This document shows, in pieces, positions 1 through 64,000 of a stretch of 64,000 nucleotides of DNA. The stretch covers positions 1-64,000 of the forward strand of contig CANQMN010000009.1 in NCBI GenBank assembly GCA_947624965.1, in the 5' to 3' direction. The first letter of the stretch is position 1. The number at the start of each line of letters is the position of its first letter. The position numbers and the translations under genes were made by a program. The notes beneath the pieces were generated by a model, which was not told where the DNA came from, searched no databases, and saw only the letters and a list, made by a program, of their open reading frames with translations. This stretch comes from an uncultured Clostridia bacterium (GTDB taxonomy: Bacteria; Bacillota; Clostridia; Christensenellales; Borkfalkiaceae).

Positions 1-208
1 TCCTATCGGACAAGAAGCCGAAAGGGTTCGGCAAATTGGGTGCGCTGCCGCAGGGAGACCCTGCTCCGCGCCGTAAAGGTTTCGTGCGATTTTTTGCTTG
101 CGAAAAAAATCGCACGAGGAAACCTTCCGCGCCGCTGTAACTTGCTCGCGCTCTTCTTCGTCCTATCTGACAAGAAGCGCGAAGTGTCGCGCAAATGGGG
201 TGCGCCCT
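1..208. repeat. Tandem pair of the ~160-bp structured repeat (inverted orientation, left copy cut by window edge)
   Basis: This stretch is the reverse complement of the repeat seen at 22866-23175. It contains GCAGGGAGACCCTGC, the long hairpin TCGTGCGATTTTTT...AAAAAATCGCACGA (here about 88-123), and two versions of a short variable hairpin: GCCGAA/TTCGGC (about 17-32) and GCGCGA/TCGCGC (about 177-192). The first copy is truncated by the start of the window. ORFs called here are low-complexity and read in several frames, so I treat the region as noncoding. Confidence 0.8.
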
Positions 209-252
209 CTCCCCGTATCCCCTCCCCGCGCAATGCGCGGGGAGGGGGATCT
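209..252. repeat. GC-rich palindrome of the CCTCCCC/GGGGAGG family
   Basis: CCTCCCCGCGCAATGCGCGGGGAGG forms a near-perfect hairpin. Similar palindromes appear near 10.9-11.2, 39.6-40.0 and 45.6 kb. It lies directly next to the structured repeat, an association also seen at 13.9 kb and 22.8 kb. Confidence 0.6.
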
Positions 253-304
253 CGTTTTTCATAAAACATGGGTCGAGGGAGTCTCATCAAAAGAGATAAA
301 ACAT

Positions 305-391
305 AAACAGCGCGGCGGGCAGAGCCCGCCGCGCTGTTTTTCATTTTTCAAAGATGGCGGGGGCTCCGCCAAAGAAAGCGGAGCCCCCGCC
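305..391 (-). terminator. Double hairpin downstream of rng
   Basis: Two strong GC hairpins lie just beyond the rng stop codon. One at 356-391 pairs GGCGGGGGCTCCGC with GCGGAGCCCCCGCC. The other at 305-340 pairs AAACAGCGCGGCGGGC with GCCCGCCGCGCTGTTT and is T-rich on the plus side. Both can end transcription; the second may also act on the plus strand. Confidence 0.6.
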
Positions 392-411
392 GTCCTCTGC
401 GTCGGTATGCG

Positions 412-1905
412 TCAGTAGAGGAGCTGCGCGTCGTCGGGGAGCGTGAGCACGGCGGCGTTGTCGCCGCGGAGGGTGTACTGCTCCTCGTGAAAGGTGCGGT
501 GCGGAATGAGATAGACCCGCTTGTCCGCCCAGCTCGTGCGCGCCTCGATGGAGAAATACCGCTCGCCGAGAATTTTTTCCATGAGGGAGCGGTTGAGCTC
601 GATGATGACGGATCGGTATCCGTTCGCGAAGCAATCGAGGATCTCGCTGCGCAACCGCATCGCCATATAGGTGTGCGAGAGGACGAACCCCTCCCGCGTA
701 CAATGGGGACATGGCTGCAACAGGAAGGACTGCAACTCGTTGTTCGTGCGCTTGCGCGTGAAGAGCGTTACGCAGAGCTCGCTCATAGGGAGCACCCTGC
801 TCTTGGCGCGGTCGAGAGAGAGCGCGTCCGCGAGCGCGGCGTTGACGGCGGCGCGGTGCTCCTCTTCCGCCATATCGATGAAGTCGACCGCGACGATGCC
901 GCCGATGTTGCGGAGGCGCACCTGCCGCGCGATCTCGCGCGCCGCCAGCAGATTGACTTCGTAGACCGTGCTTTCGAGATCCGTCTCGCCCGTGAATTTT
1001 CCCGTGTTGACGTCGATGACCGTCATCGCCTCGGTGCGGTCGATCACGAGATACGCCCCGTTTTCCAATTCCACGCGCGGTTCCGCGAGTTTGAGGATCT
1101 GCTCGCTGAGCCCGAACTGCGCGAACATTTGGCGGCGTCCCTCGTACATGACGATCTGTTTTTCGTTCAAATCGCTCCGCATGCGCGCGAGGCGGAGCAC
1201 CTTTTCATAGAGCTCCCTGTCGCCGACGTAAATTTTGTTCACGCCGCCGAGGGAATCGCGCATGACCTTGACGGGGAGATCGTATTCGCTGTAAACCGCC
1301 GTGCCGACGGGCGCGGTGCGCGCCTCCTTCAACGCGGCACGGTAGACGCGTTTGAGATATTCCGCCTCGGTGCGCAGATGCCGCTTGCTCGCCTCCTGCG
1401 CCGCCGTCCTGACGATGAACCCCTCCCCCTTTTCGCGGAACTTGTCCGCCTCTTTGAGGAGCGTTCCGCGCACGGCGTCGTCGGTGATCTTGCGGGAGAT
1501 ACCCAAAAAATCCGTTTTGGGAAGGTAGATGAGGTTTTTCCCGACGAAGGAGAGGTCGCAGGTGATCTTCGCGCCCTTGTTGCCGCGCGGCGCCTTCACG
1601 ACCTGTACGAGGATCTCGTCCCCCTCTTTGAGGCAGAGCCGTTCCCGCACGTTGCCCGCGCCGTCGTAGGTGGAAAAGAGCGCCGTGCCTTCGTCGAGGG
1701 GGAGATAGCAATTCCGCTCCATGCCGCAGGAGACGAACGCCGCCTGCATGCCCGCGACGACGTTGCACACCCTCCCCTTATAGACGTTGCCGAGCACGTT
1801 GCCGCTCGGCTCGTGCTCCACGCCCATTTCGATTATTTTCCCGTCCTCCGCATAGACGACGATCTGTTCGTTGCAGAAGCGGTCGAAAAACCATTCTCTT
1901 TTCAT
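412..1905 (-). CDS. rng: Ribonuclease G/E family endoribonuclease
   Basis: This 497-residue protein is a single-strand-specific endoribonuclease of the RNase E/G family, which cuts AU-rich sites in mRNA and rRNA precursors. The order fits the family: an N-terminal S1-like RNA-binding region (VLGNVYKGRV), the 5'-sensor region, and the DNase I-like catalytic block with VIDVNTGKFTG and GGIVAVDFIDM, whose aspartates bind Mg2+. The C-terminal CPHCTREGF is the zinc-link cysteine pair that holds the dimers together. Length matches RNase G (about 490) and there is no RNase E scaffold tail. A consensus promoter lies 37 bp upstream, so it is probably transcribed alone; double hairpins follow it. The family assignment is firm. 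Confidence 0.95.
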   Translation of the reverse strand: MKREWFFDRFCNEQIVVYAEDGKIIEMGVEHEPSGNVLGNVYKGRVCNVVAGMQAAFVSCGMERNCYLPLDEGTALFSTYDGAGNVRERLCLKEGDEILVQVVKAPRGNKGAKITCDLSFVGKNLIYLPKTDFLGISRKITDDAVRGTLLKEADKFREKGEGFIVRTAAQEASKRHLRTEAEYLKRVYRAALKEARTAPVGTAVYSEYDLPVKVMRDSLGGVNKIYVGDRELYEKVLRLARMRSDLNEKQIVMYEGRRQMFAQFGLSEQILKLAEPRVELENGAYLVIDRTEAMTVIDVNTGKFTGETDLESTVYEVNLLAAREIARQVRLRNIGGIVAVDFIDMAEEEHRAAVNAALADALSLDRAKSRVLPMSELCVTLFTRKRTNNELQSFLLQPCPHCTREGFVLSHTYMAMRLRSEILDCFANGYRSVIIELNRSLMEKILGERYFSIEARTSWADKRVYLIPHRTFHEEQYTLRGDNAAVLTLPDDAQLLY

Positions 1906-1941
1906 ACCCGTTCCCTGCCCCGCTCCGCGAGGTACGGAAAC

Positions 1942-1970
1942 ATTGTATCATAAGCGAACAAAATTTTCAA
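1942..1970 (-). promoter_or_regulatory. Sigma-A promoter of rng
   Basis: On the minus strand TTGAAA (1965-1970) is followed after 17 bp by TACAAT (1942-1947). The -35 box almost touches the spoIVFB stop codon at 1977, so rng is separated from the sporulation pair upstream. Confidence 0.75.
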
Positions 1971-1976
1971 CTGTTT

Positions 1977-2816
1977 TTAATAAATCGGCATACATTCGCG
2001 CAGCGTCCGCCCGTAATCGCCCCGCGAGACCGCCGAAAGAAATTCCTCTTCGGCGAGCTCCCCGTAAAATTTCTCCCCCTCGAAGAGGAGCAGCGTGAGG
2101 TATTTATCCTCGCGGAGAAAGCGAAGCGCATCCCGCACCGTGCAGTCGGCAGAGATGGCGACGCGCATCTCCTCGACGCCCCGCGCGAAGCTCTTCGTCC
2201 GCGAAAAGGAGAGGCGGCGGTACTTTCCGCCGCCCGCCGCGCCGAACGCGAGCATGACGGAGAACGCGAGCGCCGTCCACGCGGGCGCGGTGAAACAGGA
2301 GACGACGAAATATGCCATGACCGCCGCCGCGACGGCGAAGCTCAACGAAAGGCAGATCGCGCTCGCCCGCTTTTTGCCGAGCGGCTGCAACGCGGCTTTG
2401 AGCATTCTGCCCCCGTCGAGCGGATAGGCGGGGAGCAGATTGACGAAAAAGAGGGAGAGGGAGAGATACGCCGCGGCGTCTGTGAAGGGATACGTCTCGG
2501 GAAACAGCCACCAAAGCGCGATGAAGAAGAGCGCGGTGGCGGCGTTCGCGAGGGGTCCCGCCGCCAGAACGGCGAGTTCCTGCCTCTTGGAGATGCCCGT
2601 AATATCGCCCGAGATCACCGCCCCGTACGGCATGAGGACGACGCTGTCCAGCTTGAATCCGTACCGTCTCGCGACGAAGGCGTGGGCGCATTCGTGTTCG
2701 AGCGCGGCAAGACACGCCCCCAAAAAGAGGAGAAGCTGTCCCGTGAACGCCGTCAGAACGCCGACGACGAGAAAGAGCGGATGAACGCGCAGGCGGGTCC
2801 GATCAGCTCCACGCAA
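1977..2816 (-). CDS. spoIVFB: SpoIVFB-like site-2 intramembrane metalloprotease (M50)
   Basis: This 279-residue multi-pass protein belongs to the M50 site-2 proteases. ALEHECAHA carries the HExxH zinc motif inside a membrane helix, and NLLPAYPLDGGRML supplies the third ligand (LDG motif). The fold continues with further hydrophobic segments and a C-terminal soluble part of about 70 residues that resembles a CBS-like tail. In Bacillus, SpoIVFB in the mother-cell forespore membrane cuts pro-sigma-K. The start overlaps the preceding spoIVFA gene by 14 bp, which implies coupled translation and supports the role. The substrate is inferred from the family, not seen here. Confidence 0.88.
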   Translation of the reverse strand: MRGADRTRLRVHPLFLVVGVLTAFTGQLLLFLGACLAALEHECAHAFVARRYGFKLDSVVLMPYGAVISGDITGISKRQELAVLAAGPLANAATALFFIALWWLFPETYPFTDAAAYLSLSLFFVNLLPAYPLDGGRMLKAALQPLGKKRASAICLSLSFAVAAAVMAYFVVSCFTAPAWTALAFSVMLAFGAAGGGKYRRLSFSRTKSFARGVEEMRVAISADCTVRDALRFLREDKYLTLLLFEGEKFYGELAEEEFLSAVSRGDYGRTLRECMPIY

Positions 2817-3534
2817 GCCCGTCCTCGCCGACGACGCAACAATTCAGCAGTTCGTCGCCCTCGTAGAACATCACGCGGACCTCTCTCGTCCCGTCCGAAT
2901 AGCCGAGCGCGACGTCGTGCCGCAGAACGTCCCCCTCCGCGACGAACGGATAGCGGAGCCCGCTCACGATGCTCGTGAAGGTATCCGAATGGGCGAGCTC
3001 GACGGTATAGCCGCTCTCCTCGTCCCCGTAGATCGCCGAGACCGTGCCGTCCTCGCAGGGCGCGTAGACGAAGCACTGCGCCGTGAAGGAGAGCACGCCC
3101 GTCCCCGAGACCGCGATGTTCGCGTCCTCGTCGCGCACGACGGAGGAGAGCGTGAAGTCGGAATACACCCGCGTGTCCGCGGTGGACGCCGAGCCCTGCA
3201 CGAGCCCGCGCACCCATGTGTTGATCGCGCTGTTCGTCATGAAAATGTTGGTGAGGAAGATGACGGCGCACAGCGCGCAGGCGGCGATAAATTCGCCGAG
3301 GATGAGCCGCTTGGCGAGCTTTTGCTTGCCGTTTGGCTTTACCTCGCGTTCGATCTCGCGGCTCTCCGCATAGGCGGGATCGGGCGCGGGCTCCTCCATG
3401 CGGTCGTTCACCTGCTCCACGAGTTGGTCCCGAAGGTCGGGTTCCTTCGCGCGGCGGCGGCGCTCTTTGTGCTTCACCGTTACCGTCTCCACGGGGATTT
3501 CGAGCATTTCGGCATAGTCGAGTTCTTCGTTCAT
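2803..3534 (-). CDS. spoIVFA: SpoIVFA-like regulator with degenerate M23 domain
   Basis: This 243-residue protein has a charged cytoplasmic N-terminus of about 75 residues, one membrane segment (LILGEFIAACALCAVIFL) and an outer domain that reads like an M23 (LytM) fold: GTVSAIYGDEESGY, VELAHSD and a final GD..RHDVALGYSDG. The zinc-binding HxGxD-type residues are incomplete, as in Bacillus SpoIVFA, which is not a peptidase but holds SpoIVFB inactive until the forespore signal arrives. Overlap with spoIVFB on the 3' side is the strongest support. The RBS GAGGTAA lies just before the ATG. Confidence 0.75.
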   Translation of the reverse strand: MNEELDYAEMLEIPVETVTVKHKERRRRAKEPDLRDQLVEQVNDRMEEPAPDPAYAESREIEREVKPNGKQKLAKRLILGEFIAACALCAVIFLTNIFMTNSAINTWVRGLVQGSASTADTRVYSDFTLSSVVRDEDANIAVSGTGVLSFTAQCFVYAPCEDGTVSAIYGDEESGYTVELAHSDTFTSIVSGLRYPFVAEGDVLRHDVALGYSDGTREVRVMFYEGDELLNCCVVGEDGLAWS

Positions 3535-3587
3535 AACGTTACCTCTTTTCGGAATAATTGAACGGCGGGGGTCCGCCGAACTACCAT

Positions 3588-3595
3588 AATGTATG
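3588..3595 (-). promoter_or_regulatory. Possible sigma-E-type -10 (CATACATT) of spoIVFA
   Basis: CATACATT on the minus strand matches the mother-cell sigma-E -10 consensus CATACAnT, about 54 bp before the spoIVFA start. No good -35 (KMATATT) is seen 13-15 bp upstream, so this is only suggestive. spoIVFAB is a sigma-E operon in Bacillus. Confidence 0.3.
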
Positions 3596-3618
3596 CCGAT
3601 TTTTTATCGTTTAGAAGA

Positions 3619-3650
3619 AAAAATCCCTGTCGAATGCACGCGACAGGGGG
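3619..3650 (-). terminator. Rho-independent terminator of the cysteine desulfurase gene
   Basis: On the minus strand CCCTGTCGcgtgcattCGACAGGG is followed by ATTTTTTC. It lies 40 bp beyond the stop codon. Confidence 0.75.
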
Positions 3651-3689
3651 AGAAATTCATATAATAACGGCGAGTTTGAAAAACCGCCT

Positions 3690-4781
3690 TCAAGACAGCG
3701 CGCCGATCACCGTGCGGGCGGCAAAACGCGCCTCCTCTTCCGTCGTCTCCGCGCCGAAGGAAAAGCGCACGCCCTTCTTCGCCTGCGCGGGGGAACGCCC
3801 CATCGCGAGCATGACGTGGGAAGGTTGCGCGGCGTGCGCGGAACATGCCGCTCCGCCCGAGCAGGAGATCCCTTTCAGGTCCAACACGTTCACGAGCGAG
3901 CCGCCGCCCCCCTCGAAGGTGAGATGGGAGATGTTCGGCGCGCGGTTTTCGCCGTCGATGCGGACGGCGTCCCCCAGCGCGGAGACGATCTCGCGTTCAA
4001 ATGCGTCCCGCAGGGCGGCGGTGCGGGCGCAGAACGCCTCCCGCCTTTCCTGCGCCGCGGCGAGCGCATGGGAAAATCCCACGATCCCCGCGACGTTGAG
4101 CGTTCCGCCGCGAAGAGACTGCTCCTGTTCCCCGCCCGCGATGAGCGGACGGAGCGGAACGCCCCGCTTGACGACGAGCGCGCCCACGCCCTTGGGTCCG
4201 CCCACTTTGTGCGCGGAGAGGGAGAGCGCGTCCGCATCGCGATAAATTTTTTTGAGATCTTGCGAACATGCCGCCTGCACGCAGTCCGTAAAGAACAGCG
4301 CGCCCCGCGCATGGGCGAGCGCGGAAACTTCCCCGACCGGCTGGACGCACCCCGTCTCGTTGTTGACCGCCATGAGACACACGAGCCCCGTGCGCTCCGT
4401 CGCGGCTCTTGCAAAGCGCTCCGCAGGGACAATGCCGCTCTCCGCCGCGGAGACCTTCTCTCCCCCGCCCTCGCGCAACGCGAGCGCGGAGAGAACGGCG
4501 GCATGCTCCAAGGGCGAAAGGAGCGCTTCGCCCGTTCCGAGCCCGCGCACCGCCCAATTGTCCGCCTCCGTCCCGCCCGAAGTGAAGTAGATCTCCGCGG
4601 GATCCGCGCCGATCGCGGCGGCAATGCGGTCGCGCGCCTCGGCGACCGCGTACGCCGCGCGCCGCCCGTGGGCGTGCAGGGAATCGGGGTTGCCGAACTC
4701 GCCTTTGAGGAAGGGGAGCATCGCTTCGAGCGCTTCGGGAAGCAGCGGCGCCGTCGCCGCATAGTCAAGATACACGTTCAT
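3690..4781 (-). CDS. Cysteine desulfurase (NifS/IscS family)
   Basis: This 363-residue PLP enzyme takes sulfur from cysteine as an enzyme-bound persulfide for Fe-S clusters, tRNA thiolation or cofactors. MNVYLDYAATAP is the usual N-terminus; SAHKVGGPKGVG holds the PLP lysine, and SCSGGAACS the persulfide cysteine loop. RGGTLN is also conserved. No scaffold (iscU/nifU) or thiI gene is next to it, so its sulfur acceptor is unknown. The promoter's TATAAT ends only 6 nt before the ATG, leaving no room for a Shine-Dalgarno site, so the mRNA is probably leaderless. Confidence 0.92.
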   Translation of the reverse strand: MNVYLDYAATAPLLPEALEAMLPFLKGEFGNPDSLHAHGRRAAYAVAEARDRIAAAIGADPAEIYFTSGGTEADNWAVRGLGTGEALLSPLEHAAVLSALALREGGGEKVSAAESGIVPAERFARAATERTGLVCLMAVNNETGCVQPVGEVSALAHARGALFFTDCVQAACSQDLKKIYRDADALSLSAHKVGGPKGVGALVVKRGVPLRPLIAGGEQEQSLRGGTLNVAGIVGFSHALAAAQERREAFCARTAALRDAFEREIVSALGDAVRIDGENRAPNISHLTFEGGGGSLVNVLDLKGISCSGGAACSAHAAQPSHVMLAMGRSPAQAKKGVRFSFGAETTEEEARFAARTVIGALS

Positions 4782-4787
4782 GGCTTT

Positions 4788-4816
4788 ATTATATCTCTCC
4801 CGCCCGCGAATGTCAA
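4788..4816 (-). promoter_or_regulatory. Consensus promoter giving a leaderless transcript
   Basis: TTGACA (4811-4816), a 17-bp spacer and TATAAT (4788-4793) on the minus strand form a perfect sigma-A promoter. Only 6 nt (AAAGCC) separate the -10 from the ATG at 4781, so transcription should start at or next to the start codon. Confidence 0.85.
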
Positions 4817-4863
4817 CCTCTTCCTTCCTTGCCCCTATGCGGAAAAGAAGGAAGCGCGTATAA

Positions 4864-4900
4864 GCGCCCCGCGGCTTTTGCCGCGGGGCGCGTTCGGTTT
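4864..4900. terminator. GC hairpin between convergent reading directions
   Basis: GCGCCCCGCGGC-ttttGCCGCGGGGCGC is a strong hairpin 20 bp past the stop of the kinase-like gene (4914, minus). A T-run (GGTTTTTTT) follows on the plus side and A-rich sequence precedes it. Confidence 0.6.
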
Positions 4901-4913
4901 TTTTAAGAAACTT

Positions 4914-5654
4914 TTACTGCCAGTCGCAGACGTTTACCCACTTGGAGAGGAATTCCGCCTCCTCGGGCTTGTTCTTCACGGACTGGGAAGCCGCGACGAT
5001 GGGCAGGATGCGCTGGACGTATTGCAGCGCGGTGTCCGTTTTGGAGCAGAACAGCCGCAGGTATTTTTCCGCGAGCTCGTCCTTCTTCTGCAAGCGGAAC
5101 AAGAGGTACGTGCGGGCGGCGTCCGCCGAGCCGTTGCCCTGCGTGGCGTGCGACCAGTCGATGATGTACGGCGTGCCGTTCTTCGTGATGATGACGTTGC
5201 TGGGCTGGAAATCGCCGTGGCACAGCTTTTTGTGGCGGGGCAGGCTGTCCAGCCGCACGTGCAGATCGTAGCGCACCGTCGCGGGGAACGCGCTTGCCGA
5301 AATTTTCGCGTGCATCTTGTCGCGGAGATGCCCCAAGAGGGGGACCTTCTCCTTGCTCATGCGGATCTGCAAATCGACGAAGAAATCGAGATACTCGTCC
5401 GTCTTTTCGGGATGTTTGCGCATGAGCTCTTCCAGTGTTTCGCCCTCGATGTATTCCCAGATGAGCGACCACTTGCCGTCGATGACCTCTACGCCGAGCA
5501 CCTTGGGGATATCCAGCCCCGTCTCTTCGACGCGCGCCTGATTGAGCGCCTCGTTCAAGATCCCTGCCTTGGAATAAGAGGCGTCGAACGACTTGATGAG
5601 GCGGTCTCCGTCGCGGTACAGTTTCTTGCCCGCGCTCTCGTGAATAAGTTGCAT
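4914..5654 (-). CDS. APH/choline-kinase-fold phosphotransferase
   Basis: This 246-residue protein has a compact protein-kinase-like fold of the aminoglycoside phosphotransferase/choline kinase superfamily. LCHGDFQPSNVI is the catalytic HGDxxxxN loop and YIIDWSHA the Mg2+-binding aspartate; IWEYIEGETL is the hinge. I chose MQLIHESAG as the start because GGAGG lies just upstream; the longer ORF adds 19 residues without support. The substrate cannot be told: relatives phosphorylate antibiotics, sugars, choline or homoserine. It has its own promoter and hairpins on both sides, so it is monocistronic. A resistance role should not be assumed. Confidence 0.85.
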   Translation of the reverse strand: MQLIHESAGKKLYRDGDRLIKSFDASYSKAGILNEALNQARVEETGLDIPKVLGVEVIDGKWSLIWEYIEGETLEELMRKHPEKTDEYLDFFVDLQIRMSKEKVPLLGHLRDKMHAKISASAFPATVRYDLHVRLDSLPRHKKLCHGDFQPSNVIITKNGTPYIIDWSHATQGNGSADAARTYLLFRLQKKDELAEKYLRLFCSKTDTALQYVQRILPIVAASQSVKNKPEEAEFLSKWVNVCDWQ

Positions 5655-5709
5655 AAATTTTTCCTCCCTATATCGGCGGGGATCTTTCCCGCAATGTTTT
5701 TCCGCAATC

Positions 5710-5738
5710 ATTATACCCGAAACAAAGCGATAAGTAAA
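5710..5738 (-). promoter_or_regulatory. Sigma-A promoter of the APH-like gene
   Basis: TTTACT (5733-5738), 17 bp, TATAAT (5710-5715) on the minus strand. The leader is about 50 nt and contains GGAGG before the chosen ATG. Confidence 0.75.
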
Positions 5739-5828
5739 TACTTTTTTTGAAAAATCTTATCTCTTCGCCGCGAAAAAGCGCGCAAAAAACGCGACCAAGA
5801 CGCCGCGTTTTCCGTTTCTTTCCCTATC

Positions 5829-6710
5829 TCATTCCCCGAGGACGAGGCGGAGCGCATCCAGCCGTTCGCGCAGGGCGGCAAGGCGCGCGCCGTCCTCCGT
5901 GGAGGAAAGTTTTTCGTTCTCGCTGCACAGCCGCTGTGCGACGAACAGTTTGCGGCAATATACGAAGAATACGCCCAGCGCGACGAGCGCAAGCCCGCCG
6001 CACACCGCCGCCGCGATGACGGGCGCCGAGGACCGCGTGGTATAGATGAACCCCGCCGCGATCGCGGCTCCCACGGCGAGCGCGACCCAGAGGCACAACA
6101 GCGCGGCGAACCGCACGAGGTAATAATTCCTGTTGCGGCGGAACGCCTCCCTGCGCGTCGCCTGTGCCTCCTCTACGCGGGGCGCGAGCGCGCCTTCCTC
6201 CTCCTCGCAAGCCGTACGTTCCGCGCGGAGCGCATCCCCGAACGCGCCGAGCACAAAGGCGCGCGTCGTTTCGTCCGCCTGCGAAAACTCGGTCGCGTTG
6301 CGCTCGGAGAGAAGCGGTTCCCACGCCGTAAGTTCGTGCGTGCGCGCCGACCAGAGTCCGCGGTTCGCCGCTTCGTTTTCGCGGTCGTACACCGCCGCCT
6401 GCGCGAAAAAGCCCTCCGCTTCGGCATATTCCTTGCGGGAGAGCGCCGCCTCGCCCTCGGAGACGAGCCGCGCGCACTCCGCCTTTGCCTCTTCCTCCGC
6501 GCGCTTGCGCCGTTCGAGCTCCTCCTGCAACTGGGAGGGCGTGAGCCCGACGAGGTCCTCGTCGTACTCCCCGTCCGGGAATTCGAGCACGAGCTCTTCC
6601 TCGGGCGACGGCTCGGAGACCTCGCCCTCTACGGCGTCCGTCTCCCCGTCCTGCGTGCGCTTGACGGTGATCTTGCGTTCGCTGTCTCTGTCGATGACCC
6701 TCTCTTCCAT
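5829..6710 (-). CDS. Hypothetical protein with acidic coiled-coil N-part and two membrane helices
   Basis: I do not recognise this 293-residue protein. The first 75 residues are acidic and rich in E/D (PEEELVLEFPDGEYDED). Residues 75-115 are a likely coiled coil (LQEELERRKRAEEEAK), followed by a TPR-like stretch (GEAALSRKEYAEAEGFFAQAAVYDREN). Two hydrophobic helices near residues 210-260 (LCLWVALAVGAAIAAGF and VCGGLALVALGVFFVY) form a hairpin in the membrane, and a short charged tail ends the protein. The start MEERVID was chosen over the long upstream extension, which reads through ispE in another frame. It follows ispE by 5 bp, so the two are probably co-transcribed. Confidence 0.75.
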   Translation of the reverse strand: MEERVIDRDSERKITVKRTQDGETDAVEGEVSEPSPEEELVLEFPDGEYDEDLVGLTPSQLQEELERRKRAEEEAKAECARLVSEGEAALSRKEYAEAEGFFAQAAVYDRENEAANRGLWSARTHELTAWEPLLSERNATEFSQADETTRAFVLGAFGDALRAERTACEEEEGALAPRVEEAQATRREAFRRNRNYYLVRFAALLCLWVALAVGAAIAAGFIYTTRSSAPVIAAAVCGGLALVALGVFFVYCRKLFVAQRLCSENEKLSSTEDGARLAALRERLDALRLVLGE

Positions 6711-6715
6711 GTTCC

Positions 6716-7621
6716 TTATCCTTCCCCCTCGCCGAGCGCGAAGGGACTGTGCCCCGTCCGTTCTTCGGACGAGGGCTCTATGCTCGCCGCGCACAGCGCG
6801 CGGAATTTGCCGCGATAACGGCTCTTCGCCCAATCGCAAAGTTCCTTTTCGGGAAAGAGCGCGTACGCCGCGCTTCCCGACCCCGTAATGCCCGCCGCCC
6901 ACGGAGAAAAGCTCCTCGCCTCCGCGAGCGCCGCCGCAACGTCCCCGTCGAGGGAAGCCGCCGCCTCGGCGAGATGGTTTCCGAACAGCCTCGCCGCCCA
7001 CTGAAAGTTCGCGCGAAGTTCCCCGAGCGCGCGCTCCGTACGGCATTCAAACGTATGCCCGAGCTCGTCGTAGCGGCGGTAGCACGCCGCGGACGACACG
7101 CCGCGCGGCGGACAGATGAGGAGAAAGTGGCACTTCGGGAGCCCTTCCAGCTTTTCCACGCGCTCGCCCCGCCCGCGCATGCGGGCGAACCCGCCCGTGA
7201 GCAGGTACCCCGTGTCGCTTCCGAGCTCGTCTGCGAGCGTTTTCAGGGCAACCATGTCCGAGATATCGTAGAGTTTTGCAAGCGCGCGGAGCACGCCCGC
7301 CGCGTCCGCGGAGGAGCCGCCCAAGCCGCCCCCCACGGGGATATTTTTATAGATCGCGATCTCCGCGCCCGCCGTTTGGAAGCGGGAAACGAACGCCTCC
7401 GCCGCGCGCACCGCGTTGTTCTCCTCGGGCGGGATGTTCTCGCTCCCCATGCCGTGCATCGCGACGTTTACAAGCGCGTCCCTCCGCTTCTTTGCGACGA
7501 TGCGGTCCGAAACGTTCACCGTGGTAACGAGGCTGTCTATCGTATGATAGCCGTTTTCAACGCCCGTAACGTCCAATGTGAGGTTGAGTTTCGCGTAAGC
7601 GTTGACCCTCGCCGTATTCAT
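6716..7621 (-). CDS. ispE: 4-diphosphocytidyl-2-C-methyl-D-erythritol kinase
   Basis: This 301-residue GHMP kinase phosphorylates CDP-methylerythritol in the MEP route to isoprenoids. NAYAKLNLTLDV is the typical N-terminus, PVGGGLGGSSADAAG is the ATP-binding loop, and GITGSGSAAYALF the C-terminal glycine motif. MNTARVN was chosen as start; an ATG nine bases upstream is an alternative, and no clear RBS exists for either. Near veg and a SipL-like gene, ispE keeps part of the order found near the origin of Bacillus and clostridia (veg-ispE region). The next gene begins 5 bp downstream. Confidence 0.93.
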   Translation of the reverse strand: MNTARVNAYAKLNLTLDVTGVENGYHTIDSLVTTVNVSDRIVAKKRRDALVNVAMHGMGSENIPPEENNAVRAAEAFVSRFQTAGAEIAIYKNIPVGGGLGGSSADAAGVLRALAKLYDISDMVALKTLADELGSDTGYLLTGGFARMRGRGERVEKLEGLPKCHFLLICPPRGVSSAACYRRYDELGHTFECRTERALGELRANFQWAARLFGNHLAEAAASLDGDVAAALAEARSFSPWAAGITGSGSAAYALFPEKELCDWAKSRYRGKFRALCAASIEPSSEERTGHSPFALGEGEG

Positions 7622-7726
7622 GCTTCGCATTATATCATATTTTTTTGCGCAATGCAAGGATTCCGAAGAAAATCCCGCGCCGTTCGCCGCCGCGGGCGGA
7701 AAACCGCAAAACTTTGTTCAAAACGC

Positions 7727-7757
7727 TTGACAACCGTACGGGCGAATGGAGTATAAT
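7727..7757 (+). promoter_or_regulatory. Promoter of the lipoprotein gene
   Basis: TTGACA (7727-7732) and TATAAT (7752-7757) with a 19-bp spacer, followed by AAGGAG at 7774-7779, seven bases before the ATG at 7787. The spacer is longer than ideal, but both hexamers are exact. Confidence 0.75.
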
Positions 7758-7786
7758 GGAGGAAATCACAGATAAGGAGAGAAATT

Positions 7787-8905
7787 ATGAAAAAACAGAT
7801 CGCAGTCTTTCTTTCCGCCCTCATGCTGATCGGCGCGGCGTTGAGCTTCGCGGGTTGCGGCGGGAATTACAGCGAAACGTTCCGCGGCAAACTTTCCGCG
7901 GACACCTATGAGACGACGGACACGGCGGCGGCAGCCTTCCTCGAAAACGAGATCGCGGCTTCCGATACGTCGGTCTCCTTCCTCTCGTATACCAAGACGG
8001 AGGACATAACCGACGAAGAGCTCGCGGCGTTCGACCTCGGCGAAGTCAAGACAGAGGACATCGCGGCGAAGGAGTGGGGCAAGATCGAATACCGCGCGGC
8101 GGCGACGTCCGCTTCTTCCCTCGCCGAACAGTCCGAAGGGACGCTGACGGCGACGGTCGGCATGTTCAAGATCGGGGACGCCTACCGCTACTTCGTACCC
8201 GTTGCGGGCACGGGCGAGATGATCTCCAAGAGCTATTTCGAGAGCGTGTTCGACGCGGAAAAATACAAGAACTGCACCACGGATTACGAGATGACGCTCG
8301 AATACGAATTCTCCGTGGGCGGACAGTCGATGGACATGGAAATGGACCTCGACGTCACCCAGAAGATCACCGAGACGGCGGCGATGATAGACATGGAGAT
8401 CGTGGTGAGCATGAAGGGACAGGGCAATGCGAAAACGAATTACACCTTCTACTTGGTGAACCACGAAAATTCCGTCGTCGCGTACATGGAAAACGGGGGC
8501 GTTTGGCAGTCCGCTTCCCTTCCGGAACTCTCTTCGTGGGATAAGCTCTACGAGATGGAGCTCAAAGATTTCGTCGACCACAGCTATTTCGAGAAGACTT
8601 CGACGGGCTTCAAACTCGCGCCCATCAAGTTCGACAAGTACATCAGGAATTATTTCGCGGCGGCGAACGATTCGACGTTCGATTTCGACATCGCCGCAAA
8701 CGCGGAACTGTCCGGGGAAGCCACCTATTTTGTGACCGAGGGCAGGCTGTCCAAGGCGACGGTCAAGCTCTCCGCCGACTTCTCGGAGCAGAGCGGCGGA
8801 TATCTGTTGGAAGCGAACGTGAGCACTTCCGCCTCCAACAAGTTCTATGATTTCGGCTCGACGAAAGTGGAGCTCCCTTCGGGGCTTCGGGAGATCGTCG
8901 GTTGA
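7787..8905 (+). CDS. Hypothetical secreted lipoprotein
   Basis: This 372-residue protein has a type II signal peptide: MKKQ, a hydrophobic run, and the lipobox SFAGC (Cys at about residue 24), so it should be lipid-anchored outside the cell. The mature part is rich in acidic residues, T and S, with repeated strands (EMTLEYEFSVG, MDMEMDLDVTQK) that suggest a beta-sheet fold. I see no catalytic motif and do not recognise the family. It is one of few plus-strand genes in this part of the window, with its own strong promoter, RBS and terminator, so it is a single-gene unit. Confidence 0.85.
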   Translation: MKKQIAVFLSALMLIGAALSFAGCGGNYSETFRGKLSADTYETTDTAAAAFLENEIAASDTSVSFLSYTKTEDITDEELAAFDLGEVKTEDIAAKEWGKIEYRAAATSASSLAEQSEGTLTATVGMFKIGDAYRYFVPVAGTGEMISKSYFESVFDAEKYKNCTTDYEMTLEYEFSVGGQSMDMEMDLDVTQKITETAAMIDMEIVVSMKGQGNAKTNYTFYLVNHENSVVAYMENGGVWQSASLPELSSWDKLYEMELKDFVDHSYFEKTSTGFKLAPIKFDKYIRNYFAAANDSTFDFDIAANAELSGEATYFVTEGRLSKATVKLSADFSEQSGGYLLEANVSTSASNKFYDFGSTKVELPSGLREIVG

Positions 8906-8920
8906 GAACGCTTTGAAAGA

Positions 8921-8957
8921 CGCCGCCCGCGGCAATTGCCGCGGGCGGCGTTTTCTT
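8921..8957. terminator. Bidirectional terminator between the lipoprotein and sipL-like genes
   Basis: CGCCGCCCGCGGC-AATT-GCCGCGGGCGGCG is followed by TTTTCTT on the plus strand. It sits between two convergent genes and overlaps the last bases of the minus-strand gene. Confidence 0.85.
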
Positions 8958-10431
8958 ATGCGAGATTTTTTTTGCGGTAGATGACGATACGCTGTCCCTC
9001 TTTGACGGGGAACTCCACGTCCGGATTGCTCGCCGCCACTTCCTCGGGAGATTTTTTCAGGCTCTTCGCGAGCTCCCACAGCCCGTCGCCCGCGCGCGGG
9101 ACGTACACGCTGATGGCGCTGTCCGAGAGGGCGCAGGCGGCGCCCTCCTCCGCCGACGAGACAACTTTCGCCGAGAGGCTCCTCTGTTCGGTGAGCGCGA
9201 TCTTCAACGTCGCCTCCGCGTCGATCTCCCCCTCCTGCTTTTGCCGCGCAGACATGCCGCATACGAGCGCCTCCGCCCTGCAATGCTCCGCCTGTACGGG
9301 GACGGAGAAGGGAAGGCTCATCTCGATGCCGCGGTGGGCGCCGTCCGCGCCGAGCACGAGGAGCGTCGCCGCGGCAATGCCTTCCAACCGCTTTCCGTCC
9401 TGCGTCTGCACGAGATTCGCCTCCGCGCGCTGTAACGTTACCGCCTGCAAGACGTCCGTGAAATCGATGGGAGAGGAGAGCGCGGCTTTCCCCGCGATGC
9501 GCTCGGTGAGGCGGCTCGTCTCCCCCGCGCCGCAGCTCTCCGCCGTAACGTATCCGAGCGAGACTTCGTTCGTGCGGGAGAACGCGTCCGTTACCGCGTC
9601 TACGGAGACTTCCTCATAGACGCAGCCCTCCGCGCCCAGCGTGAGCACGGCGGCGATCTTGCACTTGCCGCGCTCCTCGTCCGACTCCGCTTTGAGCGAG
9701 ACGTCCAAAACGCTCACGCGCGCCTCGCCGTTGCAGCCGTACGCCGCGCTGTCGCAGGGGATCTCCACGCGGAACGGCACGAGCCGCTCGAAGGAAGCGA
9801 GCGAATTTTCCCCTTTCAGCGCGAGAATGCCGAGGCTGACTTCCCCCTCGACGCGCAGAATGCCCGCCTCGCACGAGACGTCCGAGACGTTCGCCGTCTC
9901 GCTGTGCAGAAGAATATCCCCGATGTGCTCGGTCTCGAATTCGTCCTCCGTCTCCGCCGCCCCGCCGCACAGATGCGCGACGAGCGCCTTCACGGGCTCC
10001 CGCTTGCACACGAGGTCGCCCTCGGTGAGATATTCAAAGCGCGTCTCGCCGTACAGCGCGATATCCGTTCCGAGGAGCGCGGTCGCGTAGACGCTCGCGC
10101 CCTCCCGCCGCACGGAGACGTTCTCCACCGAGACGGTCGCGCGGGGCGTGAGAGCGGGATAACATGCCTCGTCGGCGGCGCGGGCGGTGAACTCCACGCC
10201 CCGCTCCGCGCGGCACACCTTGCGCTCCGCGTCCTCATAGACGACGAGGAAATGCGCCTTGCCGAAATAGCGAACCTCGCCGTTCCCCGCTTCCGCGCCC
10301 GTGAGCGCGACGTGGGCGTGCACGGCGAGCACGGTTACGACTTCCTGCCCGAACCGGCACTCCACCGCCGTCTGCGCGGCGATCTCCTTGATCTTTCCGT
10401 ACCCGCAAAAGGTTTCCGTCTGCGTTTTCAT
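8956..10431 (-). CDS. sipL: SipL-like spore coat morphogenesis protein (SPOCS/DUF3794 + LysM)
   Basis: This 491-residue protein has repeated SPOCS (DUF3794) beta-domains across residues 30-430 and a C-terminal LysM domain (VYVPRAGDGLWELAKSLKKS, then VEFPVKEGQRIVIYRKK). In Clostridioides difficile SipL has this layout and binds SpoIVA through its LysM domain to attach the coat. MKTQTETF was chosen as start because of GGGAG a few bases upstream; the ORF before it is not needed. A sigma-E-type promoter lies 34-62 bp upstream. Gene symbol is by architecture; the direct partner SpoIVA is not in this window. Confidence 0.8.
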   Translation of the reverse strand: MKTQTETFCGYGKIKEIAAQTAVECRFGQEVVTVLAVHAHVALTGAEAGNGEVRYFGKAHFLVVYEDAERKVCRAERGVEFTARAADEACYPALTPRATVSVENVSVRREGASVYATALLGTDIALYGETRFEYLTEGDLVCKREPVKALVAHLCGGAAETEDEFETEHIGDILLHSETANVSDVSCEAGILRVEGEVSLGILALKGENSLASFERLVPFRVEIPCDSAAYGCNGEARVSVLDVSLKAESDEERGKCKIAAVLTLGAEGCVYEEVSVDAVTDAFSRTNEVSLGYVTAESCGAGETSRLTERIAGKAALSSPIDFTDVLQAVTLQRAEANLVQTQDGKRLEGIAAATLLVLGADGAHRGIEMSLPFSVPVQAEHCRAEALVCGMSARQKQEGEIDAEATLKIALTEQRSLSAKVVSSAEEGAACALSDSAISVYVPRAGDGLWELAKSLKKSPEEVAASNPDVEFPVKEGQRIVIYRKKNLA

Positions 10432-10464
10432 GATGATTGCTCTCCCGATGATTTGTTTCCCTTC

Positions 10465-10493
10465 ATCGTATGCGGGAGCAGACGGGAATATGC
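10465..10493 (-). promoter_or_regulatory. Probable sigma-E promoter of the sipL-like gene
   Basis: On the minus strand GCATATT (10487-10493) matches the sigma-E -35 consensus KMATATT. After 14 bp, CATACGAT (10465-10472) matches the -10 consensus CATACAnT in seven of eight positions. Spacing and position agree with mother-cell expression of a coat-assembly gene. Confidence 0.65.
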
Positions 10494-10551
10494 GGACCGC
10501 GCACTGTCGAACGCAGGTATATTTTTCGCGAAAAAGGGCTATCATTGACGC

Positions 10552-10797
10552 ATGAAACGCGGCGCCGATATCAATCTCGTCAAGAAGACCATCGCGGAAT
10601 ATTTCAATCGGCAGGTGGACGTTACCGTCAACCTCGGCAGAAATAAGATCCTCCGTTACTGCGGGGAACTCTCGGGCGTGTACCCCGCCCTCTTCACCGT
10701 CCGTCCCAACGACAAGGGGTTTTTGGGCAAGACTTCCTATTCGTACGCGGAAGTCCTTTGCGGGAGCGTGAAAATAAGACCCGCCAAAGCCGAATAA
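10552..10797 (+). CDS. veg: Veg family protein
   Basis: This 81-residue protein matches the Veg family (DUF1021): an N-terminal helix (INLVKKTIAEYF), a strand with NLGRNKILRYCGEL, and the conserved ending FLGKTSYSYAEVLCGSVKI. In Bacillus subtilis Veg is abundant and linked to biofilm gene control through SinR; its biochemical role is not settled. It is divergent from the sipL-like gene and close to ispE, as in other Firmicutes. No consensus promoter or strong RBS was found in the 120-bp gap. Confidence 0.85.
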   Translation: MKRGADINLVKKTIAEYFNRQVDVTVNLGRNKILRYCGELSGVYPALFTVRPNDKGFLGKTSYSYAEVLCGSVKIRPAKAE

Positions 10798-11261
10798 CCC
10801 CCGTCGGTATATCGGACGCGCAGGCGCGCGCCCCGAGGGAGAGGTAGAGACGTCGAGAGGAAAAAGCCGCGCGCGATATGTACTTAATGTACTTACCCCC
10901 CCCTTTCAAAGGGGGAGGGTTGGGTGGGGGTTGGAACCTCTCCACTCCCCCTACCCTATCGCCCGCACGTATTGTGCCGCCGAAGGGCGACACGAGGAGC
11001 AAAGCGACGAAGTACCCCTCCCCCTCCCCTACCCCTCCCCCTCGCGTTGCGAGGGGGAGGGTAACAAGAAGGACAAGGCAAAGAGGGGAAGACGAGCGGG
11101 AAAATCTCACTCCCCCTTTGAAAGGGGCTGAACAGGAGCCGCCGAACGGTATATATTTACCTCCCCCTTTGAAAGGGGGAGGTGAAAAGACAAAGCGAGG
11201 AGAGGGAAAAATCGCTATACGGGGTCGGAAAAAACCGCGCGGCTGTCGCGCGAGTCCCGTA
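10798..11261. repeat. Intergenic region filled with GC-rich palindromes
   Basis: No gene is supported here. The stretch holds CCTCCCCCTTTGAAAGGGGGAGG-type hairpins (about 10896-10919, 11108-11128, 11160-11183) and CCCCTCCCCCTCGCGTTGCGAGGGGGAGG (about 11033-11061). Long ORFs on both strands (up to 196 residues) are low-complexity Pro/Gly/Arg reads of these repeats. The same two palindrome types occur again at 39.6-40.0 kb in the same relative order. Confidence 0.7.
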
Positions 11262-11300
11262 TAGAAAAATCGCCGCCCGCGCAAACTTGCGCGGGCGGCG
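11262..11300 (-). terminator. Terminator of gyrA
   Basis: CGCCGCCCGCGC (11271-11282) pairs with GCGCGGGCGGCG (11289-11300). On the minus strand the hairpin is followed by ATTTTTC. It begins 12 bp past the gyrA stop. Confidence 0.85.
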
Positions 11301-11312
11301 GGGTTATCATCT

Positions 11313-13868
<2,556 letters not shown>

Positions 13869-14116
13869 TTTCGGCTCCTTTTATGAATGATGGTGCGTTA
13901 CGGGGAGATGAGGACGACCCCCTCCCCTACCCCTTACGAACGGGGCAAGAGAAATAAATTCACGGCGCGGAGCAGGGTCTCCCTGCGGAGCGCACCTAAT
14001 TGGGCGAGCCCTGTCGCCTTATTGTCTAAACAAAACGCTTTTCGCAGTGAACATGTTTATGCAGGAGGAGGGTTCGCTCGCGCAATTCTTTTCAACGCAA
14101 AGAATTGCGCGAAATT
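13869..14116. repeat. gyrB-gyrA spacer with a partial copy of the structured repeat
   Basis: Bases about 13962-14036 match the left part of the 160-bp repeat: GCGCGGAGCAGGGTCTCCCTGCGG, AGCGCACCTAATT, then a third version of the variable hairpin, GGCGA-gccctg-TCGCC, and TTATTGTCTAAACAAAA. Next to it, near 13918-13942, is a CCCTCCCCTACCCCTTACGAACGGGG palindrome. The right half of the repeat is missing. The gap separates two genes that usually lie almost touching. Confidence 0.65.
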
Positions 14117-16030
14117 TCAGATATCCAAATCGGTTACCAACGTCGCATTTTCCTCGATGAACTGACGGCGCAGGGACGGGCTCTCCCCCATGAGCATGGA
14201 GAACATCTTGTCCGCCTCCATCGCGTCCTTCATGCTCACGCGGATGAGCGTGCGCGTGGAGGGATCCATCGTCGTCGTCCAGAGCTGTTCGGTGCTCATC
14301 TCGCCAAGCCCCTTGTAGCGTTGGTATTCCACCTTGTTGTTGTTCGCGGCGTCGTACGCCGTCTTTTCCTCCTCGGTGTAGAGGTAGACGTCCTCCTTGC
14401 CCTTTACGCTCGCCTTGTAGAGCGGGGGCATGGCGGAATACACGTGCCCGTGCTCGATGAGCGGACGCATATAGCGGAAGAGGAAGGTGAGAAGAAGGAT
14501 ACGGATATGCGAGCCGTCTACATCGGCATCCGTCATGGAAATAATTCTATCGTAGCGCAGTTTGCTCTCGTCGAAGTCGTCCAAAATGCCGCATCCGAAC
14601 GCCGTGATCATCGCCTTGATCTCCGCGTTTTCGAGGACGCGGTTGAGCCGCACCTTCTCGACGTTGAGAATTTTACCGCGGAGCGGCAGGATCGCCTGAA
14701 ATCTTCTGTCCCGTCCCTGCTTTGCCGTGCCGCCTGCCGAATCGCCCTCGACGATGTAGATCTCGCACAGCTCGGGTCTCTTGTCCGAACAGTCGGCGAG
14801 CTTGCCGGGGAGCGTCGTCGTTTCGAGCACGCCCTTTCTCCGCGTGAGTTCGCGCGCGGAGCGCGCCGCATCGCGCGCCTTCTGCGCCGTAATGCACCGC
14901 AGAACGAGTTCGCGCGCCTCGGAGGGATGTTCTTCGAGGTATTCTCCCAGCCGCTCCGCGACGCACTTGGAGACGAAGGGACGGATGAAGGAGTTGTTGA
15001 GTTTGTCCTTGGTCTGCGACTCGAACTGCGCGTTTTCGAGCTTGACGGAGACGACCGCCGTGATGCCCTCGCGCACGTCCTCGCCCGTGAGCCTGTCGCT
15101 CTCTTTGAGCACGCCGAGCTTCTTGCCCGCGTCGTTGATGACCTTGGTGAGCGCGAGTTTGAGTCCCTCCACGTGCGTGCCGCCGTCGATGGTGTTCACG
15201 TTGTTCGCGTACGAATAGATGACCTCGTTGTAGCCGTCGTTGTATTGCAGGGCGACTTCGCAGACGGTGGTGTCCTCCTGCGCCTCGAAATAGAGGGGTT
15301 CCGGAAAGAGCGTCGTCGAACTGCTGTTGAGTTCGGAGACGAGCTCGCGGATCCCGCCCTCATAACAAAACGTATCCGAGCGGGGCTTCTCGCCGCGGAG
15401 GTCTGTGAGCGTGATGGAGAGCCCCTTGTTGAGGAAGGCGAGCTCCTTCAAGCGGATTTTGAGCGTATCGTATTTGAATACGGTGGTCTCGAAGATCTCC
15501 GCATCGGGATAGAAGGTAACCTTCGTGCCCGTCTTTTCCGTGTCGCCCACGATGGCGAGCGGGCGCTGGGGAACGCCGCGGTTGTAGATCTGTTTATAGA
15601 CGTGCCCGTTCTGGTAGATCTCCGCTTCCAGCCATTCGGAGAGCGCGTTCACCGCCTTTACGCCCACGCCGTGCAGACCGCTCGACACCTTGTAGCCCGA
15701 GTCCCCGCCGAATTTTCCGCCCGCGTTCACCTTGGTGAACACGACTTCCACGGTGGAGATCCCCTCTTTGGGGTGGATCTCGGTGGGAATGCCCCTGCCG
15801 TTGTCCTCCACGGTACAGCTACCGTCTGCGTTGATCGTAACGTCCACGCGGTCGCAGTAGCCCGCGAGCGCCTCGTCGATGGAGTTGTCCACGACCTCGC
15901 TGACGAGGTGATGGAGCCCCTTTTCGTCCGTGGAGCTGATGTACATGCCGGGACGCTTCCGGATGTGTTCGAGCCCGTCGAGGACCTGAATTTGTTCCGC
16001 GCCGTAGGCGGTTTCCACTTTTTCAGACAT
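14117..16030 (-). CDS. gyrB: DNA gyrase subunit B
   Basis: This 637-residue ATPase subunit of gyrase has the GHKL motifs (EVVDNSIDEALAG, VEDNGRGIPTEIH, SSGLHGVGVKAVNALS), the transducer lysine region, and a Toprim domain with EGDSAGGTAKQGRDR and MTDADVDGSHIR for Mg2+. It ends with QRYKGLGEMSTEQLW-type sequence, as expected. MSEKVETAYG is the start because AGGAGAA lies six bases upstream; the ORF above it runs into the GC-repeat leader. It heads the gyrB-gyrA unit. In many bacteria this pair follows dnaA-dnaN-recF; here it is 46 kb away from dnaN. Confidence 0.97.
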   Translation of the reverse strand: MSEKVETAYGAEQIQVLDGLEHIRKRPGMYISSTDEKGLHHLVSEVVDNSIDEALAGYCDRVDVTINADGSCTVEDNGRGIPTEIHPKEGISTVEVVFTKVNAGGKFGGDSGYKVSSGLHGVGVKAVNALSEWLEAEIYQNGHVYKQIYNRGVPQRPLAIVGDTEKTGTKVTFYPDAEIFETTVFKYDTLKIRLKELAFLNKGLSITLTDLRGEKPRSDTFCYEGGIRELVSELNSSSTTLFPEPLYFEAQEDTTVCEVALQYNDGYNEVIYSYANNVNTIDGGTHVEGLKLALTKVINDAGKKLGVLKESDRLTGEDVREGITAVVSVKLENAQFESQTKDKLNNSFIRPFVSKCVAERLGEYLEEHPSEARELVLRCITAQKARDAARSARELTRRKGVLETTTLPGKLADCSDKRPELCEIYIVEGDSAGGTAKQGRDRRFQAILPLRGKILNVEKVRLNRVLENAEIKAMITAFGCGILDDFDESKLRYDRIISMTDADVDGSHIRILLLTFLFRYMRPLIEHGHVYSAMPPLYKASVKGKEDVYLYTEEEKTAYDAANNNKVEYQRYKGLGEMSTEQLWTTTMDPSTRTLIRVSMKDAMEADKMFSMLMGESPSLRRQFIEENATLVTDLDI

Positions 16031-16057
16031 AGCTTCTCCTTTTTTTGAAGGCCTTCT

Positions 16058-16092
16058 CGCGCGTGCGCGCATAATGCGCGCGCGTGCGCGCG
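16058..16092. promoter_or_regulatory. Alternating purine-pyrimidine palindrome in the gyrB leader
   Basis: The leader between the gyrB promoter and RBS contains about 35 bp of CG/CA/TG alternation, centred on GCGCGCATAATGCGCGC. Alternating purine-pyrimidine tracts can adopt Z-DNA and perfect palindromes can form cruciforms under negative supercoiling; in RNA the tract is a strong hairpin. Confidence 0.55.
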
Positions 16093-16103
16093 TCGTTGAG
16101 GAC

Positions 16104-16132
16104 ATTATAACACAAGCCCCGTGAAAAGTAAA
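16104..16132 (-). promoter_or_regulatory. Promoter of gyrB (extended -10)
   Basis: TTTACT (16127-16132), 17 bp, TATAAT (16104-16109), with TGT directly before the -10 on the minus strand (TGTTATAAT). The transcript would start near 16097 and carry a leader of about 67 nt. Confidence 0.75.
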
Positions 16133-16214
16133 ATCTTTTTCGGGGCTTGGGCGAATTTTTTATCGGAAAACGCGCGCGGCGCGCCCGCAGGTGCGCCGCT
16201 TTCCGTTTTATCAA

Positions 16215-17156
16215 CTATTTTTCGGGCGCAAGCAGCTCCCTTGCGAGGAGGGAGAGCTCCCCGACGCTCTGCGTTGCAAAGAGCCGCTGTTTGCCCCTTG
16301 CGCTGCCGTGCCTGCCCTTCAAATAGAACGCCGCCATCTTGCGCATGAAGACGAGCGCAAAGCGGTCTCCGTACAGCCGCCGCGTCTCTTCGAGCTCCCG
16401 TTCAAAGAGGGCGAAAAGAGGCGGCTCCGCCTCCCCCGTGAACTCGCAGAACACCGTCGGGCGGTAGAGGGCGGCGCGGGCGATCATCACGCCGTCCGCG
16501 CCCGTCCGCTCCGTCATCCGTTCGGCGTCCTTCAAGGACCATATCCCCCCGTTCGCGACGACGGGGATGCGCACCGCCGCCTTCGCCGCGGCGATCTCGG
16601 CGTAATCGGGCGGACCCGCATAAATTTTATCCCGCGTTCTGCCGTGCACCGTGATGAGGCACGCGCCCGCGCCCTCGCAGAGCTTCGCGAACTCCGCCGC
16701 GCACTTGTGCGCCCCGTCCGTCCCGATGCGGAACTTCACGGAGATGCGCTTGCCGCTCTTGGCGCAGGCGGAGATCACCTTCTCCGCAAGGGGGAAGTTT
16801 TCCATGAGCGCGCTCCCCTCGCCGTTTTTCACGATCTTGGGCATGGGACAGCCCATGTTGATGTCGATGAGGTCGAAATCTTTGAGCGCCTCGCTCTCGC
16901 ACGCCTCCCGCATGACGCCCGGGTCGCTCCCGAAGATCTGCGCCGCCTTGGGGGACTCTTCCCCGCAGAGGAGAAGTTGTTTCGTCTCCTCGCTCTTGTA
17001 GTGCAGACCCTTCGCGCTGACCATCTCGGTAAACGTGAGCCCCGCGCCCAGCGCGCGGCACATTTCGCGGAAGGGATAGTTGGTATATCCCGCCATGGGG
17101 GCGAGAAATACGTTGTTCGGGCACACCATGCCCGCAATGTCAAGCGTGTGTAACAT
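16215..17156 (-). CDS. dus: tRNA-dihydrouridine synthase
   Basis: This 313-residue flavoenzyme reduces uridines in tRNA. The N-terminal TIM barrel begins with LAPMAGYTNYPFR; NMGCPMPKI holds the catalytic cysteine, followed by VKFRIG and VHGRTR, and the phosphate-binding NGGIWS. A helical C-terminal domain ends the protein. It fits the DusB group of Firmicutes, but the exact tRNA position is not told by sequence. The start overlaps the end of yabN by 17 bp, so it is the last gene of the spoVT-spoVB-yabN-dus unit. Confidence 0.92.
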   Translation of the reverse strand: MLHTLDIAGMVCPNNVFLAPMAGYTNYPFREMCRALGAGLTFTEMVSAKGLHYKSEETKQLLLCGEESPKAAQIFGSDPGVMREACESEALKDFDLIDINMGCPMPKIVKNGEGSALMENFPLAEKVISACAKSGKRISVKFRIGTDGAHKCAAEFAKLCEGAGACLITVHGRTRDKIYAGPPDYAEIAAAKAAVRIPVVANGGIWSLKDAERMTERTGADGVMIARAALYRPTVFCEFTGEAEPPLFALFERELEETRRLYGDRFALVFMRKMAAFYLKGRHGSARGKQRLFATQSVGELSLLARELLAPEK

Positions 17157-18546
17157 CCTTTGCCCGCCTGTAATAGCCGCGCCATTCCTCGTCCGAGAGC
17201 GCGTTCGGATCCTTGCCGTCCGAAAGCACGAGCGCCTCGAACGCCGTATACCGCGCTTGCACCTTTTTCACCGCATCGAGGAGGGACATCTCGCAGTCTG
17301 CCCCGACGTATCTGCCGAGCCACGCCATGCACATCAAAACGTCGCCGAGCTCGTCCGAGACCGCCGCCTTGTCGCCCGCGGCGAACGCCGCCATGAGCTC
17401 CGCATATTCCTCCCGCAGCTTCTTTTCGATATTTTCGCGCGAACAAAAATCCCAGCCGCCCTTTGCAACGCGCTTTGCGATCTTCTGCGCCCTCAAAAGG
17501 GCGGGGAAGCACGCGGGCACGTCGTTCACGGCGTCCGAATAGGTCGTCTGGTGCTTCTCCGTCATCTTGTTCTTTTCCCATACAAAGAGCGCGCCCTCCG
17601 CGTTTTGCGCCCTGTCCTTCCCGAACACGTGGGTGTGCCGCGTGATGAGTTTCAGGCAGACTTCGGTGAGGACGTCCCCCATCGTGAAGTTGCCCCGCTC
17701 CTCCTCCATGAGCGTGTGGAACGCCGCCTGCATGATGACGTCGCCCGCCTCCTCGCGCATCTTCTCGGGGTCGTCCTTGTCGATGGCGTCCACGAGCTCG
17801 TACGCCTCCTCGATGCAGTTGATGCGGATGCTCTCGTGCGTCTGCGCCCTGTCCCACGGACAGCCGTCGGGCGCGCGCAAAAGGCGCAAAATGGCGAGGA
17901 AATCTTCGAGGTCGAACCGCTTCTTTTCGAGGAGAGGGGTATCGTAGACGACGAGAGCACAGCCCGCGCCGTACGCCTTCTGCCTGTCCGCCTCGTAGAG
18001 CGGGAGCTTGGACAGCGTATCCCCGTTTATGTAGGCGCAGGGAGCTTCGTCGCCGAACTTCTCCGCGAGCGCGAGCTTGACGTCGCCCGCCGTCTCGCGG
18101 CTGTCGATATCGTACACGACGAGGGGGAGCGCGAGCTTCCTCTCCGCGACGTCGTACGCGGAGACCGCCGTATACGTTCCGCACAGCCCCGCGCGCGCCG
18201 CGGCGCGCGAGGACTTGCTCACGCCCTCGACGACCGCCGCGCCGCCCTGCACGAGGAGCGCGGCGGCGCGGTCCTCGAACACGCCGCCGTCCACGCAGTA
18301 GCAGAGGGAGCACCCCTTCGCCCGCGCGCGCACTTCCCGCGCGAGATTTTTGGCGAGCGTATCGTAATTGCGGCTCCGCTCATAGACGGGATCCAGCGAT
18401 TCAAACGGGATCCCCGCCTCGCGCAACCCCTCTGCCGAGGGGAGCGTCGCGGTGCGCAGGAGCACCTTGTCCGCGCGCAAGAGCGTCTCCTTCGCGCGCG
18501 CCGTCAAATCCCCCTTCTCCGTTCCCAGCCCGACGATCGTTATCAT
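17140..18546 (-). CDS. yabN: YabN-type tetrapyrrole methylase/MazG pyrophosphohydrolase fusion
   Basis: This 468-residue protein joins two domains. Residues 1-220 form a SAM-dependent tetrapyrrole (corrin/porphyrin) methylase fold (MITIVGLGTEKGDLT, YCVDGGVFED). Residues 230-468 form a MazG NTP pyrophosphohydrolase with GCPWDRAQTHESI and EEAYELVDAID, plus a second EELGD-like helix pair (DELGDVLMCMAW). MazG removes aberrant NTPs; the methylase part has no known substrate. MITIVGLG was chosen as start over an upstream extension. The order spoVT-spoVB-yabN is the same as in B. subtilis. The ATG lies where a one-base-longer A-run would let spoVB stop in an ATGA overlap. Confidence 0.9.
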   Translation of the reverse strand: MITIVGLGTEKGDLTARAKETLLRADKVLLRTATLPSAEGLREAGIPFESLDPVYERSRNYDTLAKNLAREVRARAKGCSLCYCVDGGVFEDRAAALLVQGGAAVVEGVSKSSRAAARAGLCGTYTAVSAYDVAERKLALPLVVYDIDSRETAGDVKLALAEKFGDEAPCAYINGDTLSKLPLYEADRQKAYGAGCALVVYDTPLLEKKRFDLEDFLAILRLLRAPDGCPWDRAQTHESIRINCIEEAYELVDAIDKDDPEKMREEAGDVIMQAAFHTLMEEERGNFTMGDVLTEVCLKLITRHTHVFGKDRAQNAEGALFVWEKNKMTEKHQTTYSDAVNDVPACFPALLRAQKIAKRVAKGGWDFCSRENIEKKLREEYAELMAAFAAGDKAAVSDELGDVLMCMAWLGRYVGADCEMSLLDAVKKVQARYTAFEALVLSDGKDPNALSDEEWRGYYRRAKDVTHA

Positions 18547-19861
18547 AAGCCCTTTCCTCTTTTTTGTTTCTCTTAACAGTATAGAACAAATCGAGAGAAA
18601 AAGCAACCAGATAGCAGGCATTCGCGGCGATCGCCGCGCCCTCCACCGAGAACGCGGGGTCGGATACGAGAAGAAATTGCAGGGCGACCTTCACGCCCAC
18701 GGCGGCGAGCATGGACAGCGCGGCGAACTTCGCGCGCCCCATGCCCGTGAGACACGCGGCGAGCGTATCCACGCAGGCGACGGTCGCCGCGGAGAGGGCG
18801 GAAAGCCGCACCAGCCGCACGAGGATCTCCTCGTCCGCGGGGGAGAGCGCGGGATAGAGCAGCGCGGAGAGCGGACGGGCAAAGACGAACAGCGCGGCGG
18901 CGGCGGGCAGGGAGAGCGCCAGCGTAAAGCCGAGCGCGGACAGCGCGCGCCGCCGCCCCTCCGCAAAGTCCCCCTTTGCCGCCGCGCGGGAGACGGCGGG
19001 GACCGCCGCCGCGACCAGCCCGCAACAGACCGTCGCGGGCACGCTCGCAAGGGAAGCCGCTCCCCCCGTGAACAGCCCGTACAGCGCGACGGCGCGCGCG
19101 GTGTGGCGGGAGAGAAGGCGCACGACGAGCACGCTGTCCGCCATGCGCGAGAGCGGCAGGACGGACGCGGCGACCATCACGGGGAGCGCGGACAACAGCA
19201 CGTCCCCGCCCGTCGTTTTTCCGACGGAGAGCATGCGGCAGGGCGGCTCCCTGCGGTATCTGACCGCGAGATAGAGGAGCGCGACCGCCTCCGAGCCCGT
19301 TACCGCCAAAAGGGAAAAGACGACCGCGCGGACGGGGTCTGCGGCATAGCGGCTTGCGAAATACAGTCCCGCCGCCGCCTTGAAGAGCTGTTCGAGGATC
19401 TCCGAGACGGCGGTGGGGCGCATGTCGTTCTTCCCCTGAAAATACCCGCGGAGCACGGCAAGGAGCGCGACGAGCAGAACGGAGGGCGCGAGCGCGAGAT
19501 AGCATTCGACGAGCGCGCGCTCCCCCTGCAATTCGCTCATGCGGGACGCAAAAAGGCACATGAGCGCGCTCCCGCCCGCCCCGAGCGCGGCGAACAGACC
19601 GAGCGCGGCGCGCACCGCGTCTCCCCCCGTGCGCCCGTGCGCCGTCTCGCGGGCGATGATGCGGGACAGCGCCGACGGGATCCCCGCCGACGAAAAGGTG
19701 AGCAAGAGGCAAAAGAACGGGTACGCCATCTGGTACAGCCCCATTCCGTACCCGCCGAGAACGTTCGCCAGCGGAATGCGGTAGAGCGCGCCCACGCCCT
19801 TCGCGATGAGCCCGCCGAGCGAGAGCACGGCGGCGCTTTTGAGGAAGGTTTTATGCCGCAT
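18401..19861 (-). CDS. spoVB: SpoVB-like MATE/MVF flippase, probable 3' frameshift
   Basis: This polytopic protein (486 residues as read) belongs to the polysaccharide-transport/MATE group that includes SpoVB, needed for spore cortex and likely moving lipid-linked precursors. It begins MRHKTFLKSAAVLSLGG and FYRIPLANVLG-type sequence (LYRIPLANVLGGYGMGLY), as in the family. About 14 hydrophobic segments are present. The last helix ends at about residue 433, then the frame runs 146 bp into yabN as an Arg/Gly-rich tail that is just yabN in the wrong frame. One extra A in the A6 run at 18560-18565 (plus T6) would instead give KRGKGL-stop at an ATGA overlap with yabN. I think this is a sequence error or true slippage. 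Confidence 0.82.
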   Translation of the reverse strand: MRHKTFLKSAAVLSLGGLIAKGVGALYRIPLANVLGGYGMGLYQMAYPFFCLLLTFSSAGIPSALSRIIARETAHGRTGGDAVRAALGLFAALGAGGSALMCLFASRMSELQGERALVECYLALAPSVLLVALLAVLRGYFQGKNDMRPTAVSEILEQLFKAAAGLYFASRYAADPVRAVVFSLLAVTGSEAVALLYLAVRYRREPPCRMLSVGKTTGGDVLLSALPVMVAASVLPLSRMADSVLVVRLLSRHTARAVALYGLFTGGAASLASVPATVCCGLVAAAVPAVSRAAAKGDFAEGRRRALSALGFTLALSLPAAAALFVFARPLSALLYPALSPADEEILVRLVRLSALSAATVACVDTLAACLTGMGRAKFAALSMLAAVGVKVALQFLLVSDPAFSVEGAAIAANACYLVAFSLDLFYTVKRNKKEERAYDNDRRAGNGEGGFDGAREGDALARGQGAPAHRDAPLGRGVARGGDPV

Positions 19862-19893
19862 ATGTACCGCCCGCGCGGCGCGCGGGCTTTGGT

Positions 19894-20439
19894 TCACTCG
19901 AACTGGTTGGCGATGATATCCGCGGTGAGGCGGGCAAGTTTGAGCGCGGAAGCGTCCATGACCGCGCCCTCCTCCACGGAAAAGAGCGCGACCGCGCCGA
20001 GGCAGTCCCCGTTCGCCACGACGGGCACGATGACCTGCGCCGTCGGCGAAAAATCCCCCTCCGCGACGACGGGCATCATGTCCCCGCCCTCCGCAAGGTT
20101 CGCGAGATAGTTCCCGCGCGTGGACATCAATTTCGTCATCGCCTCGGAAACCGTCTTCCCGACGAGCTGTTTTTTGCCCTGTCCGCACGCGGCGAGCACG
20201 GCGTCCGTGTCGCAGATGGCGGAAAGGTATCCGCTCTGTTCGTTGAGCGACTTCGCCGTCCCCTCCGCGAACCGCTCCACGGAAGCGATGGGCGAATATT
20301 TTTTGAGCATAAGCTCGTCCCTGTCCGTAAACAGTTCGAGGGGGTCTCCCTCGCGGATGCGGAGCGTCCGCCTGATCTCCTTGGGGATGACGACGCGCCC
20401 CAGTTCGTCGATCCTCCTCACGATTCCCGTAGCCTTCAT
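19894..20439 (-). CDS. spoVT: Stage V sporulation regulator SpoVT (AbrB + GAF)
   Basis: This 181-residue regulator has an N-terminal AbrB-type swapped-hairpin DNA-binding domain (MKATGIVRRIDELGRVVIPKEIRRTLRI) and a C-terminal GAF domain. The length equals Bacillus SpoVT (178). SpoVT is a tetramer that modulates forespore sigma-G genes late in sporulation. It lies upstream of spoVB and yabN as in B. subtilis. ACGGAGG precedes the ATG. A possible sigma-G promoter is described separately. Confidence 0.93.
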   Translation of the reverse strand: MKATGIVRRIDELGRVVIPKEIRRTLRIREGDPLELFTDRDELMLKKYSPIASVERFAEGTAKSLNEQSGYLSAICDTDAVLAACGQGKKQLVGKTVSEAMTKLMSTRGNYLANLAEGGDMMPVVAEGDFSPTAQVIVPVVANGDCLGAVALFSVEEGAVMDASALKLARLTADIIANQFE

Positions 20440-20458
20440 ACAAACCTCCGTATACCTT

Positions 20459-20488
20459 CAATATGCGGAAGTTCAACGTTTCTATACG
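20459..20488 (-). promoter_or_regulatory. Possible sigma-G-type promoter of spoVT
   Basis: On the minus strand CGTATA (20483-20488), 17 bp, CATATTG (20459-20465). This resembles the forespore sigma-G pattern TGMATA-N17/18-CATAHTA with one or two mismatches in each box. spoVT is a sigma-G gene in B. subtilis. No sigma-A promoter was seen in the gap. Confidence 0.4.
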
Positions 20489-20546
20489 CAAAACCGTGCG
20501 GCGGGCGGCGCGGGATCGCTTCCGAAAAACCCGTACAAAAAAAGAA

Positions 20547-20575
20547 TTGCCTTTTCCGCGCGCGCAAGGTATAAT
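20547..20575 (+). promoter_or_regulatory. Promoter of the AEC transporter gene
   Basis: TTGCCT (20547-20552), 17 bp, TATAAT (20570-20575), followed by AAAGGAGG at 20586-20593 and ATG at 20601. Confidence 0.75.
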
Positions 20576-20600
20576 AGACCCGTGCAAAGGAGGCGCAACC

Positions 20601-21584
20601 ATGGCGCAGATCGTAACGAAAACGGCGCTCATCCTGCTCGTGCTCTTTCTCTTCATCCTGCCGGGCTTTTTGCTGAAAAAGACGGGGCTCGTGCGGGCGG
20701 ACAGCCTGTATTCGCTCGCCAACATCCTGCTCTATCTCTGCCAGCCCATGCTGTCCGTCAAGGCGTTCGCGGTGGACCCCGTCGCGCCGACGGGCACGGT
20801 ATACCTCAACTTCCTCTACGTTCTCCTCTTTTCGTTCGCGATGCTCTTTCTCGTGTTCGGCGCGAGCAAGCTCGCCTTCCGCTTTATGCGCGCGCCCGAG
20901 GAGAGAAGAAAAAAGGACGTCCTCACCTTCATCGGAACGTTCTCCAACTGCTCCTTTGTGGGACTTCCCTTTATGGATATGTTCACGGGCGGCGATTCCG
21001 AGGCGATGATGTATATCACCGTATTCGCCGTCGCCTTCAACGTGCTCGTGTGGACGCTGGGCGCCTACCTCATCACGCAGGACAAAAAGCAGATCTCCCT
21101 GAAAAAGGCGCTCTTCAACCCCTGTCTTGTGGGGAGTTTTGTGGGACTTCTCCTCTTTTCCGTACCCCAAATCAACATTTTCAACATGGAGGAAGTCGCG
21201 GAACTGCGCCAGCTCGTCGTCTACACGGGGAACATGACCGCGCCCGTCTCCATGCTCGTGGTGGGCGTGCGGCTCGCCGAACTCTCCCCGCGGGAGCTGT
21301 TCTGCGACCCCAAAATTTATCTCGCCGCTTTCGTGCGGCTGTTCGTCTCCTTCGGCATCGCCTATCTCGTCGTTTTGCCCTTCAAGCTGACGGGGCTGTT
21401 CGACGCCTCCCCCTACGTCCTCATCGCGCCCGTCGTCGCGATGAGCATGCCGCCCGCCGCGACCATCGTCGCGTTCGCGGAAAAGTACGACGGGGAAAAG
21501 CGGTTCGCCGCCGCGGCGTTCTCCGCGACGACCCTCTTTTCGGCGGTCTCCCTGCCCGTCGTCCTGCTCCTTCTCTCGCTATGA
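20601..21584 (+). CDS. AEC (auxin efflux carrier) family transporter
   Basis: This 327-residue membrane protein has about ten hydrophobic helices in the two halves typical of the AEC (BART superfamily) permeases. Family signatures include CQPMLSVKAF in the first half, NCSFVGLPFM after it, and VAMSMPPAATIVAFAEKY in the second half. Bacterial AEC proteins carry malate, lactate or other organic anions; the substrate is not told here. MAQIVTK is the start, with AAAGGAGG eight bases upstream; the ORF-track start is too long. It is a single-gene unit on the plus strand with promoter and terminator. Confidence 0.88.
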   Translation: MAQIVTKTALILLVLFLFILPGFLLKKTGLVRADSLYSLANILLYLCQPMLSVKAFAVDPVAPTGTVYLNFLYVLLFSFAMLFLVFGASKLAFRFMRAPEERRKKDVLTFIGTFSNCSFVGLPFMDMFTGGDSEAMMYITVFAVAFNVLVWTLGAYLITQDKKQISLKKALFNPCLVGSFVGLLLFSVPQINIFNMEEVAELRQLVVYTGNMTAPVSMLVVGVRLAELSPRELFCDPKIYLAAFVRLFVSFGIAYLVVLPFKLTGLFDASPYVLIAPVVAMSMPPAATIVAFAEKYDGEKRFAAAAFSATTLFSAVSLPVVLLLLSL

Positions 21585-21616
21585 AAAAAGCGGAGCCGCG
21601 GCTCCGCTTTTTGTTT
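21584..21616. terminator. Bidirectional terminator between AEC and aminotransferase genes
   Basis: AAAAAAGCGGAGC-CGCG-GCTCCGCTTTTTG is a perfect hairpin with A and T runs on its sides, between two convergent genes. Confidence 0.9.
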
Positions 21617-22797
21617 TACCGGTCGTATTCTCTGCGCAACGCTTCAAAGGCGGGCAGGCTCCTCTCGATGATCTTCCTGTCCACGCAATAGGAGATGCGC
21701 ACGTACCCCTCCACGCCGAAACTGTCCGACGGCACGAGCAACAGCTCGTGCTTTTTTGCGCGCGCGCAGAACGCGGCGGCGGAGGGCTCGGGCGACTTCA
21801 CGAACAGATAAAACGCCCCCTCGGGCAGGACGCACTCGTAGCCGTACGAACGGAGCGCATTCCACAGCAGGTCGCGGTTTTTGCGGTATTCCTCCACGTC
21901 CGCGGACTTCCCCGCACACCTTGCCACGACGTGCTGGAAGAGGACGGGCGCGCAGACGAACCCGAGCGCGCGCCCCGCGCCCGCGACGGCGGCAAACACC
22001 TTCTCCGCCGCCGTGCACCGCGGCGAGACGGCGACATAGCCGATGCGCTCGCCCGCGAGCGAGAGCGATTTGGAGTACGAATAGCAGACGATGACGTCGT
22101 CGTAGACGTTCATGGGATAGACGGGGGGTGCGCCGTAGCACAGCTCGCGATAGGGCTCGTCGGCGAGGAGGAAAATCGGCTCCCCCTTTTCGGCGCTCTT
22201 TTTGCGCAGGAGCGCGCCGAGCGCGCGCATCTCCGCCTCCGTGTACACCGCGCCCGTGGGATTATTGGGAGAATTGACGATGACCGCCTTTGTCCGCCGC
22301 CCAATCGCCCCTTCGAGCGCGGCGAGATCGAGATGAAAATCGCCGCCCGCGCGCACCGCGACGAGCTTCGCGCCCGCCGCCTCCGTAAAGACGCGGTATT
22401 CGGGGAAGAAGGGCGCGACGGCGATAAATTCGTCCCCCTCCTCCGCGAGCGCGTGCACCGCGGCGGTGAGAGATGCCGCCGCCCCGCACGTCATATAGAC
22501 GAGGTCGGGGGGCAGGGGAACGCCGAACGCGCGGCGCACTTCGTCGGCGATCGCCTTCCGCACTTCGGGCGCGCCCGCCGCGGACGTGTAGCCGTGGAGC
22601 GTCTCCGCGGGCGTCTCCGCGATGAGGCGCAAAATTTCCCCGTTCACGCACGGGGGCGCGGGCACGCTGGGATTGCCGAGCGAAAAATCGAACACGTTCT
22701 CCGCGCCGATCTCCGCCTTGCGGCGGGCGCCGTATTCAAACAGCTCCCGTATCTCCGAGCGTTCTTCCCCCAATTTTTGCATATGTTTGTTGATCAT
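21616..22797 (-). CDS. Class I/II PLP-dependent aminotransferase
   Basis: This 393-residue fold-type I enzyme shows FSLGNPSVP near the N-terminus, the VNSPNNPTGAVYT motif, LADEPYRELCY with the PLP-binding aspartate and tyrosine, and YSYSKSLSLAGERIGY with the PLP lysine. The C-terminal RISYC arginine binds the substrate carboxylate. It resembles aspartate/alanine-type aminotransferases; the amino acid cannot be named. MINKHMQKLG was chosen because AAAGGAG lies a few bases upstream; the ORF-track extension reads the neighbouring repeats. It ends at the shared terminator. Confidence 0.88.
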   Translation of the reverse strand: MINKHMQKLGEERSEIRELFEYGARRKAEIGAENVFDFSLGNPSVPAPPCVNGEILRLIAETPAETLHGYTSAAGAPEVRKAIADEVRRAFGVPLPPDLVYMTCGAAASLTAAVHALAEEGDEFIAVAPFFPEYRVFTEAAGAKLVAVRAGGDFHLDLAALEGAIGRRTKAVIVNSPNNPTGAVYTEAEMRALGALLRKKSAEKGEPIFLLADEPYRELCYGAPPVYPMNVYDDVIVCYSYSKSLSLAGERIGYVAVSPRCTAAEKVFAAVAGAGRALGFVCAPVLFQHVVARCAGKSADVEEYRKNRDLLWNALRSYGYECVLPEGAFYLFVKSPEPSAAAFCARAKKHELLLVPSDSFGVEGYVRISYCVDRKIIERSLPAFEALRREYDR

Positions 22798-23179
22798 GAT
22801 GACTCCTTTGGGGAATATAGGCGTACCCCCTCCCCGTTTGCGCCGCCGGGCTACTGCGGCATTTGGCGCGGAGCAGGGTCTCCCTGCGCCAGCGCACACA
22901 ATTTGCGCGACACTTCGCGCTTACTGTCCGATAGGACGAAGAAGAGCGCGAGCAAGTTACAGCGACGCGGAAGGTTTCCTCGTGCGATTTTTTTCGTCAG
23001 CAAAAAATCGCACGAATCCTTTACGGCGCGGAGCAGGGTCTCCCTGCGTCAGCGCACACAATTTGCCGAACCCTTTCGGCTTAATGTCCGATAAGACGAA
23101 GAAGAGCGCGGGTAAGTTACAGCGACGCGGAAGGTTTCCTCGTGCGATTTTTTTCGTCAGCAAAAAATCGCACGAAATT
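22798..23179. repeat. Two tandem copies of the ~160-bp structured repeat
   Basis: Copies span 22866-23025 and 23026-23175 with an exact period of 160 bp. Each has GCGCGGAGCAGGGTCTCCCTGCG, then AGCGCACACAATTTG, a variable hairpin, TTANTGTCCGATARGACGAAGAAGAGCGCG, GTTACAGCGACGCGGAAGG, and a long hairpin TCGTGCGATTTTTT-TCGTCAGC-AAAAAATCGCACGA. The variable hairpin is GCGCGA-cact-TCGCGC in the first copy and GCCGAA-ccct-TTCGGC in the second, so both arms changed together. No gene is supported. The AT-containing hairpin could end transcription on either side, before uvrA's end and the aminotransferase start. Confidence 0.85.
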
Positions 23180-25993
23180 TTACAGGACTTTTTTCAAAAA
23201 TTGTCCCGTGTAGCTCTGCGCGACTTCGGCGACTTCCTCGGGCGTGCCCGTGCAGACGATCGTCCCGCCGCCGTCGCCGCCCTCGGGACCGAGGTCGATG
23301 ATGTGGTCGGCGATCTTTACTACGTCGAGGTTGTGCTCGATGACGAGCACGGTGTTTCCGCCGTCGCGGAGCTTCATGAGAATGCCGACGAGCTTTTCCA
23401 CGTCGTAGCTGTGCAGACCCGTCGTGGGCTCGTCGAGGATATAGAACGTCTTGCCCGTGGAGCGTTTGGAGAGCTCGGTCGCGAGCTTCACGCGCTGCGC
23501 CTCGCCGCCCGAGAGCGTCGTCGCGCTCTGCCCGAGCTTGATATACCCGAGCCCCACTTCGTTGAGCGTGGAGACCTTGTTGTAGATGGAGGGGTGCGCC
23601 TTGAAAAATTCGCACGCCTCCTCCACCGTCATTTCGAGCACGTCCGAGATATTTTTGCCCTTGTAGCGCACTTCGAGCGTCTCGCGGTTGTACCGCTTGC
23701 CGCCGCACACCTCGCAGGGGACGTACACGTCGGGCAAGAAGTGCATCTCGATCTTCATGATGCCGTCGCCCTCGCAGTTTTCGCACCGCCCCCCGGGGAC
23801 GTTAAAGGAGAATCTGCCCGCCTTGAACCCCATCGCCTTGGCGTCCGCCGTCTGCGCGAACAGCTCGCGGATGGCGGAAAAAACGCCCGTATAGGTGGCG
23901 GGATTGGAGCGCGGCGTGCGCCCGATGGGAGATTGGTCGATGGCGATGACCTTGTCGAAATATTCCAGCCCCGAATATGCGCCGCTCTTCCCCGTGGGAA
24001 GGCGTGCGCCGTTGAGCTCGTTGGAGAGGATGGGGAGAATAATTTCGTTGACGAGCGAACTCTTGCCCGAGCCGCTCACCCCCGTGACCGCGGTGATGAG
24101 CCCCGCGGGGATCTCCGCCGTGATGCCCTTCAAATTGTTTTGGCGGCAATCGGTGACGCGGAAGTACCGCCCGTCCTTTTCCTTGCGGACCGCGGGCACC
24201 TCGATCTTCCGCCGCCCCGCGAGGAAGTCCCCCGTGATGGAGCGCGGCTCGTTCATAATGTCCTCCGCCGTGCCGCATGCGACGACTTCACCGCCGTGCA
24301 CGCCCGCCTTGGGACCGATGTCCACGATATAGTCCGCCGCCCTCATCGTCTCCTCGTCGTGCTCGACGACGATGAGGGTGTTGCCGATGTCGCGCAGACC
24401 CTTCAAAGAATCGAGCAGCCGCGCGTTGTCCCGCTGGTGGAGCCCGATGCTCGGCTCGTCGAGAATGTACAGAACGCCCGTGAGCGCGGAGCCGATCTGC
24501 GTGGCGAGGCGGATGCGCTGGCTCTCCCCGCCCGAGAGCGTCGCCGCGTTCCGCGAGAGGGTGAGATAGTCGAGCCCGACGCCCACGAGAAAGCGGATGC
24601 GGCTCTTTATCTCTTTGAGAACGACGCCCGCGATCGCGGCTTGGGTGGGCGTGAGCGAGAGCCCGTCCAAAAATCCCGCGAGCGCAGAGACGGGCATTTC
24701 GCACACTTCGGCGATATTTTTGCCGCCCAGCGTTACCGCGAGCGCCTCTTTTTTGAGCCGCCGCCCGTGGCAGACGGGGCAATCGGACGTGCGCATGTAC
24801 CGTTCGATGTCCCACTTTACGCCCACCGAACTCGTTTGATTGTATCTCCGCTCCAAATTGTTGACAAAGCCCTCCCAGCCCACTTGAATAGTGGATTGGT
24901 AGGTACGGCTCCGGAAGTCCAAATCGATCTTTTCCCCGCCGTTGCCGTACATCAGAAGTTCAAAAATGCCGTCGGGCAGGTCCTTGACGGGCACATCGAG
25001 GGAGAAATGATAGTGCCGCGCGAGCGCTTCCACATAGGTCTGCGTGACGCTCGGCGAATCGAGCATCCAGCCGCTGATGCGGATGGCGCCCTCGCGGAGC
25101 GTCTTGGTGCGGTCGGGGCAGATGAGGTCGGCGTCCACCGCCTGTTTGAAGCCCAGCCCCGTGCATTCGGGGCAGGCTCCCCACGGCGTATTGAAGGAGA
25201 AGAGGCGGGGTTCGATCTCCTCGATGGAGATGCCGCAGTCGGGACAGGCGTACCGCGAGGAATACAGCGTCTCCTCTTCGTCGCGGTCCACGATGACGAG
25301 CCCGTCCGAGAGTTTCAGCGCGGTCTCCAAGCTCTCCGTGAGCCGTTTGAGAATGCCCTCCTTCACGACGAGGCGGTCGATGACGACGGAGATGTTGTGT
25401 TTTACGTTCTTGTCGAGGGAAATTTCCTCTTGCAGGTCGTAGACGATGCCGTCGATCTTGACGCGGGCATAGCCGCTCTTGCGGAAGGAGGCGAGCTCCT
25501 TCTTGTATTCGCCCTTCTTCCCCCGCACGACGGGCGCGGCGACGAGAAACTTGGTCCCCGCGGGCATTTCCATCACCCTGTCGGCGATCTCGTCCACCGT
25601 TTGGCGCCTTATCTCCCTGCCGCATTTGGGACAGTGCGGGACCCCCGCGCGCGCGAACAGAAGGCGCAAATAGTCGTAGATCTCGGTAACTGTGCCCACC
25701 GTGGAGCGCGGGTTGTGCGACGTCGTCTTTTGGTCGATGGAGATGGCGGGCGAGAGCCCGTCGATGCTCTCCACGTTCGGCTTTTCCATCATGCCGAGGA
25801 ACTGCCGCGCGTACGAGGAGAGGCTCTCCATGTACCGCCTCTGTCCCTCCGCGAAGATGGTATCGAACGCGAGCGTGGATTTCCCGCTCCCCGAGAGCCC
25901 CGTGAATACGGTGAGGCTCCCGCGCGGGATATGCACGTCGATGTTTTTGAGGTTGTTTTCTTTCGCCCCTTTGACGAAAATTTCTTCTTTCAT
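23180..25993 (-). CDS. uvrA: UvrABC excinuclease subunit A
   Basis: This 937-residue ABC-type ATPase finds DNA damage for nucleotide excision repair and loads UvrB. Two ATPase halves each have a Walker A (GLSGSGKS near residue 35, GVSGSGKS near 645), signature [12 protein letters not shown] and [12 protein letters not shown], and Walker B ([20 protein letters not shown]). Two zinc modules are present (CPDCG...CPEC and CENCEGDG...CEVCGGKRY). The start MKEEIFVKG overlaps the stop of the upstream fusion gene by four bases (ATGA). The order uvrB - fusion - uvrA on one strand suggests one operon. The stop lies at the edge of the structured repeat. Confidence 0.97.
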
Positions 25994-27213
25994 ATCTTTT
26001 CTCTGTACCAATAGTCGTAGAGACGCGTAAACCCGAGCGAGCGGCACAGTTCGAGCGCGGGAAGATTGGCGGCGCGCACCAAAAGATACGCCCGCTTGGC
26101 GCCCGCGCGCTTCGCCTCGTTGAGGAGCCGCCCGCACAGCGCGCTCCCCACGCCCTTGCGGCGGAAATCGGGATGCACGCGCAGGCAATACAGCCCGACG
26201 TCCTCCCCCTCGCGCACCGAAAATCCCACGCCGACGACGCGGTCGCCCTCCGTCGCGGAGGCGAACAGCCGTTCCCCGCGCGCCGCGGTAAAGCGCAGGC
26301 TCTCGTCGCGGTATCCCGCCGCGCGTTCGAGCGCGAAGTAGTTTTTCAGCCATTCCGCGGAGGGCTCGCTCTCCGTTCGGATGTTCCCCCCGCGCGAAAA
26401 GGCGGGGATCTTATCGAGCGCGTACGCCGCGCACGTCTTTACGACGGGATAACCCGCCTTTTCGAGCAGACCGTCCAGCGCGACGTCCGCCGCGGTGAGG
26501 CGGAAGCGGCAGGGTTTCCCGAAGGCAGCCGCCCGCGCCTCGCATGCCGCGACGCCCGCCGCAAGGTCGCCCTTCGGCACCGCCGCCGCGTAAAAGGGCG
26601 ACGTTCCGTCCGCACGGGAAGAGAGCCGTTCGATTGCGAGAATGCGCAGGACGCGCTCCGTCTGTTCGGCGATCTGCCGCCAGTTCGCGCCGCCGAACGC
26701 CACTTCGTGCGCGCGCAGAAGATTGTGCCGCCCCACGGCGAGCACGGCATAGACGCCCGCCGCCTGCGCCGCGGCGCAGGTATCCGCGTTGTCGTCGATG
26801 AGGATATCTATCTTGTGTTCCGCGCAGTAGCCCGCCTTATCCGTAACTTCCGCGACGAGCGCGTCGTACGGAATGCGCCGCTTTTCCAGCCAGTCGCGGC
26901 TCACGCGTTCGGGATTGACGAACCACTCTTTGAGGCGGGAGGTGAGAATGACGATCTCGTGCCCCGCCGCCCGCCACGACGCGAGCGCCTCCTTCGCCCC
27001 CTTGCGCGCCGCGGCGTCCGTAAACGCGGCGATCCCGCCCGCATGCACAAATTCCAGCACGTCGTCGAGCGTCCAATCGTATACGTTGACGAACATGTTG
27101 GAATAGGGGTCTTTGAGTTTGAAGGGCAATTTGCGCGCCGCGATATACGCGCCGGCTCTGCCGACGCGATCGACGATGTTCAACGTGTCGTCGATGTCAA
27201 CTGCGATCCTCAT
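25990..27213 (-). CDS. HAD-type 5'-nucleotidase-like / GNAT acetyltransferase fusion
   Basis: This 407-residue protein joins two enzymes. Residues 1-165 resemble the NT5C 5'(3')-deoxyribonucleotidase group of HAD phosphatases: VDIDDTLN (DxDxT), ILTSR, TDKAGYC with a lysine, and ILIDDNAD. Residues 250-407 form a GNAT N-acetyltransferase: [31 protein letters not shown] is the acetyl-CoA loop and the end ([17 protein letters not shown]) is typical. A linker of about 80 residues joins them. It lies 10 bp after uvrB and overlaps uvrA by 4 bp, so it is inside the excision-repair operon. The role is unknown: dNTP-pool control fits the first domain, but nothing here proves it. Confidence 0.8.
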
Positions 27214-27223
27214 CCGTACCTCG

Positions 27224-29185
27224 TTATTTTCTCATGCGTTTTTTGAGCTCCGCGATCGCCTCGCGGATCTCGATCGCCCGCTCGAAATCGAGCGCGTTGG
27301 ACGCCACCTTCATGAGCGCTTTCAGCTTCTCGATCTCCTCGGGGATATCCTTCGCCTTGATCTCCGCCGTCTTGGACGCCTTCCCCGTGATGGCGAGCGT
27401 AGACTTTACTTCCTTTACGATGGTCCGCGGCACGATGCCGTGCGCCGCATTGTACGCCTGCTGTTTGGCGCGGCGGCGGTTGGTCTCGCCGATGGCGCGC
27501 TCCATACTGCCCGTCATCTCGTCCGCATACATGACGACGCGCCCCTCCGCGTTCCGCGCCGCCCTTCCTATCGTCTGCACGAGGGAGGTCTCGCTGCGCA
27601 AGAACCCCTCCTTGTCCGCGTCTAAAATGGCGACAAGTTTGACTTCGGGAAGATCGAGCCCCTCGCGCAAGAGGTTGATGCCGCAGAGGACGTCGAACTC
27701 GCCCGAACGCAGCCCGTTCACGATGTCGATGCGCTCCAACGTGTCGATATCCGAATGCATGTAGCGCACTTTGACGCCGTTTTCCTTCATGTAATCGGTG
27801 AGGGACTCCGCCATGCGCTTGGTGAGCGTTGTAACGAGCGCCCGCCCGCCGCTCTTCACCGCCTCGTGCACTTCGGACAAGAGATCGTCGATCTGCCCCT
27901 TGGTGGGCTTGACCGTAACGGGCGGATCCAAGAGCCCCGTCGGGCGGATGAGCTGTTCGACGACCTGCCCCGCCTGCTCCAATTCGTAGGGCGCGGGCGT
28001 CGCCGAAACGCAGATGAGCTGCGGGATGCGCGCGTCGAACTCCTCAAACGTCAAAGGTCTGTTGTCGAACGCCGATTTCATGCGGAAGCCGTACTCCACG
28101 AGATTTATTTTTCTCGCCCTGTCTCCGTTGTACATCGCGCGGATCTGCGGAATGGTCATGTGGCTCTCGTCGATAAAGACGAGAAAGTTTTTCGGAAAAT
28201 AGTCGAGGAGGGTAAACGAGGGCTGTCCGGGGCTCCGCCCGTCGAAGTAGCGGGAATAGTTTTCGATGCCCGAACAGTACCCGATCTCCCGCATCATTTC
28301 GAGGTCGTGCTCCGTCCGCTGGCGGAGGCGCTGCGCTTCCAAAAGTTTGCCCGCGTCCTCGAACGCCTTTACCTCCCCTTCGAGGTCCTGCTCGATCATG
28401 GAGAGCGCGCAGGCGAGCCGCTCGCTTCCCACCGCATAGTGGCTGGCGGGAAAGACGACGGCGTGTTTGAGCTCGGAGACGATCTTGCCCGTTACGACGT
28501 CCTCCTCGCAGATGCGGTCGATCTCGTCGCCGAAAAATTCGACGCGGAGCGCGACCTCCGAATTGGACGCGGGGAAGATCTCGACGACGTCCCCCCGCAC
28601 GCGGAAGGTGGAACGCTTGAAATCGGTATCGTTGCGCGAATACTGGATGCCGATGAGGCGGGACAAAAGCTCGTTCCGCTCCATCTCCTGCCCCGGGCGC
28701 AGGGAGATGCCGAGGCGGAAAAACTCCTCGGGCGCGCCGAGCCCGTAGATACACGAGACGGAGGAGACGACGACAACGTCGTCCCGCTCGCCCAAGGAGC
28801 ACGTCGCGGCGTTGCGGAGCTTATCGATCTCGTCGTTCATCGACATGTCCTTCTCGATGTATGTATCCGTCGAGGGAATGTAGCTCTCGGGCTGGTAATA
28901 ATCGTAGTAGGAGACGAAATACTCCACCCTGTTCTCGGGGAAAAACGCGCGGAACTCGTTGCACAGCTGCGCCGCGAGCGTCTTGTTGTGCGCGATGACG
29001 AGCGTCGGTCTGCCCACGTTTTTGATGACGTTCGCCATCGTGAACGTCTTTCCGCTCCCCGTTACCCCCATGAGGACCTGCGTGCGGATGCCGTCCTCCA
29101 CGCCCTCCGTGAGCGCGGCGATCGCCTCGGGCTGGTCGCCCGTCGGCGCAAAGGGAGCATGCAGTTTGAAATCGTAATGTTCCAT
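27224..29185 (-). CDS. uvrB: UvrABC excinuclease subunit B
   Basis: This 653-residue DEAD-like helicase carries damage verification in nucleotide excision repair. It shows [10 protein letters not shown] (Walker A), the beta-hairpin [16 protein letters not shown] (motif II, residue ~335), QTIGRAARN (motif VI) and the C-terminal UVR domain ([21 protein letters not shown]) that binds Uvr[13 protein letters not shown] is the start; the ORF-track extension runs past the promoter. Its consensus promoter makes it the first gene of the uvrB-fusion-uvrA unit. Confidence 0.97.
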
Positions 29186-29234
29186 GGCGACCCGCTGCGC
29201 GCCCCGCACGGGAGCGCGAACAAACGTTTGAATT

Positions 29235-29263
29235 ATTGTATCGCTTTCCCGCGGATTTGTCAA
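29235..29263 (-). promoter_or_regulatory. Promoter of the uvrB operon
   Basis: TTGACA (29258-29263), 17 bp, TACAAT (29235-29240) on the minus strand, about 50 bp before the uvrB start. No clear palindromic SOS box (GAAC-N4-GTTC or CTG-N10-CAG) is visible within it, although GAACAAACGTTTG lies next to the -10. Confidence 0.85.
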
Positions 29264-29276
29264 CGGTTTTTGCGCG

Positions 29277-29648
29277 TCAAGCGAGCAAATTTTTGAGGAG
29301 GATGCCGACGACCGCCGAGAGCACGGCGAGCGCGACGGTAATGGCGACGCGGACGGCGAGCGAGCGTTTGCGGCGGCTGCCCTCCCGCTTGTAGCCGAGC
29401 CCCGCTTCCCGCATGTGGAACACATAGACGCGCTCCCCCTTGCGTTCGGAGGCGATGAGCTCGAAATAGCCGTCCAGTTCGAGCGCGCGGAGGGTGCGTT
29501 CCAGCTTGTCCTCGTCGAACCCCGCCCGCGGCGGAAGGAGGGCGAGCAGTTCGTAGGGGGAGGCGAGCATGCGCTCTCTGCCGCCCGCGAGGGTGAACAC
29601 GGCGTTCATCACCTCGTCCTCTCTGCGGTTGAGATTTTCGTTCAGCAC
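29277..29648 (-). CDS. Small membrane protein, N-terminal winged-helix-like (pair member 2)
   Basis: I do not recognise this 123-residue protein. Residues 1-75 are charged and helix-rich ([46 protein letters not shown]) and look like a winged helix. One membrane helix follows ([24 protein letters not shown]) after an Arg/Lys stop region, so it should be tail-anchored with the domain in the cytoplasm. The listed start is a GTG 12 bp after the upstream gene; an internal ATG (MNAVFTL) with GAGG before it is an alternative. It shares its layout with the next gene. Confidence 0.65.
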
Positions 29649-29660
29649 GTTCCCGCCCCC

Positions 29661-30017
29661 TTAAAAAGCGAGGGCGAACAGCCACACGGCGAGCGCGCCC
29701 AAAAGAGAGCCGAAAAACGCGCCCAGCGCCGAAAACAGCGCGGCGTCGCGGCGTTGCCGCCCGCACGCGCGGCGGGCTTCCCGCTCGCGCGAGAAGTACG
29801 TTTTTCCCTCGGGAAGCGGACGCACGCAATACACGCCTTCCTCGGCATAGCGCACGTCCACGTATTTGTTGTCCTGCAAAAAACCGAGCATGCGGCGCAC
29901 GCCGTCGCCGTCCGTCGACGCGCATGCGGCAAGCTCCGCTTCATCCATGATCTTGTAATCCTCGCCGCGGCAATTCGACACGATCGCCGCGAGGAGAAGG
30001 CTCGTCTCCCTGTCCAA
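29661..30017 (-). CDS. Small membrane protein, N-terminal winged-helix-like (pair member 1)
   Basis: This 118-residue protein is not recognised. Residues 1-75 read like a winged helix (LLAAIVSNCRGEDYKIMDEAEL, VRRMLGFLQDNKYVDVRYAEEGVY) and end with a basic stretch (REREARRACGRQRRD), then one membrane helix (LFSALGAFFGSLLGALAVWLFAL) to the C-terminus. The layout equals that of the following gene (pattern DGDGV..L..L....YVDVRYAEEGVY versus [20 protein letters not shown]), so the two are likely paralogs. The start is TTG at 30017, just after an in-frame stop, with a weak GAAAG before it. Confidence 0.65.
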   Translation of the reverse strand: MDRETSLLLAAIVSNCRGEDYKIMDEAELAACASTDGDGVRRMLGFLQDNKYVDVRYAEEGVYCVRPLPEGKTYFSREREARRACGRQRRDAALFSALGAFFGSLLGALAVWLFALAF

Positions 30018-30077
30018 CTTCTTTCACCATCCGATGTTCCTATTATTCCCCGTTCGGGCAAGGAACATTCGGGGCGG

Positions 30078-31142
30078 TCAGGCGATGAACGGATTGAACC
30101 GATAGAATACGCCCGTGAAGGGCGCGGCGCGGAGCACTTCCGCGATCGAACGGATAATTTCCGCCACGGACTGTATGGGACCCGAGAGGAAGGAGAGCGT
30201 CCCCTCCCCGAGCGAATCGATGCCGCCGACCAGCGCTTCCAGCCCCGCCTGCAACCCGAACACGAACGCCGCCGCGACCACGTAGAAGATCACGGCAAGC
30301 AGAATGCCGAAAATCACATTGAGCGAGCGCAGGGAGTTGAGCCGCCGCATGCCGAGATTGACGAGCACGGTGAGCAAGACGACGACCGCAAAGAGCACCC
30401 AAAACACGAGCAGCCACACGATGAAGAAGGCGAACACCTGCGCGAAGAAGGCGTCCAGCCCGCCGAACAGCCCCTGCGCCACCGTGTTTTTGAAGGAGAC
30501 GAGGAAGGGAACTTCAAGCGTGAACCACGCCGCGCCGACGATCGCCGCCACCGTGAGCGCGATCGCAAACACCAGCCATATTGCGCGGAGGAGCCCCAGT
30601 TTGTAGCCCGCCTTCACGCAGAGCGTCAAAAATAAGATGAGGAGAAGATCGGGCGCATAGCTCCCCACCGTCTCCCAGAACGCGCTCGCATAGAAACTCT
30701 CCGCAAACGACGCCGCCCCCGGCGCGACCGCGGGGAGCAGGGCGAACCCGAACGCCGCAAGGACGGCGGCGTAGACCGCGAGGTCGAACACGGCGGTGAA
30801 CGCGCCGAGGATTCTGTCCGTCACCCGCCAAAACACATGCGCCTTGTTTCTGCGCGCGCGGATCGCGAAGCGCGCCACCGCGCACGCGCCGAGCACGAGC
30901 CCCTCGGCGAGCAAAAATCCGCCGACGGAGATCCCCGCCGCGAGCCATTTGTTATCCGACGGCACGAACCGCACAAGCAGGGTGAACGCGAACAGAACGG
31001 GGAGCTGGTATGCGAGCCAGCTCATGCGCGTGAACTTCTTGAACACGCCGTAGACGATCGCGAGCGCGACGAGGACCGCCGCGACGACGATCGTTATGAT
31101 GAGCGGCGTGGATAATGCGTTCAAATCGTTCGCTAACCCCAT
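30078..31142 (-). CDS. Polytopic membrane protein, CvpA-like C-terminus
   Basis: This 354-residue protein has about eight hydrophobic segments. Its last third (RLNSLRSLNVIFGILLAVIFYVVAAAFVFGL, ending RAAPFTGVFYRFNPFI) resembles the CvpA family, in which the tail reaches an 'NPF/NP' end. CvpA proteins are linked to colicin V export, envelope stress and purF context, but the biochemical role is unknown. GGGGGGACC precedes the ATG. It lies 13 bp after glnS on the same strand. The assignment to CvpA is tentative. Confidence 0.65.
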   Translation of the reverse strand: MGLANDLNALSTPLIITIVVAAVLVALAIVYGVFKKFTRMSWLAYQLPVLFAFTLLVRFVPSDNKWLAAGISVGGFLLAEGLVLGACAVARFAIRARRNKAHVFWRVTDRILGAFTAVFDLAVYAAVLAAFGFALLPAVAPGAASFAESFYASAFWETVGSYAPDLLLILFLTLCVKAGYKLGLLRAIWLVFAIALTVAAIVGAAWFTLEVPFLVSFKNTVAQGLFGGLDAFFAQVFAFFIVWLLVFWVLFAVVVLLTVLVNLGMRRLNSLRSLNVIFGILLAVIFYVVAAAFVFGLQAGLEALVGGIDSLGEGTLSFLSGPIQSVAEIIRSIAEVLRAAPFTGVFYRFNPFIA

Positions 31143-31155
31143 ACGGTCCCCCCCG

Positions 31156-32781
31156 TTACTTGTTGAAATTATCCTTCAAAGAGACGATCTCGGAGAGGCA
31201 CAGCTTGCCCCCGTCGCGGCAGGTCTTGTAATAGCCCGTCCGCAGCAGTTGGAACGCCTCCCCCTCCGCGCATTCGGCGAGATAGGGCTCCGCCTTCGCG
31301 GAAAAGATATGTTCGCTGTCCAAGACGATGCGCTCGGAAAAATCCTGCCCCGCGTAGTCCGCGTCGCGCAGGAGATGATCGTACTGTTTGAGCACGGCGT
31401 CCGCGCACGTTTCGGCGTTCACCCAGTGCAAAACGCCCTTCGCCTTTATCCCGCTCGTGTCGCTACCCGAACGGCTCTCGGGGAAGTACGTGCACTTGAT
31501 CTCCGTAACGTTCCCGTTTTCATCCTTCACCGCCTCGTCGCAGCGCACGATGTAGGCGTTTTTGAGACGCGCGTACCCGCCGAGCTTCAAGCGGTGGTAT
31601 TTGGGCGGCGGGTCGAGCGAGAAATCGGACCGCTCGATATAGAGCGTTTTGCCGAATCGCACCTTGCGCGTGCCCGCGCCCTCCTTCGTCTGGTTGATCT
31701 CGAAATCGACGTCCTCGCTCCCCTCGTAATTGACGATGGTAAGTTTGAGCGGGTCGACGACCGCCATCGCGCGCGGCGCGCTCGCGTTGAGAAAATCGCG
31801 CACGACCGCCTCGAAATAGCTTATCTCGCACTCCGACTGCGCCTTGGCGACGCCCGCGCGGGCGCAGAAATCCTTGATGGCTTCGGCGGGGATGCCGCGG
31901 TTGCGAAGCCCCGCGAGCGTGGGCATGCGCGGATCGTCCCATCCGTGCACCGAGCCCTCCTCCACGAGCTTTTTGAGATACCGCTTGCTCATCACGAGGT
32001 TGGTGAGGTTGAGCCGCGCAAACTCGATCTGCCGCGGCTTGGGGGAAAACCCGAGCGTGATGCCGACCCAGTCGTACAGCGGGCGGTGATCTTCAAATTC
32101 CAGCGTGCACAGCGAATGCGTTACGCCCTGCAAATAGTCGCAGATTGGGTGCGCGTAGTCGTACATGGGGTAGATGCACCACTTGTCGCCCGTGCGGTGG
32201 TGCGTCGCGTGCAGAATGCGGTAGATGACGGGGTCGCGCAAGTTGACGTTGGGCGACGCCATGTCGATCTTCGCGCGCAGACACTTCTCGCCGTCGGCGT
32301 ACTTGCCTTCCCGCATTTCGCGGAAGAGGCGCAAATTCTCCTCGGGCGTCCTGTTCCTGTACGGGCTCTCGACGCCCGGTTCGGTGAGCGTGCCGCGCGT
32401 CGCCTTGATCTCCTCGGGGGAGAGGTCGCAGACGAACGCCTTCCCCTCGCGGATGAGCTTTTCGGCGTATTCGTAGATGACGTCGAAAAAGTCGGAAGCG
32501 TAGACCTCCTTCTCCCACCGATAGCCGAGCCAGAGGATATCGCGGCGGATGGCGTCTACATACTCCGTCTTTTCCTTGGACGGATTGGTGTCGTCGAAAA
32601 AGAGGTTGCACGTCCCGCCGTACTTTTCCGCCGTGCCGAAGTTGACGAACATGCTCTTGGCGTGTCCGATGTGCAGATAGCCGTTCGGTTCGGGGGGGAA
32701 ACGCGTCTTGATCGCCGAGACCTTCCCCGCCGCCAGGTCTTCGTCGATAAACTGCTGGATAAAGTTCTCCGCCTCTGCCAT
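31156..32781 (-). CDS. glnS: Glutaminyl-tRNA synthetase
   Basis: This 541-residue class I synthetase charges tRNA-Gln directly. FPPEPNGYLHIGHAKS is the GlnRS signature with the HIGH motif, and VMSKRYL is the KMSKS equivalent. GCDVDFEINQTKEG-type (EDVDFEINQTKEG) and the two C-terminal anticodon-binding beta-barrels are in place. Most Firmicutes use GluRS plus GatCAB instead; a GlnRS gene in Clostridia is known but patchy and usually traced to transfer. GGAGGGATCC precedes the ATG. A TATAAT lies at 32829-32834, with no good -35. Confidence 0.95.
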   Translation of the reverse strand: MAEAENFIQQFIDEDLAAGKVSAIKTRFPPEPNGYLHIGHAKSMFVNFGTAEKYGGTCNLFFDDTNPSKEKTEYVDAIRRDILWLGYRWEKEVYASDFFDVIYEYAEKLIREGKAFVCDLSPEEIKATRGTLTEPGVESPYRNRTPEENLRLFREMREGKYADGEKCLRAKIDMASPNVNLRDPVIYRILHATHHRTGDKWCIYPMYDYAHPICDYLQGVTHSLCTLEFEDHRPLYDWVGITLGFSPKPRQIEFARLNLTNLVMSKRYLKKLVEEGSVHGWDDPRMPTLAGLRNRGIPAEAIKDFCARAGVAKAQSECEISYFEAVVRDFLNASAPRAMAVVDPLKLTIVNYEGSEDVDFEINQTKEGAGTRKVRFGKTLYIERSDFSLDPPPKYHRLKLGGYARLKNAYIVRCDEAVKDENGNVTEIKCTYFPESRSGSDTSGIKAKGVLHWVNAETCADAVLKQYDHLLRDADYAGQDFSERIVLDSEHIFSAKAEPYLAECAEGEAFQLLRTGYYKTCRDGGKLCLSEIVSLKDNFNK

Positions 32782-32828
32782 GGATCCCTCCGCGCGGCTT
32801 TGCCGCGCCCTGTAAAACGTACGAAATA

Positions 32829-32834
32829 ATTATA
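32829..32834 (-). promoter_or_regulatory. -10 box (TATAAT) of glnS
   Basis: TATAAT on the minus strand, 48 bp before the glnS start. The sequence about 17 bp upstream is a poor -35, so the promoter is only partly supported. Confidence 0.45.
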
Positions 32835-32918
32835 GCATATCCGCCGCAAAAATGATACACTTTCGCGCCTGTTTTTTGGATTTTATCTCCGAAACGTCTC
32901 GCTTTTTTGCGGAAAACA

Positions 32919-32927
32919 TGTTATAAT
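32919..32927 (+). promoter_or_regulatory. Extended -10 promoter giving a leaderless PAP2 transcript
   Basis: TGTTATAAT (TG at 32919-32920, TATAAT at 32922-32927) stands exactly 6 nt (TTCCCT) before the ATG at 32934. The -35 region is weak, as often with extended -10 promoters. No RBS fits between them. Confidence 0.7.
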
Positions 32928-32933
32928 TTCCCT

Positions 32934-33779
32934 ATGGAACAGACCATTCTCCGATTTTTTGAAAGCATGCGCTGTCCCGCCCTCGACGTCGTATTCGGCG
33001 TGTTCTCCCTCTTGGGAGAGGCGATGGTCGTCGGCGGCGTCGCCATCCTGCTCTTTTGGTTGCTCCCCGGGCAGGCGGGGGAGCGGATCGTCTGCACGGC
33101 GCTCACCTCCTTCCCGCTCAACGCGGCAATCAAATACTTCGTCGCCCGTCCGCGCCCCTTCGTCGCGGGCGCGGTGGAGTACCGCAAGCCCTTCCTCGCC
33201 GACGAACTCGATCCGTACGCGTCCTTCCCGAGCGGGCACACGCAGTCCTCTTCGAGCGTGCTCTTCCCCGCCGCCGCGACGCCGAAACGGCGGAAACCGC
33301 TGTGGATCGCGCTCGCCGCGGTCGCCGTGCTCCTTGTGATGTGCGCGCGCATGTACTTCGGCGCGCACTACCCGAGCGACGTTGTAACGGGGCTTGCGCT
33401 CGGCATCCTCGTTACGCTCGCGTGGAGCCTCGTATTCCGCTATGCGTACGGCGCGCGCTACTATGTTTTGGCGGCGTTCGCCCTCGTCTCCCTCGTCCTG
33501 TGCTTCTTTGCGCCCTCGCACGACTTCGTGCAGGCGGCGGGGCTCGTCTCGGGCGCGGCGATCGCGCTCGGCGCGGGACAATATCTCCGCAAGCCGCATG
33601 AGACGGGCTTTTTGCGCAGGCTGTGGCGCATTCCCGTGGGCGTCGCCGTCACGGGCGCGGTGTTTGCGCTCACACTGCTCTTCCCCGAGGAACTCGGCTA
33701 CAAATTGCTCAAATGGTTCCTGATCGCGCTCGCCGCGGGGCTCTTCTCCCCGCTCTGTTTCGACGCGCTGAAAATATGA
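32934..33779 (+). CDS. PAP2-family membrane phosphatase
   Basis: This 281-residue membrane protein has the three PAP2 motifs: KYFVARPRPF (KxxxxxxRP), SFPSGHTQS (PSGH) and RMYFGAHYPSDVVTG (SRxxxxxHxxxD-type, with R, H and D). Such enzymes remove phosphate from undecaprenyl pyrophosphate, phosphatidate or PGP. The length exceeds a plain BcrC/PgpB core (about 200), because extra helices follow the catalytic part. The start at MEQTILRF was chosen because no longer form has an RBS, and a -10 box lies 6 nt upstream, so the mRNA is likely leaderless. Confidence 0.88.
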   Translation: MEQTILRFFESMRCPALDVVFGVFSLLGEAMVVGGVAILLFWLLPGQAGERIVCTALTSFPLNAAIKYFVARPRPFVAGAVEYRKPFLADELDPYASFPSGHTQSSSSVLFPAAATPKRRKPLWIALAAVAVLLVMCARMYFGAHYPSDVVTGLALGILVTLAWSLVFRYAYGARYYVLAAFALVSLVLCFFAPSHDFVQAAGLVSGAAIALGAGQYLRKPHETGFLRRLWRIPVGVAVTGAVFALTLLFPEELGYKLLKWFLIALAAGLFSPLCFDALKI

Positions 33780-33790
33780 CCCGCGAACGC

Positions 33791-33819
33791 TTGACTTTGT
33801 CCGAAGAAACCGTTACTAT
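33791..33819 (+). promoter_or_regulatory. Promoter of glyQS
   Basis: TTGACT (33791-33796), 17 bp, TACTAT (33814-33819), about 26 bp before the ATG. GAGGTAAGGT is the RBS. No T-box-like leader fits in this short gap. Confidence 0.75.
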
Positions 33820-33844
33820 AAAGAACGAAAAAGCGAGGTAAGGT

Positions 33845-35215
33845 ATGGCAGAAGTTACGATGGAAAAGCTCGTCGCGCTGTGCAAAGCGCGCGGCATCAT
33901 CTTCCCCGGCTCCGAAATTTACGGCGGCATGGGCAACACGTGGGATTACGGTCCCGTAGGCGTGGAGATCAAGAACAACATCAAAAAGGCTTGGTGGAAG
34001 CGGTTCGTGCAGGAGAGCGACAACTCGTACGGCGTGGACGCCGCCATCCTCATGAACGCCCGCGTGTGGGAGGCGAGCGGACACACGACGTCCTTCTCCG
34101 ATCCCAAAATGGACTGCAAGAAGTGCAAGACGCGCCACCGCGCGGACAACCTCATCGAGGCGCATTCCAAGGGCAAGGTCAACCCCGACCTCATGACGAA
34201 CGAGGAGATGGAGACGTATATCCGCGAGCACGAGGTCCACTGCCCCGTGTGCGGCGGGTTCGACTGGACGCCCATCCGCACCTTCAATTTGATGTTCGAG
34301 ACCTCGCGCGGCGTCACCGACGAGAGCCAAAATAAGATTTATCTCCGCCCCGAGACGGCGCAGGGCGAGTTCGTCAACTTCCTGAACGTCCAGCGCACGA
34401 CGCGCGCCAAAGTGCCCTTCGGCATCGCGCAGATCGGCAAGGCGTTCCGCAACGAAATTACCCCCGGGAACTTTATCTTCCGCACGATAGAGTTCGAGCA
34501 GATGGAGCACCAGTGGTTCTGCAAGGAGGGAACGGACGGTCAGTATTACGCCGAATTCAAACAAAAGGCGATGCAATTTTTGCTCGATTTGGGCTTCAAG
34601 GCGGAACATCTCCGCTTCCACGACCACGACAAGCTCGCGCACTACGCAAAGGCGGCGTGCGACATCCAATACCTCTACCCCATGGGCTGGCAGGAGCTCA
34701 ACGGCATCCACAACCGCACGGACTACGACCTTTCCCGCCATCAGGAGTATTCGGGCAAGAGCCTGCAATATGTCGATCCCATCGACGGTTCCCGCTATAT
34801 CCCCTATGTCATCGAATACTCGATCGGCGCGGACAGACTCATGCTCGCCGTGCTCTCGGAGGCATACGAGGAGGAGACGCTTGAAGGCGGCGAGGTGCGC
34901 TCGGTGCTCCATTTCCACCCCGCGATCGCCGCATACAAGGCGGCGGTCCTGCCGCTCCAAAAGAACTTGAACGAGCCCGCGAAACAGCTTCTGCAAACGC
35001 TGAAAAAGAAATTCCCCGTCGCCTACGACGAGGCGGGCTCCATCGGCAAACGGTATCGGCGGCAGGACGAAATCGGGACGCCCTACTGCATCACCGTCGA
35101 TTTCGACACCTTGGAAAACGGCACCGTGACCGTGCGCGACAGGGACAGCATGGCGCAGATACGGCTGCCCATGGACGAGGTCGCCGCCTATCTCGCCGAA
35201 AAATGCGCGTTTTGA
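33845..35215 (+). CDS. glyQS: Glycyl-tRNA synthetase (dimeric, single-chain class II)
   Basis: This 456-residue enzyme is the alpha2-type GlyRS shared by many Gram-positives, archaea and eukaryotes, not the alpha2beta2 form. GIIFPGSEIYGGMGNTWDYGP is the N-terminal signature. A zinc-like insertion has CKKCKT and CPVCGG. Class II motifs 2 (FRNEITPGNFIFRTIEFEQMEHQ) and 3 (SIGADRLMLAVL) are present, and the C-terminal HGTP anticodon-binding domain ends the chain. It has its own promoter and terminator, with no T-box leader visible. Confidence 0.97.
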   Translation: MAEVTMEKLVALCKARGIIFPGSEIYGGMGNTWDYGPVGVEIKNNIKKAWWKRFVQESDNSYGVDAAILMNARVWEASGHTTSFSDPKMDCKKCKTRHRADNLIEAHSKGKVNPDLMTNEEMETYIREHEVHCPVCGGFDWTPIRTFNLMFETSRGVTDESQNKIYLRPETAQGEFVNFLNVQRTTRAKVPFGIAQIGKAFRNEITPGNFIFRTIEFEQMEHQWFCKEGTDGQYYAEFKQKAMQFLLDLGFKAEHLRFHDHDKLAHYAKAACDIQYLYPMGWQELNGIHNRTDYDLSRHQEYSGKSLQYVDPIDGSRYIPYVIEYSIGADRLMLAVLSEAYEEETLEGGEVRSVLHFHPAIAAYKAAVLPLQKNLNEPAKQLLQTLKKKFPVAYDEAGSIGKRYRRQDEIGTPYCITVDFDTLENGTVTVRDRDSMAQIRLPMDEVAAYLAEKCAF

Positions 35216-35223
35216 GAAAGAAG

Positions 35224-35263
35224 CGCCGCCCGACCGCATGATGCGGTCGGGCGGCTTTTTTTA
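35224..35263 (+). terminator. Terminator of glyQS
   Basis: GCCGCCCGACCGCAT pairs with ATGCGGTCGGGCGGC and is followed by TTTTTTTAT. It is also close to the end of the minus-strand ssb-like gene. Confidence 0.9.
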
Positions 35264-35283
35264 TCCGCTTTTTTTATCCGCTT

Positions 35284-35964
35284 TTATTCCGCGGCGTTCG
35301 GCATCGCGTAGAGGTCGAACTCCCCGTCCAAATCGAAGTTCCCTCCGTCGTCGAACGCGGCGAGTTTGGAGACGGAAACTTCGTATGCCGTCATCGTAAC
35401 CGCCTCCGTCTCCGAATACCGTTTTTGGTATTCGCGGCTCTGGATCCGCCCCGAAAGCGCGACCCTGTCCCCCACTTTCAGATTTTGCACGAAGCGCGCG
35501 TTCCTTCCCCATGCGATGCAGGGGATATAGTCGGACTTGTTGTACGCGCGGTTGACGGCGATGAGAAGATCGGCGATCTCGCGGTTGAACGGCGTCGTCC
35601 GATAGACGGGCGGCTTGCAGATGTAGCCCGAGAGCACGATGGAGTTGGGGTTGCGCGAGGGCGCCGCCTCCACGATCTCGCGCACGAACACCGTGAGCAT
35701 GAGCCGCGAGCGACCCCCTTCCAGCTTGTTGTAACTTCGGAACTGCCCCAGCGCGCAGACGGTGCTCCCCACTTTCAGATCGTGTCCCTGGATGAGCCGC
35801 TCGGAGATGGTGACGGGAAGAATATCCGCCTGCCCCGAAAGGCGCATCACTTTGACGAAGAGTTCGTAAAATCCCTCGCCGTACACTTCGTGCGAGAACG
35901 TCGCTTCCGTCGCGATCTCGCCCATAAAGTAGACCCTGTTGTTCTTTTCCGAATTGTAGTCCAT
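35284..35964 (-). CDS. Double-OB-fold single-stranded DNA-binding protein
   Basis: This 226-residue protein contains two OB-folds. The first (residues 8-110, RVYFMGEIATEATF to LMLTVFVREIV) and the second (residues 115-205, NSIVLSGYICKPPVYRTT to VTMTAYEVSVSKL) both follow the SSB/PriB pattern. The second has IPCIAWGRNARFVQNLKVGDRVALSGRIQSREYQKR, as in SSB. The tail is acidic (DDGGNFDLDGEF) but lacks the usual DDDIPF tip. Bacterial SSB normally has one OB-fold per chain and works as a tetramer. The main ssb gene between rpsF and rpsR is not here, so this may be an accessory SSB. GGAGG precedes the ATG. Confidence 0.78.
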   Translation of the reverse strand: MDYNSEKNNRVYFMGEIATEATFSHEVYGEGFYELFVKVMRLSGQADILPVTISERLIQGHDLKVGSTVCALGQFRSYNKLEGGRSRLMLTVFVREIVEAAPSRNPNSIVLSGYICKPPVYRTTPFNREIADLLIAVNRAYNKSDYIPCIAWGRNARFVQNLKVGDRVALSGRIQSREYQKRYSETEAVTMTAYEVSVSKLAAFDDGGNFDLDGEFDLYAMPNAAE

Positions 35965-36002
35965 ATATACCTCCGAGTATTTCCGTGTTTGCCGAGTATA
36001 GA

Positions 36003-36782
36003 TCAGGTGTCGCTCGCCGCGCCGTTCGGGATCTGCCGCCCCGTGTGGTCGATGGTGTAGTTTTCGCGGTAGATGAGTTCTCCGATGGGCACGAACGTAA
36101 AGCCCTTTGCGCGGAGCGTATCGATGATGACGGGGAGCGCTTCCGCCGTGTGCAGCCCGTTGTTGTGGCAGAGGATGATGGAGCCGCTGCGCACCCGCTC
36201 CACGACGCGCGAAGCGATGTCGGCGGCGTTCAGGTCCTTCCAGTCGAGCGAATCCACGTCCCACTGGATGGGATAGAACCCGAGACTGTTGCTGGTGCGG
36301 ATGAGCAGATCGTCGTAATCGCCGTACGGCGGGCGGAACAATTCGACGGGCTTTCCCGTAACTTCGGAGATCGCCTCGCCCGACGTGCGGAGCTCGTTTG
36401 CGATCTCCGTCTCCGAGAGACGGGACATGTAGGAATGCGTCGCGCTGTGCGTGCCGATCTCGTGCCCCGCTTTGTCGATCTTCGCGAGATATTCGGGATA
36501 TTTTTCCGCCCAGAACTGCACGGTGAAGAAGGTCGCGCGGACCTTTGCCGCGGAGAGCGCGGACAAGATCGCGTCGGTGTGCTCCACACCCCACGCGCAA
36601 TCGAAGGAGATGGCGATGCGGTTGTCGTCCCGCTCCACCGAATAGATGGGGAGTTCGCGGTTGCCGCTCCAATAGACCTCTTCCGCGCCCGTCGCGCCCG
36701 CGGCGAACGCCCCTGCCGTCAGCAAAAAGAAAAATGCAAGCGCGGCGAGCAGTGTCTTCGCGCGCACGGTGATGAATCGCAT
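36003..36782 (-). CDS. Secreted polysaccharide deacetylase (CE4, PdaB-like)
   Basis: This 259-residue protein begins with a signal peptide or anchor (LLAALAFFFLLTAGAFAAGA). The NodB domain shows ISFDCAWG (motif 1, DC in place of DD), HSATH (zinc HxxxH), RPPYGDYD (motif 3) and IILCHNN (motif 5). The second aspartate of motif 1 is a cysteine, as in PdaB-type enzymes that act in sporulation. Substrate is probably peptidoglycan or a related glycan. MRFITVRAK was taken as start because GAGGAGCG lies upstream. It is separate from the ssb-like gene by 38 bp. Confidence 0.85.
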   Translation of the reverse strand: MRFITVRAKTLLAALAFFFLLTAGAFAAGATGAEEVYWSGNRELPIYSVERDDNRIAISFDCAWGVEHTDAILSALSAAKVRATFFTVQFWAEKYPEYLAKIDKAGHEIGTHSATHSYMSRLSETEIANELRTSGEAISEVTGKPVELFRPPYGDYDDLLIRTSNSLGFYPIQWDVDSLDWKDLNAADIASRVVERVRSGSIILCHNNGLHTAEALPVIIDTLRAKGFTFVPIGELIYRENYTIDHTGRQIPNGAASDT

Positions 36783-37087
36783 GAACGCTCCTCTATGATA
36801 AAATAAGAAGGATACGGAAAAAAGCCTTGTTTTGTCGAACGGGCGCGTGTTGCGTCGTTTTCGCGAAACGCCCTTCTTCCCGCGTTCTATCCTATTTCGC
36901 ACACGGCGGCAATATGACGGAATTTTGCGATTCTACTCACGGTAGAGTTGCGCCGCGCACAGTAGAATCCCTTCTGCGCGGAATGGAGCCGCTTTGCAAA
37001 AAAGTATCGTTTCAAAGGGACGGAAACGCTTGTAATTTTTCATTTTTTGCGATAAACTATAATGGAAAACGCAAATAAGGAGGCGCT
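36783..37087. other. Divergent intergenic region with a long inverted repeat
   Basis: This 305-bp gap between the deacetylase (minus) and degV (plus) holds a 9-bp perfect inverted repeat, GATTCTACT (36929-36937) and AGTAGAATC (36961-36969), with a 23-bp loop rich in GC. Near degV there is a TATAAT at 37058-37063 and AAGGAGG just before the ATG. No other gene, riboswitch or tRNA is recognised in it. Confidence 0.5.
37058..37063 (+). promoter_or_regulatory. -10 box (TATAAT) of degV
   Basis: TATAAT lies 24 bp before the degV ATG. A TTGTAA 22 bp upstream is too far for a standard spacer, so the -35 is uncertain. The RBS AAGGAGGC is exact. Confidence 0.5.
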
Positions 37088-38032
37088 ATGTACTCTTTCG
37101 ATATCTTTACCGATTCTTCGGCGAATCTCCCTCCCGCGCTGGCGGAACAGTACGGCATCACGATGATCCCGTACACCTGCATTCTCAACGGGGCGGAACG
37201 CCTTGCGTTCGAGCCCGAAATGCCCTTCGAGAAGACCGCGAAACGGTTCTATGCGGAGATGCGCGACGGCGCGGAGTTCAAGACGTCCCTCATTCCCAAA
37301 GAGACGTTCAAGAGCGCGATCGCGCCCACGCTCGCGGCGGGCAGGGACGCGCTCATCGTCACCATCACCGCAAGTTTGAGCGGGACCGCCGCGCAGGCGA
37401 TCTGCGCGCGCGACGAACTCGCGGCGGAATATCCCGACCGCAAGATCCTCGTCGTGGACAGCGCGAACGCCTCGCTCGGGGAAGGGCTCCTCGTGCTCAA
37501 CGCGGCGAAACTGCGCGAGGCGGGCGGCGACGTCGAGGCGTGCGCCGAATGGATCGAGGACAACCGCTACCTTCTCAACAGCCAGGTTACGGTGGACGAT
37601 CTGAAATATCTGCACCGAAGCGGGCGGGTATCCGGGCTCGTCGCCTTCGCGGGGAATCTCCTCGGGCTCAAACCCATGCTCCGCGCGGACGGCTCTTCGC
37701 CTGCGAAGCTCGTCGTCTACGGGAAGCAGAAGGGCAGAAAAAAATCGCTCTCCGAGATCGTGAGAGCGTTTGAGGAGAACGTCGCGGACCCTTCCTCCCA
37801 GACGATCGCCATTGCGCACGCGGACTGCGAGGCGGACGCGCTCGCACTCAAAGCCGCCGTCGAGGCGCGCGGTGCGAAGGACGTGATCGTGGAGTATTAC
37901 GACCTCTGCACGGGGAGCCACGTGGGTCCCGGCACGCTCGCCCTGTTCTTCTTCGGCAAGAACAGGCAGGCGGAAGAGGCGGGGGAAAAGCGCCGTTTCT
38001 TCGGAAAATGGCGCGCTCCCGCGAAAAACTGA
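37088..38032 (+). CDS. degV: DegV family fatty-acid-binding protein
   Basis: This 314-residue protein belongs to the DegV/FakB group, which binds an acyl chain and, with FakA, presents it for phosphorylation. Family patterns include FTDSSANLPP at the start, ITASLSGTAAQA around the acyl pocket, VVDSANASLGEGLL, and the C-terminal LCTGSHVGPGTLALFF. FakA is not nearby. It has its own promoter, a strong RBS and a terminator, so it is one gene by itself on the plus strand. Confidence 0.9.
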   Translation: MYSFDIFTDSSANLPPALAEQYGITMIPYTCILNGAERLAFEPEMPFEKTAKRFYAEMRDGAEFKTSLIPKETFKSAIAPTLAAGRDALIVTITASLSGTAAQAICARDELAAEYPDRKILVVDSANASLGEGLLVLNAAKLREAGGDVEACAEWIEDNRYLLNSQVTVDDLKYLHRSGRVSGLVAFAGNLLGLKPMLRADGSSPAKLVVYGKQKGRKKSLSEIVRAFEENVADPSSQTIAIAHADCEADALALKAAVEARGAKDVIVEYYDLCTGSHVGPGTLALFFFGKNRQAEEAGEKRRFFGKWRAPAKN

Positions 38033-38041
38033 ACAAGCAAA

Positions 38042-38080
38042 GACCCCTTCGCCGGATCGGCGGAGGGGTCATTTCTTTTT
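38042..38080. terminator. Terminator between degV and comFC
   Basis: GACCCCTTCGCCG-gatc-GGCGGAGGGGTC followed by ATTTCTTTTTG on the plus strand. It overlaps the last codons of the convergent comFC gene. Confidence 0.75.
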
Positions 38081-38812
38081 GGGCGGCTTCCCGAAGGGCT
38101 CCTTCTTCTGCACGCTCGTGAACGTGAGGAGGAACACTTCCTTTGCGCCCGCCCGCAACAGGGCGTCCGCCAGTTCGGAGGCGGTCGCGCCCGTCGTCAT
38201 CGTGTCGTCCGCGATGACGATGCGCCTGCCCTTCGCCGCCGCCCGCGCCGTAACGTGAAAACAGCCTTCGAGATTGCTCTCCCGCTCCCTGCGCCCGAGC
38301 GTCTTTTGCGAGGCGGTCTCCCGCGTTTTGACGGCGAGCGGCAAAAACTCTTTGCCCGTGCGGGCGGCGAGCTCCTCCGCGAGCAGGCGGGACTGGTTAT
38401 ACCCCCGCTTGCGTTCGGCGCGCTTGGTCATGGGGACGAACGTGATGCTGTCCGCCTCGGGAAATTCCCGCACGAGAAGGGGCGCCATGAGGTCGCAGAG
38501 CGTGCGGTAGAGGTACTTCCCGCCGCGCTTGAACCGCACAACGAGCCGCGCGGCTTCCCTTTCGTGCGTGCAGACGGAGCGCGCTCTCGCCGTTTTGAGC
38601 GGCTTCTCCTTGCATTCGAGACACGCGCCCGCTTCGAGCACTTTCCGCCCGCAGAACGGACAGATCTCCCCGTCGTTGCGCGGGAGCGCGCGCATACAGG
38701 CGTCGCAGATGCGCTCGCCCGCGAAGACCTCGCGGGCGCATATGTCGCAAGTGAAGTTGTGCGTGTCGTCGTACGCCTTTACGGCGCGGCGGATCCGCGT
38801 AAACACGTTCAC
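38069..38812 (-). CDS. comFC: ComF-family phosphoribosyltransferase-like protein
   Basis: This 247-residue protein has two N-terminal zinc-ribbon pairs (CDICAREVFAG..CDAC and CPFCGRKV...CLEC) and a C-terminal PRTase domain with VIADDTMTTGATASELADAL, the PRPP loop. ComFC aids DNA uptake during competence in Bacillus; in other bacteria the family is called GntX. VPMTKRAERKRGYNQSRLLAEEL is a family hallmark. The start is GTG at 38812 with GGAGGAAGGG upstream. No comFA helicase is adjacent. It follows an acidic zinc-ribbon gene by 90 bp. Confidence 0.92.
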   Translation of the reverse strand: MNVFTRIRRAVKAYDDTHNFTCDICAREVFAGERICDACMRALPRNDGEICPFCGRKVLEAGACLECKEKPLKTARARSVCTHEREAARLVVRFKRGGKYLYRTLCDLMAPLLVREFPEADSITFVPMTKRAERKRGYNQSRLLAEELAARTGKEFLPLAVKTRETASQKTLGRRERESNLEGCFHVTARAAAKGRRIVIADDTMTTGATASELADALLRAGAKEVFLLTFTSVQKKEPFGKPPKKK

Positions 38813-38902
38813 GTCCCTTCCTCCGTCCCGCTCGCCGAGCCCTTCGGCGAAACAAGGGCGGCAGAAGCGTTTCCGCTCCGTCGCCCTGTCTGCGCGGTCA
38901 AA

Positions 38903-39412
38903 TCAAAAATCATCGTCCTTGTCGGAGACGTCGTCGTCCTCGTCCTCGTCGTCGTCCTCTTCCGAGAGACGGTAAATATCGTCCCCCGTAACGTATTCGA
39001 GGTCCTCTTCCTCCTCTTCGTCCCGATATTCTTCCTCTTCTTCCTCTTCCGCATCCGCGTCGTCAAACTCTTCGTCGAACGATTCGTCTATCTCGCCGAT
39101 CTCCTTGTCGAGATCGGAATCCGTATCGTCGTCGAGGTAGTTGCGCCACTCGTCGTCCTCCTCGGGATCGGGTTCCTCTTCCTCGTACTCCGCTTTCTTG
39201 CGGCATTCCTCGCACATCTTTTCCCCTGCGCGCATCGTGTTCTCTCCGCAAACGGGGCAGATCTCGGTAGGAAGATCCTCCTCCGCTTCCTCGATCTCGT
39301 CCGCATCCGTGGGGATCCCCTTCATCTCTTTGAGACAGACGTCGCAATATTCTTGCTTGTCGGCGTCGATATAGTTGAGTTCGCAGCGCGGGCATTTCAT
39401 ATAATGGACCAT
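38903..39412 (-). CDS. Acidic zinc-ribbon protein
   Basis: This 169-residue protein is not assigned to a known family. Residues 1-75 contain two zinc pairs: CPRCELNY and CDVC near the start, CPVCGENT and CEEC at about 52-73. Residues 80-169 are almost only acidic (runs of E and D, EEEEEEEYRDEEEEEDLEY), so the protein must be extremely acidic and unfolded at the C-terminal side. Start MVHYMKCPRC is supported by AGGAGGAAGAA. It is read in the same direction as comFC, which also begins with zinc ribbons, and may be co-expressed. Confidence 0.78.
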   Translation of the reverse strand: MVHYMKCPRCELNYIDADKQEYCDVCLKEMKGIPTDADEIEEAEEDLPTEICPVCGENTMRAGEKMCEECRKKAEYEEEEPDPEEDDEWRNYLDDDTDSDLDKEIGEIDESFDEEFDDADAEEEEEEEYRDEEEEEDLEYVTGDDIYRLSEEDDDEDEDDDVSDKDDDF

Positions 39413-40049
39413 ATTTCTTCCTCCTGCATCTTCGGGGGTTTCCCCCGTCGTCATAGGCTAATAAATTATATTAGTATTTATTCTTTTTGTAAACTGTTTT
39501 TTTATGCGTTTTGCAAAAAATTCCCGACAATTTTCAAATTTTTCCACGCGGGCGGAAAAATATGCAGGGCAAACAAAACACCTCCCCCTTTCCAAGGGGG
39601 AGGATAAGGTGGGGGTTCTGTGCCCGTCTCCCCCTCCCCTACCCCTCCCCCTCGCGTTGCGAGGGGGAGGGTAAGAAAGACAGAGCGAGGGAAAATAAAA
39701 AAGAGGCGGGAAAAATGCGCGGGGCAAACAAATCACCTCCCCCTTCCAAAGGGGGAGGATAAGGTGGGGGTTGCGTGCCCGTCTTCCCCCTCCCCTACTG
39801 GGTGCGGCGGCAGGTACCGCCGCACCCCCCGTACTTCGCCGCGATGCGCCTCGTGCCGCGCTTAGTAGATAATAGTGCGCGCGGGGCGCGCTTGCCTGCG
39901 CTCCCGTCGCGGCGCGCTACTTCGTGCCGCGCTTAGTAGGCAATAGTGCGCGCGGGGCACAGTCCACCGGACTGTTGAGCAGAACGCGCCGCTCCCCCCT
40001 CGCGTTGCGAGGGGGAGGGCAAGAAAGAGAGCGCGGGACGCTTCCGAAC
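39413..40049. repeat. Repeat-filled intergenic region
   Basis: No gene is supported in about 640 bp. It carries CCTCCCCCTTTCCAAGGGGGAGG (about 39580-39604, again near 39736-39760), CCCCTCCCCCTCGCGTTGCGAGGGGGAGGG (about 39642-39671, and again near 39997-40019), and a GGTGCGGCGGCAGGTACCGCCGCACC palindrome near 39800. A direct repeat of 37 bp, TCGTGCCGCGCTTAGTAG..AATAGTGCGCGCGGGGC, occurs at 39851-39887 and 39922-39958. The same palindrome order was seen at 10.9-11.2 kb. The 92- and 200-residue ORFs here are repeat reads. Confidence 0.7.
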
Positions 40050-40079
40050 AAAAAAGGGAGACCGAGCGGTCTCCCTTTG
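40050..40079 (-). terminator. Terminator of the 808-residue lipoprotein gene
   Basis: On the minus strand AAAGGGAGACCG-ctCGGTCTCCCTTT is followed by TTTG. It lies 20 bp past the stop. Confidence 0.85.
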
Positions 40080-40098
40080 CATGATAGTTTCGCTTCCG

Positions 40099-42525
40099 TT
40101 AAGCCTCTTCGGGCGGATCGGTCTCCGCCGCGCCCTCTTCGGGAGCCGCCTCTTCCGCCGCTTCGGCGGGCGTCTCTGCCGTCTCGGGCTCCGCCGCTTC
40201 GGCGGGCGCCTCGGGCGCGCTCTCCCCTTCCGCTTCTTCCACTTCGGGTTCGTATACGTTCACGTTGCGGTCTACCGTCATATCCACCTTGAACCGCTCC
40301 GGCTTTTCGCCCTCTTTCTTTGCCTTTCTGCGGGGCGCGATCGCGAAGAACCAGACGCACAGCCCCGCGCCGACGGCGACGATCACAACGGCGATGATGA
40401 TGAGCGCGAGCTCCCAGTCTTCGAGTCCTTCCTCCGCCTCCGTCTCTTCGGGCGGCGTATAGTGGTTGAGCGTTGTGCGCCAGTATTCCTGCAAGCTCTC
40501 CTTGTCCTCTTCCGACCACGTGCCGAGCTTGGTGACGTAATAGGAGAGGAGGCGGGTCTCGCCGAATTCCGCCGCCGCGCCCTTGCCTTCCGCAAATTCG
40601 TGGAACGCCGTCTTTTCGTCCGCGCTGTACAGATAATCGTCCCGCTTGCCCTCGTCGACGGCTTCCTGAATGTTGTCGTCGAAGAGCTGCGTTTCACCCG
40701 TATAGAAGTAGTATTTGCAGGCGGTGGCAAGGTTGCTGCGGCTGTCCGCCGTGAGCTTGGCGAAGTAGCCGACCTTGCTGTCGCTGTCCATGAGCTTGTT
40801 CCAAACGTCGTTCATCGCCGCGATCTCCTCGTTGTCGAGAAGCCCGCCCTCTTCGTTGCGGAGATCGACGCAGGAAATGTAGGTGTACGCCGTGCCGCCG
40901 AACGTCTCGCCGTCCGCGAAGTAGAGAATGCCGTCCACGACCTCGTAGGGATACCAGCCGCTCGCGTGCTGGACGTTGAGCACCTGCACGCTCTTATAGG
41001 GCGCCTGCGGCACGCCCTCGAAGGGCAGATCGCCGTAGTTTTTCCCCGTCCCGCTGAATACGGCGCGTTCCACCGTATAGCCGCCCGAGCTCGTCCCCGA
41101 GCGGGTGAAATAGACATATTCGTACGGCGCGTGCGCCGCGTCCCTGTCGATGAATTGCAAGGTCGCGCCGCTGACGTCGCGCGCGATGCGCATCCCCGTT
41201 TGGTTGCCGCCGCCCGTAACGATGTTGCCGTCCTTGTCGTTGATGATGGTGCCGCTCCCGTTGGGATCCACGTCCGCGCGGTAGATGTTGTTATCCGCCG
41301 TGTACAGATAGTGGTGGTGCCCTTCGCTGTCGAGATAGAAGATCGCCGACGTGCTCGCCTTGGACGTATTTGCGGGAAGCGCGACCGCGTCGAGCGCACC
41401 GTCTGAACCCGCCGCCGAGACGGAATTGCCCGTGATGGAGTTCCACCCCTCCGCGTTCACGTCCTCCGCCGCAAGGTAGTAGAGCCAGCCCGCTTCGCCG
41501 GGAGAGCTCGTCCCCGTGAGTTCTTCGCGGGTGAAGTACACGCCGTCGTTGGCGTAGCTCTGGATATCGTATTTGTATCCCGCCGCGGAGAGCGGCACGA
41601 CGCCGCTTTCCAAATCGTGCGTGAACTGCGTCGGCGTTGCGGGACGCTGTTCCGTGCCCACGCCGTCGAACTGCCCGATGCCGTCGAGCACGATTTCGCC
41701 GAGGTTGATATAGGGCGCGACGTTGTCGTTCTCTTCGAGGTATTCCGCATCCCACGTGTATTGATAGGGCGCGGTCTCCTCGGTAACGTCCGCCGAGACG
41801 CGGTAGAGCTGGTTATAGCCGGGCGAGAAGGGCGTATCGCTGTCCAGCCCCTCAGTCACCGTCATCGTATAGTAGACCCACGGATCGGTCTTGTCCGAGC
41901 TGCTGAACGCATAAGCCTCCAACCCCTTTACGAGCGTGGTGTCCTTATCCGTCGCCGTATTGTAAGAATGCAGTTCCGTGCTCGAATTCTCGTACACAAT
42001 GTACACGACTTCGTTCTTCTCCACGAAGCGGTAATTGCTCTCCCTGTCCGAAATGCGGAGATGCTGTTCGATCCCCGTTCCGTCGAGATTTGCGCTCTTG
42101 AAGTCGAGATAGTCCGTCTCGATGACGCCCGACGTATTGCGCACGTTGTTGGGCGTCGCATAATAAATTCTTTCTCCGTAGATGAAAATGCCCGAAGAGT
42201 AGTCGCCCGCCACCATGAGGGAGGGAACGACGATCTCCGCCGTGTTCTTCTTGGCGAGCACGTCGGACTTCTTGATCCGCATCAGGGCGCCCTTTACGGG
42301 CGTGCCGTAGGTGTTGTCCGCTTCCTGCGTCTCCACGCCGTTGATGAAGTAGACGTAATCCCCTTTTTCGACGACAAAGCCCCCGTTGGAATCGTACTTG
42401 ACGGGACCCTGCGTATCCCCCGCAAGAGGCTCGAATTGATAGCCGCACGCCGCTACCGACAGCGCGCCTGCCGCGATCGCCGCCGCCGCGGCGACTGCGA
42501 GCATTCTTTTCAAACTGTTTCGCAT
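40099..42525 (-). CDS. Large surface lipoprotein with C-terminal membrane helix
   Basis: This 808-residue protein starts with a lipoprotein signal (MRNSLKRMLAVAAAAAIAAGALSVAAC; Cys at about residue 27). The long outer part has repeated short strands of the type DYVYFING, RIYYATPNN, WVYYTMTV, GVYFTREE, GWLYYLAAE, YEYVYFTRSG, ILYFADGE, which suggest a beta-propeller or DUF5050-like repeat. Near residue 700 one strong helix (LALIIIAVVIVAVGAGLCVWFF) is followed by a basic stop (RRKAKKEG) and an acidic, Ala/Glu/Pro-rich tail. Thus both ends may be membrane-linked. No enzyme motif is seen. I cannot name its role. Confidence 0.8.
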   Translation of the reverse strand: MRNSLKRMLAVAAAAAIAAGALSVAACGYQFEPLAGDTQGPVKYDSNGGFVVEKGDYVYFINGVETQEADNTYGTPVKGALMRIKKSDVLAKKNTAEIVVPSLMVAGDYSSGIFIYGERIYYATPNNVRNTSGVIETDYLDFKSANLDGTGIEQHLRISDRESNYRFVEKNEVVYIVYENSSTELHSYNTATDKDTTLVKGLEAYAFSSSDKTDPWVYYTMTVTEGLDSDTPFSPGYNQLYRVSADVTEETAPYQYTWDAEYLEENDNVAPYINLGEIVLDGIGQFDGVGTEQRPATPTQFTHDLESGVVPLSAAGYKYDIQSYANDGVYFTREELTGTSSPGEAGWLYYLAAEDVNAEGWNSITGNSVSAAGSDGALDAVALPANTSKASTSAIFYLDSEGHHHYLYTADNNIYRADVDPNGSGTIINDKDGNIVTGGGNQTGMRIARDVSGATLQFIDRDAAHAPYEYVYFTRSGTSSGGYTVERAVFSGTGKNYGDLPFEGVPQAPYKSVQVLNVQHASGWYPYEVVDGILYFADGETFGGTAYTYISCVDLRNEEGGLLDNEEIAAMNDVWNKLMDSDSKVGYFAKLTADSRSNLATACKYYFYTGETQLFDDNIQEAVDEGKRDDYLYSADEKTAFHEFAEGKGAAAEFGETRLLSYYVTKLGTWSEEDKESLQEYWRTTLNHYTPPEETEAEEGLEDWELALIIIAVVIVAVGAGLCVWFFAIAPRRKAKKEGEKPERFKVDMTVDRNVNVYEPEVEEAEGESAPEAPAEAAEPETAETPAEAAEEAAPEEGAAETDPPEEA

Positions 42526-42577
42526 GAGCGCATTCCTCGTTTCGTCGGAAATTTCTTGTTCTAACGATACAGCCTTT

Positions 42578-42606
42578 ATTATATACTAAATTAAGGCTTT
42601 TTGCAA
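42578..42606 (-). promoter_or_regulatory. Promoter of the 808-residue lipoprotein gene
   Basis: TTGCAA (42601-42606), 17 bp, TATAAT (42578-42583) on the minus strand. The transcript has a leader of about 45 nt. Confidence 0.75.
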
Positions 42607-42666
42607 TCAAAACCCGATGAAAATTACACTTTTCTTTGAGATTTTTCGTCGGGCAGGGGGGATCGT

Positions 42667-42918
42667 ATGGAAAAATTCGGGATATTCGAGCTGTTGGACG
42701 CGCTTTCCGCCGCAACGTCCGCGGAAAGCGCGTCCGCACCGCAACCGCAGGCTACGCCCGATCCTTCGGACGCGGCGTTCTCCGCGCCCTCTTACGGCGC
42801 GCAAACAGACGCCGCCGAACGGGCGCCCCGTCCCGCGCCGCCCGAGAAGAAGGACGCGCTCGCATCCTTTCTCGCGCGGCACGACAAGATCAGCAAGGAG
42901 ATCGATAAAAAGAAATGA
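42667..42918 (+). CDS. Small hypothetical protein
   Basis: This 83-residue protein starts with MEKFGIFELLDALSA, has a disordered Ala/Pro-rich middle, and ends with FLARHDKISKEIDKK, which may be a short helix. A strong RBS (AGGGGGGAT) stands 4-5 bases before the ATG, and a terminator hairpin follows the stop at once. I recognise no family; the ordered ends separated by a flexible linker suggest an adaptor-like protein, but that is only a guess. Confidence 0.6.
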   Translation: MEKFGIFELLDALSAATSAESASAPQPQATPDPSDAAFSAPSYGAQTDAAERAPRPAPPEKKDALASFLARHDKISKEIDKKK

Positions 42919-42942
42919 AAAAGAGGGGCGCGCCCCTCTTTT
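42919..42942. terminator. Bidirectional terminator between small ORF and esterase gene
   Basis: AAGAGGGG-CGCG-CCCCTCTT with A-run before and TTTT after, between two convergent genes. Confidence 0.85.
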
Positions 42943-42944
42943 CG

Positions 42945-43778
42945 CTATTTTTTGCGCACTTCAAACCCGCGCGAGCGCAGCCACGAGAGCACGAGCGGGA
43001 CCCAGCTCTGCGTCTCGGGACGGTAGCGGGGATCCTCTTTGTCCTCCGCCGTTTCGAGGTCGGAGACGGAGAGCCCGTGCTGCCCGCCCTCATAGAGATG
43101 GAGCTCGAAGGGCACGCCCGCCCGACGATACGCCTGCGCCATGAGCAGGGAATTTTCCACGGGGACCGCGGTGTCCTCGACGGTGTGCCAGAGAAAGGCG
43201 GGGGAGCTGTCCGCCCGCACCCTCTTTTCCAGCGTGAGCGCCTCGTACAGCGCGGGGTCTCCCCCCGTGATCACGCCCGCCGTTCCCCCGTGCGACCACT
43301 CGCCGAGCGTCACGACGGGGTAGCCGAGCACGACCGCGTCGGGGCGCGCGTTTTCGCCGACGACCTTCTTCACGCACGCCTCGCCGAACAGCGTTCCCAG
43401 CATGCCGACGAGATGTCCGCCCGCGGAAAAACCGAACGCCGCGACATGCGATTTGTCCGCGCAATACCTTTCCGCCTCCGCGCGCAGATACGCAATTGCC
43501 ATGGCGGCTTCCAAAAGCGGGACGGGATAGGCGGCGCGCACCGTATAGCGGAGCGTCGCGGCGACGTAGCCCTCGGCGAGCATCTTCATCGCGACGGGCT
43601 CGCCCTCCCGCTCGGACACGTAGAGATACGCGCCGCCGGGGACGACGAGCGCGACGGGGCGCAGTTTTTCCCCGATCTCCACATTCTTGTTGCGCGCGCA
43701 GACGGAGAGATATCCCCCCGTGTTCTCGCCGCGCGCGAGCTTGAAATACGCATACAGATCCACCGTTTCGCCGATCAT
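42945..43778 (-). CDS. Alpha/beta hydrolase (esterase, acetyl-xylan esterase-like)
   Basis: This 277-residue protein is an alpha/beta hydrolase of the esterase/lipase group: ALVVPGGAYLYVS gives the oxyanion region, FGFSAGGHLVGM the nucleophile serine, HTVEDTAVPVENSLL the acid aspartate, and GGQHGLS the catalytic histidine. No signal peptide, so it acts in the cytoplasm, perhaps on deacetylating imported oligosaccharides. AGGAGGAAG precedes the ATG. The nearest genes give no pathway hint: rpsI lies upstream, on the other side of a terminator. Confidence 0.88.
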   Translation of the reverse strand: MIGETVDLYAYFKLARGENTGGYLSVCARNKNVEIGEKLRPVALVVPGGAYLYVSEREGEPVAMKMLAEGYVAATLRYTVRAAYPVPLLEAAMAIAYLRAEAERYCADKSHVAAFGFSAGGHLVGMLGTLFGEACVKKVVGENARPDAVVLGYPVVTLGEWSHGGTAGVITGGDPALYEALTLEKRVRADSSPAFLWHTVEDTAVPVENSLLMAQAYRRAGVPFELHLYEGGQHGLSVSDLETAEDKEDPRYRPETQSWVPLVLSWLRSRGFEVRKK

Positions 43779-43796
43779 GATCTTCCTCCTTATGAA

Positions 43797-43824
43797 AATC
43801 CCCCGAACTGCGTTCGAGGGGAAT
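43797..43824 (-). terminator. Terminator after rpsI
   Basis: CCCCTCGAA-cgcag-TTCGGGGG on the minus strand, followed by ATTTTC, only a few bases past the rpsI stop. Confidence 0.7.
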
Positions 43825-43827
43825 TTT

Positions 43828-44241
43828 TTATCTCTTCGAGAATTGCGGCGCGCGACGTGCCTTTTTGAGACCGTACTTCTTTCTCTCCTTGACGCGGGGG
43901 TCGCGCGTGAGGAAGCCCGCTTTTTTGAGCGCGGGTCTCGTCTCGGGCTCCGCCTGCAACAGCGCTCTCGCGATGCCGAGACGGATGGCGCCCGCCTGCC
44001 CCGTATAGCCGCCGCCGACGACGTTGACGAAAATGTCGTACTTGCCGTCTGCGCTCACTTCCGCAAGAGGCTGCTTGACAATATATTGAAGGGTGCCCAT
44101 GGGGAAGTAATCTTCGAGCGAGCGCTCGTTGATGACGATGGCGCCGCTTCCCGCGGGGATGAGCCGCACGCGGGCGATCGCCTTCTTCCTTCTGCCCGTT
44201 CCCCAGAACTGCAATTTTTTCTTCAAATTCGTCTTTGCCAT
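43828..44241 (-). CDS. rpsI: 30S ribosomal protein S9
   Basis: This 137-residue protein is S9 of the small subunit head. [14 protein letters not shown] is near the N-terminus, [20 protein letters not shown] in the middle, and the tail ends RRAPQFSKR, which reaches the P-site tRNA. It follows rplM by 12 bp, the universal L13-S9 arrangement. Confidence 0.98.
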
Positions 44242-44253
44242 GACGTTCTCTCC

Positions 44254-44685
44254 TTAAAATAATTTCAGCGTTTCGGGCTTCTGTGCCTCGTGCTTGTGCT
44301 CCGCGCCCTTGTACACCCGCAACTTCTTGATCATCTGTCTGCCGAGGGAGTTCTTCGGGAGCATGCCGCGCACCGCCTCGTAGACCGCAAGGTCGCTACG
44401 CTCCGCCATGAGTTTGCCGTAGGAGATCTCTTTGAGTCCGCCGATATATCCCGTGTGATAACGGTAATATTTATCTTCGAGCTTCTTGCCCGTGAGCACG
44501 ACTTTATCGCTGTTGATGACAATGACGAAATCGCCCGTATCCACGTTGGGCGTGAAGTCGGGCTTGTTCTTGCCGCGAAGGATCGCCGCCACTTTGGAGG
44601 CGAGCCTGCCGAGAGGCAGCCCGTCCGCGTCTACGACGTACCACTTCCTCTCAACCGTCTGCGCGTTTGCCATGTAGGTTTTCAT
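44254..44685 (-). CDS. rplM: 50S ribosomal protein L13
   Basis: This 143-residue protein is L13, one of the early large-subunit proteins. [18 protein letters not shown] opens the fold; [34 protein letters not shown] is the family end. AAGGAG precedes the ATG. It leads the rplM-rpsI operon. Between the promoter and the gene lies about 75 nt of leader with a CCCCCGGAAGGGGC hairpin that could take part in L13 feedback control (L13 leader in Firmicutes); I did not check its structure. Confidence 0.98.
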
Positions 44686-44766
44686 ATCCTTACTCCTTAC
44701 CGTTTTGCCGCATCCTTGATGCCTGCCGAGCCCCTTCCGGGGGGCGTTTTTTCCGATTACTCATTC

Positions 44767-44795
44767 ATTATAGGCTTTCACGAAAATTCCGTCAA
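44767..44795 (-). promoter_or_regulatory. Promoter of rplM-rpsI with possible L13 leader
   Basis: TTGACG (44790-44795), 17 bp, TATAAT (44767-44772) on the minus strand. The following leader (about 44686-44760) contains hairpin-forming GCCCCCCGGAAGGGGC and GGCAGGCATCAAGGATGC. The promoter is well supported; the leader function is only inferred. Confidence 0.75.
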
Positions 44796-44961
44796 GCTGT
44801 TTTGCGTTCCGATTTTAAGATTTTTCGGGAAAAAACAAAATATTTTCCGCTCTTTCGGGGAAAATACGGACGCCCGCGCCGCCGTCGCGGCAAGGCGTTT
44901 TTGGGCGGGCGCCTTCCGCGCCCTTGCCCTTCCTCCCGCCGCTCCTCTTCCCCAAAAAATA

Positions 44962-45549
44962 CTACGCCTTTGGGGAGCCCTTTTCGTCATCGAGCGCGGG
45001 AAGAGCCTTTATGACACGCGCGGGGTTGCCGACGGCGACGCTGTTCGAGGGGATGTCGTGGACGACCACGCTTCCCGCGCCGATGACGACGTTGTCGCCG
45101 ATCGTAACCCCCGGGAGCACCTTCACGCCGCCGCCGAACCACACGTCGCTGCCCACCGTGATGGGCTTTGCAAATTCGAGCTGCGCGCGGCGCACCATGG
45201 CGTCGAGCGGGTGCCCCGCCGCGTAAAAGCCGCACTGCGGCGCGATGAACACGTTGTCCCCGAAGGTTATTTTATTGCAGTCGAGGAACACGCAGTCGTG
45301 ATTACAATAGAAATTTTCGCCCACTTCCGTGTTGTAGCCGTAATCGAACCACACGTTGCTCTCGATGAAACAGTTCTCGCCATGCCTGCCGAGGAGTTCG
45401 TCGAGAATGGCTTGGCGCTTTTCCTGCTTTTCGCGGGGCGTGCGGTTGTATTCCTCGCACAGCTTTTTGGAGCGGGCAAGCTCCTCCATGAGTTCGGGAA
45501 CGAAGGCGGTGTACAGTTCGCCCGCCAGCATTTTTTGTTTTTCGGTCAT
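44962..45549 (-). CDS. Maltose/galactoside-type O-acetyltransferase
   Basis: This 195-residue left-handed beta-helix acetyltransferase fits the LacA/Maa group: a helical N-terminus (MLAGELYTAFVPELMEELARSKKL), FDYGYNTEVGENFYCNHDCVFLD, APQCGFYAAGHPLDA with the catalytic histidine, and hexapeptide turns GVTIGDNVVIGAGSVV. It moves an acetyl group from acetyl-CoA to a sugar. MTEKQKML was chosen as start: AAGGAGACC lies upstream. The ORF extends without stops through 225 bp of 39-bp repeats upstream, but those are very unlikely to be translated. Confidence 0.9.
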   Translation of the reverse strand: MTEKQKMLAGELYTAFVPELMEELARSKKLCEEYNRTPREKQEKRQAILDELLGRHGENCFIESNVWFDYGYNTEVGENFYCNHDCVFLDCNKITFGDNVFIAPQCGFYAAGHPLDAMVRRAQLEFAKPITVGSDVWFGGGVKVLPGVTIGDNVVIGAGSVVVHDIPSNSVAVGNPARVIKALPALDDEKGSPKA

Positions 45550-45590
45550 ATGGTCTCCTTGGGAATCGGGGGCGGCTCCCCCTCCCCTAC

Positions 45591-45809
45591 CCCTCCCCCT
45601 CAACGTGAGGGGGAGGGCATGTAAGGTTGCTCTACCCCTCAACGTGAGGAGGGGCATGTAAGGTCGCTCTACCCCTCGCCGTGAGGGGGAGGGCATGTAA
45701 GGTCGCTCTACCCCTCGCCGTGACGGGGAGGGCATGTAAGGTCGCTCTACCCCTCGCCGTGAGGGGGAGGGCATGTAAGGTTGCTCTACCCCTCGCCGTG
45801 ACGGGGGGT
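45591..45809. repeat. 39-bp minisatellite, about six units
   Basis: Units of 37-39 bp read CCCCTCGCCGTGAGGGGGAGGGCATGTAAGGTCGCTCTA with few changes (CAACG or CGCCG loop, GAGGGG or GACGGG). Each unit holds a small hairpin CCCCTC-N5-GAGGGG. The period of 39 bp equals 13 codons, so the minus-strand frame stays open (MPSPSRRGVERPY repeated). It is not a CRISPR array because there are no unique spacers. The hairpins belong to the same GC-rich family seen elsewhere in the window. Confidence 0.85.
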
Positions 45810-45924
45810 AAAATAAAGGAGGGAAACGGACTGCGCTGGAAGGAAGATACCCTCCTTCGCCCTGCGGACTTGCGCCGCGCTTGGCAGACGAACGGTGTGC
45901 GCGCTCGGTATGAGGGCAAGGCGG

Positions 45925-47736
45925 TTACTCCAAGACCGCCTTGATGCGGCGGATGCCCGCCGAGGAGGATTGCTCCTTCACGATGCGGAAATGTCCCAAA
46001 ACGCCCGTATGCTCTACGTGCGGTCCGCCGCACATCTCCTTGGAAAATTCGCCGATGGAATACGTTTTTACGACTTCGCCGTACTTGGAATCGAACACGC
46101 CGACGAAATTCTGCGCCCGCGCCTCCGCGAGCGACATCTCCTTATATACGACGGGGATATCCTCTTTGATCTTCTCGTTGACGAGATCCTCCACCGCCTT
46201 CACTTCCTCGGGCGTCATGGCGCGGTCGAAATTAAAGTCGAAGCGCATCCGCTCGTCGTTGATGTTGGAGCCCTTCTGGTTGCAGTCGGGCGAGAGGACG
46301 GCTTTTAATGCGGCGTTGAGCAGGTGCGTCGCCGTGTGATATTTCGTCGCCGTCTCGGAATGCGATTCGAGCCCGCCCTTCGCCTGTCCTTTTTCGAGCG
46401 CGCGGCTCTTCTCCTGATGTTCCTTGAACGCCGCTTCAAAGCCCGCCCTGTCCACCGTGAGCCCCGCCTCCGCGGCGAGCTCCTCGGTGAGTTCCAGCGG
46501 GAAGCCGAACGTATCGTACAGCCTGAACGCCGCCTTGCCGCCGATGACCTTCTCGGGAACGTAGGCGGGGTTGCTCTTCGCCATGAACTCGTTCTTGCGC
46601 GCGATGCCCTGCAAGCACTTCTCGAACTCCTTCATGCCCGAGACGAGCGTCGCCTCGAACCGCTCCGTCTCCTTCTTCATCTCGTCGAGGATCTCCGCCT
46701 CTTTCTCGGCGAGGAGGGGATAGGAATCGTCGTAGACCTCGTGGATATAGATCTTGGCGACGTCCTGCATGGCGTCCGAAGGGACGCCGAGCTTGCGGCA
46801 GTAGCGGATGGCGCGGCGCATGATGCGGCGCAGGATATACCCCGCGCCCACGTTGGAGGGCTGGATGCCGTTTCTGTCGCCGATGAGCATGACCGTCGTG
46901 CGGGTGTGGTCCGCGATGATGCGCATCGCCCTCTGCGCCTCGCCGCCGTCGTCGTACTTCTTGCCCGAGAGCTCTTCCAACTTGGCGAGCACGGAGGCAA
47001 AGAGGTCGGTCTTATAGGCGTCGTGGAGCCCGTTCAGAAAGAGCAACATCCTGTCGAAACCGAACCCCGTGTCCACATTTCCGCGCCCCAAGGGCTCGTA
47101 GCCCGTCTCCGTCTTTTTGTATTGCATGTAGACGTCGTTGCCGATCTCCACGTAGTCGTCGGGGAATACGGGGTCCTCCTTGCTCCCGTCGATGGGATAG
47201 AACCACTCGTTGTCGGGTCCGCAGGGGGTGCCCACGGTACCTTCGAGCTCCCACCAGTTATCTTCCTTGGGAAGATAGTAGACGTGCTCGGGCTTGATGC
47301 CGAGCCCGATGAGAAGTTCAGCGGTCTCCGTGTCGCGCGGGGCGGCGCTGTTGCCCTCGAATACCGTCGTGCACAGCTTGTCCTTGTCCAGCCCGAACAC
47401 TTCGGTGAGGAGCCCGAACGTCCACGCCGTCTTTTCCTTCTTGAAATAATCGCCGAGCGACCAGTTCCCCATCATCTCGAAGAAGGTGAAGTGGGACGCG
47501 TCGCCCACGCTGTCGATATCCACCGTGCGGACGCACCCCTGCACGTTGCAGAGGCGTTTCCCCGCGGGGTGCGGCTTGCCGAGGAGATAGGGCATGAGCG
47601 GCTGCATCCCCGCCACGTTGAACATGACGCCCGTGGAGCCGTCGCCGATGAGGGACACCGCGCCGATATCGACGTGTCCCTTGGATTTATAGTAGTCGAG
47701 CCATTTTTGCCGAAGCTGTTTCCCTGTGATCTTCAT
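45925..47736 (-). CDS. alaS: Alanyl-tRNA synthetase, short form without C-Ala domain
   Basis: This 603-residue class II synthetase has the full catalytic domain (VMFNVAGMQPLMPYLLG, FTFFEMMGNWSLGDYF, GNVDTGFGFDRMLLF) and the tRNA-recognition helices. An editing domain follows, with HTATHLLNAAL and CGGPHVEHTG as the four zinc ligands. The chain ends directly after it (IRRIKAVLE). The usual 870-880-residue AlaRS has a further 250 residues (DHHA1/C-Ala) that dimerise it and hold the tRNA elbow. No frameshift or remnant of C-Ala is seen downstream; the minisatellite follows. No strong RBS is seen; it lies 20 bp after the methyltransferase gene. Confidence 0.93.
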   Translation of the reverse strand: MKITGKQLRQKWLDYYKSKGHVDIGAVSLIGDGSTGVMFNVAGMQPLMPYLLGKPHPAGKRLCNVQGCVRTVDIDSVGDASHFTFFEMMGNWSLGDYFKKEKTAWTFGLLTEVFGLDKDKLCTTVFEGNSAAPRDTETAELLIGLGIKPEHVYYLPKEDNWWELEGTVGTPCGPDNEWFYPIDGSKEDPVFPDDYVEIGNDVYMQYKKTETGYEPLGRGNVDTGFGFDRMLLFLNGLHDAYKTDLFASVLAKLEELSGKKYDDGGEAQRAMRIIADHTRTTVMLIGDRNGIQPSNVGAGYILRRIMRRAIRYCRKLGVPSDAMQDVAKIYIHEVYDDSYPLLAEKEAEILDEMKKETERFEATLVSGMKEFEKCLQGIARKNEFMAKSNPAYVPEKVIGGKAAFRLYDTFGFPLELTEELAAEAGLTVDRAGFEAAFKEHQEKSRALEKGQAKGGLESHSETATKYHTATHLLNAALKAVLSPDCNQKGSNINDERMRFDFNFDRAMTPEEVKAVEDLVNEKIKEDIPVVYKEMSLAEARAQNFVGVFDSKYGEVVKTYSIGEFSKEMCGGPHVEHTGVLGHFRIVKEQSSSAGIRRIKAVLE

Positions 47737-47756
47737 AGTTTTTCTGCGACCTGCCC

Positions 47757-48734
47757 TTAAAATGTTTGTTTTATCATACACGCAACTCGGTATGCCAGTT
47801 CTATGGGAACAGCATTCCCGATCATCTTGTATGCGTCTCCCAGATTATTATAGTAAAAAATAAAATCATCCGGAAATGTTTGTATTCGGGCGCATTCCCG
47901 CACGCTTAAACGGCGATAGCACGATTCATATCCCGGAACGAAACGCCGAACATTTTTTTCCACGAACTGCATTTTCGGAGCTTGCGGGTGAATTGGCGCA
48001 TGCCTTCCACCCGCCTGTATCGTAAAAGATGGCTCGTCCCAATCCCTGACCCGATTGCGAGACATATAAATCGTGGAATAACTGCCGATAAAGTACTCGT
48101 GATTGGGAAACAAACAGTTGTCGCCGTTTGTCTCATTTTTCTCCTTCGCCGGAATTGCGCTGTCTTTTAAGTCCCAGATGGCGGAACGAAGCGTTAATAT
48201 TTTTTTTCCTCGCTCGATTTCCAAGTGCGGCTTGTTCAAGTCTTTTCGTAAACCGATGTAAAATACTCTTCTTCTGTCTTGCGGAACACCATAATAGACC
48301 GCATTGACAAAATACACTTTTACATCGTACCCCGCATCCGAAAATCCGTTCATGATATTACTTACTGCCTGTTTGTGAATATTCGCAAGCATACCCGAAA
48401 CGTTTTCTGCGACGAAAAACATCGGTCTCTTGGCGTACAAAATGCGAATATAATCATAAAACAGTTTTCCTCGTTCATCCTCTATGCCGCGTAAAGCGCC
48501 TGCCTCACTCCAACTTTGGCAAGGCGGTCCTCCTATGATTCCGTCGCAATCCGGAATTTCCTCGACGGGAACAGCCCTGATATCCCGTTTATCAAGGCGA
48601 GTCAAATGATTTTTTTCATACGTTTCCCAAATCGAACTGTCGTACTCATTGGCATATACAACATGAAAGCCCGCCCGCTCGAAGCCGAGATCCAACCCCC
48701 CGGCACCGGAAAACAAACTTACGATATCCATCAT
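47757..48734 (-). CDS. DNA (cytosine-5) methyltransferase of a type II RM system
   Basis: This 325-residue enzyme has the ordered 5mC motifs: [14 protein letters not shown] (I), [14 protein letters not shown] (IV with the catalytic Cys), ENVSGM (VI), QDRRRVF (VIII), [17 protein letters not shown] (IX) and GNAVP (X). Its ATG overlaps the restriction endonuclease stop by four bases. The base composition is visibly lower in G+C than both neighbours, which argues for recent acquisition. By the partner's family the target is likely GGCC, but that is inference. Confidence 0.93.
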
Positions 48735-49573
48735 TTCTCAAATAAAATTACTTTTACGGCTTTCTGTTTCGCGGGATTATTGGGGTCGCGAATGCTCTTG
48801 TTTTCAACTTTTACGCCAACTGTGGCTTCCAAGGCCTTCCTTTCTTCATGAGGAAAAGAATTATATTTTTCCGAGTTTATGATCGCCAGCAAGTGAAAAT
48901 CTTTTCCTCTATCGAAGGAATACAAATTTTTGAAAACGCGCAAAGGGTTCTCAATATGCCACATCCCGCGAATTCGCAAATAGGTGATCCCCAACGGGTC
49001 CACCCTATTCACGCGCCCAAGTTCTTTTGTGCTTTCGTCGAATTCTATATCGGGGATTTCGAGTACGCCGGATTTGATTTGCTGTTTTATCCTTTCGTAA
49101 ACGTCTTTTTCGGCGGCATAATCTTCGCCATAACAAAAACACAACTGTTTGATCGAAGTATCGTCTACCACCCCAACGGCATAGAGAAGCGCCTTTTCCG
49201 TCCATTTGCCTCCGTCGCAGTTACGGCAGGCTTGATTTAACATATGATCTTCCCGATATAATTTAGCCTTCGGATAAGAACTGTTCAACGCTAATGCGGA
49301 GCCGGGATTTTCTATTTTCTTCACTTCGATCGCGTCTCCGCTTTTCAAAATCATATCGGGCGGATTGTTTTGATTTCCCAAATAAGAAAAAACTTCGCTG
49401 TGTGCACGGGCAGAGCCCTCTTCACTCGCTTCATAACAGCCGGCAAATGAGTCTTTGATAAAATGCTCCAATGCCTCGCCCATATTATTTGCACGGTTTT
49501 TTGCGTGATAATGCCTTCCGGTGTCATATACCTTGCAGTTGATGATATTGATAATCGCTTGAATTATGTTCAT
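48731..49573 (-). CDS. NgoPII-like type II restriction endonuclease
   Basis: This 280-residue protein matches the pattern of the NgoPII restriction enzymes: [20 protein letters not shown] near the start, then [19 protein letters not shown], a PD-(D/E)xK site with D, E and K in place. A cysteine pair (CRNCDGGKW) lies in the middle. Known NgoPII members cut GGCC; this is inferred only from the family. It is encoded first, then the methyltransferase overlaps it by 4 bp. AT-rich composition is shared with the methyltransferase and unlike cysS upstream. Confidence 0.82.
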
Positions 49574-49600
49574 CTTTTGTCTCTCGCCTCGCTCTCATCA

Positions 49601-50986
49601 CTATATTTTGGTAAGAGTATATCCTTCCTTGCTGTCCTTCACGGCGTAGCCCAGTTCTTTTAATTTTTCGCGCAGTTCGTCGGACTTCGCCCAATCCTTG
49701 CTCTTGCGGGCTTCCCACCGCTCTTCGGCGATCGCCTTGACTTCGGCGGGCGCTTCCTCCTCTTTCGCGTATTTTCCGAGGTATTCCGCGGCGTCCCGCT
49801 TGAACAGCCCCAAAAGGGAATACGTTTCGCGGATCTGGTTGGTGATGCGCCTTGCGCGCGCGTCCCCCTCCGCAAGCAGGCGGGAAGCCTCCTTGAAATA
49901 GCCGTAAAGGTCGGCGATCGCGCGGGCGGTGTTGAAGTCGTCGCTCATCGCCTCGTCGAATTTTTCGTCGATCGCCGCTTCCTTGCCCGTCTCTCCGGGG
50001 AACGCCCGTTCCGCCGCCGCGATGACGCCGTAAAAGCGGACGAGATGGGCTTCCGCATCCGAAAAGAAGCTGTCCGTGATGTTGACGTCGCCGCGATAAT
50101 TCGCCGAGAGCAGCGCGAATTTGAGCGCCTCCGCCGAATAGCGGTCGAGCACGTCCGAGAGGAGCAGGACGTTCCCGAGCGATTTGGACATCTTTTGTCC
50201 GTTGATCTTGATGAGCCCGTTGTGCGTCCAATAGTTTGCGAACCGCTTGCCCGTGAGCGATTCCGTCTGCGCGATCTCGTTCTCGTGATGGGGAAAGACG
50301 AGGTCGCGCCCGCCGCCGTGAATATCGATTTGGTCGCCGAACGCGGCGCGGTTCATTGCCGAACACTCGATATGCCAGCCCGGTCTGCCCTTGCCCCACG
50401 GGGAATCCCACGCGATCTCCCCCGCCTTCGCCGCCTTCCAGAGGGCGAAGTCGTAGGCGTTCTTCTTCGCCTCGTCGTTTTCGACGCGCACGCCGTCGAG
50501 CATGTCCTCCTTGCTTCTGCCCGAGAGCTGTCCGTAAGAGGGACAGCTGTCCACGTCGAAGTACACGTCGCCGTTTTGGGCGGCATAGGCGTGTCCCCCG
50601 TCGATGAGCGCTTGGATGAAGGAGATGATGTTGCCGATGTTCTCCGTCGCTTTGAGCCAGACGGTGGGCTCGCCGATCTCGGCGCGCCGCATCGCGCCGT
50701 CGATGTTTTCTATCATCATGGCGGCGTATTTGTCCGCGGGAATGCCCGTCTCGTGCGACTTTGCGATGATCTTATCGTCTACGTCGGTATAATTGCGCGC
50801 GTACAGGACTTCGTAGCCCTTCTTTTCGAGAAAGTTGCGAAAGACGTCGTACACGAGCGCCTGAAAGGCGTGTCCGATGTGGGCTTCGCCCGAAACGGTG
50901 ATGCCGCAGGCGTACATCTTCACCTTGCCGGGGGTCAGGGGGACGAACTCCTCCTTTCTTCTTGTCAGCGAATTATAAATTTTCAT
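49601..50986 (-). CDS. cysS: Cysteinyl-tRNA synthetase
   Basis: This 461-residue class I synthetase has MYACGITVSGEAHIGHAF (HIGH), the zinc ligands C (residue ~28), C/H/H in GWHIECSAM and HHENEIAQ, and KMSKSLGN. The anticodon-binding helical domain ends the chain. The N-terminus begins MKIYNSLTRRKEEF as usual. It overlaps cysE by 14 bp, the classical cysE-cysS arrangement in Firmicutes. The restriction-modification genes are directly downstream. Confidence 0.97.
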   Translation of the reverse strand: MKIYNSLTRRKEEFVPLTPGKVKMYACGITVSGEAHIGHAFQALVYDVFRNFLEKKGYEVLYARNYTDVDDKIIAKSHETGIPADKYAAMMIENIDGAMRRAEIGEPTVWLKATENIGNIISFIQALIDGGHAYAAQNGDVYFDVDSCPSYGQLSGRSKEDMLDGVRVENDEAKKNAYDFALWKAAKAGEIAWDSPWGKGRPGWHIECSAMNRAAFGDQIDIHGGGRDLVFPHHENEIAQTESLTGKRFANYWTHNGLIKINGQKMSKSLGNVLLLSDVLDRYSAEALKFALLSANYRGDVNITDSFFSDAEAHLVRFYGVIAAAERAFPGETGKEAAIDEKFDEAMSDDFNTARAIADLYGYFKEASRLLAEGDARARRITNQIRETYSLLGLFKRDAAEYLGKYAKEEEAPAEVKAIAEERWEARKSKDWAKSDELREKLKELGYAVKDSKEGYTLTKI

Positions 50987-51530
50987 GTTCTTCCTCTTTG
51001 CCGCCGCGGATCTTCACGACGCGCCCCGGAACGCCCACGACGGTCGCATACGGGGGGACCTCTCCGAGCACGACCGCGCCCGCGCCGATGCGCGCGCCCT
51101 CGCCCACGGTAAACCCGCCCAAAACTTTTGCACCGCACGCGATGACGGCGTTCTTTTTGACGGTGGGGTGGCGTTTTCCCCTTTCCTTGCCCGTGCCGCC
51201 CAGCGTTACGCCCTGATAGATGACGACGCCCGCCTCGACCTCTGCCGTCTCGCCGATGACGACGCCCGCGCCGTGGTCGATGAACACGCCCGGCGCGATC
51301 TTCGCCGCGGGATGGATCTCGATGCCCGTGCGCCGCTTCGCCCATTCGGAGACCGCCCGCGCGAGAAATTTCAGGCGGATGCGGTACAAAAACGCGGCGC
51401 GGCGGTGCCAGACGAGGGCGCGGACGCCCGGGTAGAGCAGCCATGTTTCCGCCGCATTGCGGGCGGCGGGGTCGTTTTTCAGCGCGGCGGCGATATCGGC
51501 GCGGAGACTTTTGAACATCATCTCGTACAT
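50973..51530 (-). CDS. cysE: Serine O-acetyltransferase
   Basis: This 185-residue enzyme makes O-acetylserine, the first step of cysteine synthesis. A helical N-part (LRADIAAALKNDPAARN) is followed by hexapeptide beta-helix with GIEIHPAAKIAPGVFIDHGAGVVIGETAEV and GGTGKERGKRHPTVKKNAVI, the SAT signature. It is the short Gram-positive form. Several start codons are close together (MYEMMFKS); no strong RBS separates them. Its end overlaps cysS, linking cysteine synthesis and tRNA-Cys charging. Confidence 0.95.
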   Translation of the reverse strand: MYEMMFKSLRADIAAALKNDPAARNAAETWLLYPGVRALVWHRRAAFLYRIRLKFLARAVSEWAKRRTGIEIHPAAKIAPGVFIDHGAGVVIGETAEVEAGVVIYQGVTLGGTGKERGKRHPTVKKNAVIACGAKVLGGFTVGEGARIGAGAVVLGEVPPYATVVGVPGRVVKIRGGKEEEHENL

Positions 51531-51560
51531 CTTATGCCGCCGCGGCCGCCGCGCGGAACG

Positions 51561-52184
51561 TCAGCCCCGCTTGATGGGTAAATTCTCGATCTTATATTCC
51601 GCGAGACACGCATCCCGCATCTCCTCGTTGAAGAGCTGCTGCGAGATGAGATACTCGCACACGATGTCCCGCACGCTTGCGTGGTCGAGCGAGAAGCCGC
51701 ACACCGCGAGCAGGTTGTTCGCGTCCTGCAACTGCATGCGGCAGACGAGCGCGAGCGCGAGCACGGTGTTCTTTTCGGGATACAGCTTCCCCTTTACGAT
51801 GCGCCGCCAGAACGCGGGCTCGACCGTGAGTTTTGCCCCCGCGCTCTCCGCCGTCTCATTGTAGCGGGCGAGCGTCGCGGGGAGGATCTTCGCGAAGGTA
51901 TACTTGCGGAACCTGTCCCGCACGCGCTCCGTGAACGGGATAAACGAAAAGCAGAACGTGAAATCGGTGTCCGCGAGCCCCTCTTTCAGCCGTGCGAGGA
52001 GCGCGTCCTTCTCCTTTTGGCAAGAAAGGCGCATGGCGTCCGACGGGCGGCGGGTAATGTTGCCGTCCTTGGCGAGATAGAGCATCTCGGGCATCTCGTA
52101 CCCTTCGAGCGCGGAGATCTTCACATAGTCGGAATACCGCGCGCAAAAGTATTCGTCCAGCCCTTCGAGAAAGTTGCGTTCCAT
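51561..52184 (-). CDS. Hypothetical protein with C-terminal XRE-like helical domain
   Basis: This 207-residue protein has an unknown N-terminal part. Its C-terminal 85 residues (AFWRRIVKGKLYPEKNTVLALALVCRM, then DANNLLAVCGFSLDH and IVCEYLISQQLFN) match a helical domain often attached to Firmicutes proteins, in which a lambda-repressor-like helix set is followed by an AG(Y/F)-L turn. I do not know its function. MERNFLEGLDEYF is the start; a TATAAT lies 15 bp upstream. It is divergent from the DeoR gene, with an AT-rich 294-bp gap between. Confidence 0.7.
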   Translation of the reverse strand: MERNFLEGLDEYFCARYSDYVKISALEGYEMPEMLYLAKDGNITRRPSDAMRLSCQKEKDALLARLKEGLADTDFTFCFSFIPFTERVRDRFRKYTFAKILPATLARYNETAESAGAKLTVEPAFWRRIVKGKLYPEKNTVLALALVCRMQLQDANNLLAVCGFSLDHASVRDIVCEYLISQQLFNEEMRDACLAEYKIENLPIKRG

Positions 52185-52478
52185 ATCGGATATTCTACCA
52201 TTATATCCCGAAAAACGCAATCGTTTTCAAAGCGCAAATGAAAAAGTTCCGCGCACGCGCGTCCCCTTTCTATGCGCGCCCGCACGCGGGAGCGTTTCGC
52301 AAAATGATAGATTTGTATCAATACATTCGTATAAATGTTAAAAACTAACATGTTTAACATTAAATATAGTGAGCAGAGCGGGTTTTTTCACAATATTTTA
52401 CAAAATTTTTTGTGAATTCGCTTGCCAAGGAATATATTTTGTGTTAATATCTGTACAGAATAAAATTCGGAGTGCGTT
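52185..52478. promoter_or_regulatory. Divergent regulatory region with a palindrome
   Basis: This AT-rich gap has TATAAT for the left gene (52200-52205, minus) and a promoter for deoR on the right: TTGCCA (52422-52427), 17 bp, TAATAT (52445-52450). Between them lies AATGTTAAA (52334-52342) with its exact inverse TTTAACATT (52353-52361), and inside it TGTTA/TAACA. This is a plausible operator for DeoR itself. No further feature is seen. Confidence 0.6.
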
Positions 52479-53237
52479 ATGAAAAGGGAAAGAATTGAAG
52501 AAATCGCCGCCCTTCTCGACAAGCGCGGCAAGCTCTCCTTGGAACAGTTGGACGACTTTTTCCCCGAAGTGTCGCAAATGACGCTTCGCCGCGATCTGTA
52601 TCAGCTCGAACAGGCGGGGCGCATCATCCGCGTCCGCGGCGGCGCGATGTCGGTAAAGGAAGTGCAGAAGGTCTCGGGCGAGCCCTATGTCCAGAAAACA
52701 GTGATCCATCCCGACGAAAAAATGCGCATCGCCCAGAAGGCGGCAAGCCTCATCGAGCCCAACTGCTCCCTCTTTATGGACGGCGGCACGACGGCGCTCT
52801 CCCTCGCGAAGGAACTGCCCGACGTGTGCATCCATGTGTTCACCAACGGGCTCGCGGTCGCCATCGAGCTTGCGCAGAAAAAGAACCTCAACATTACTTT
52901 GCTCGGCGGACAGGTGATGAAGGACAATCTCTCCACCGCTTCCCCCGTGGCAAAATCGTATTTTGAAGAGACGAACTTCGAGCTCGCGATCATCTCCGCC
53001 TCCGCCTTTACGCCCGAGATCGGCTTCTCGTGCAGTTCCATGGTGGAAGCCGACCTCTTGAAGATGGCGCGCAAGAAGGCGAAGTCCCTCTACATGATGC
53101 TCGACAGCTCGAAGATCGGCAAGATCATGCCGCACACCTTCGCGCGCATCGACGATATCGATGTGCTCATCACGGACGACGCGTTCCCGCCCGAACTCAA
53201 AGAGCTGTTCACGCAGAGAAATATCGTCGTCATGTGA
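52479..53237 (+). CDS. DeoR/GlpR-family transcriptional regulator
   Basis: This 252-residue repressor has the DeoR N-terminal winged helix (MKRERIEEIAALLDKRGKLSLEQL, MTLRRDLYQLEQAGRIIRVRGGA) and the sugar-phosphate-binding DeoRC domain (FMDGGTTALSLAKEL, GLAVAIEL, LDSSKIGKI). Such proteins usually control a neighbouring sugar kinase and transporter gene set. None is present here: the neighbours are a CmpB-type protein and an unknown gene, so its targets are elsewhere or only itself. The promoter and RBS (CGGAG) are clear. Confidence 0.9.
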   Translation: MKRERIEEIAALLDKRGKLSLEQLDDFFPEVSQMTLRRDLYQLEQAGRIIRVRGGAMSVKEVQKVSGEPYVQKTVIHPDEKMRIAQKAASLIEPNCSLFMDGGTTALSLAKELPDVCIHVFTNGLAVAIELAQKKNLNITLLGGQVMKDNLSTASPVAKSYFEETNFELAIISASAFTPEIGFSCSSMVEADLLKMARKKAKSLYMMLDSSKIGKIMPHTFARIDDIDVLITDDAFPPELKELFTQRNIVVM

Positions 53238-53267
53238 GCGTTCCGCACGAATATCCCGCCCCGCGCG

Positions 53268-53303
53268 GGCGAAAAAAGAGAGGCAAGTTGCCTCTCTTTT
53301 TTT
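53268..53303. terminator. Bidirectional terminator between deoR and CmpB-type gene
   Basis: AAAAAAGAGAGGCAA-CTTGCCTCTCTTTTTTT; perfect hairpin with A and T tails between convergent genes. Confidence 0.9.
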
Positions 53304-54066
53304 ACCGATCTTTTTCGGGCTTGTCCGCTTTCGGCGCGGACTTCTTTTTGCCCATGCGCGCCGTGAAGCTGTCCTTGGCGGCGGCGAGCTGTTCCCTGAA
53401 TTCGGAGAGTTTCTCGAACGGGAACACGAAGCCGACCTTCTCCTTTGCCGCCTCGCGCTTTTCGCGCAGCGTCTCTTTGAGCTTTTCGTAGTGGACGACG
53501 ATGCCGTGCTCGCAGGCAAACTTCTTCATGCGCGCCGCAAGGTGCAGCGAGTGCCCCAGATCGACGAAGAACACGCCGAAGAAGATGCCCACGACGAAGG
53601 CGAACTCGATGTGATGCACGAACCAACGAACCGCTTCGATGACGGGCTCGTCGATGACGAAATAGAAGAACGCCGAGACGAGCAGCCAAAACAGCGAGAA
53701 CAGCGGGCAGATGATGCCCTGGATATTCCCCCAACGGTTGGAATAGTCCCAAAGTTTGATCTTCATCCCCTTGATGAAGATGAGCCCCGCGATGTATTCG
53801 ATGAGCGTCATGGCGACCCCCATGATGAGGATGATGAGCACGGCGTCCAGCCACGCGTAGCCCGTGTCCATCGGGATGCGCGAGATGCCGAAAAGCCCCG
53901 CCACGCCGAACCCGTACAGCGGAAGATAGGGTCCCGTCAGAAAGCCGGGGTTGATCCACTTCTTCGCCGTGAAAAAGCGGCGGAAGAGCACTTCGAGGCA
54001 CCAGCCGAACACACTGCCCACGAAGAACAGAAAGGCAACGACCAAAACAGCGTCGATAAAACTCAT
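53302..54066 (-). CDS. ABC_trans_CmpB family membrane protein
   Basis: This 254-residue protein matches the 'putative ABC-transporter type IV' (CmpB) family common in Firmicutes: VGSVFGWCLEVLFRRFF, WINPGFLTGPYLPLYGFG, TLIEYIAGLIF and WDYSNRWGNIQGIICPLFS. Five to six membrane helices fill residues 1-180; the rest is a charged, coiled tail (EKLKETLREKREAAKEK). No ATPase or binding protein is near, so the transport label is uncertain. It follows hppA in the same direction, separated by a hairpin. Confidence 0.85.
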   Translation of the reverse strand: MSFIDAVLVVAFLFFVGSVFGWCLEVLFRRFFTAKKWINPGFLTGPYLPLYGFGVAGLFGISRIPMDTGYAWLDAVLIILIMGVAMTLIEYIAGLIFIKGMKIKLWDYSNRWGNIQGIICPLFSLFWLLVSAFFYFVIDEPVIEAVRWFVHHIEFAFVVGIFFGVFFVDLGHSLHLAARMKKFACEHGIVVHYEKLKETLREKREAAKEKVGFVFPFEKLSEFREQLAAAKDSFTARMGKKKSAPKADKPEKDR

Positions 54067-54084
54067 ATCTTTTTTCCTCTGTAA

Positions 54085-54122
54085 ACGAAGCCCCTCTCCG
54101 CGGAGAGGGGCTCCCCTTTTTT
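54085..54122. terminator. Hairpin between hppA and the CmpB-type gene
   Basis: AGCCCCTCTCCGCGGAGAGGGGCT is a perfect palindrome with CCCCTTTTTTG on the plus side. On the minus strand it lies just after the hppA stop, with an A-rich stretch before it, and would weaken read-through into the next gene. Confidence 0.65.
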
Positions 54123-54132
54123 GTTTTTTGCT

Positions 54133-56364
54133 TTATGCGCCGAACAAACCGTCGAGCCCTATGGCGTGCAACAGGTTGAAGTCGCGGAACACGACGACGC
54201 ACACGAGCGAAATGGTGGACATAATTTTGATGAGGATATCGAGGGAAGGTCCCACGGTATCCTTCAAAGGATCGCCCACGGTGTCGCCGACGACCGCCGC
54301 GTCGTGCACGCTATCGTACCCCTCTTCGCCCTTCTTGACGCCCTCGACGCCGCCGCTCTCAATGTACTTCTTCGCGTTATCCCACGCGCCGCCCGCGTTG
54401 CCCGTGTAGATGGCGAGCATGATGGCGGAGAGCGTCGCGCCGATGAGAATGCCGCCGACAAAGCCCGGTCCGAAGATGAACCCGCACACGACGGGGATGG
54501 CGATAGCGACGATGCTCGGGACGATCATCTGTTTGAGCGCGCCCTGCGAGGAGATGGTTACGCACTTGGTGCTGTCGGGGTCCTCTTCGCCCGTCAAAAT
54601 TTTGGGATTTTCATGGAACTGGCGGCGCACTTCGTCCACCATCTTGCGCGCCGCTTTTGCAACGGCGTTGATCAGCATTCCCGAGAACAGGAAGGGGATC
54701 GCCGCGCCCAAGATGGCGCCGACGATGACGTCCCCGCGCACGATGTTGAGGAGGAGGTTCGCGCCGTCCTCCATAAAGCCTTCGCCCGCCGCATAGAGAT
54801 AGCTCGACATCATGGACATCGTAGCGAGCGCGGCGGAGCCGATCGCAAAGCCCTTGCCGATCGCCGCGGTCGTGTTGCCGACGCTGTCCAGCTTATCCGT
54901 GATGGCGCGCACGTCCTCGTCGAGCATGCTCATCTCGGCGATGCCGCCCGCGTTGTCCGAAATGGGACCGTATGTATCGACGGAGACGGTCGCCGCGACG
55001 AAGGAGAGCATGCCCATCGCGCCGCAACCGACGCCGAACATGCCGCCGAGCGCGAACGTCGAGAAAATAGCGACGCCCAAGATGACGACGGGGATCATCG
55101 TGGAGATCATGCCCGTTGCCATGCCTTGCGTAATGGTGAGCGCCGCGCCTTCCTTGCTCGCGCGGGAAATGTTCTTCGTTGGCTTGTAGTCGTAGCTCGT
55201 GTAGTATTCGGAGACAATGCCGATGAGAATGCCCGCAACGACGCCGACCGCCGCGCACACCCACGGCGTAATGGCGCCGATGGAGAGCTTCGCGGCTTTC
55301 AATATCTCGGTCGTCTCCTCTTGGAAGAGGAAGATGGAAAGAAGGCACCCGCCCACGAGCGTTACGCCCGCCGAGATCCATGTGGCGAGGTTGAGTTCCA
55401 TGTGCGGATTATCCGAAAGTTTTGGCTTCAAGAGCGGATAGGAGATGCCGATGACGCACCCGATGAGCCCGATCCCCGCAAACAGGATGGGGAAGAGCAG
55501 CATTCTTTGGAGAAGGCTCGCCGTAAGTCCCTCTGTGTGGACAAACAGTTCGATGGCGAGAATGACCGTCGCCATGATGGCGCCGACGTAGCTTTCGAGA
55601 AGGTCTGCGCCGAGCCCCGCGACGTCGCCCACGTTGTCGCCCACGTTGTCGGCGATGGTGGCGGGGTTGCGGGGGTCGTCCTCGGGAATGTGCGCTTCCG
55701 TCTTGCCGACGAGGTCCGCGCCCATGTCCGCCGCCTTGGTGTAGATGCCGCCGCCCACGCGGTTGAAGAGCGCGATGATGGAGCAGCCGAGGGCGTAGCC
55801 CGAGAGCACGATGGAGAGGTTATAGCTCTGCTGTGTGATGGGGTTGACGTTTTCGATGACGGGATTTGCCGCGTTGATGTCGATCATGCCCTCTGCCCAG
55901 CCGAAACAGCAGTAGACGATAATGGCGCCGAGGAGTGCAAAGCCCGCCACGCACAGCCCCATGACGGAGCCGCCGCGGAAGGCGACTTTCAAGGTCTTGC
56001 CGATGTTGCGGCTCTCGTTCGCCGCGTTCGTAACGCGCACGTTGGCGTAGGTCGCGATCTTCATGCCGATGAAGCCCGCCGTAGCCGACATCACCGCGCC
56101 GATGACGAAGGCGACGCCCGCCTCCCACGCAATGAACAGGGCGAGCACGACGGCGACGACCGCGCCGATGATGGCGACGATCTTATATTCATAGAAAATG
56201 AACGCGTTCGCGCCCTCGCGGATCTTCGCCGCAATGTTTTGCATGCGCTCGTTCCCCTCTTTCAGCTTCTTGGTGAGGTAGAAGTTGAGCGCCGCGTACC
56301 CGAGCCCTAAAACCACCGCGAACATGACGATGATCATGAGCAGGTTGAGATACTTGGGATCCAT
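54133..56364 (-). CDS. hppA: K+-dependent membrane-bound pyrophosphatase
   Basis: This 743-residue pump couples pyrophosphate hydrolysis to H+ or Na+ export. About 16 helices are present. The substrate site shows GGGIYTKAADMGADLVGKTEAHIPEDDPRNPA, DNVGDNVGDVAGLGADL and DAAVVGDTVGDPLKDT. In GNTTAAIGKGFAIGSAAL the position that is lysine in K+-independent enzymes is alanine and the third residue after it is glycine, so this is a K+-dependent form; whether Na+ or H+ moves is not told. MDPKYLNL was chosen because CGGAG lies upstream. It has its own promoter. Confidence 0.95.
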   Translation of the reverse strand: MDPKYLNLLMIIVMFAVVLGLGYAALNFYLTKKLKEGNERMQNIAAKIREGANAFIFYEYKIVAIIGAVVAVVLALFIAWEAGVAFVIGAVMSATAGFIGMKIATYANVRVTNAANESRNIGKTLKVAFRGGSVMGLCVAGFALLGAIIVYCCFGWAEGMIDINAANPVIENVNPITQQSYNLSIVLSGYALGCSIIALFNRVGGGIYTKAADMGADLVGKTEAHIPEDDPRNPATIADNVGDNVGDVAGLGADLLESYVGAIMATVILAIELFVHTEGLTASLLQRMLLFPILFAGIGLIGCVIGISYPLLKPKLSDNPHMELNLATWISAGVTLVGGCLLSIFLFQEETTEILKAAKLSIGAITPWVCAAVGVVAGILIGIVSEYYTSYDYKPTKNISRASKEGAALTITQGMATGMISTMIPVVILGVAIFSTFALGGMFGVGCGAMGMLSFVAATVSVDTYGPISDNAGGIAEMSMLDEDVRAITDKLDSVGNTTAAIGKGFAIGSAALATMSMMSSYLYAAGEGFMEDGANLLLNIVRGDVIVGAILGAAIPFLFSGMLINAVAKAARKMVDEVRRQFHENPKILTGEEDPDSTKCVTISSQGALKQMIVPSIVAIAIPVVCGFIFGPGFVGGILIGATLSAIMLAIYTGNAGGAWDNAKKYIESGGVEGVKKGEEGYDSVHDAAVVGDTVGDPLKDTVGPSLDILIKIMSTISLVCVVVFRDFNLLHAIGLDGLFGA

Positions 56365-56401
56365 ATTCTCCGAAATCCTCCCGAAAATAGATACTGCGCA
56401 T

Positions 56402-56430
56402 ATTATAACACTTCCGAACAAAAATGTCCA
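56402..56430 (-). promoter_or_regulatory. Promoter of hppA (extended -10)
   Basis: TGGACA (56425-56430), 17 bp, TATAAT (56402-56407) with TGT before the -10 on the minus strand. Leader about 30 nt. Confidence 0.85.
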
Positions 56431-56480
56431 TGATTCGGAAAGGTTTCGGAAAAAAATGTTTTCTTGCCGCGCGCGGACGG

Positions 56481-56690
56481 TCAAATGTTGCCGAGAAGAT
56501 AGTCGCCCGAAGCGTTGAGCGCCGTCATCAGCCCCACGAGGACCTCCGTCTTGGGAAGCCGCCGCCCCTTGCAGTAACGCCCGAGCGTAAAGCGCGAGAT
56601 CCCCACGGCGCGCGCGACCTCTCTTTTGCTCATGCCGCTCCCCTCGATGGCGAGCGTCAGCCTTTTGCCGAAAAGCCGTTTGTCAAACAT
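56481..56690 (-). CDS. Small XRE/HTH protein
   Basis: This 69-residue protein is essentially one helix-turn-helix domain: LFGKRLTLAIEGSGMSKREVARAVGISRFTLGRYCKGRRLPKTEVLVGLMTALNASGDYLLG. It is read divergently from another XRE gene. The ATG at 56690 has CGGGAG seven bases before it. The ORF continues upstream for 78 further codons to an ATG at 56924, but that ATG follows the -10 box at once, so the long form cannot be translated from its own promoter's start. A leader of about 228 nt results. Targets are unknown. Confidence 0.7.
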   Translation of the reverse strand: MFDKRLFGKRLTLAIEGSGMSKREVARAVGISRFTLGRYCKGRRLPKTEVLVGLMTALNASGDYLLGNI

Positions 56691-57091
56691 AATGAAACTC
56701 CCGAAAAAATTAAAATTTTTTAACGCCGCAAAAAATGCGGAAAAAAACCGAATGAAAAAATGTTCCGCGGACTTATCCCGCCCCGCCGCGGGCACGGAAA
56801 AAACTTGTTCGCCGCTTTTTGAAAGCGGCAAGGCGCCCTTTGCGCTTATCGAAAGGTCGGAAACCGCGCCCCGTTGCAACAAAGCGGGCTCTGCGTTCTT
56901 CAAACTCTTGCGGAACTCTACCATATTATATCACGCCCGCGCGCGTTTGTCCACTTTTTCGGAATTTTCGCGCCGAACGTTGCGGCAACGGATCATCAAA
57001 GTATAACTCAAATTAGTTAGCCTGTCAACTGTTTTGGGTTATTAAGTTAACCCTTTTTCGTTATACAATAACGCAAAAGGGGAAACATCGT
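56691..57091. promoter_or_regulatory. Divergent regulatory region of the two HTH genes
   Basis: The left gene's promoter is TGGACA (56948-56953), 17 bp, TATAAT (56925-56930) on the minus strand. On the right, two palindromes stand before the plus-strand gene: GGGTTA-N6-TAACCC (57036-57053) and CGTTAT-aca-ATAACG (57059-57073), which overlaps a TATACA/TACAAT -10. These look like operators for one or both HTH proteins. The region 56700-56900 is otherwise featureless and AT/GC mixed. Confidence 0.6.
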
Positions 57092-57394
57092 ATGGTGAGT
57101 ATTCTGGAAAAAATCGAACGGCTGCGCAAGGCGCGGGGATGGTCGGTCAACAATCTTGCGATGGAGGCAATGCTGACGCAATCCACCGTGAACAATCTCT
57201 ATATGCGCAACTCCGAACCCAAGCTCTCGACGCTCCGCGCCATTTGCAACGCCTTCGGCATCACGCTTGCCGAGTTTTTCGCCGAAGAGGACGAAACGCG
57301 GGACACGGACGTCGCCGAGCGGCTGCATCGGCGCATCGATGCGCTGTCCCCCGCACAACAGGCGGCGCTGCTCGCCTTTCTCAACGAAGAATAA
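57092..57394 (+). CDS. XRE-family transcriptional regulator
   Basis: This 100-residue protein has an N-terminal Cro/CI-type HTH (LEKIERLRKARGWSVNNLAMEAMLTQSTVNNLYMRNSEPKLSTLRAICNAFGITLAEFFAEE) and a short helical C-terminal tail. It resembles short phage-repressor-like regulators of Firmicutes. AGGGGAAAC lies before the ATG. Two palindromes in front of it suggest self-control. No toxin, phage or restriction gene lies beside it, so its role is open. Confidence 0.85.
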   Translation: MVSILEKIERLRKARGWSVNNLAMEAMLTQSTVNNLYMRNSEPKLSTLRAICNAFGITLAEFFAEEDETRDTDVAERLHRRIDALSPAQQAALLAFLNEE

Positions 57395-57479
57395 CGTTTT
57401 CGGCGTCCGAGAATATGAAAAAGGGGCGGGTTCGCTTCTTTTTCCCATAACGGCGGGTTTCTGTTTTCAGGACAACATG

Positions 57480-57511
57480 CAAAGGGAGCGCAACTTCGGT
57501 TGCGCTCCCTT
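57480..57511 (-). terminator. Terminator of pckG
   Basis: AAGGGAGCGCAAC-cgaaGTTGCGCTCCCTT is a perfect hairpin just past the pckG stop, on the minus side followed by TGCATG; on the plus side TGTTT follows. Confidence 0.7.
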
Positions 57512-57521
57512 GTTTCGTTTC

Positions 57522-59288
57522 TTATTCTTCGCAGTTCTTTTTGAGAACGGCAAGGCTCTCTTTGAGTTCCTTGGGCAGGCGGTCGCCGAACTGCGTGTAG
57601 TACTCGGCAATTTCGTCCGCCTCCGCGCTCCAACGCTTCTTATCCACATAGAGGATGCTTTCGAGCTTCTCCTCGGTGTAGTCGAGCCCTTCGAGGTCGA
57701 TATCCTTCGCGTAGGGAACGTAGCCGATCGCGGTCTCCCGCGCGTCCACCGTCCCGTCGCAGCGGTTCAAGATCCATTCCAAAACGCGCATGTTGTCGCC
57801 GAAGCCGGGCCACAGGAAGTTGCCGTCCCCGTCCTGGCGGAACCAGTTGACGTTGAAGATCTTGGGCGGATTTTTGATTTTTTTGCCCATCTCGATCCAG
57901 TGTCCGAAATAGTCCGCCATGTGATAGCCGCAGAACGGCTTCATCGCCATGGGGTCGTGGCGAAGAACGCCCACCGCGCCCGTCGCCGCCGCCGTGGTCT
58001 CCGAGCTCATGATGGAGCCGACGAACACGCCGTGGTTCCAATCGCGGGACTGGTAGACGAGGGGCGTCGTCGTCGCCCTTCTGCCGCCGAAGATGATGGC
58101 GTCGAGCGGGACGCCCTCCTTGGAATTGAATTCGGGCGAGAGGCAGGGGCAGTTCTCGGCGGGCGCCGTGAACCGCGAATTGGGATGCGCCGCCTTCACG
58201 CCGCTTGCGGGCGTCCAGTCGTTTCCGAGCCAGTCGATGAGTTTTTCGGGCGGCTGTTTGGTGAGCCCTTCCCACCACACGGTGTTGTCCGAAGGGTCGA
58301 TGGCGACGTTCGTGAAGATGGTTCCCTTTCGCGTTGCGGCGAGGGCGTTGGGGTTGGACTTTTGGTTGGTGCCGGGCGCGACGCCGAAGAAGCCGTTTTC
58401 GGGGTTGACCGCCCACAGCCTTCCGTCCTCGCCGAGCCTGATCCACGCGATGTCGTCGCCCACGCATTCCACTTTATAACCCTTTTCGAGATAGTGCTTG
58501 GGCGGAATGAGCATGGCGAGATTTGTCTTGCCGCACGCGGACGGGAACGCCGCCGCGAGATATTTCTTTTTGCCGTCGGGATACGTTACGCCCAAAATGA
58601 GCATGTGTTCCGCCATCCATCCCTCCGTTTTTCCGAGATAGGACGCGATGCGCAGAGCGAAGCATTTCTTGCCGAGGAGCACGTTCCCGCCGTATGCGGA
58701 GTTCACCGAGATGATGGTGTTGTCCTCGGGGAAGTGCATGATGTACCGCTTTTCGGGGTCGACGTCGCACTTGCAGTGGAAGCCCTTGATGAAGTCGCCT
58801 TCTTTGCCGAGATAGTCGTAGATCTCGGTGCCGACGCGCGTCATGATCGCCATGTTCAGGACGACATAGATGCTGTCCGTGACCTCGATGCCGATTTTGG
58901 AGAAGGGGGAGCCGACGACGCCCATCGAATAGGGGATGACGTACATGGTGCGTCCCTTCATCTTCCCGCGGGCGATCTCGCCGCAGAGACGATACGCCTC
59001 GTTCGGATCCATCCAATAGTTGACGGGACCCGCGTCCTCTTTTTTCTTGCAGCAGATGAACGTCCGCGCCTCGACGCGCGCGACGTCGTTCTCCGCCGTA
59101 CGGTGATAATAACAACCGGGAAGTTTTTCCTGGTTGAGTTTGATCATTTCTCCCGTCTTTACCGCCTCTTCGCGCAGTGCGGCAAGTTGTTTCTCGCTCC
59201 CGTCGATCCAGACGATCTGGTCGGGACAGGCAAGCTCGGCGCTCTTTTTTACAAATTCGAGCACCTTTTTGTTTTCGGTCAATGCCAT
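57522..59288 (-). CDS. pckG: Phosphoenolpyruvate carboxykinase (GTP)
   Basis: This 588-residue enzyme interconverts oxaloacetate and PEP using GTP. AFPSACGKTNLAM is the P-loop with the reactive cysteine typical of the GTP type; CVGDDIAWI holds the Mn2+-binding aspartates, FGGRRATTTPLVY and NWFRQDGDGNFLWPGFGDN complete the site. The ATP form (pckA), which is unrelated in sequence, is absent. GGAGGTAAC precedes the ATG and a promoter lies about 55 bp upstream. No regulator is adjacent. Confidence 0.97.
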   Translation of the reverse strand: MALTENKKVLEFVKKSAELACPDQIVWIDGSEKQLAALREEAVKTGEMIKLNQEKLPGCYYHRTAENDVARVEARTFICCKKKEDAGPVNYWMDPNEAYRLCGEIARGKMKGRTMYVIPYSMGVVGSPFSKIGIEVTDSIYVVLNMAIMTRVGTEIYDYLGKEGDFIKGFHCKCDVDPEKRYIMHFPEDNTIISVNSAYGGNVLLGKKCFALRIASYLGKTEGWMAEHMLILGVTYPDGKKKYLAAAFPSACGKTNLAMLIPPKHYLEKGYKVECVGDDIAWIRLGEDGRLWAVNPENGFFGVAPGTNQKSNPNALAATRKGTIFTNVAIDPSDNTVWWEGLTKQPPEKLIDWLGNDWTPASGVKAAHPNSRFTAPAENCPCLSPEFNSKEGVPLDAIIFGGRRATTTPLVYQSRDWNHGVFVGSIMSSETTAAATGAVGVLRHDPMAMKPFCGYHMADYFGHWIEMGKKIKNPPKIFNVNWFRQDGDGNFLWPGFGDNMRVLEWILNRCDGTVDARETAIGYVPYAKDIDLEGLDYTEEKLESILYVDKKRWSAEADEIAEYYTQFGDRLPKELKESLAVLKKNCEE

Positions 59289-59342
59289 TTTGTTACCTCC
59301 TCGGATTCCCTTGCGCGGCGGATCGTTCCCCCGCACGATATT

Positions 59343-59371
59343 ATTATACCACGTTTCCCGAAGGAAGTAAA
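59343..59371 (-). promoter_or_regulatory. Promoter of pckG
   Basis: TTTACT (59366-59371), 17 bp, TATAAT (59343-59348) on the minus strand. Confidence 0.75.
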
Positions 59372-59422
59372 CAATTTGAGATAAGTTTTCCGCCCGTCCT
59401 TCCTTTTGGCGGCGACATAGAA

Positions 59423-59456
59423 AAGCGCCGCGCCCTGTTCGGCGCGGCGTTTTTCA
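59423..59456 (-). terminator. Terminator of the 323-residue hypothetical gene
   Basis: CGCCGCGCC-gaacaGGGCGCGGCG on the minus strand with A-run before and TTTTC after; 5 bp past the stop. Confidence 0.85.
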
Positions 59457-60425
59457 CGCGTCCCCGACGCGGACATAATCGCCCGTGTCGGCGTCCTGAA
59501 ACACGACATAGAAGCCCTCTTCGCCCGAAATGCCGTCCGCGGGGACGAACATACAGCGCTCCCTTATTTCTTCGGGCGGGTCTCCCTCTTTGGGGACGGC
59601 GACGCAGAGGTATCGCGGGCGTCCCTCTTCGTAGAGAATGCCGAGGAGCGCGCCGTCCGCGTCCACCCAGTCGGAATCGGGGAACGCCCGTTTGAGCCTT
59701 CCGTCGGCGGGGTAGCGGGCAAAGGCGGTATCGAGCTTTTCTCTGACCTCTTTATAATATGTAAGCGAGCCGCGGGGGAGGAGAGGAGCTTCATGCGCAG
59801 AAGTCTCGCCCCCGTTTTCGTTCTCTCCCTCTTTTTGGAGAGCGGGAGAAGGAGCGCTTTCATCCGCAGAAGTTTCGCCGTCCTCCCGAAAGTAGTTTGC
59901 GGAGGCGATCGCCTCGTCGTCGTAAGCCTGCGCGCGTTCGCGAAAGCAGTCCCCCTCGGCGGGATCGGGGAGCGGCACGCCCGGCGCGAAGGGCACATTG
60001 GGCGCGGGTCCCGGGAGTTGGGTCGGCGGCAGGGGCGTGGGGACCTTTTTTTTCTGCGCCTCGGCAAAGACGGACAAAAGCGGCTCGTGCGAGAGGGGGG
60101 AATTGCCGCACCGCCCGAATGCGACGGGTTCCGCCTCGCCGCGCACGTAGACGAGAAGCGCGGCAAACCCTTCCCGCAGGGAGGGCGCGTCCGCCTCCCT
60201 CATCGGCGCGTTCCCGGAGAGCGAAAAGAGCAAAACTTTGCCGCCCGCCCAGACGGCGAGCGCATACCGCCCCTCCGAGAGCGGGGCGATGCCCGTAAGG
60301 CGGGGCGTTACCGTGAGTTCCGTTCCCATCCGCTCTGCATAGACGGCGCCCGTGAGCGCGCTCCCGTCCGCCGTGAATCCTTTTTTTATCTGTTTGAGCA
60401 CGCAAACGCGTTTTTCGTAAGCCAT
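59454..60425 (-). CDS. Hypothetical protein, two conserved ends joined by a disordered linker
   Basis: This 323-residue protein is not recognised. Residues 1-125 (VCVLKQIKKGFTADGSALTGAVYAERMG, SEGRYALAVWAGGKVLLFSL, AALLVYVRGEAEPVAFG) look like a beta-rich domain. Residues 130-225 are Pro- and Glu-rich and probably unfolded (TPLPPTQLPGPAPNVPFAPGVPLPDP). Residues 230-323 form a second ordered part (YYKEVREKLDTAFARYPADGRLKRAFPDSDWVDADG, YLCVAVPKEGDPPEEIRERCMFVP). No signal peptide or membrane helix. AAGGAGCG precedes the ATG; TATAAT lies at 60446-60451. It is monocistronic. Confidence 0.75.
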   Translation of the reverse strand: MAYEKRVCVLKQIKKGFTADGSALTGAVYAERMGTELTVTPRLTGIAPLSEGRYALAVWAGGKVLLFSLSGNAPMREADAPSLREGFAALLVYVRGEAEPVAFGRCGNSPLSHEPLLSVFAEAQKKKVPTPLPPTQLPGPAPNVPFAPGVPLPDPAEGDCFRERAQAYDDEAIASANYFREDGETSADESAPSPALQKEGENENGGETSAHEAPLLPRGSLTYYKEVREKLDTAFARYPADGRLKRAFPDSDWVDADGALLGILYEEGRPRYLCVAVPKEGDPPEEIRERCMFVPADGISGEEGFYVVFQDADTGDYVRVGDA

Positions 60426-60534
60426 GTTTCGCTCCTTTTTGCACGATTATAGCGCACAGGCGCGCGAAAAAAACGTCGAATCCCGTCGCAGGAAGAGAAA
60501 AAGAACGGAAAAACGCGCCGCGCGGGCGCAAACA

Positions 60535-60562
60535 AAAAAACTCCCCGAGCGGGGAGAAAAAA
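60535..60562 (-). terminator. Terminator of the rsmG-ypsA unit
   Basis: TCTCCCC-gctcGGGGAG followed by TTTTTTTG on the minus strand; 8 bp past the stop. Confidence 0.85.
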
Positions 60563-60569
60563 CGGACGG

Positions 60570-61025
60570 TCAGAGGAATATGACTTCGACGCCCTTTTGT
60601 TTGGCGTAGTTTACGGTATACGCCGTGCCCCCCGTCTCCTTCGTGCAGTAGGCGAGCACGACGTCGCAGCGGTCCACCATATAGCGGTCCCGCGCGAGAT
60701 AACAGCCGTTGCGGAAACTCGGAAAGAGCACCGTCTTTTCGTCGCACCACGCGAGCAGTTCGCGATATTTTTTCTTTTCTGCCGCGCCGAAGCGCGCTTC
60801 CTGCCCCTCGTACGGGATACAGGCGCGCAAAAAGATGCGCTTTCTCTGTTTGTACTCGACGAGCATGGCGAGCGCTTCCAAATCGAACCCCGTCGCCATG
60901 CCGCAGAGAAAGGTGTCCGCGCCGCTGTCGATGAGGGCGCCGAGCGCATCGTGCAGCGCGTTCCGATCGAAATTTTCGGGAAGATCGCGGTGCCCCGTGA
61001 GCGCGCAGACTTTCATAGCGGACAT
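60570..61025 (-). CDS. YpsA/DUF1273 SLOG-family protein
   Basis: This 151-residue Rossmann-like protein shows KVCALTGHRDLPENFD at the start and ADTFLCGMATGFDLEALAML, ARDRYMVDRCDVVLAYCTKETGGTAYTVNYAKQKG, the SLOG pattern. YpsA relatives in Bacillus affect cell division and oxidative stress and are thought to bind a nucleotide-like ligand; the ligand is not known. GGGAGGGAG lies before the ATG. It overlaps the end of rsmG by 13 bp and so is coupled to it. Confidence 0.88.
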   Translation of the reverse strand: MSAMKVCALTGHRDLPENFDRNALHDALGALIDSGADTFLCGMATGFDLEALAMLVEYKQRKRIFLRACIPYEGQEARFGAAEKKKYRELLAWCDEKTVLFPSFRNGCYLARDRYMVDRCDVVLAYCTKETGGTAYTVNYAKQKGVEVIFL

Positions 61026-61702
61026 TTTTTCTCCCTCCCCTGTCCGCGCGGATATTTTTCGGGCGTGCGCGCCGTCTTCTTCACGGCGACGAGTGTGCGT
61101 ATCCCGTAGTTTTCGGGAAGTTCGTAGCGGACGGACGTCTCCTCTCCCCCCAAGACGGAAAACGCGCGCCGCGCTTCCGAGATCTCTTCTTCCGCGTCCC
61201 CCTTGTAGGCGAGAAAGACGCCGCCCCGCCGCACGAAGGGCATGCAGTACTCCGCCAGCGTATTGAGCCGCGCCACCGCGCGGGCGCAACAGACGTCGTA
61301 CTTTTCGCGGTGCGCGGGATCCTTTGCGAGATTTTCCGCCCGCGCGTTGAAAACAGCCGCGTCGAGCGCGAGCTTTTCCGCGGCGATTTTGAGAAATTCA
61401 CACTTTTTCCCCGTGCTCTCCACAAGCGCGAAATGCAGATCTTCCCGCACGATCATGAGGGGAATTGAGGGAAACCCCGCGCCCGAACCCACTTCCAACG
61501 CCTTCGCGCCGCGCGGAAAATAGGCTTCCCCCGCCAAACTGTCGAGAAAATGTTTATAAAACACGTCCCGCTCCTCCGTTACGGCGGTGAGATTGTACCT
61601 TCCGTTGTACTCCGTGAGGAGGCGGAAGAAGAGGTCGAATTTCTCCTTTTTCCGCAAAATTTGTTCCTTTAACGCGCCGAAATCGGGCAAAACCGCAATC
61701 AT
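61013..61702 (-). CDS. rsmG: 16S rRNA (guanine-527-N7)-methyltransferase
   Basis: This 229-residue enzyme (GidB) methylates G527 of 16S rRNA. YNGRYNLTAVTEERDVFYKHFLDSL and ALEVGSGAGFPSIPLMI (SAM loop) are the family signatures; VCCARAVARLNTLAEYCMPFVRRGG follows. MIAVLPDFGALKEQ was chosen as start because a TATAAT ends 6 nt before it, which makes the mRNA leaderless; the long ORF above runs through the origin region. rsmG near oriC is a conserved bacterial arrangement. It is the last leftward gene before the origin. Confidence 0.95.
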   Translation of the reverse strand: MIAVLPDFGALKEQILRKKEKFDLFFRLLTEYNGRYNLTAVTEERDVFYKHFLDSLAGEAYFPRGAKALEVGSGAGFPSIPLMIVREDLHFALVESTGKKCEFLKIAAEKLALDAAVFNARAENLAKDPAHREKYDVCCARAVARLNTLAEYCMPFVRRGGVFLAYKGDAEEEISEARRAFSVLGGEETSVRYELPENYGIRTLVAVKKTARTPEKYPRGQGREKKCPL

Positions 61703-61708
61703 GAGAAA

Positions 61709-61737
61709 ATTATAACACAGAACGCCGCGTTTATCAA
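61709..61737 (-). promoter_or_regulatory. Promoter of rsmG, leaderless
   Basis: TTGATA (61732-61737), 17 bp, TGT-TATAAT (61709-61714) on the minus strand. Six bases (TTTCTC) separate the -10 from the ATG at 61702. Confidence 0.8.
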
Positions 61738-61739
61738 CC

Positions 61740-62045
61740 GAAATGTGGAAAAAGGAATTTTTCTTTCCACATTTCACGGAATTTTGAGGATAACGTTCCC
61801 GCGCGGGACGGATATTTTCGCGCTTGAAAATTTTTTCCGCGCGGAAAGTAACATTTCCCCATTTTCTCCACCTTCTTTTCCACCCTTCCTCCACAGTTTT
61901 ATTTTCTCTCCGCTTTTTTCAAAACAGCGGAAAATCACTTGAAATTTTCCTCGTTTTTCGCTATAATAGAGAAGGTCGGAAGGGAGAAGAAAAAACTCTC
62001 CACAAATCCACAGTCCCTATTACTATTACTACTATCGTTACTTAT
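61740..62045. other. Putative replication origin (oriC) with DnaA-trio element
   Basis: CCACA-type DnaA-box-like 9-mers occur as TTTTCCACA (complement of 61744-61752), CTTTCCACA (61763-61771), TTTTCCACC (61876-61884), TCCTCCACA (61887-61895), CTCTCCACA (61996-62004) and AAATCCACA (62004-62012). None is a perfect TTATCCACA. Directly 3' of the last two, after GTCC, comes CTATTACTATTACTACTA (62017-62034): six CTA/TTA triplets, which is 3'-GAT/AAT-5' on the minus strand, the DnaA-trio pattern and orientation. Then AT-rich DNA follows. Genes on both sides read away from here. No cell-cycle data; inference from layout. Confidence 0.7.
61939..61967 (+). promoter_or_regulatory. Promoter of dnaN
   Basis: TTGAAA (61939-61944), 17 bp, TATAAT (61962-61967). 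The transcript leader of about 100 nt passes through the last DnaA-box-like sites and the trio element, so DnaA binding there could affect dnaN expression. Confidence 0.85.
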
Positions 62046-62073
62046 TCTTAAAAAACAAATCAAGGAGATTCTC

Positions 62074-63171
62074 ATGAAATTCGTTTGCGACGGGTTGACC
62101 CTCTCCGAAGCGGTCATGAAGGTAAGCAAGGCATGCGCTGTCCGTACGATGGCGCCCGTAATGGAATGCATCAAAATAGGCGCCGAACGCGACGGGGTGA
62201 CCCTCCTCGCGACGGACGGCGAACTCTCCATCCGCAAACAAATCAAGGCGGAAATTTTTGAAGAGGGGGAGATCTGCGTTCCCGGGAAGCTGTTCGCCGA
62301 TTTCATCGGAAAACTCACCGAAGAAGAAATTTCCATCTCCACGGGGGAGAAGGGAATGGAGATAAAGTATCGGGATTCCGCGTCCTATATGCAGACGATC
62401 TCCGCGGACGAATTCCCGCAGATCAACATGCAGGTCGGCGAGGACAGCTTCGTCATGAAACAGGGCGCGCTCAAAAAAATTATCGCTGAGACGACGTTCT
62501 GTTGTGCGCAGGACGATTCCCGTCCCGTCTTGAAGGGATGCCTTCTCGAATTGAAGGACAAGCTCCAAATCACCGCGCTGGACGGCTACCGTCTCGCTCT
62601 CTCCGAGGCGGAGATCCTCTCCAAGAGCGGCGAAAATTCCATCATCTGCCCCGCGCGGACGCTGACGGAGATTGCGAGAATGCTTCCCGGCGAGGAGGAA
62701 GAGATCACGCTCTACACGCAGGGCGGCATGCTCCTCGTGAGCTATGAGGGGACGGTCGTCGTCTCCCGCCTCTACCAGGGAGATTTCGTGAAGAAGGAGA
62801 ACGTCATCCCCTCCCGCTTCGCGACGACGGTCTCCCTTTCCAAGGAAGAACTCATCGCGAGCGTGGAGCGTGCGGCGATCCTCATCCGCGGGGACAAAAA
62901 CAACCTCGTAACGCTCGAAATCGGCGGCGGGACGGTGCGCATCTCCTCCGCTTCCGAGATAGGAACGGTCGCGGAGACCATCTCCGCGGAGACGGACGGC
63001 GTGGATCTTTCGATCTCCATGAACGCGAAATATCTGCTCGATTCCCTCCGCGCGCTCACCGAGGAGGAGGTAACCATCTCCTTCAACGGCGCGATCTCCC
63101 CCTTTATTCTGCAAAATAAATGCCAAAAAGAGAGTTTATATCTCATTTTGCCCGTCAGAAACAACGCATAA
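62074..63171 (+). CDS. dnaN: DNA polymerase III beta subunit (sliding clamp)
   Basis: This 365-residue protein is the ring-forming clamp that tethers DNA polymerase III. It has the three-fold repeat of the family: MKFVCDGLTLSEAVMKVSKACA opens domain 1, QGALKKIIAETTFCCAQDDSRPVLKGCLLEL domain 2, and the end YLILPVRNNA matches the family's final LILPVR. CAAGGAG precedes the ATG; the earlier in-frame codons are leader. dnaA, which normally sits just upstream, is missing; instead dnaN follows the putative origin directly and is followed by rpmH. Confidence 0.97.
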   Translation: MKFVCDGLTLSEAVMKVSKACAVRTMAPVMECIKIGAERDGVTLLATDGELSIRKQIKAEIFEEGEICVPGKLFADFIGKLTEEEISISTGEKGMEIKYRDSASYMQTISADEFPQINMQVGEDSFVMKQGALKKIIAETTFCCAQDDSRPVLKGCLLELKDKLQITALDGYRLALSEAEILSKSGENSIICPARTLTEIARMLPGEEEEITLYTQGGMLLVSYEGTVVVSRLYQGDFVKKENVIPSRFATTVSLSKEELIASVERAAILIRGDKNNLVTLEIGGGTVRISSASEIGTVAETISAETDGVDLSISMNAKYLLDSLRALTEEEVTISFNGAISPFILQNKCQKESLYLILPVRNNA

Positions 63172-63175
63172 TCGC

Positions 63176-63205
63176 TTGACGGCACAACGAAAAATCCAGT
63201 ATAAT
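63176..63205 (+). promoter_or_regulatory. Promoter of rpmH-rnpA-yidD
   Basis: TTGACG (63176-63181), 18 bp, TATAAT (63200-63205), directly behind the dnaN stop at 63171. AGACAGGAG lies before the rpmH ATG. Confidence 0.85.
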
Positions 63206-63240
63206 TGAACGTGCGTAAAAAACGCAGACAGGAGTAAAAC

Positions 63241-63375
63241 ATGAAAAGAACGTATCAGCCCAAGAAGAGACAGGCGAGCAAAGTACACGGGTTTCGGAAG
63301 AGAATGGCGTCGCAGGGCGGAAGAAAGACACTGAAAAGAAGAAGAAACAAGGGAAGAAAGCACATCTCCGCATAA
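63241..63375 (+). CDS. rpmH: 50S ribosomal protein L34
   Basis: This 44-residue protein is missing from the ORF track because of its size. It reads [22 protein letters not shown], then [22 protein letters not shown], the standard L34. GACAGGAG precedes the ATG by six bases. It leads the conserved rpmH-rnpA-yidD cluster found beside oriC in most bacteria, where it is usually upstream of dnaA, on the other side of the origin and reading away from it. Confidence 0.98.
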
Positions 63376-63381
63376 CGTTCC

Positions 63382-63735
63382 GTGGAATACAGGCGGCTGA
63401 AAAACAAAAAACGGTTTTCCGCGATTCTCAAAAACGGAAAGCGCGCGTATTCGGAGACGCTCACCCTCGTCTATCTCCCCGCAAAAGAGACGGCGATGGC
63501 GGTCTGCGTGGGGAAAAAGTACGGGAAGAGCGTGCAGAGAAACCGCATCAAGCGGCTGCTCCGCGAAGCGTTCCGCCCCTTTGCGGCGGAAATGAAGCCG
63601 TGCGAAGTCCTGCTCATCCCGAGGGTCGCGGACGCGTATTCGTTCGCCCGCTTTTTTCGGGACGTGGGAAAACTTCTCGGCAGGGAAAAACTGATTGAAA
63701 GTCAACCTCGCAACAATCTTCGCGCAGAACCGTAA
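63382..63735 (+). CDS. rnpA: Ribonuclease P protein component
   Basis: This 117-residue protein assists the RNase P RNA in cutting tRNA 5' leaders. RLKNKKRFSAILKNGKRAYSETL is the N-terminal pattern and GKSVQRNRIKRLLREAFR the RNR signature. The start is GTG at 63382, six bases after rpmH, with no RBS of its own, so it is probably translated by coupling. Its last 41 bases overlap yidD. Confidence 0.95.
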   Translation: MEYRRLKNKKRFSAILKNGKRAYSETLTLVYLPAKETAMAVCVGKKYGKSVQRNRIKRLLREAFRPFAAEMKPCEVLLIPRVADAYSFARFFRDVGKLLGREKLIESQPRNNLRAEP

Positions 63736-63997
63736 GATTCTGCGCCGTTCGGTTTTCAAGCCGTATCTGAAAGCGCTCTGCATACGGCTCATCGTCTTTT
63801 ATCAGAAATATTTTTCCCGCCACACCTGCCTGTACGAGCCGACGTGCTCGGAATATACCAAGCGGTGCATCAACAACTACGGCGTCGTGGCGGGGATCTT
63901 GCTCGGCGCGTGGCGCATTTTGCGGTGCAATCCCTTCTCCAAGGGCGGCATCGATCCCGCGCCCGAAGTGTTCTGGAAACGCAAATGGCTCATATGA
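63695..63997 (+). CDS. yidD: Membrane protein insertion efficiency factor YidD
   Basis: This 100-residue protein has LIVFYQKYFSRHTCLYEPTCSEYTKRCINNYGVVAGILLGAWRILRCNPFSKGGIDPAP, with the three conserved cysteines of YidD. It aids YidC-mediated membrane insertion. The start is TTG at 63695, overlapping rnpA by 41 bp, and no ATG is available before the family core; the 30-residue N-terminal part is unusual for a family of 70-85 residues, so the true start could be later. yidC is expected just beyond the window end. Confidence 0.9.
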   Translation: MKVNLATIFAQNRKILRRSVFKPYLKALCIRLIVFYQKYFSRHTCLYEPTCSEYTKRCINNYGVVAGILLGAWRILRCNPFSKGGIDPAPEVFWKRKWLI

Positions 63998-64000
63998 GGG

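Follow-up and report, generated by a model that had tools for sequence, protein, structure and literature searches.

The question raised by this locus is whether a gap of ~370 bp between two genes that point away from each other, rsmG and dnaN, is the place where the chromosome starts to replicate, given that dnaA lies elsewhere. The gap is situated near the right end of the window (by which we mean the whole analyzed stretch of 64,000 nucleotides, bases 1-64000 of the 84-kb contig C9), in a 1.79-Mb draft genome of 34 contigs from Candidatus Gallimonas, a genus of uncultured gut Clostridia, and its GC content is 39% vs ~60% across the window. The first-pass annotation had proposed here a putative oriC with a DnaA-trio, and the proposal stands on four counts: the module is unique in the genome, it is conserved in the genus, minima of GC skew in six contigs fall at or near it, and no DnaA boxes accompany dnaA. 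We regard the region 61.73-62.06 kb as almost certainly the chromosomal oriC, built on a basal unwinding system (BUS).

The proposal had started from a strand switch at the gap, and the long genes that we identified with Pfam agree with it: those on the left (rsmG, PEPCK, H+-PPase, alaS-like, gltX-like, uvrB, uvrA, gyrB and gyrA) are all on the minus strand, and those on the right, tested to ~79 kb (dnaN, rnpA, yidD, yidC, jag, ftsH and others), are all on the plus strand. The gyrA and gyrB genes are located side by side on the minus strand (window 11313-16105), ~46-50 kb to the left of the origin and apart from recF, which is found with dnaA on a different contig. From left to right, the gap comprises distal boxes, the dnaN promoter, the tandem boxes of the BUS, the GTCC linker, the trios, an AT-rich stretch and the ribosome-binding site of dnaN (Table 1).

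Table 1. Elements of the predicted origin and its flanking genes, in window coordinates; distances refer to box 1 of the BUS
Feature	Coordinates	Strand	Basis or remark
rsmG (gidB), left flank, pointing away from the origin	61013..61702, start codon 61702	-	Pfam GidB, E 4e-47
Distal DnaA box TTTTCCACA (1 mismatch)	61744..61752	-	252 bp upstream of box 1
Distal DnaA box CTTTCCACA (2 mismatches)	61763..61771	+	233 bp upstream of box 1; + boxes of relatives at 229-234
Distal DnaA box TTATCCTCA (1 mismatch)	61785..61793	-	211 bp upstream of box 1; - boxes of relatives at 209-212
Three tandem weak DnaA boxes: 61864 TTCTCCACC, 61876 TTTTCCACC, 61887 TCCTCCACA	61864..61895	+	132, 120 and 109 bp upstream of box 1
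Sigma70-type dnaN promoter: TTGAAA 61939-61944, 17 bp, TATAAT 61962-61967	61939..61967	+	sequence
BUS DnaA box 1 CTCTCCACA	61996..62004	+	genus consensus here TTGTCCACA/TTATCCACA
BUS DnaA box 2 AAATCCACA	62004..62012	+	core TCCAC kept in relatives
4-nt linker GTCC, box 2 to trio	62013..62016	+	sequence
DnaA-trio array CTA TTA CTA TTA CTA CTA (3'-GAT/AAT-5' on the opposite strand)	62017..62034	+	conservation, single genomic locus
AT-rich stretch 3' of the trio, presumed part of the opened region	62035..62060	.	sequence; inference
dnaN (sliding clamp)	62074..63171	+	Pfam DNA_pol3_beta
rpmH, rnpA, yidD, 3' of dnaN, co-oriented	63241..63997	+	Pfam / synteny

According to the published rule for BUS modules, a DnaA box with up to 2 mismatches (a second box with up to 4) is followed within 16 bp by at least 3 consecutive NAN trios, the spacer from the conserved box being typically 10-13 and the middle adenine of each trio lying on the bound strand (PMC8287927). 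In the gap, box 1 and box 2 deviate from TTATCCACA at 2 positions each, the trio follows box 1 after 12 bp and box 2 after 4 bp, and there are six trios with the middle adenine on the bound strand; the six CTA/TTA triplets beside two adjacent boxes were found exactly where they had been reported. The array is the sole run of at least 4 YTA triplets on both strands of the two contigs searched (172 kb), and the composite pattern TCCAC-N0-16-(YTA)4 matches a single locus in the entire 1.79-Mb genome, namely this gap, with 0 matches genome-wide for the reversed pattern used as a control. The gap also holds the further DnaA-box cluster expected of a bacterial oriC: the CCACA-type box-like 9-mers claimed for it comprise 5 CCACA/TGTGG pentamers and 9 sites with up to 2 mismatches to TTATCCACA in 370 bp, vs 0.6 expected from the density on the two contigs (172 kb). 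None of 1000 first-order-Markov shuffles of the gap reached 9 sites, and any other 371-bp stretch on these contigs has at most 4. That the gap lacks a perfect box is also correct, as every box of this species is imperfect with respect to TTATCCACA.

As the first-pass annotation had suggested, we compared the gap in related genomes, using 62 dnaN loci of Gallimonas (the window's own and 61 relatives; L130, a more distant relative, was left out). The trio and its spacing are conserved upstream of dnaN in 61/62 loci. The first trio starts 21 nt after the start of box 1 in 52 loci according to the strict pattern and in all 61 according to a fixed-register score, and this spacing is kept even where box 2 is shifted by one base. 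A looser search, in which box and trio were placed independently, returned 21 nt in 52/59 loci, and the remaining spacings differ by a multiple of three, as would result from a longest triplet run that begins earlier or later. Of the 61 loci, 60, 61, 61, 59 and 59 have T in the middle of the five scored trios, respectively, and the distance from the module to the start codon ranges from 73 to 246 nt across the genus. The surroundings are similarly stable, with rsmG on the left and on the minus strand in 58/62 loci and rpmH and rnpA on the right and on the plus strand in 62/62. Outside Gallimonas, most of the genera and families that we looked at have BUS-like candidates with weaker scores in front of dnaN, whether or not dnaA intervenes. 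The automatic score gave no convincing module in the stretch searched for G087, L169, L189 and L199. In L130 and G087, both from other genera, the four-trio module was not found in the genomes, nor can one be seen immediately in front of dnaN; either the origin may lie at another locus or its trios may be degenerate.

The cumulative GC skew was computed on single contigs of the drafts rather than on a whole chromosome. Six contigs place its minimum 67, 78, 79, 1175, 3377 and 3415 bp away from the BUS (combined p ~2e-8); taken together, they show a skew minimum with a polarity switch at the locus, the window's own contig being weak by itself. The minimum anticipated near 61.9 kb is sharp in relatives, while on the own 84-kb contig, one of the two weakest of the six, it is shallow and lies at 65.4 kb. 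This 3.4-kb offset and the imperfection of all boxes are the two observations that we count against the assignment of oriC.

The distal boxes and the dnaN promoter of Gallimonas are not spaced at random relative to the BUS. Distal boxes on the plus strand (up to 1 mismatch) peak ~95, 108, 119, 131, 141 and 152 bp from box 1, half-turn positions are nearly empty, and the phase coherence of 102 boxes is R 0.70 at 11.2 bp. The weak boxes of the window at 109, 120 and 132 bp fall on the peaks of the genus, within 1.3 bp of the lattice. Likewise, the spacers between TATAAT and box 1 form length classes of 15-18, 26-29, 37-41 and 52 bp (60 species) while appearing unrelated in sequence, and the changes of spacer length are mostly steps of ~10-12 bp. 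We tentatively propose that the whole origin, i.e. the distal boxes together with the dnaN promoter, is kept in helical phase with the BUS and that insertions and deletions are tolerated mainly as whole turns of ~11 bp; at present we would put this at somewhat less than an even chance. A rival explanation, which we consider rather unlikely, is that the ~11-bp phasing reflects only the shared ancestry of box positions, with no constraint acting on them. Positions 108 and 119 are indeed common to many species, and the phase does not recur in the other genera taken together (R 0.23), so that ancestry may explain part of the phasing and we claim the lattice for Gallimonas only. Three results argue against ancestry as the whole explanation: the coherence survives thinning to ~28 divergent species (R 0.70 vs a maximum of 0.40 for random positions); the phase persists once the boxes at the two modal positions are set aside (p 0.004, each distinct position counted once); and ~10 independent entries into the spacer classes on the DnaN tree are phased (p 0.004, events read from the tree by hand). 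Control 5-mers make an unclean null in these comparisons, as two of them, GAAAA and ATTTT, are part of the phased promoter. The promoter-to-BUS distances in other genera (25-29, 16 and 37) agree in phase (R 0.77), these being few cases, picked and read by hand.

The position of the promoter also invites the reading that boxes and trio form only a DnaA-responsive control region or leader of dnaN, the origin being elsewhere. A conserved sigma70-type promoter is found between the distal boxes and the BUS in 59/61 relatives, and the trio, being downstream of it, lies within the dnaN leader, as had been stated for the window. In the 62nd locus, however, the module has parted from dnaN: the genome of L128 has the complete box cluster and the trio TTATCCACATTTCAACAGCCACTATTATTACTATTATTA together, 10 kb upstream of dnaN (G185:C15, BUS 18175-18203, dnaN ~7047-8135) and devoid of the dnaN promoter, which remains in front of dnaN; the separation is apparently due to an inversion that includes the PEPCK gene. 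In L101, the sole promoter found is 3' of the BUS, and the BUS likewise appears to precede the dnaN promoter in several other genera. The position in the leader is thus not a fixed requirement, as the module is outside it in L101, in the L128 genome and in several other genera; from the L128 and L101 layouts we conclude that the module is not kept merely as a dnaN leader. Moreover, a promoter control region would have no need of the trio register, and the GC-skew minima coincide with the locus. We therefore find it highly improbable that the region serves dnaN expression alone.

A gap without a perfect TTATCCACA had led to the suggestion that the DnaA protein of this species recognizes a shifted box, for which we see equally little room. 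Box 1 of the congeners reads TTGTCCACA in 29/61 loci or TTATCCACA in 7/61, the weak boxes of the window sit on the lattice of the genus, and the helix-turn-helix of DnaA keeps GGRDHST, as in the congeners (GGRDH(S/T)T in the genus). In an alignment with B. subtilis DnaA (8btg), Glu183, Asn187 and Arg202 (B. subtilis numbering; for their roles see PMC10721633) are identical, while Ile190 is replaced by Val and Ile193 by Met, i.e. motifs for contacts with both the trio and the box are retained. Shifted recognition was rejected on these grounds, ordinary boxes in the congeners and preserved contact residues in DnaA; judging from the sequences, this is a species with weak boxes where its relatives carry strong ones. 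Throughout Gallimonas, the loop that follows the initiator-specific motif of DnaA (L034:15315-16661) carries a short insertion of a few residues that B. subtilis DnaA lacks; in this species it is 6 residues long.

The dnaA gene itself (Pfam Bac_DnaA, E 1e-63) is at G000:C8:35345, while dnaN is at C9:62074, on a different contig; a recF-like gene lies divergently upstream of dnaA, and mnmG lies downstream of it. In this genome, dnaA adjoins neither oriC nor dnaN, and it was not found near dnaN at any of the 61 relatives' dnaN loci within the flanks examined. Two relatives have both genes on one contig, 144 kb (G041:C7) and 163 kb (G052:C1) apart; in both, dnaA is oriented head-on to the replication fork inferred from the GC skew. 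In several other families of the order dnaA is directly upstream of dnaN, an arrangement seen in 0 of the Borkfalkiaceae genomes listed with both genes. In g22, a genus of the same family (e.g. G137, G148 and G168), the origin gene cluster is rearranged in another way: dnaA follows dnaN on the same strand at a distance of ~5-11 kb. In bacteria dnaA often adjoins oriC, and this general tendency is what would favor an origin beside dnaA at the other locus, a placement that we reject as having next to no chance of being right, because the ~300 bp preceding dnaA in this species contain no DnaA box with up to 1 mismatch, only one marginal site precedes the 15 other Gallimonas dnaA loci, dnaA lies within a constant sign of skew, with no turning point, in G041 and G052, and the cluster of boxes with a trio that the first-pass annotation had named as contrary evidence if present beside dnaA did not turn up, the module pattern being single in the genome.

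We return to the BUS-based oriC upstream of dnaN. By analogy with the B. subtilis system, DnaA binding, duplex opening and looping most likely take place here as well. DnaA would bind box 1 and box 2, be guided onto the trio strand and form an oligomer there, and this oligomer would open the AT-rich duplex toward dnaN. Additional DnaA probably reaches the BUS from the upstream boxes (61744-61895), which would load or deliver it by looping back, and this would explain why the distal boxes occur in helical-turn steps and why the promoter-BUS spacers change by similar steps. Because dnaA is not linked to the origin and sits next to recF and mnmG on a different contig, DnaA would act wholly in trans. 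If the helical register is real, it would constitute evolutionary evidence for an obligatory DnaA loop at an origin served by an unlinked dnaA that has no boxes in front of it, and RNA polymerase at the dnaN promoter could possibly be part of the loop complex.

These results assign a well-supported oriC to a large genus of uncultured gut Clostridia and show that oriC can remain with dnaN while dnaA departs. The ~60 natural variants amount to an experiment on the geometry of the origin that nature has already performed. Judging from them, the distance from box 1 to the trio is fixed, the distal boxes and the promoter move by whole helical turns, and the distance from the trio to the start codon is free. 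The looping model of DnaA delivery thereby becomes testable by comparison.

Our search of the literature on relocation of dnaA or on natural phasing returned nothing directly on point, and the closest known system is incC of B. subtilis oriC (boxes 6/7 and the DnaA-trio), which is also upstream of dnaN and also combines distal boxes with a proximal pair beside the trios (PMC6669920). There, helical phasing was revealed by mutagenesis, in which distal boxes were moved by half turns, and was taken as evidence for a DnaA loop (PMC6669920), whereas here it is seen in natural sequences. The B. subtilis region differs in being located between dnaA and dnaN, while in Gallimonas dnaA is elsewhere and rsmG takes its place; also unlike incC, the origin described here has the dnaN promoter between the distal boxes and the BUS. 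Within the same order, the dnaA-dnaN-linked origins of G025, G028, G031, G034, G038 and G040 have box-plus-trio candidates directly upstream of dnaN, as here, and differ in having dnaA immediately upstream of dnaN. With respect to the BUS predicted in many bacterial origins (PMC8287927), the module itself is no different, and the genus is known from metagenome-assembled genomes of uncultured bacteria. A BUS-type origin is of a known kind; what is new here is the layout unlinked from dnaA and the helical register in natural sequences.
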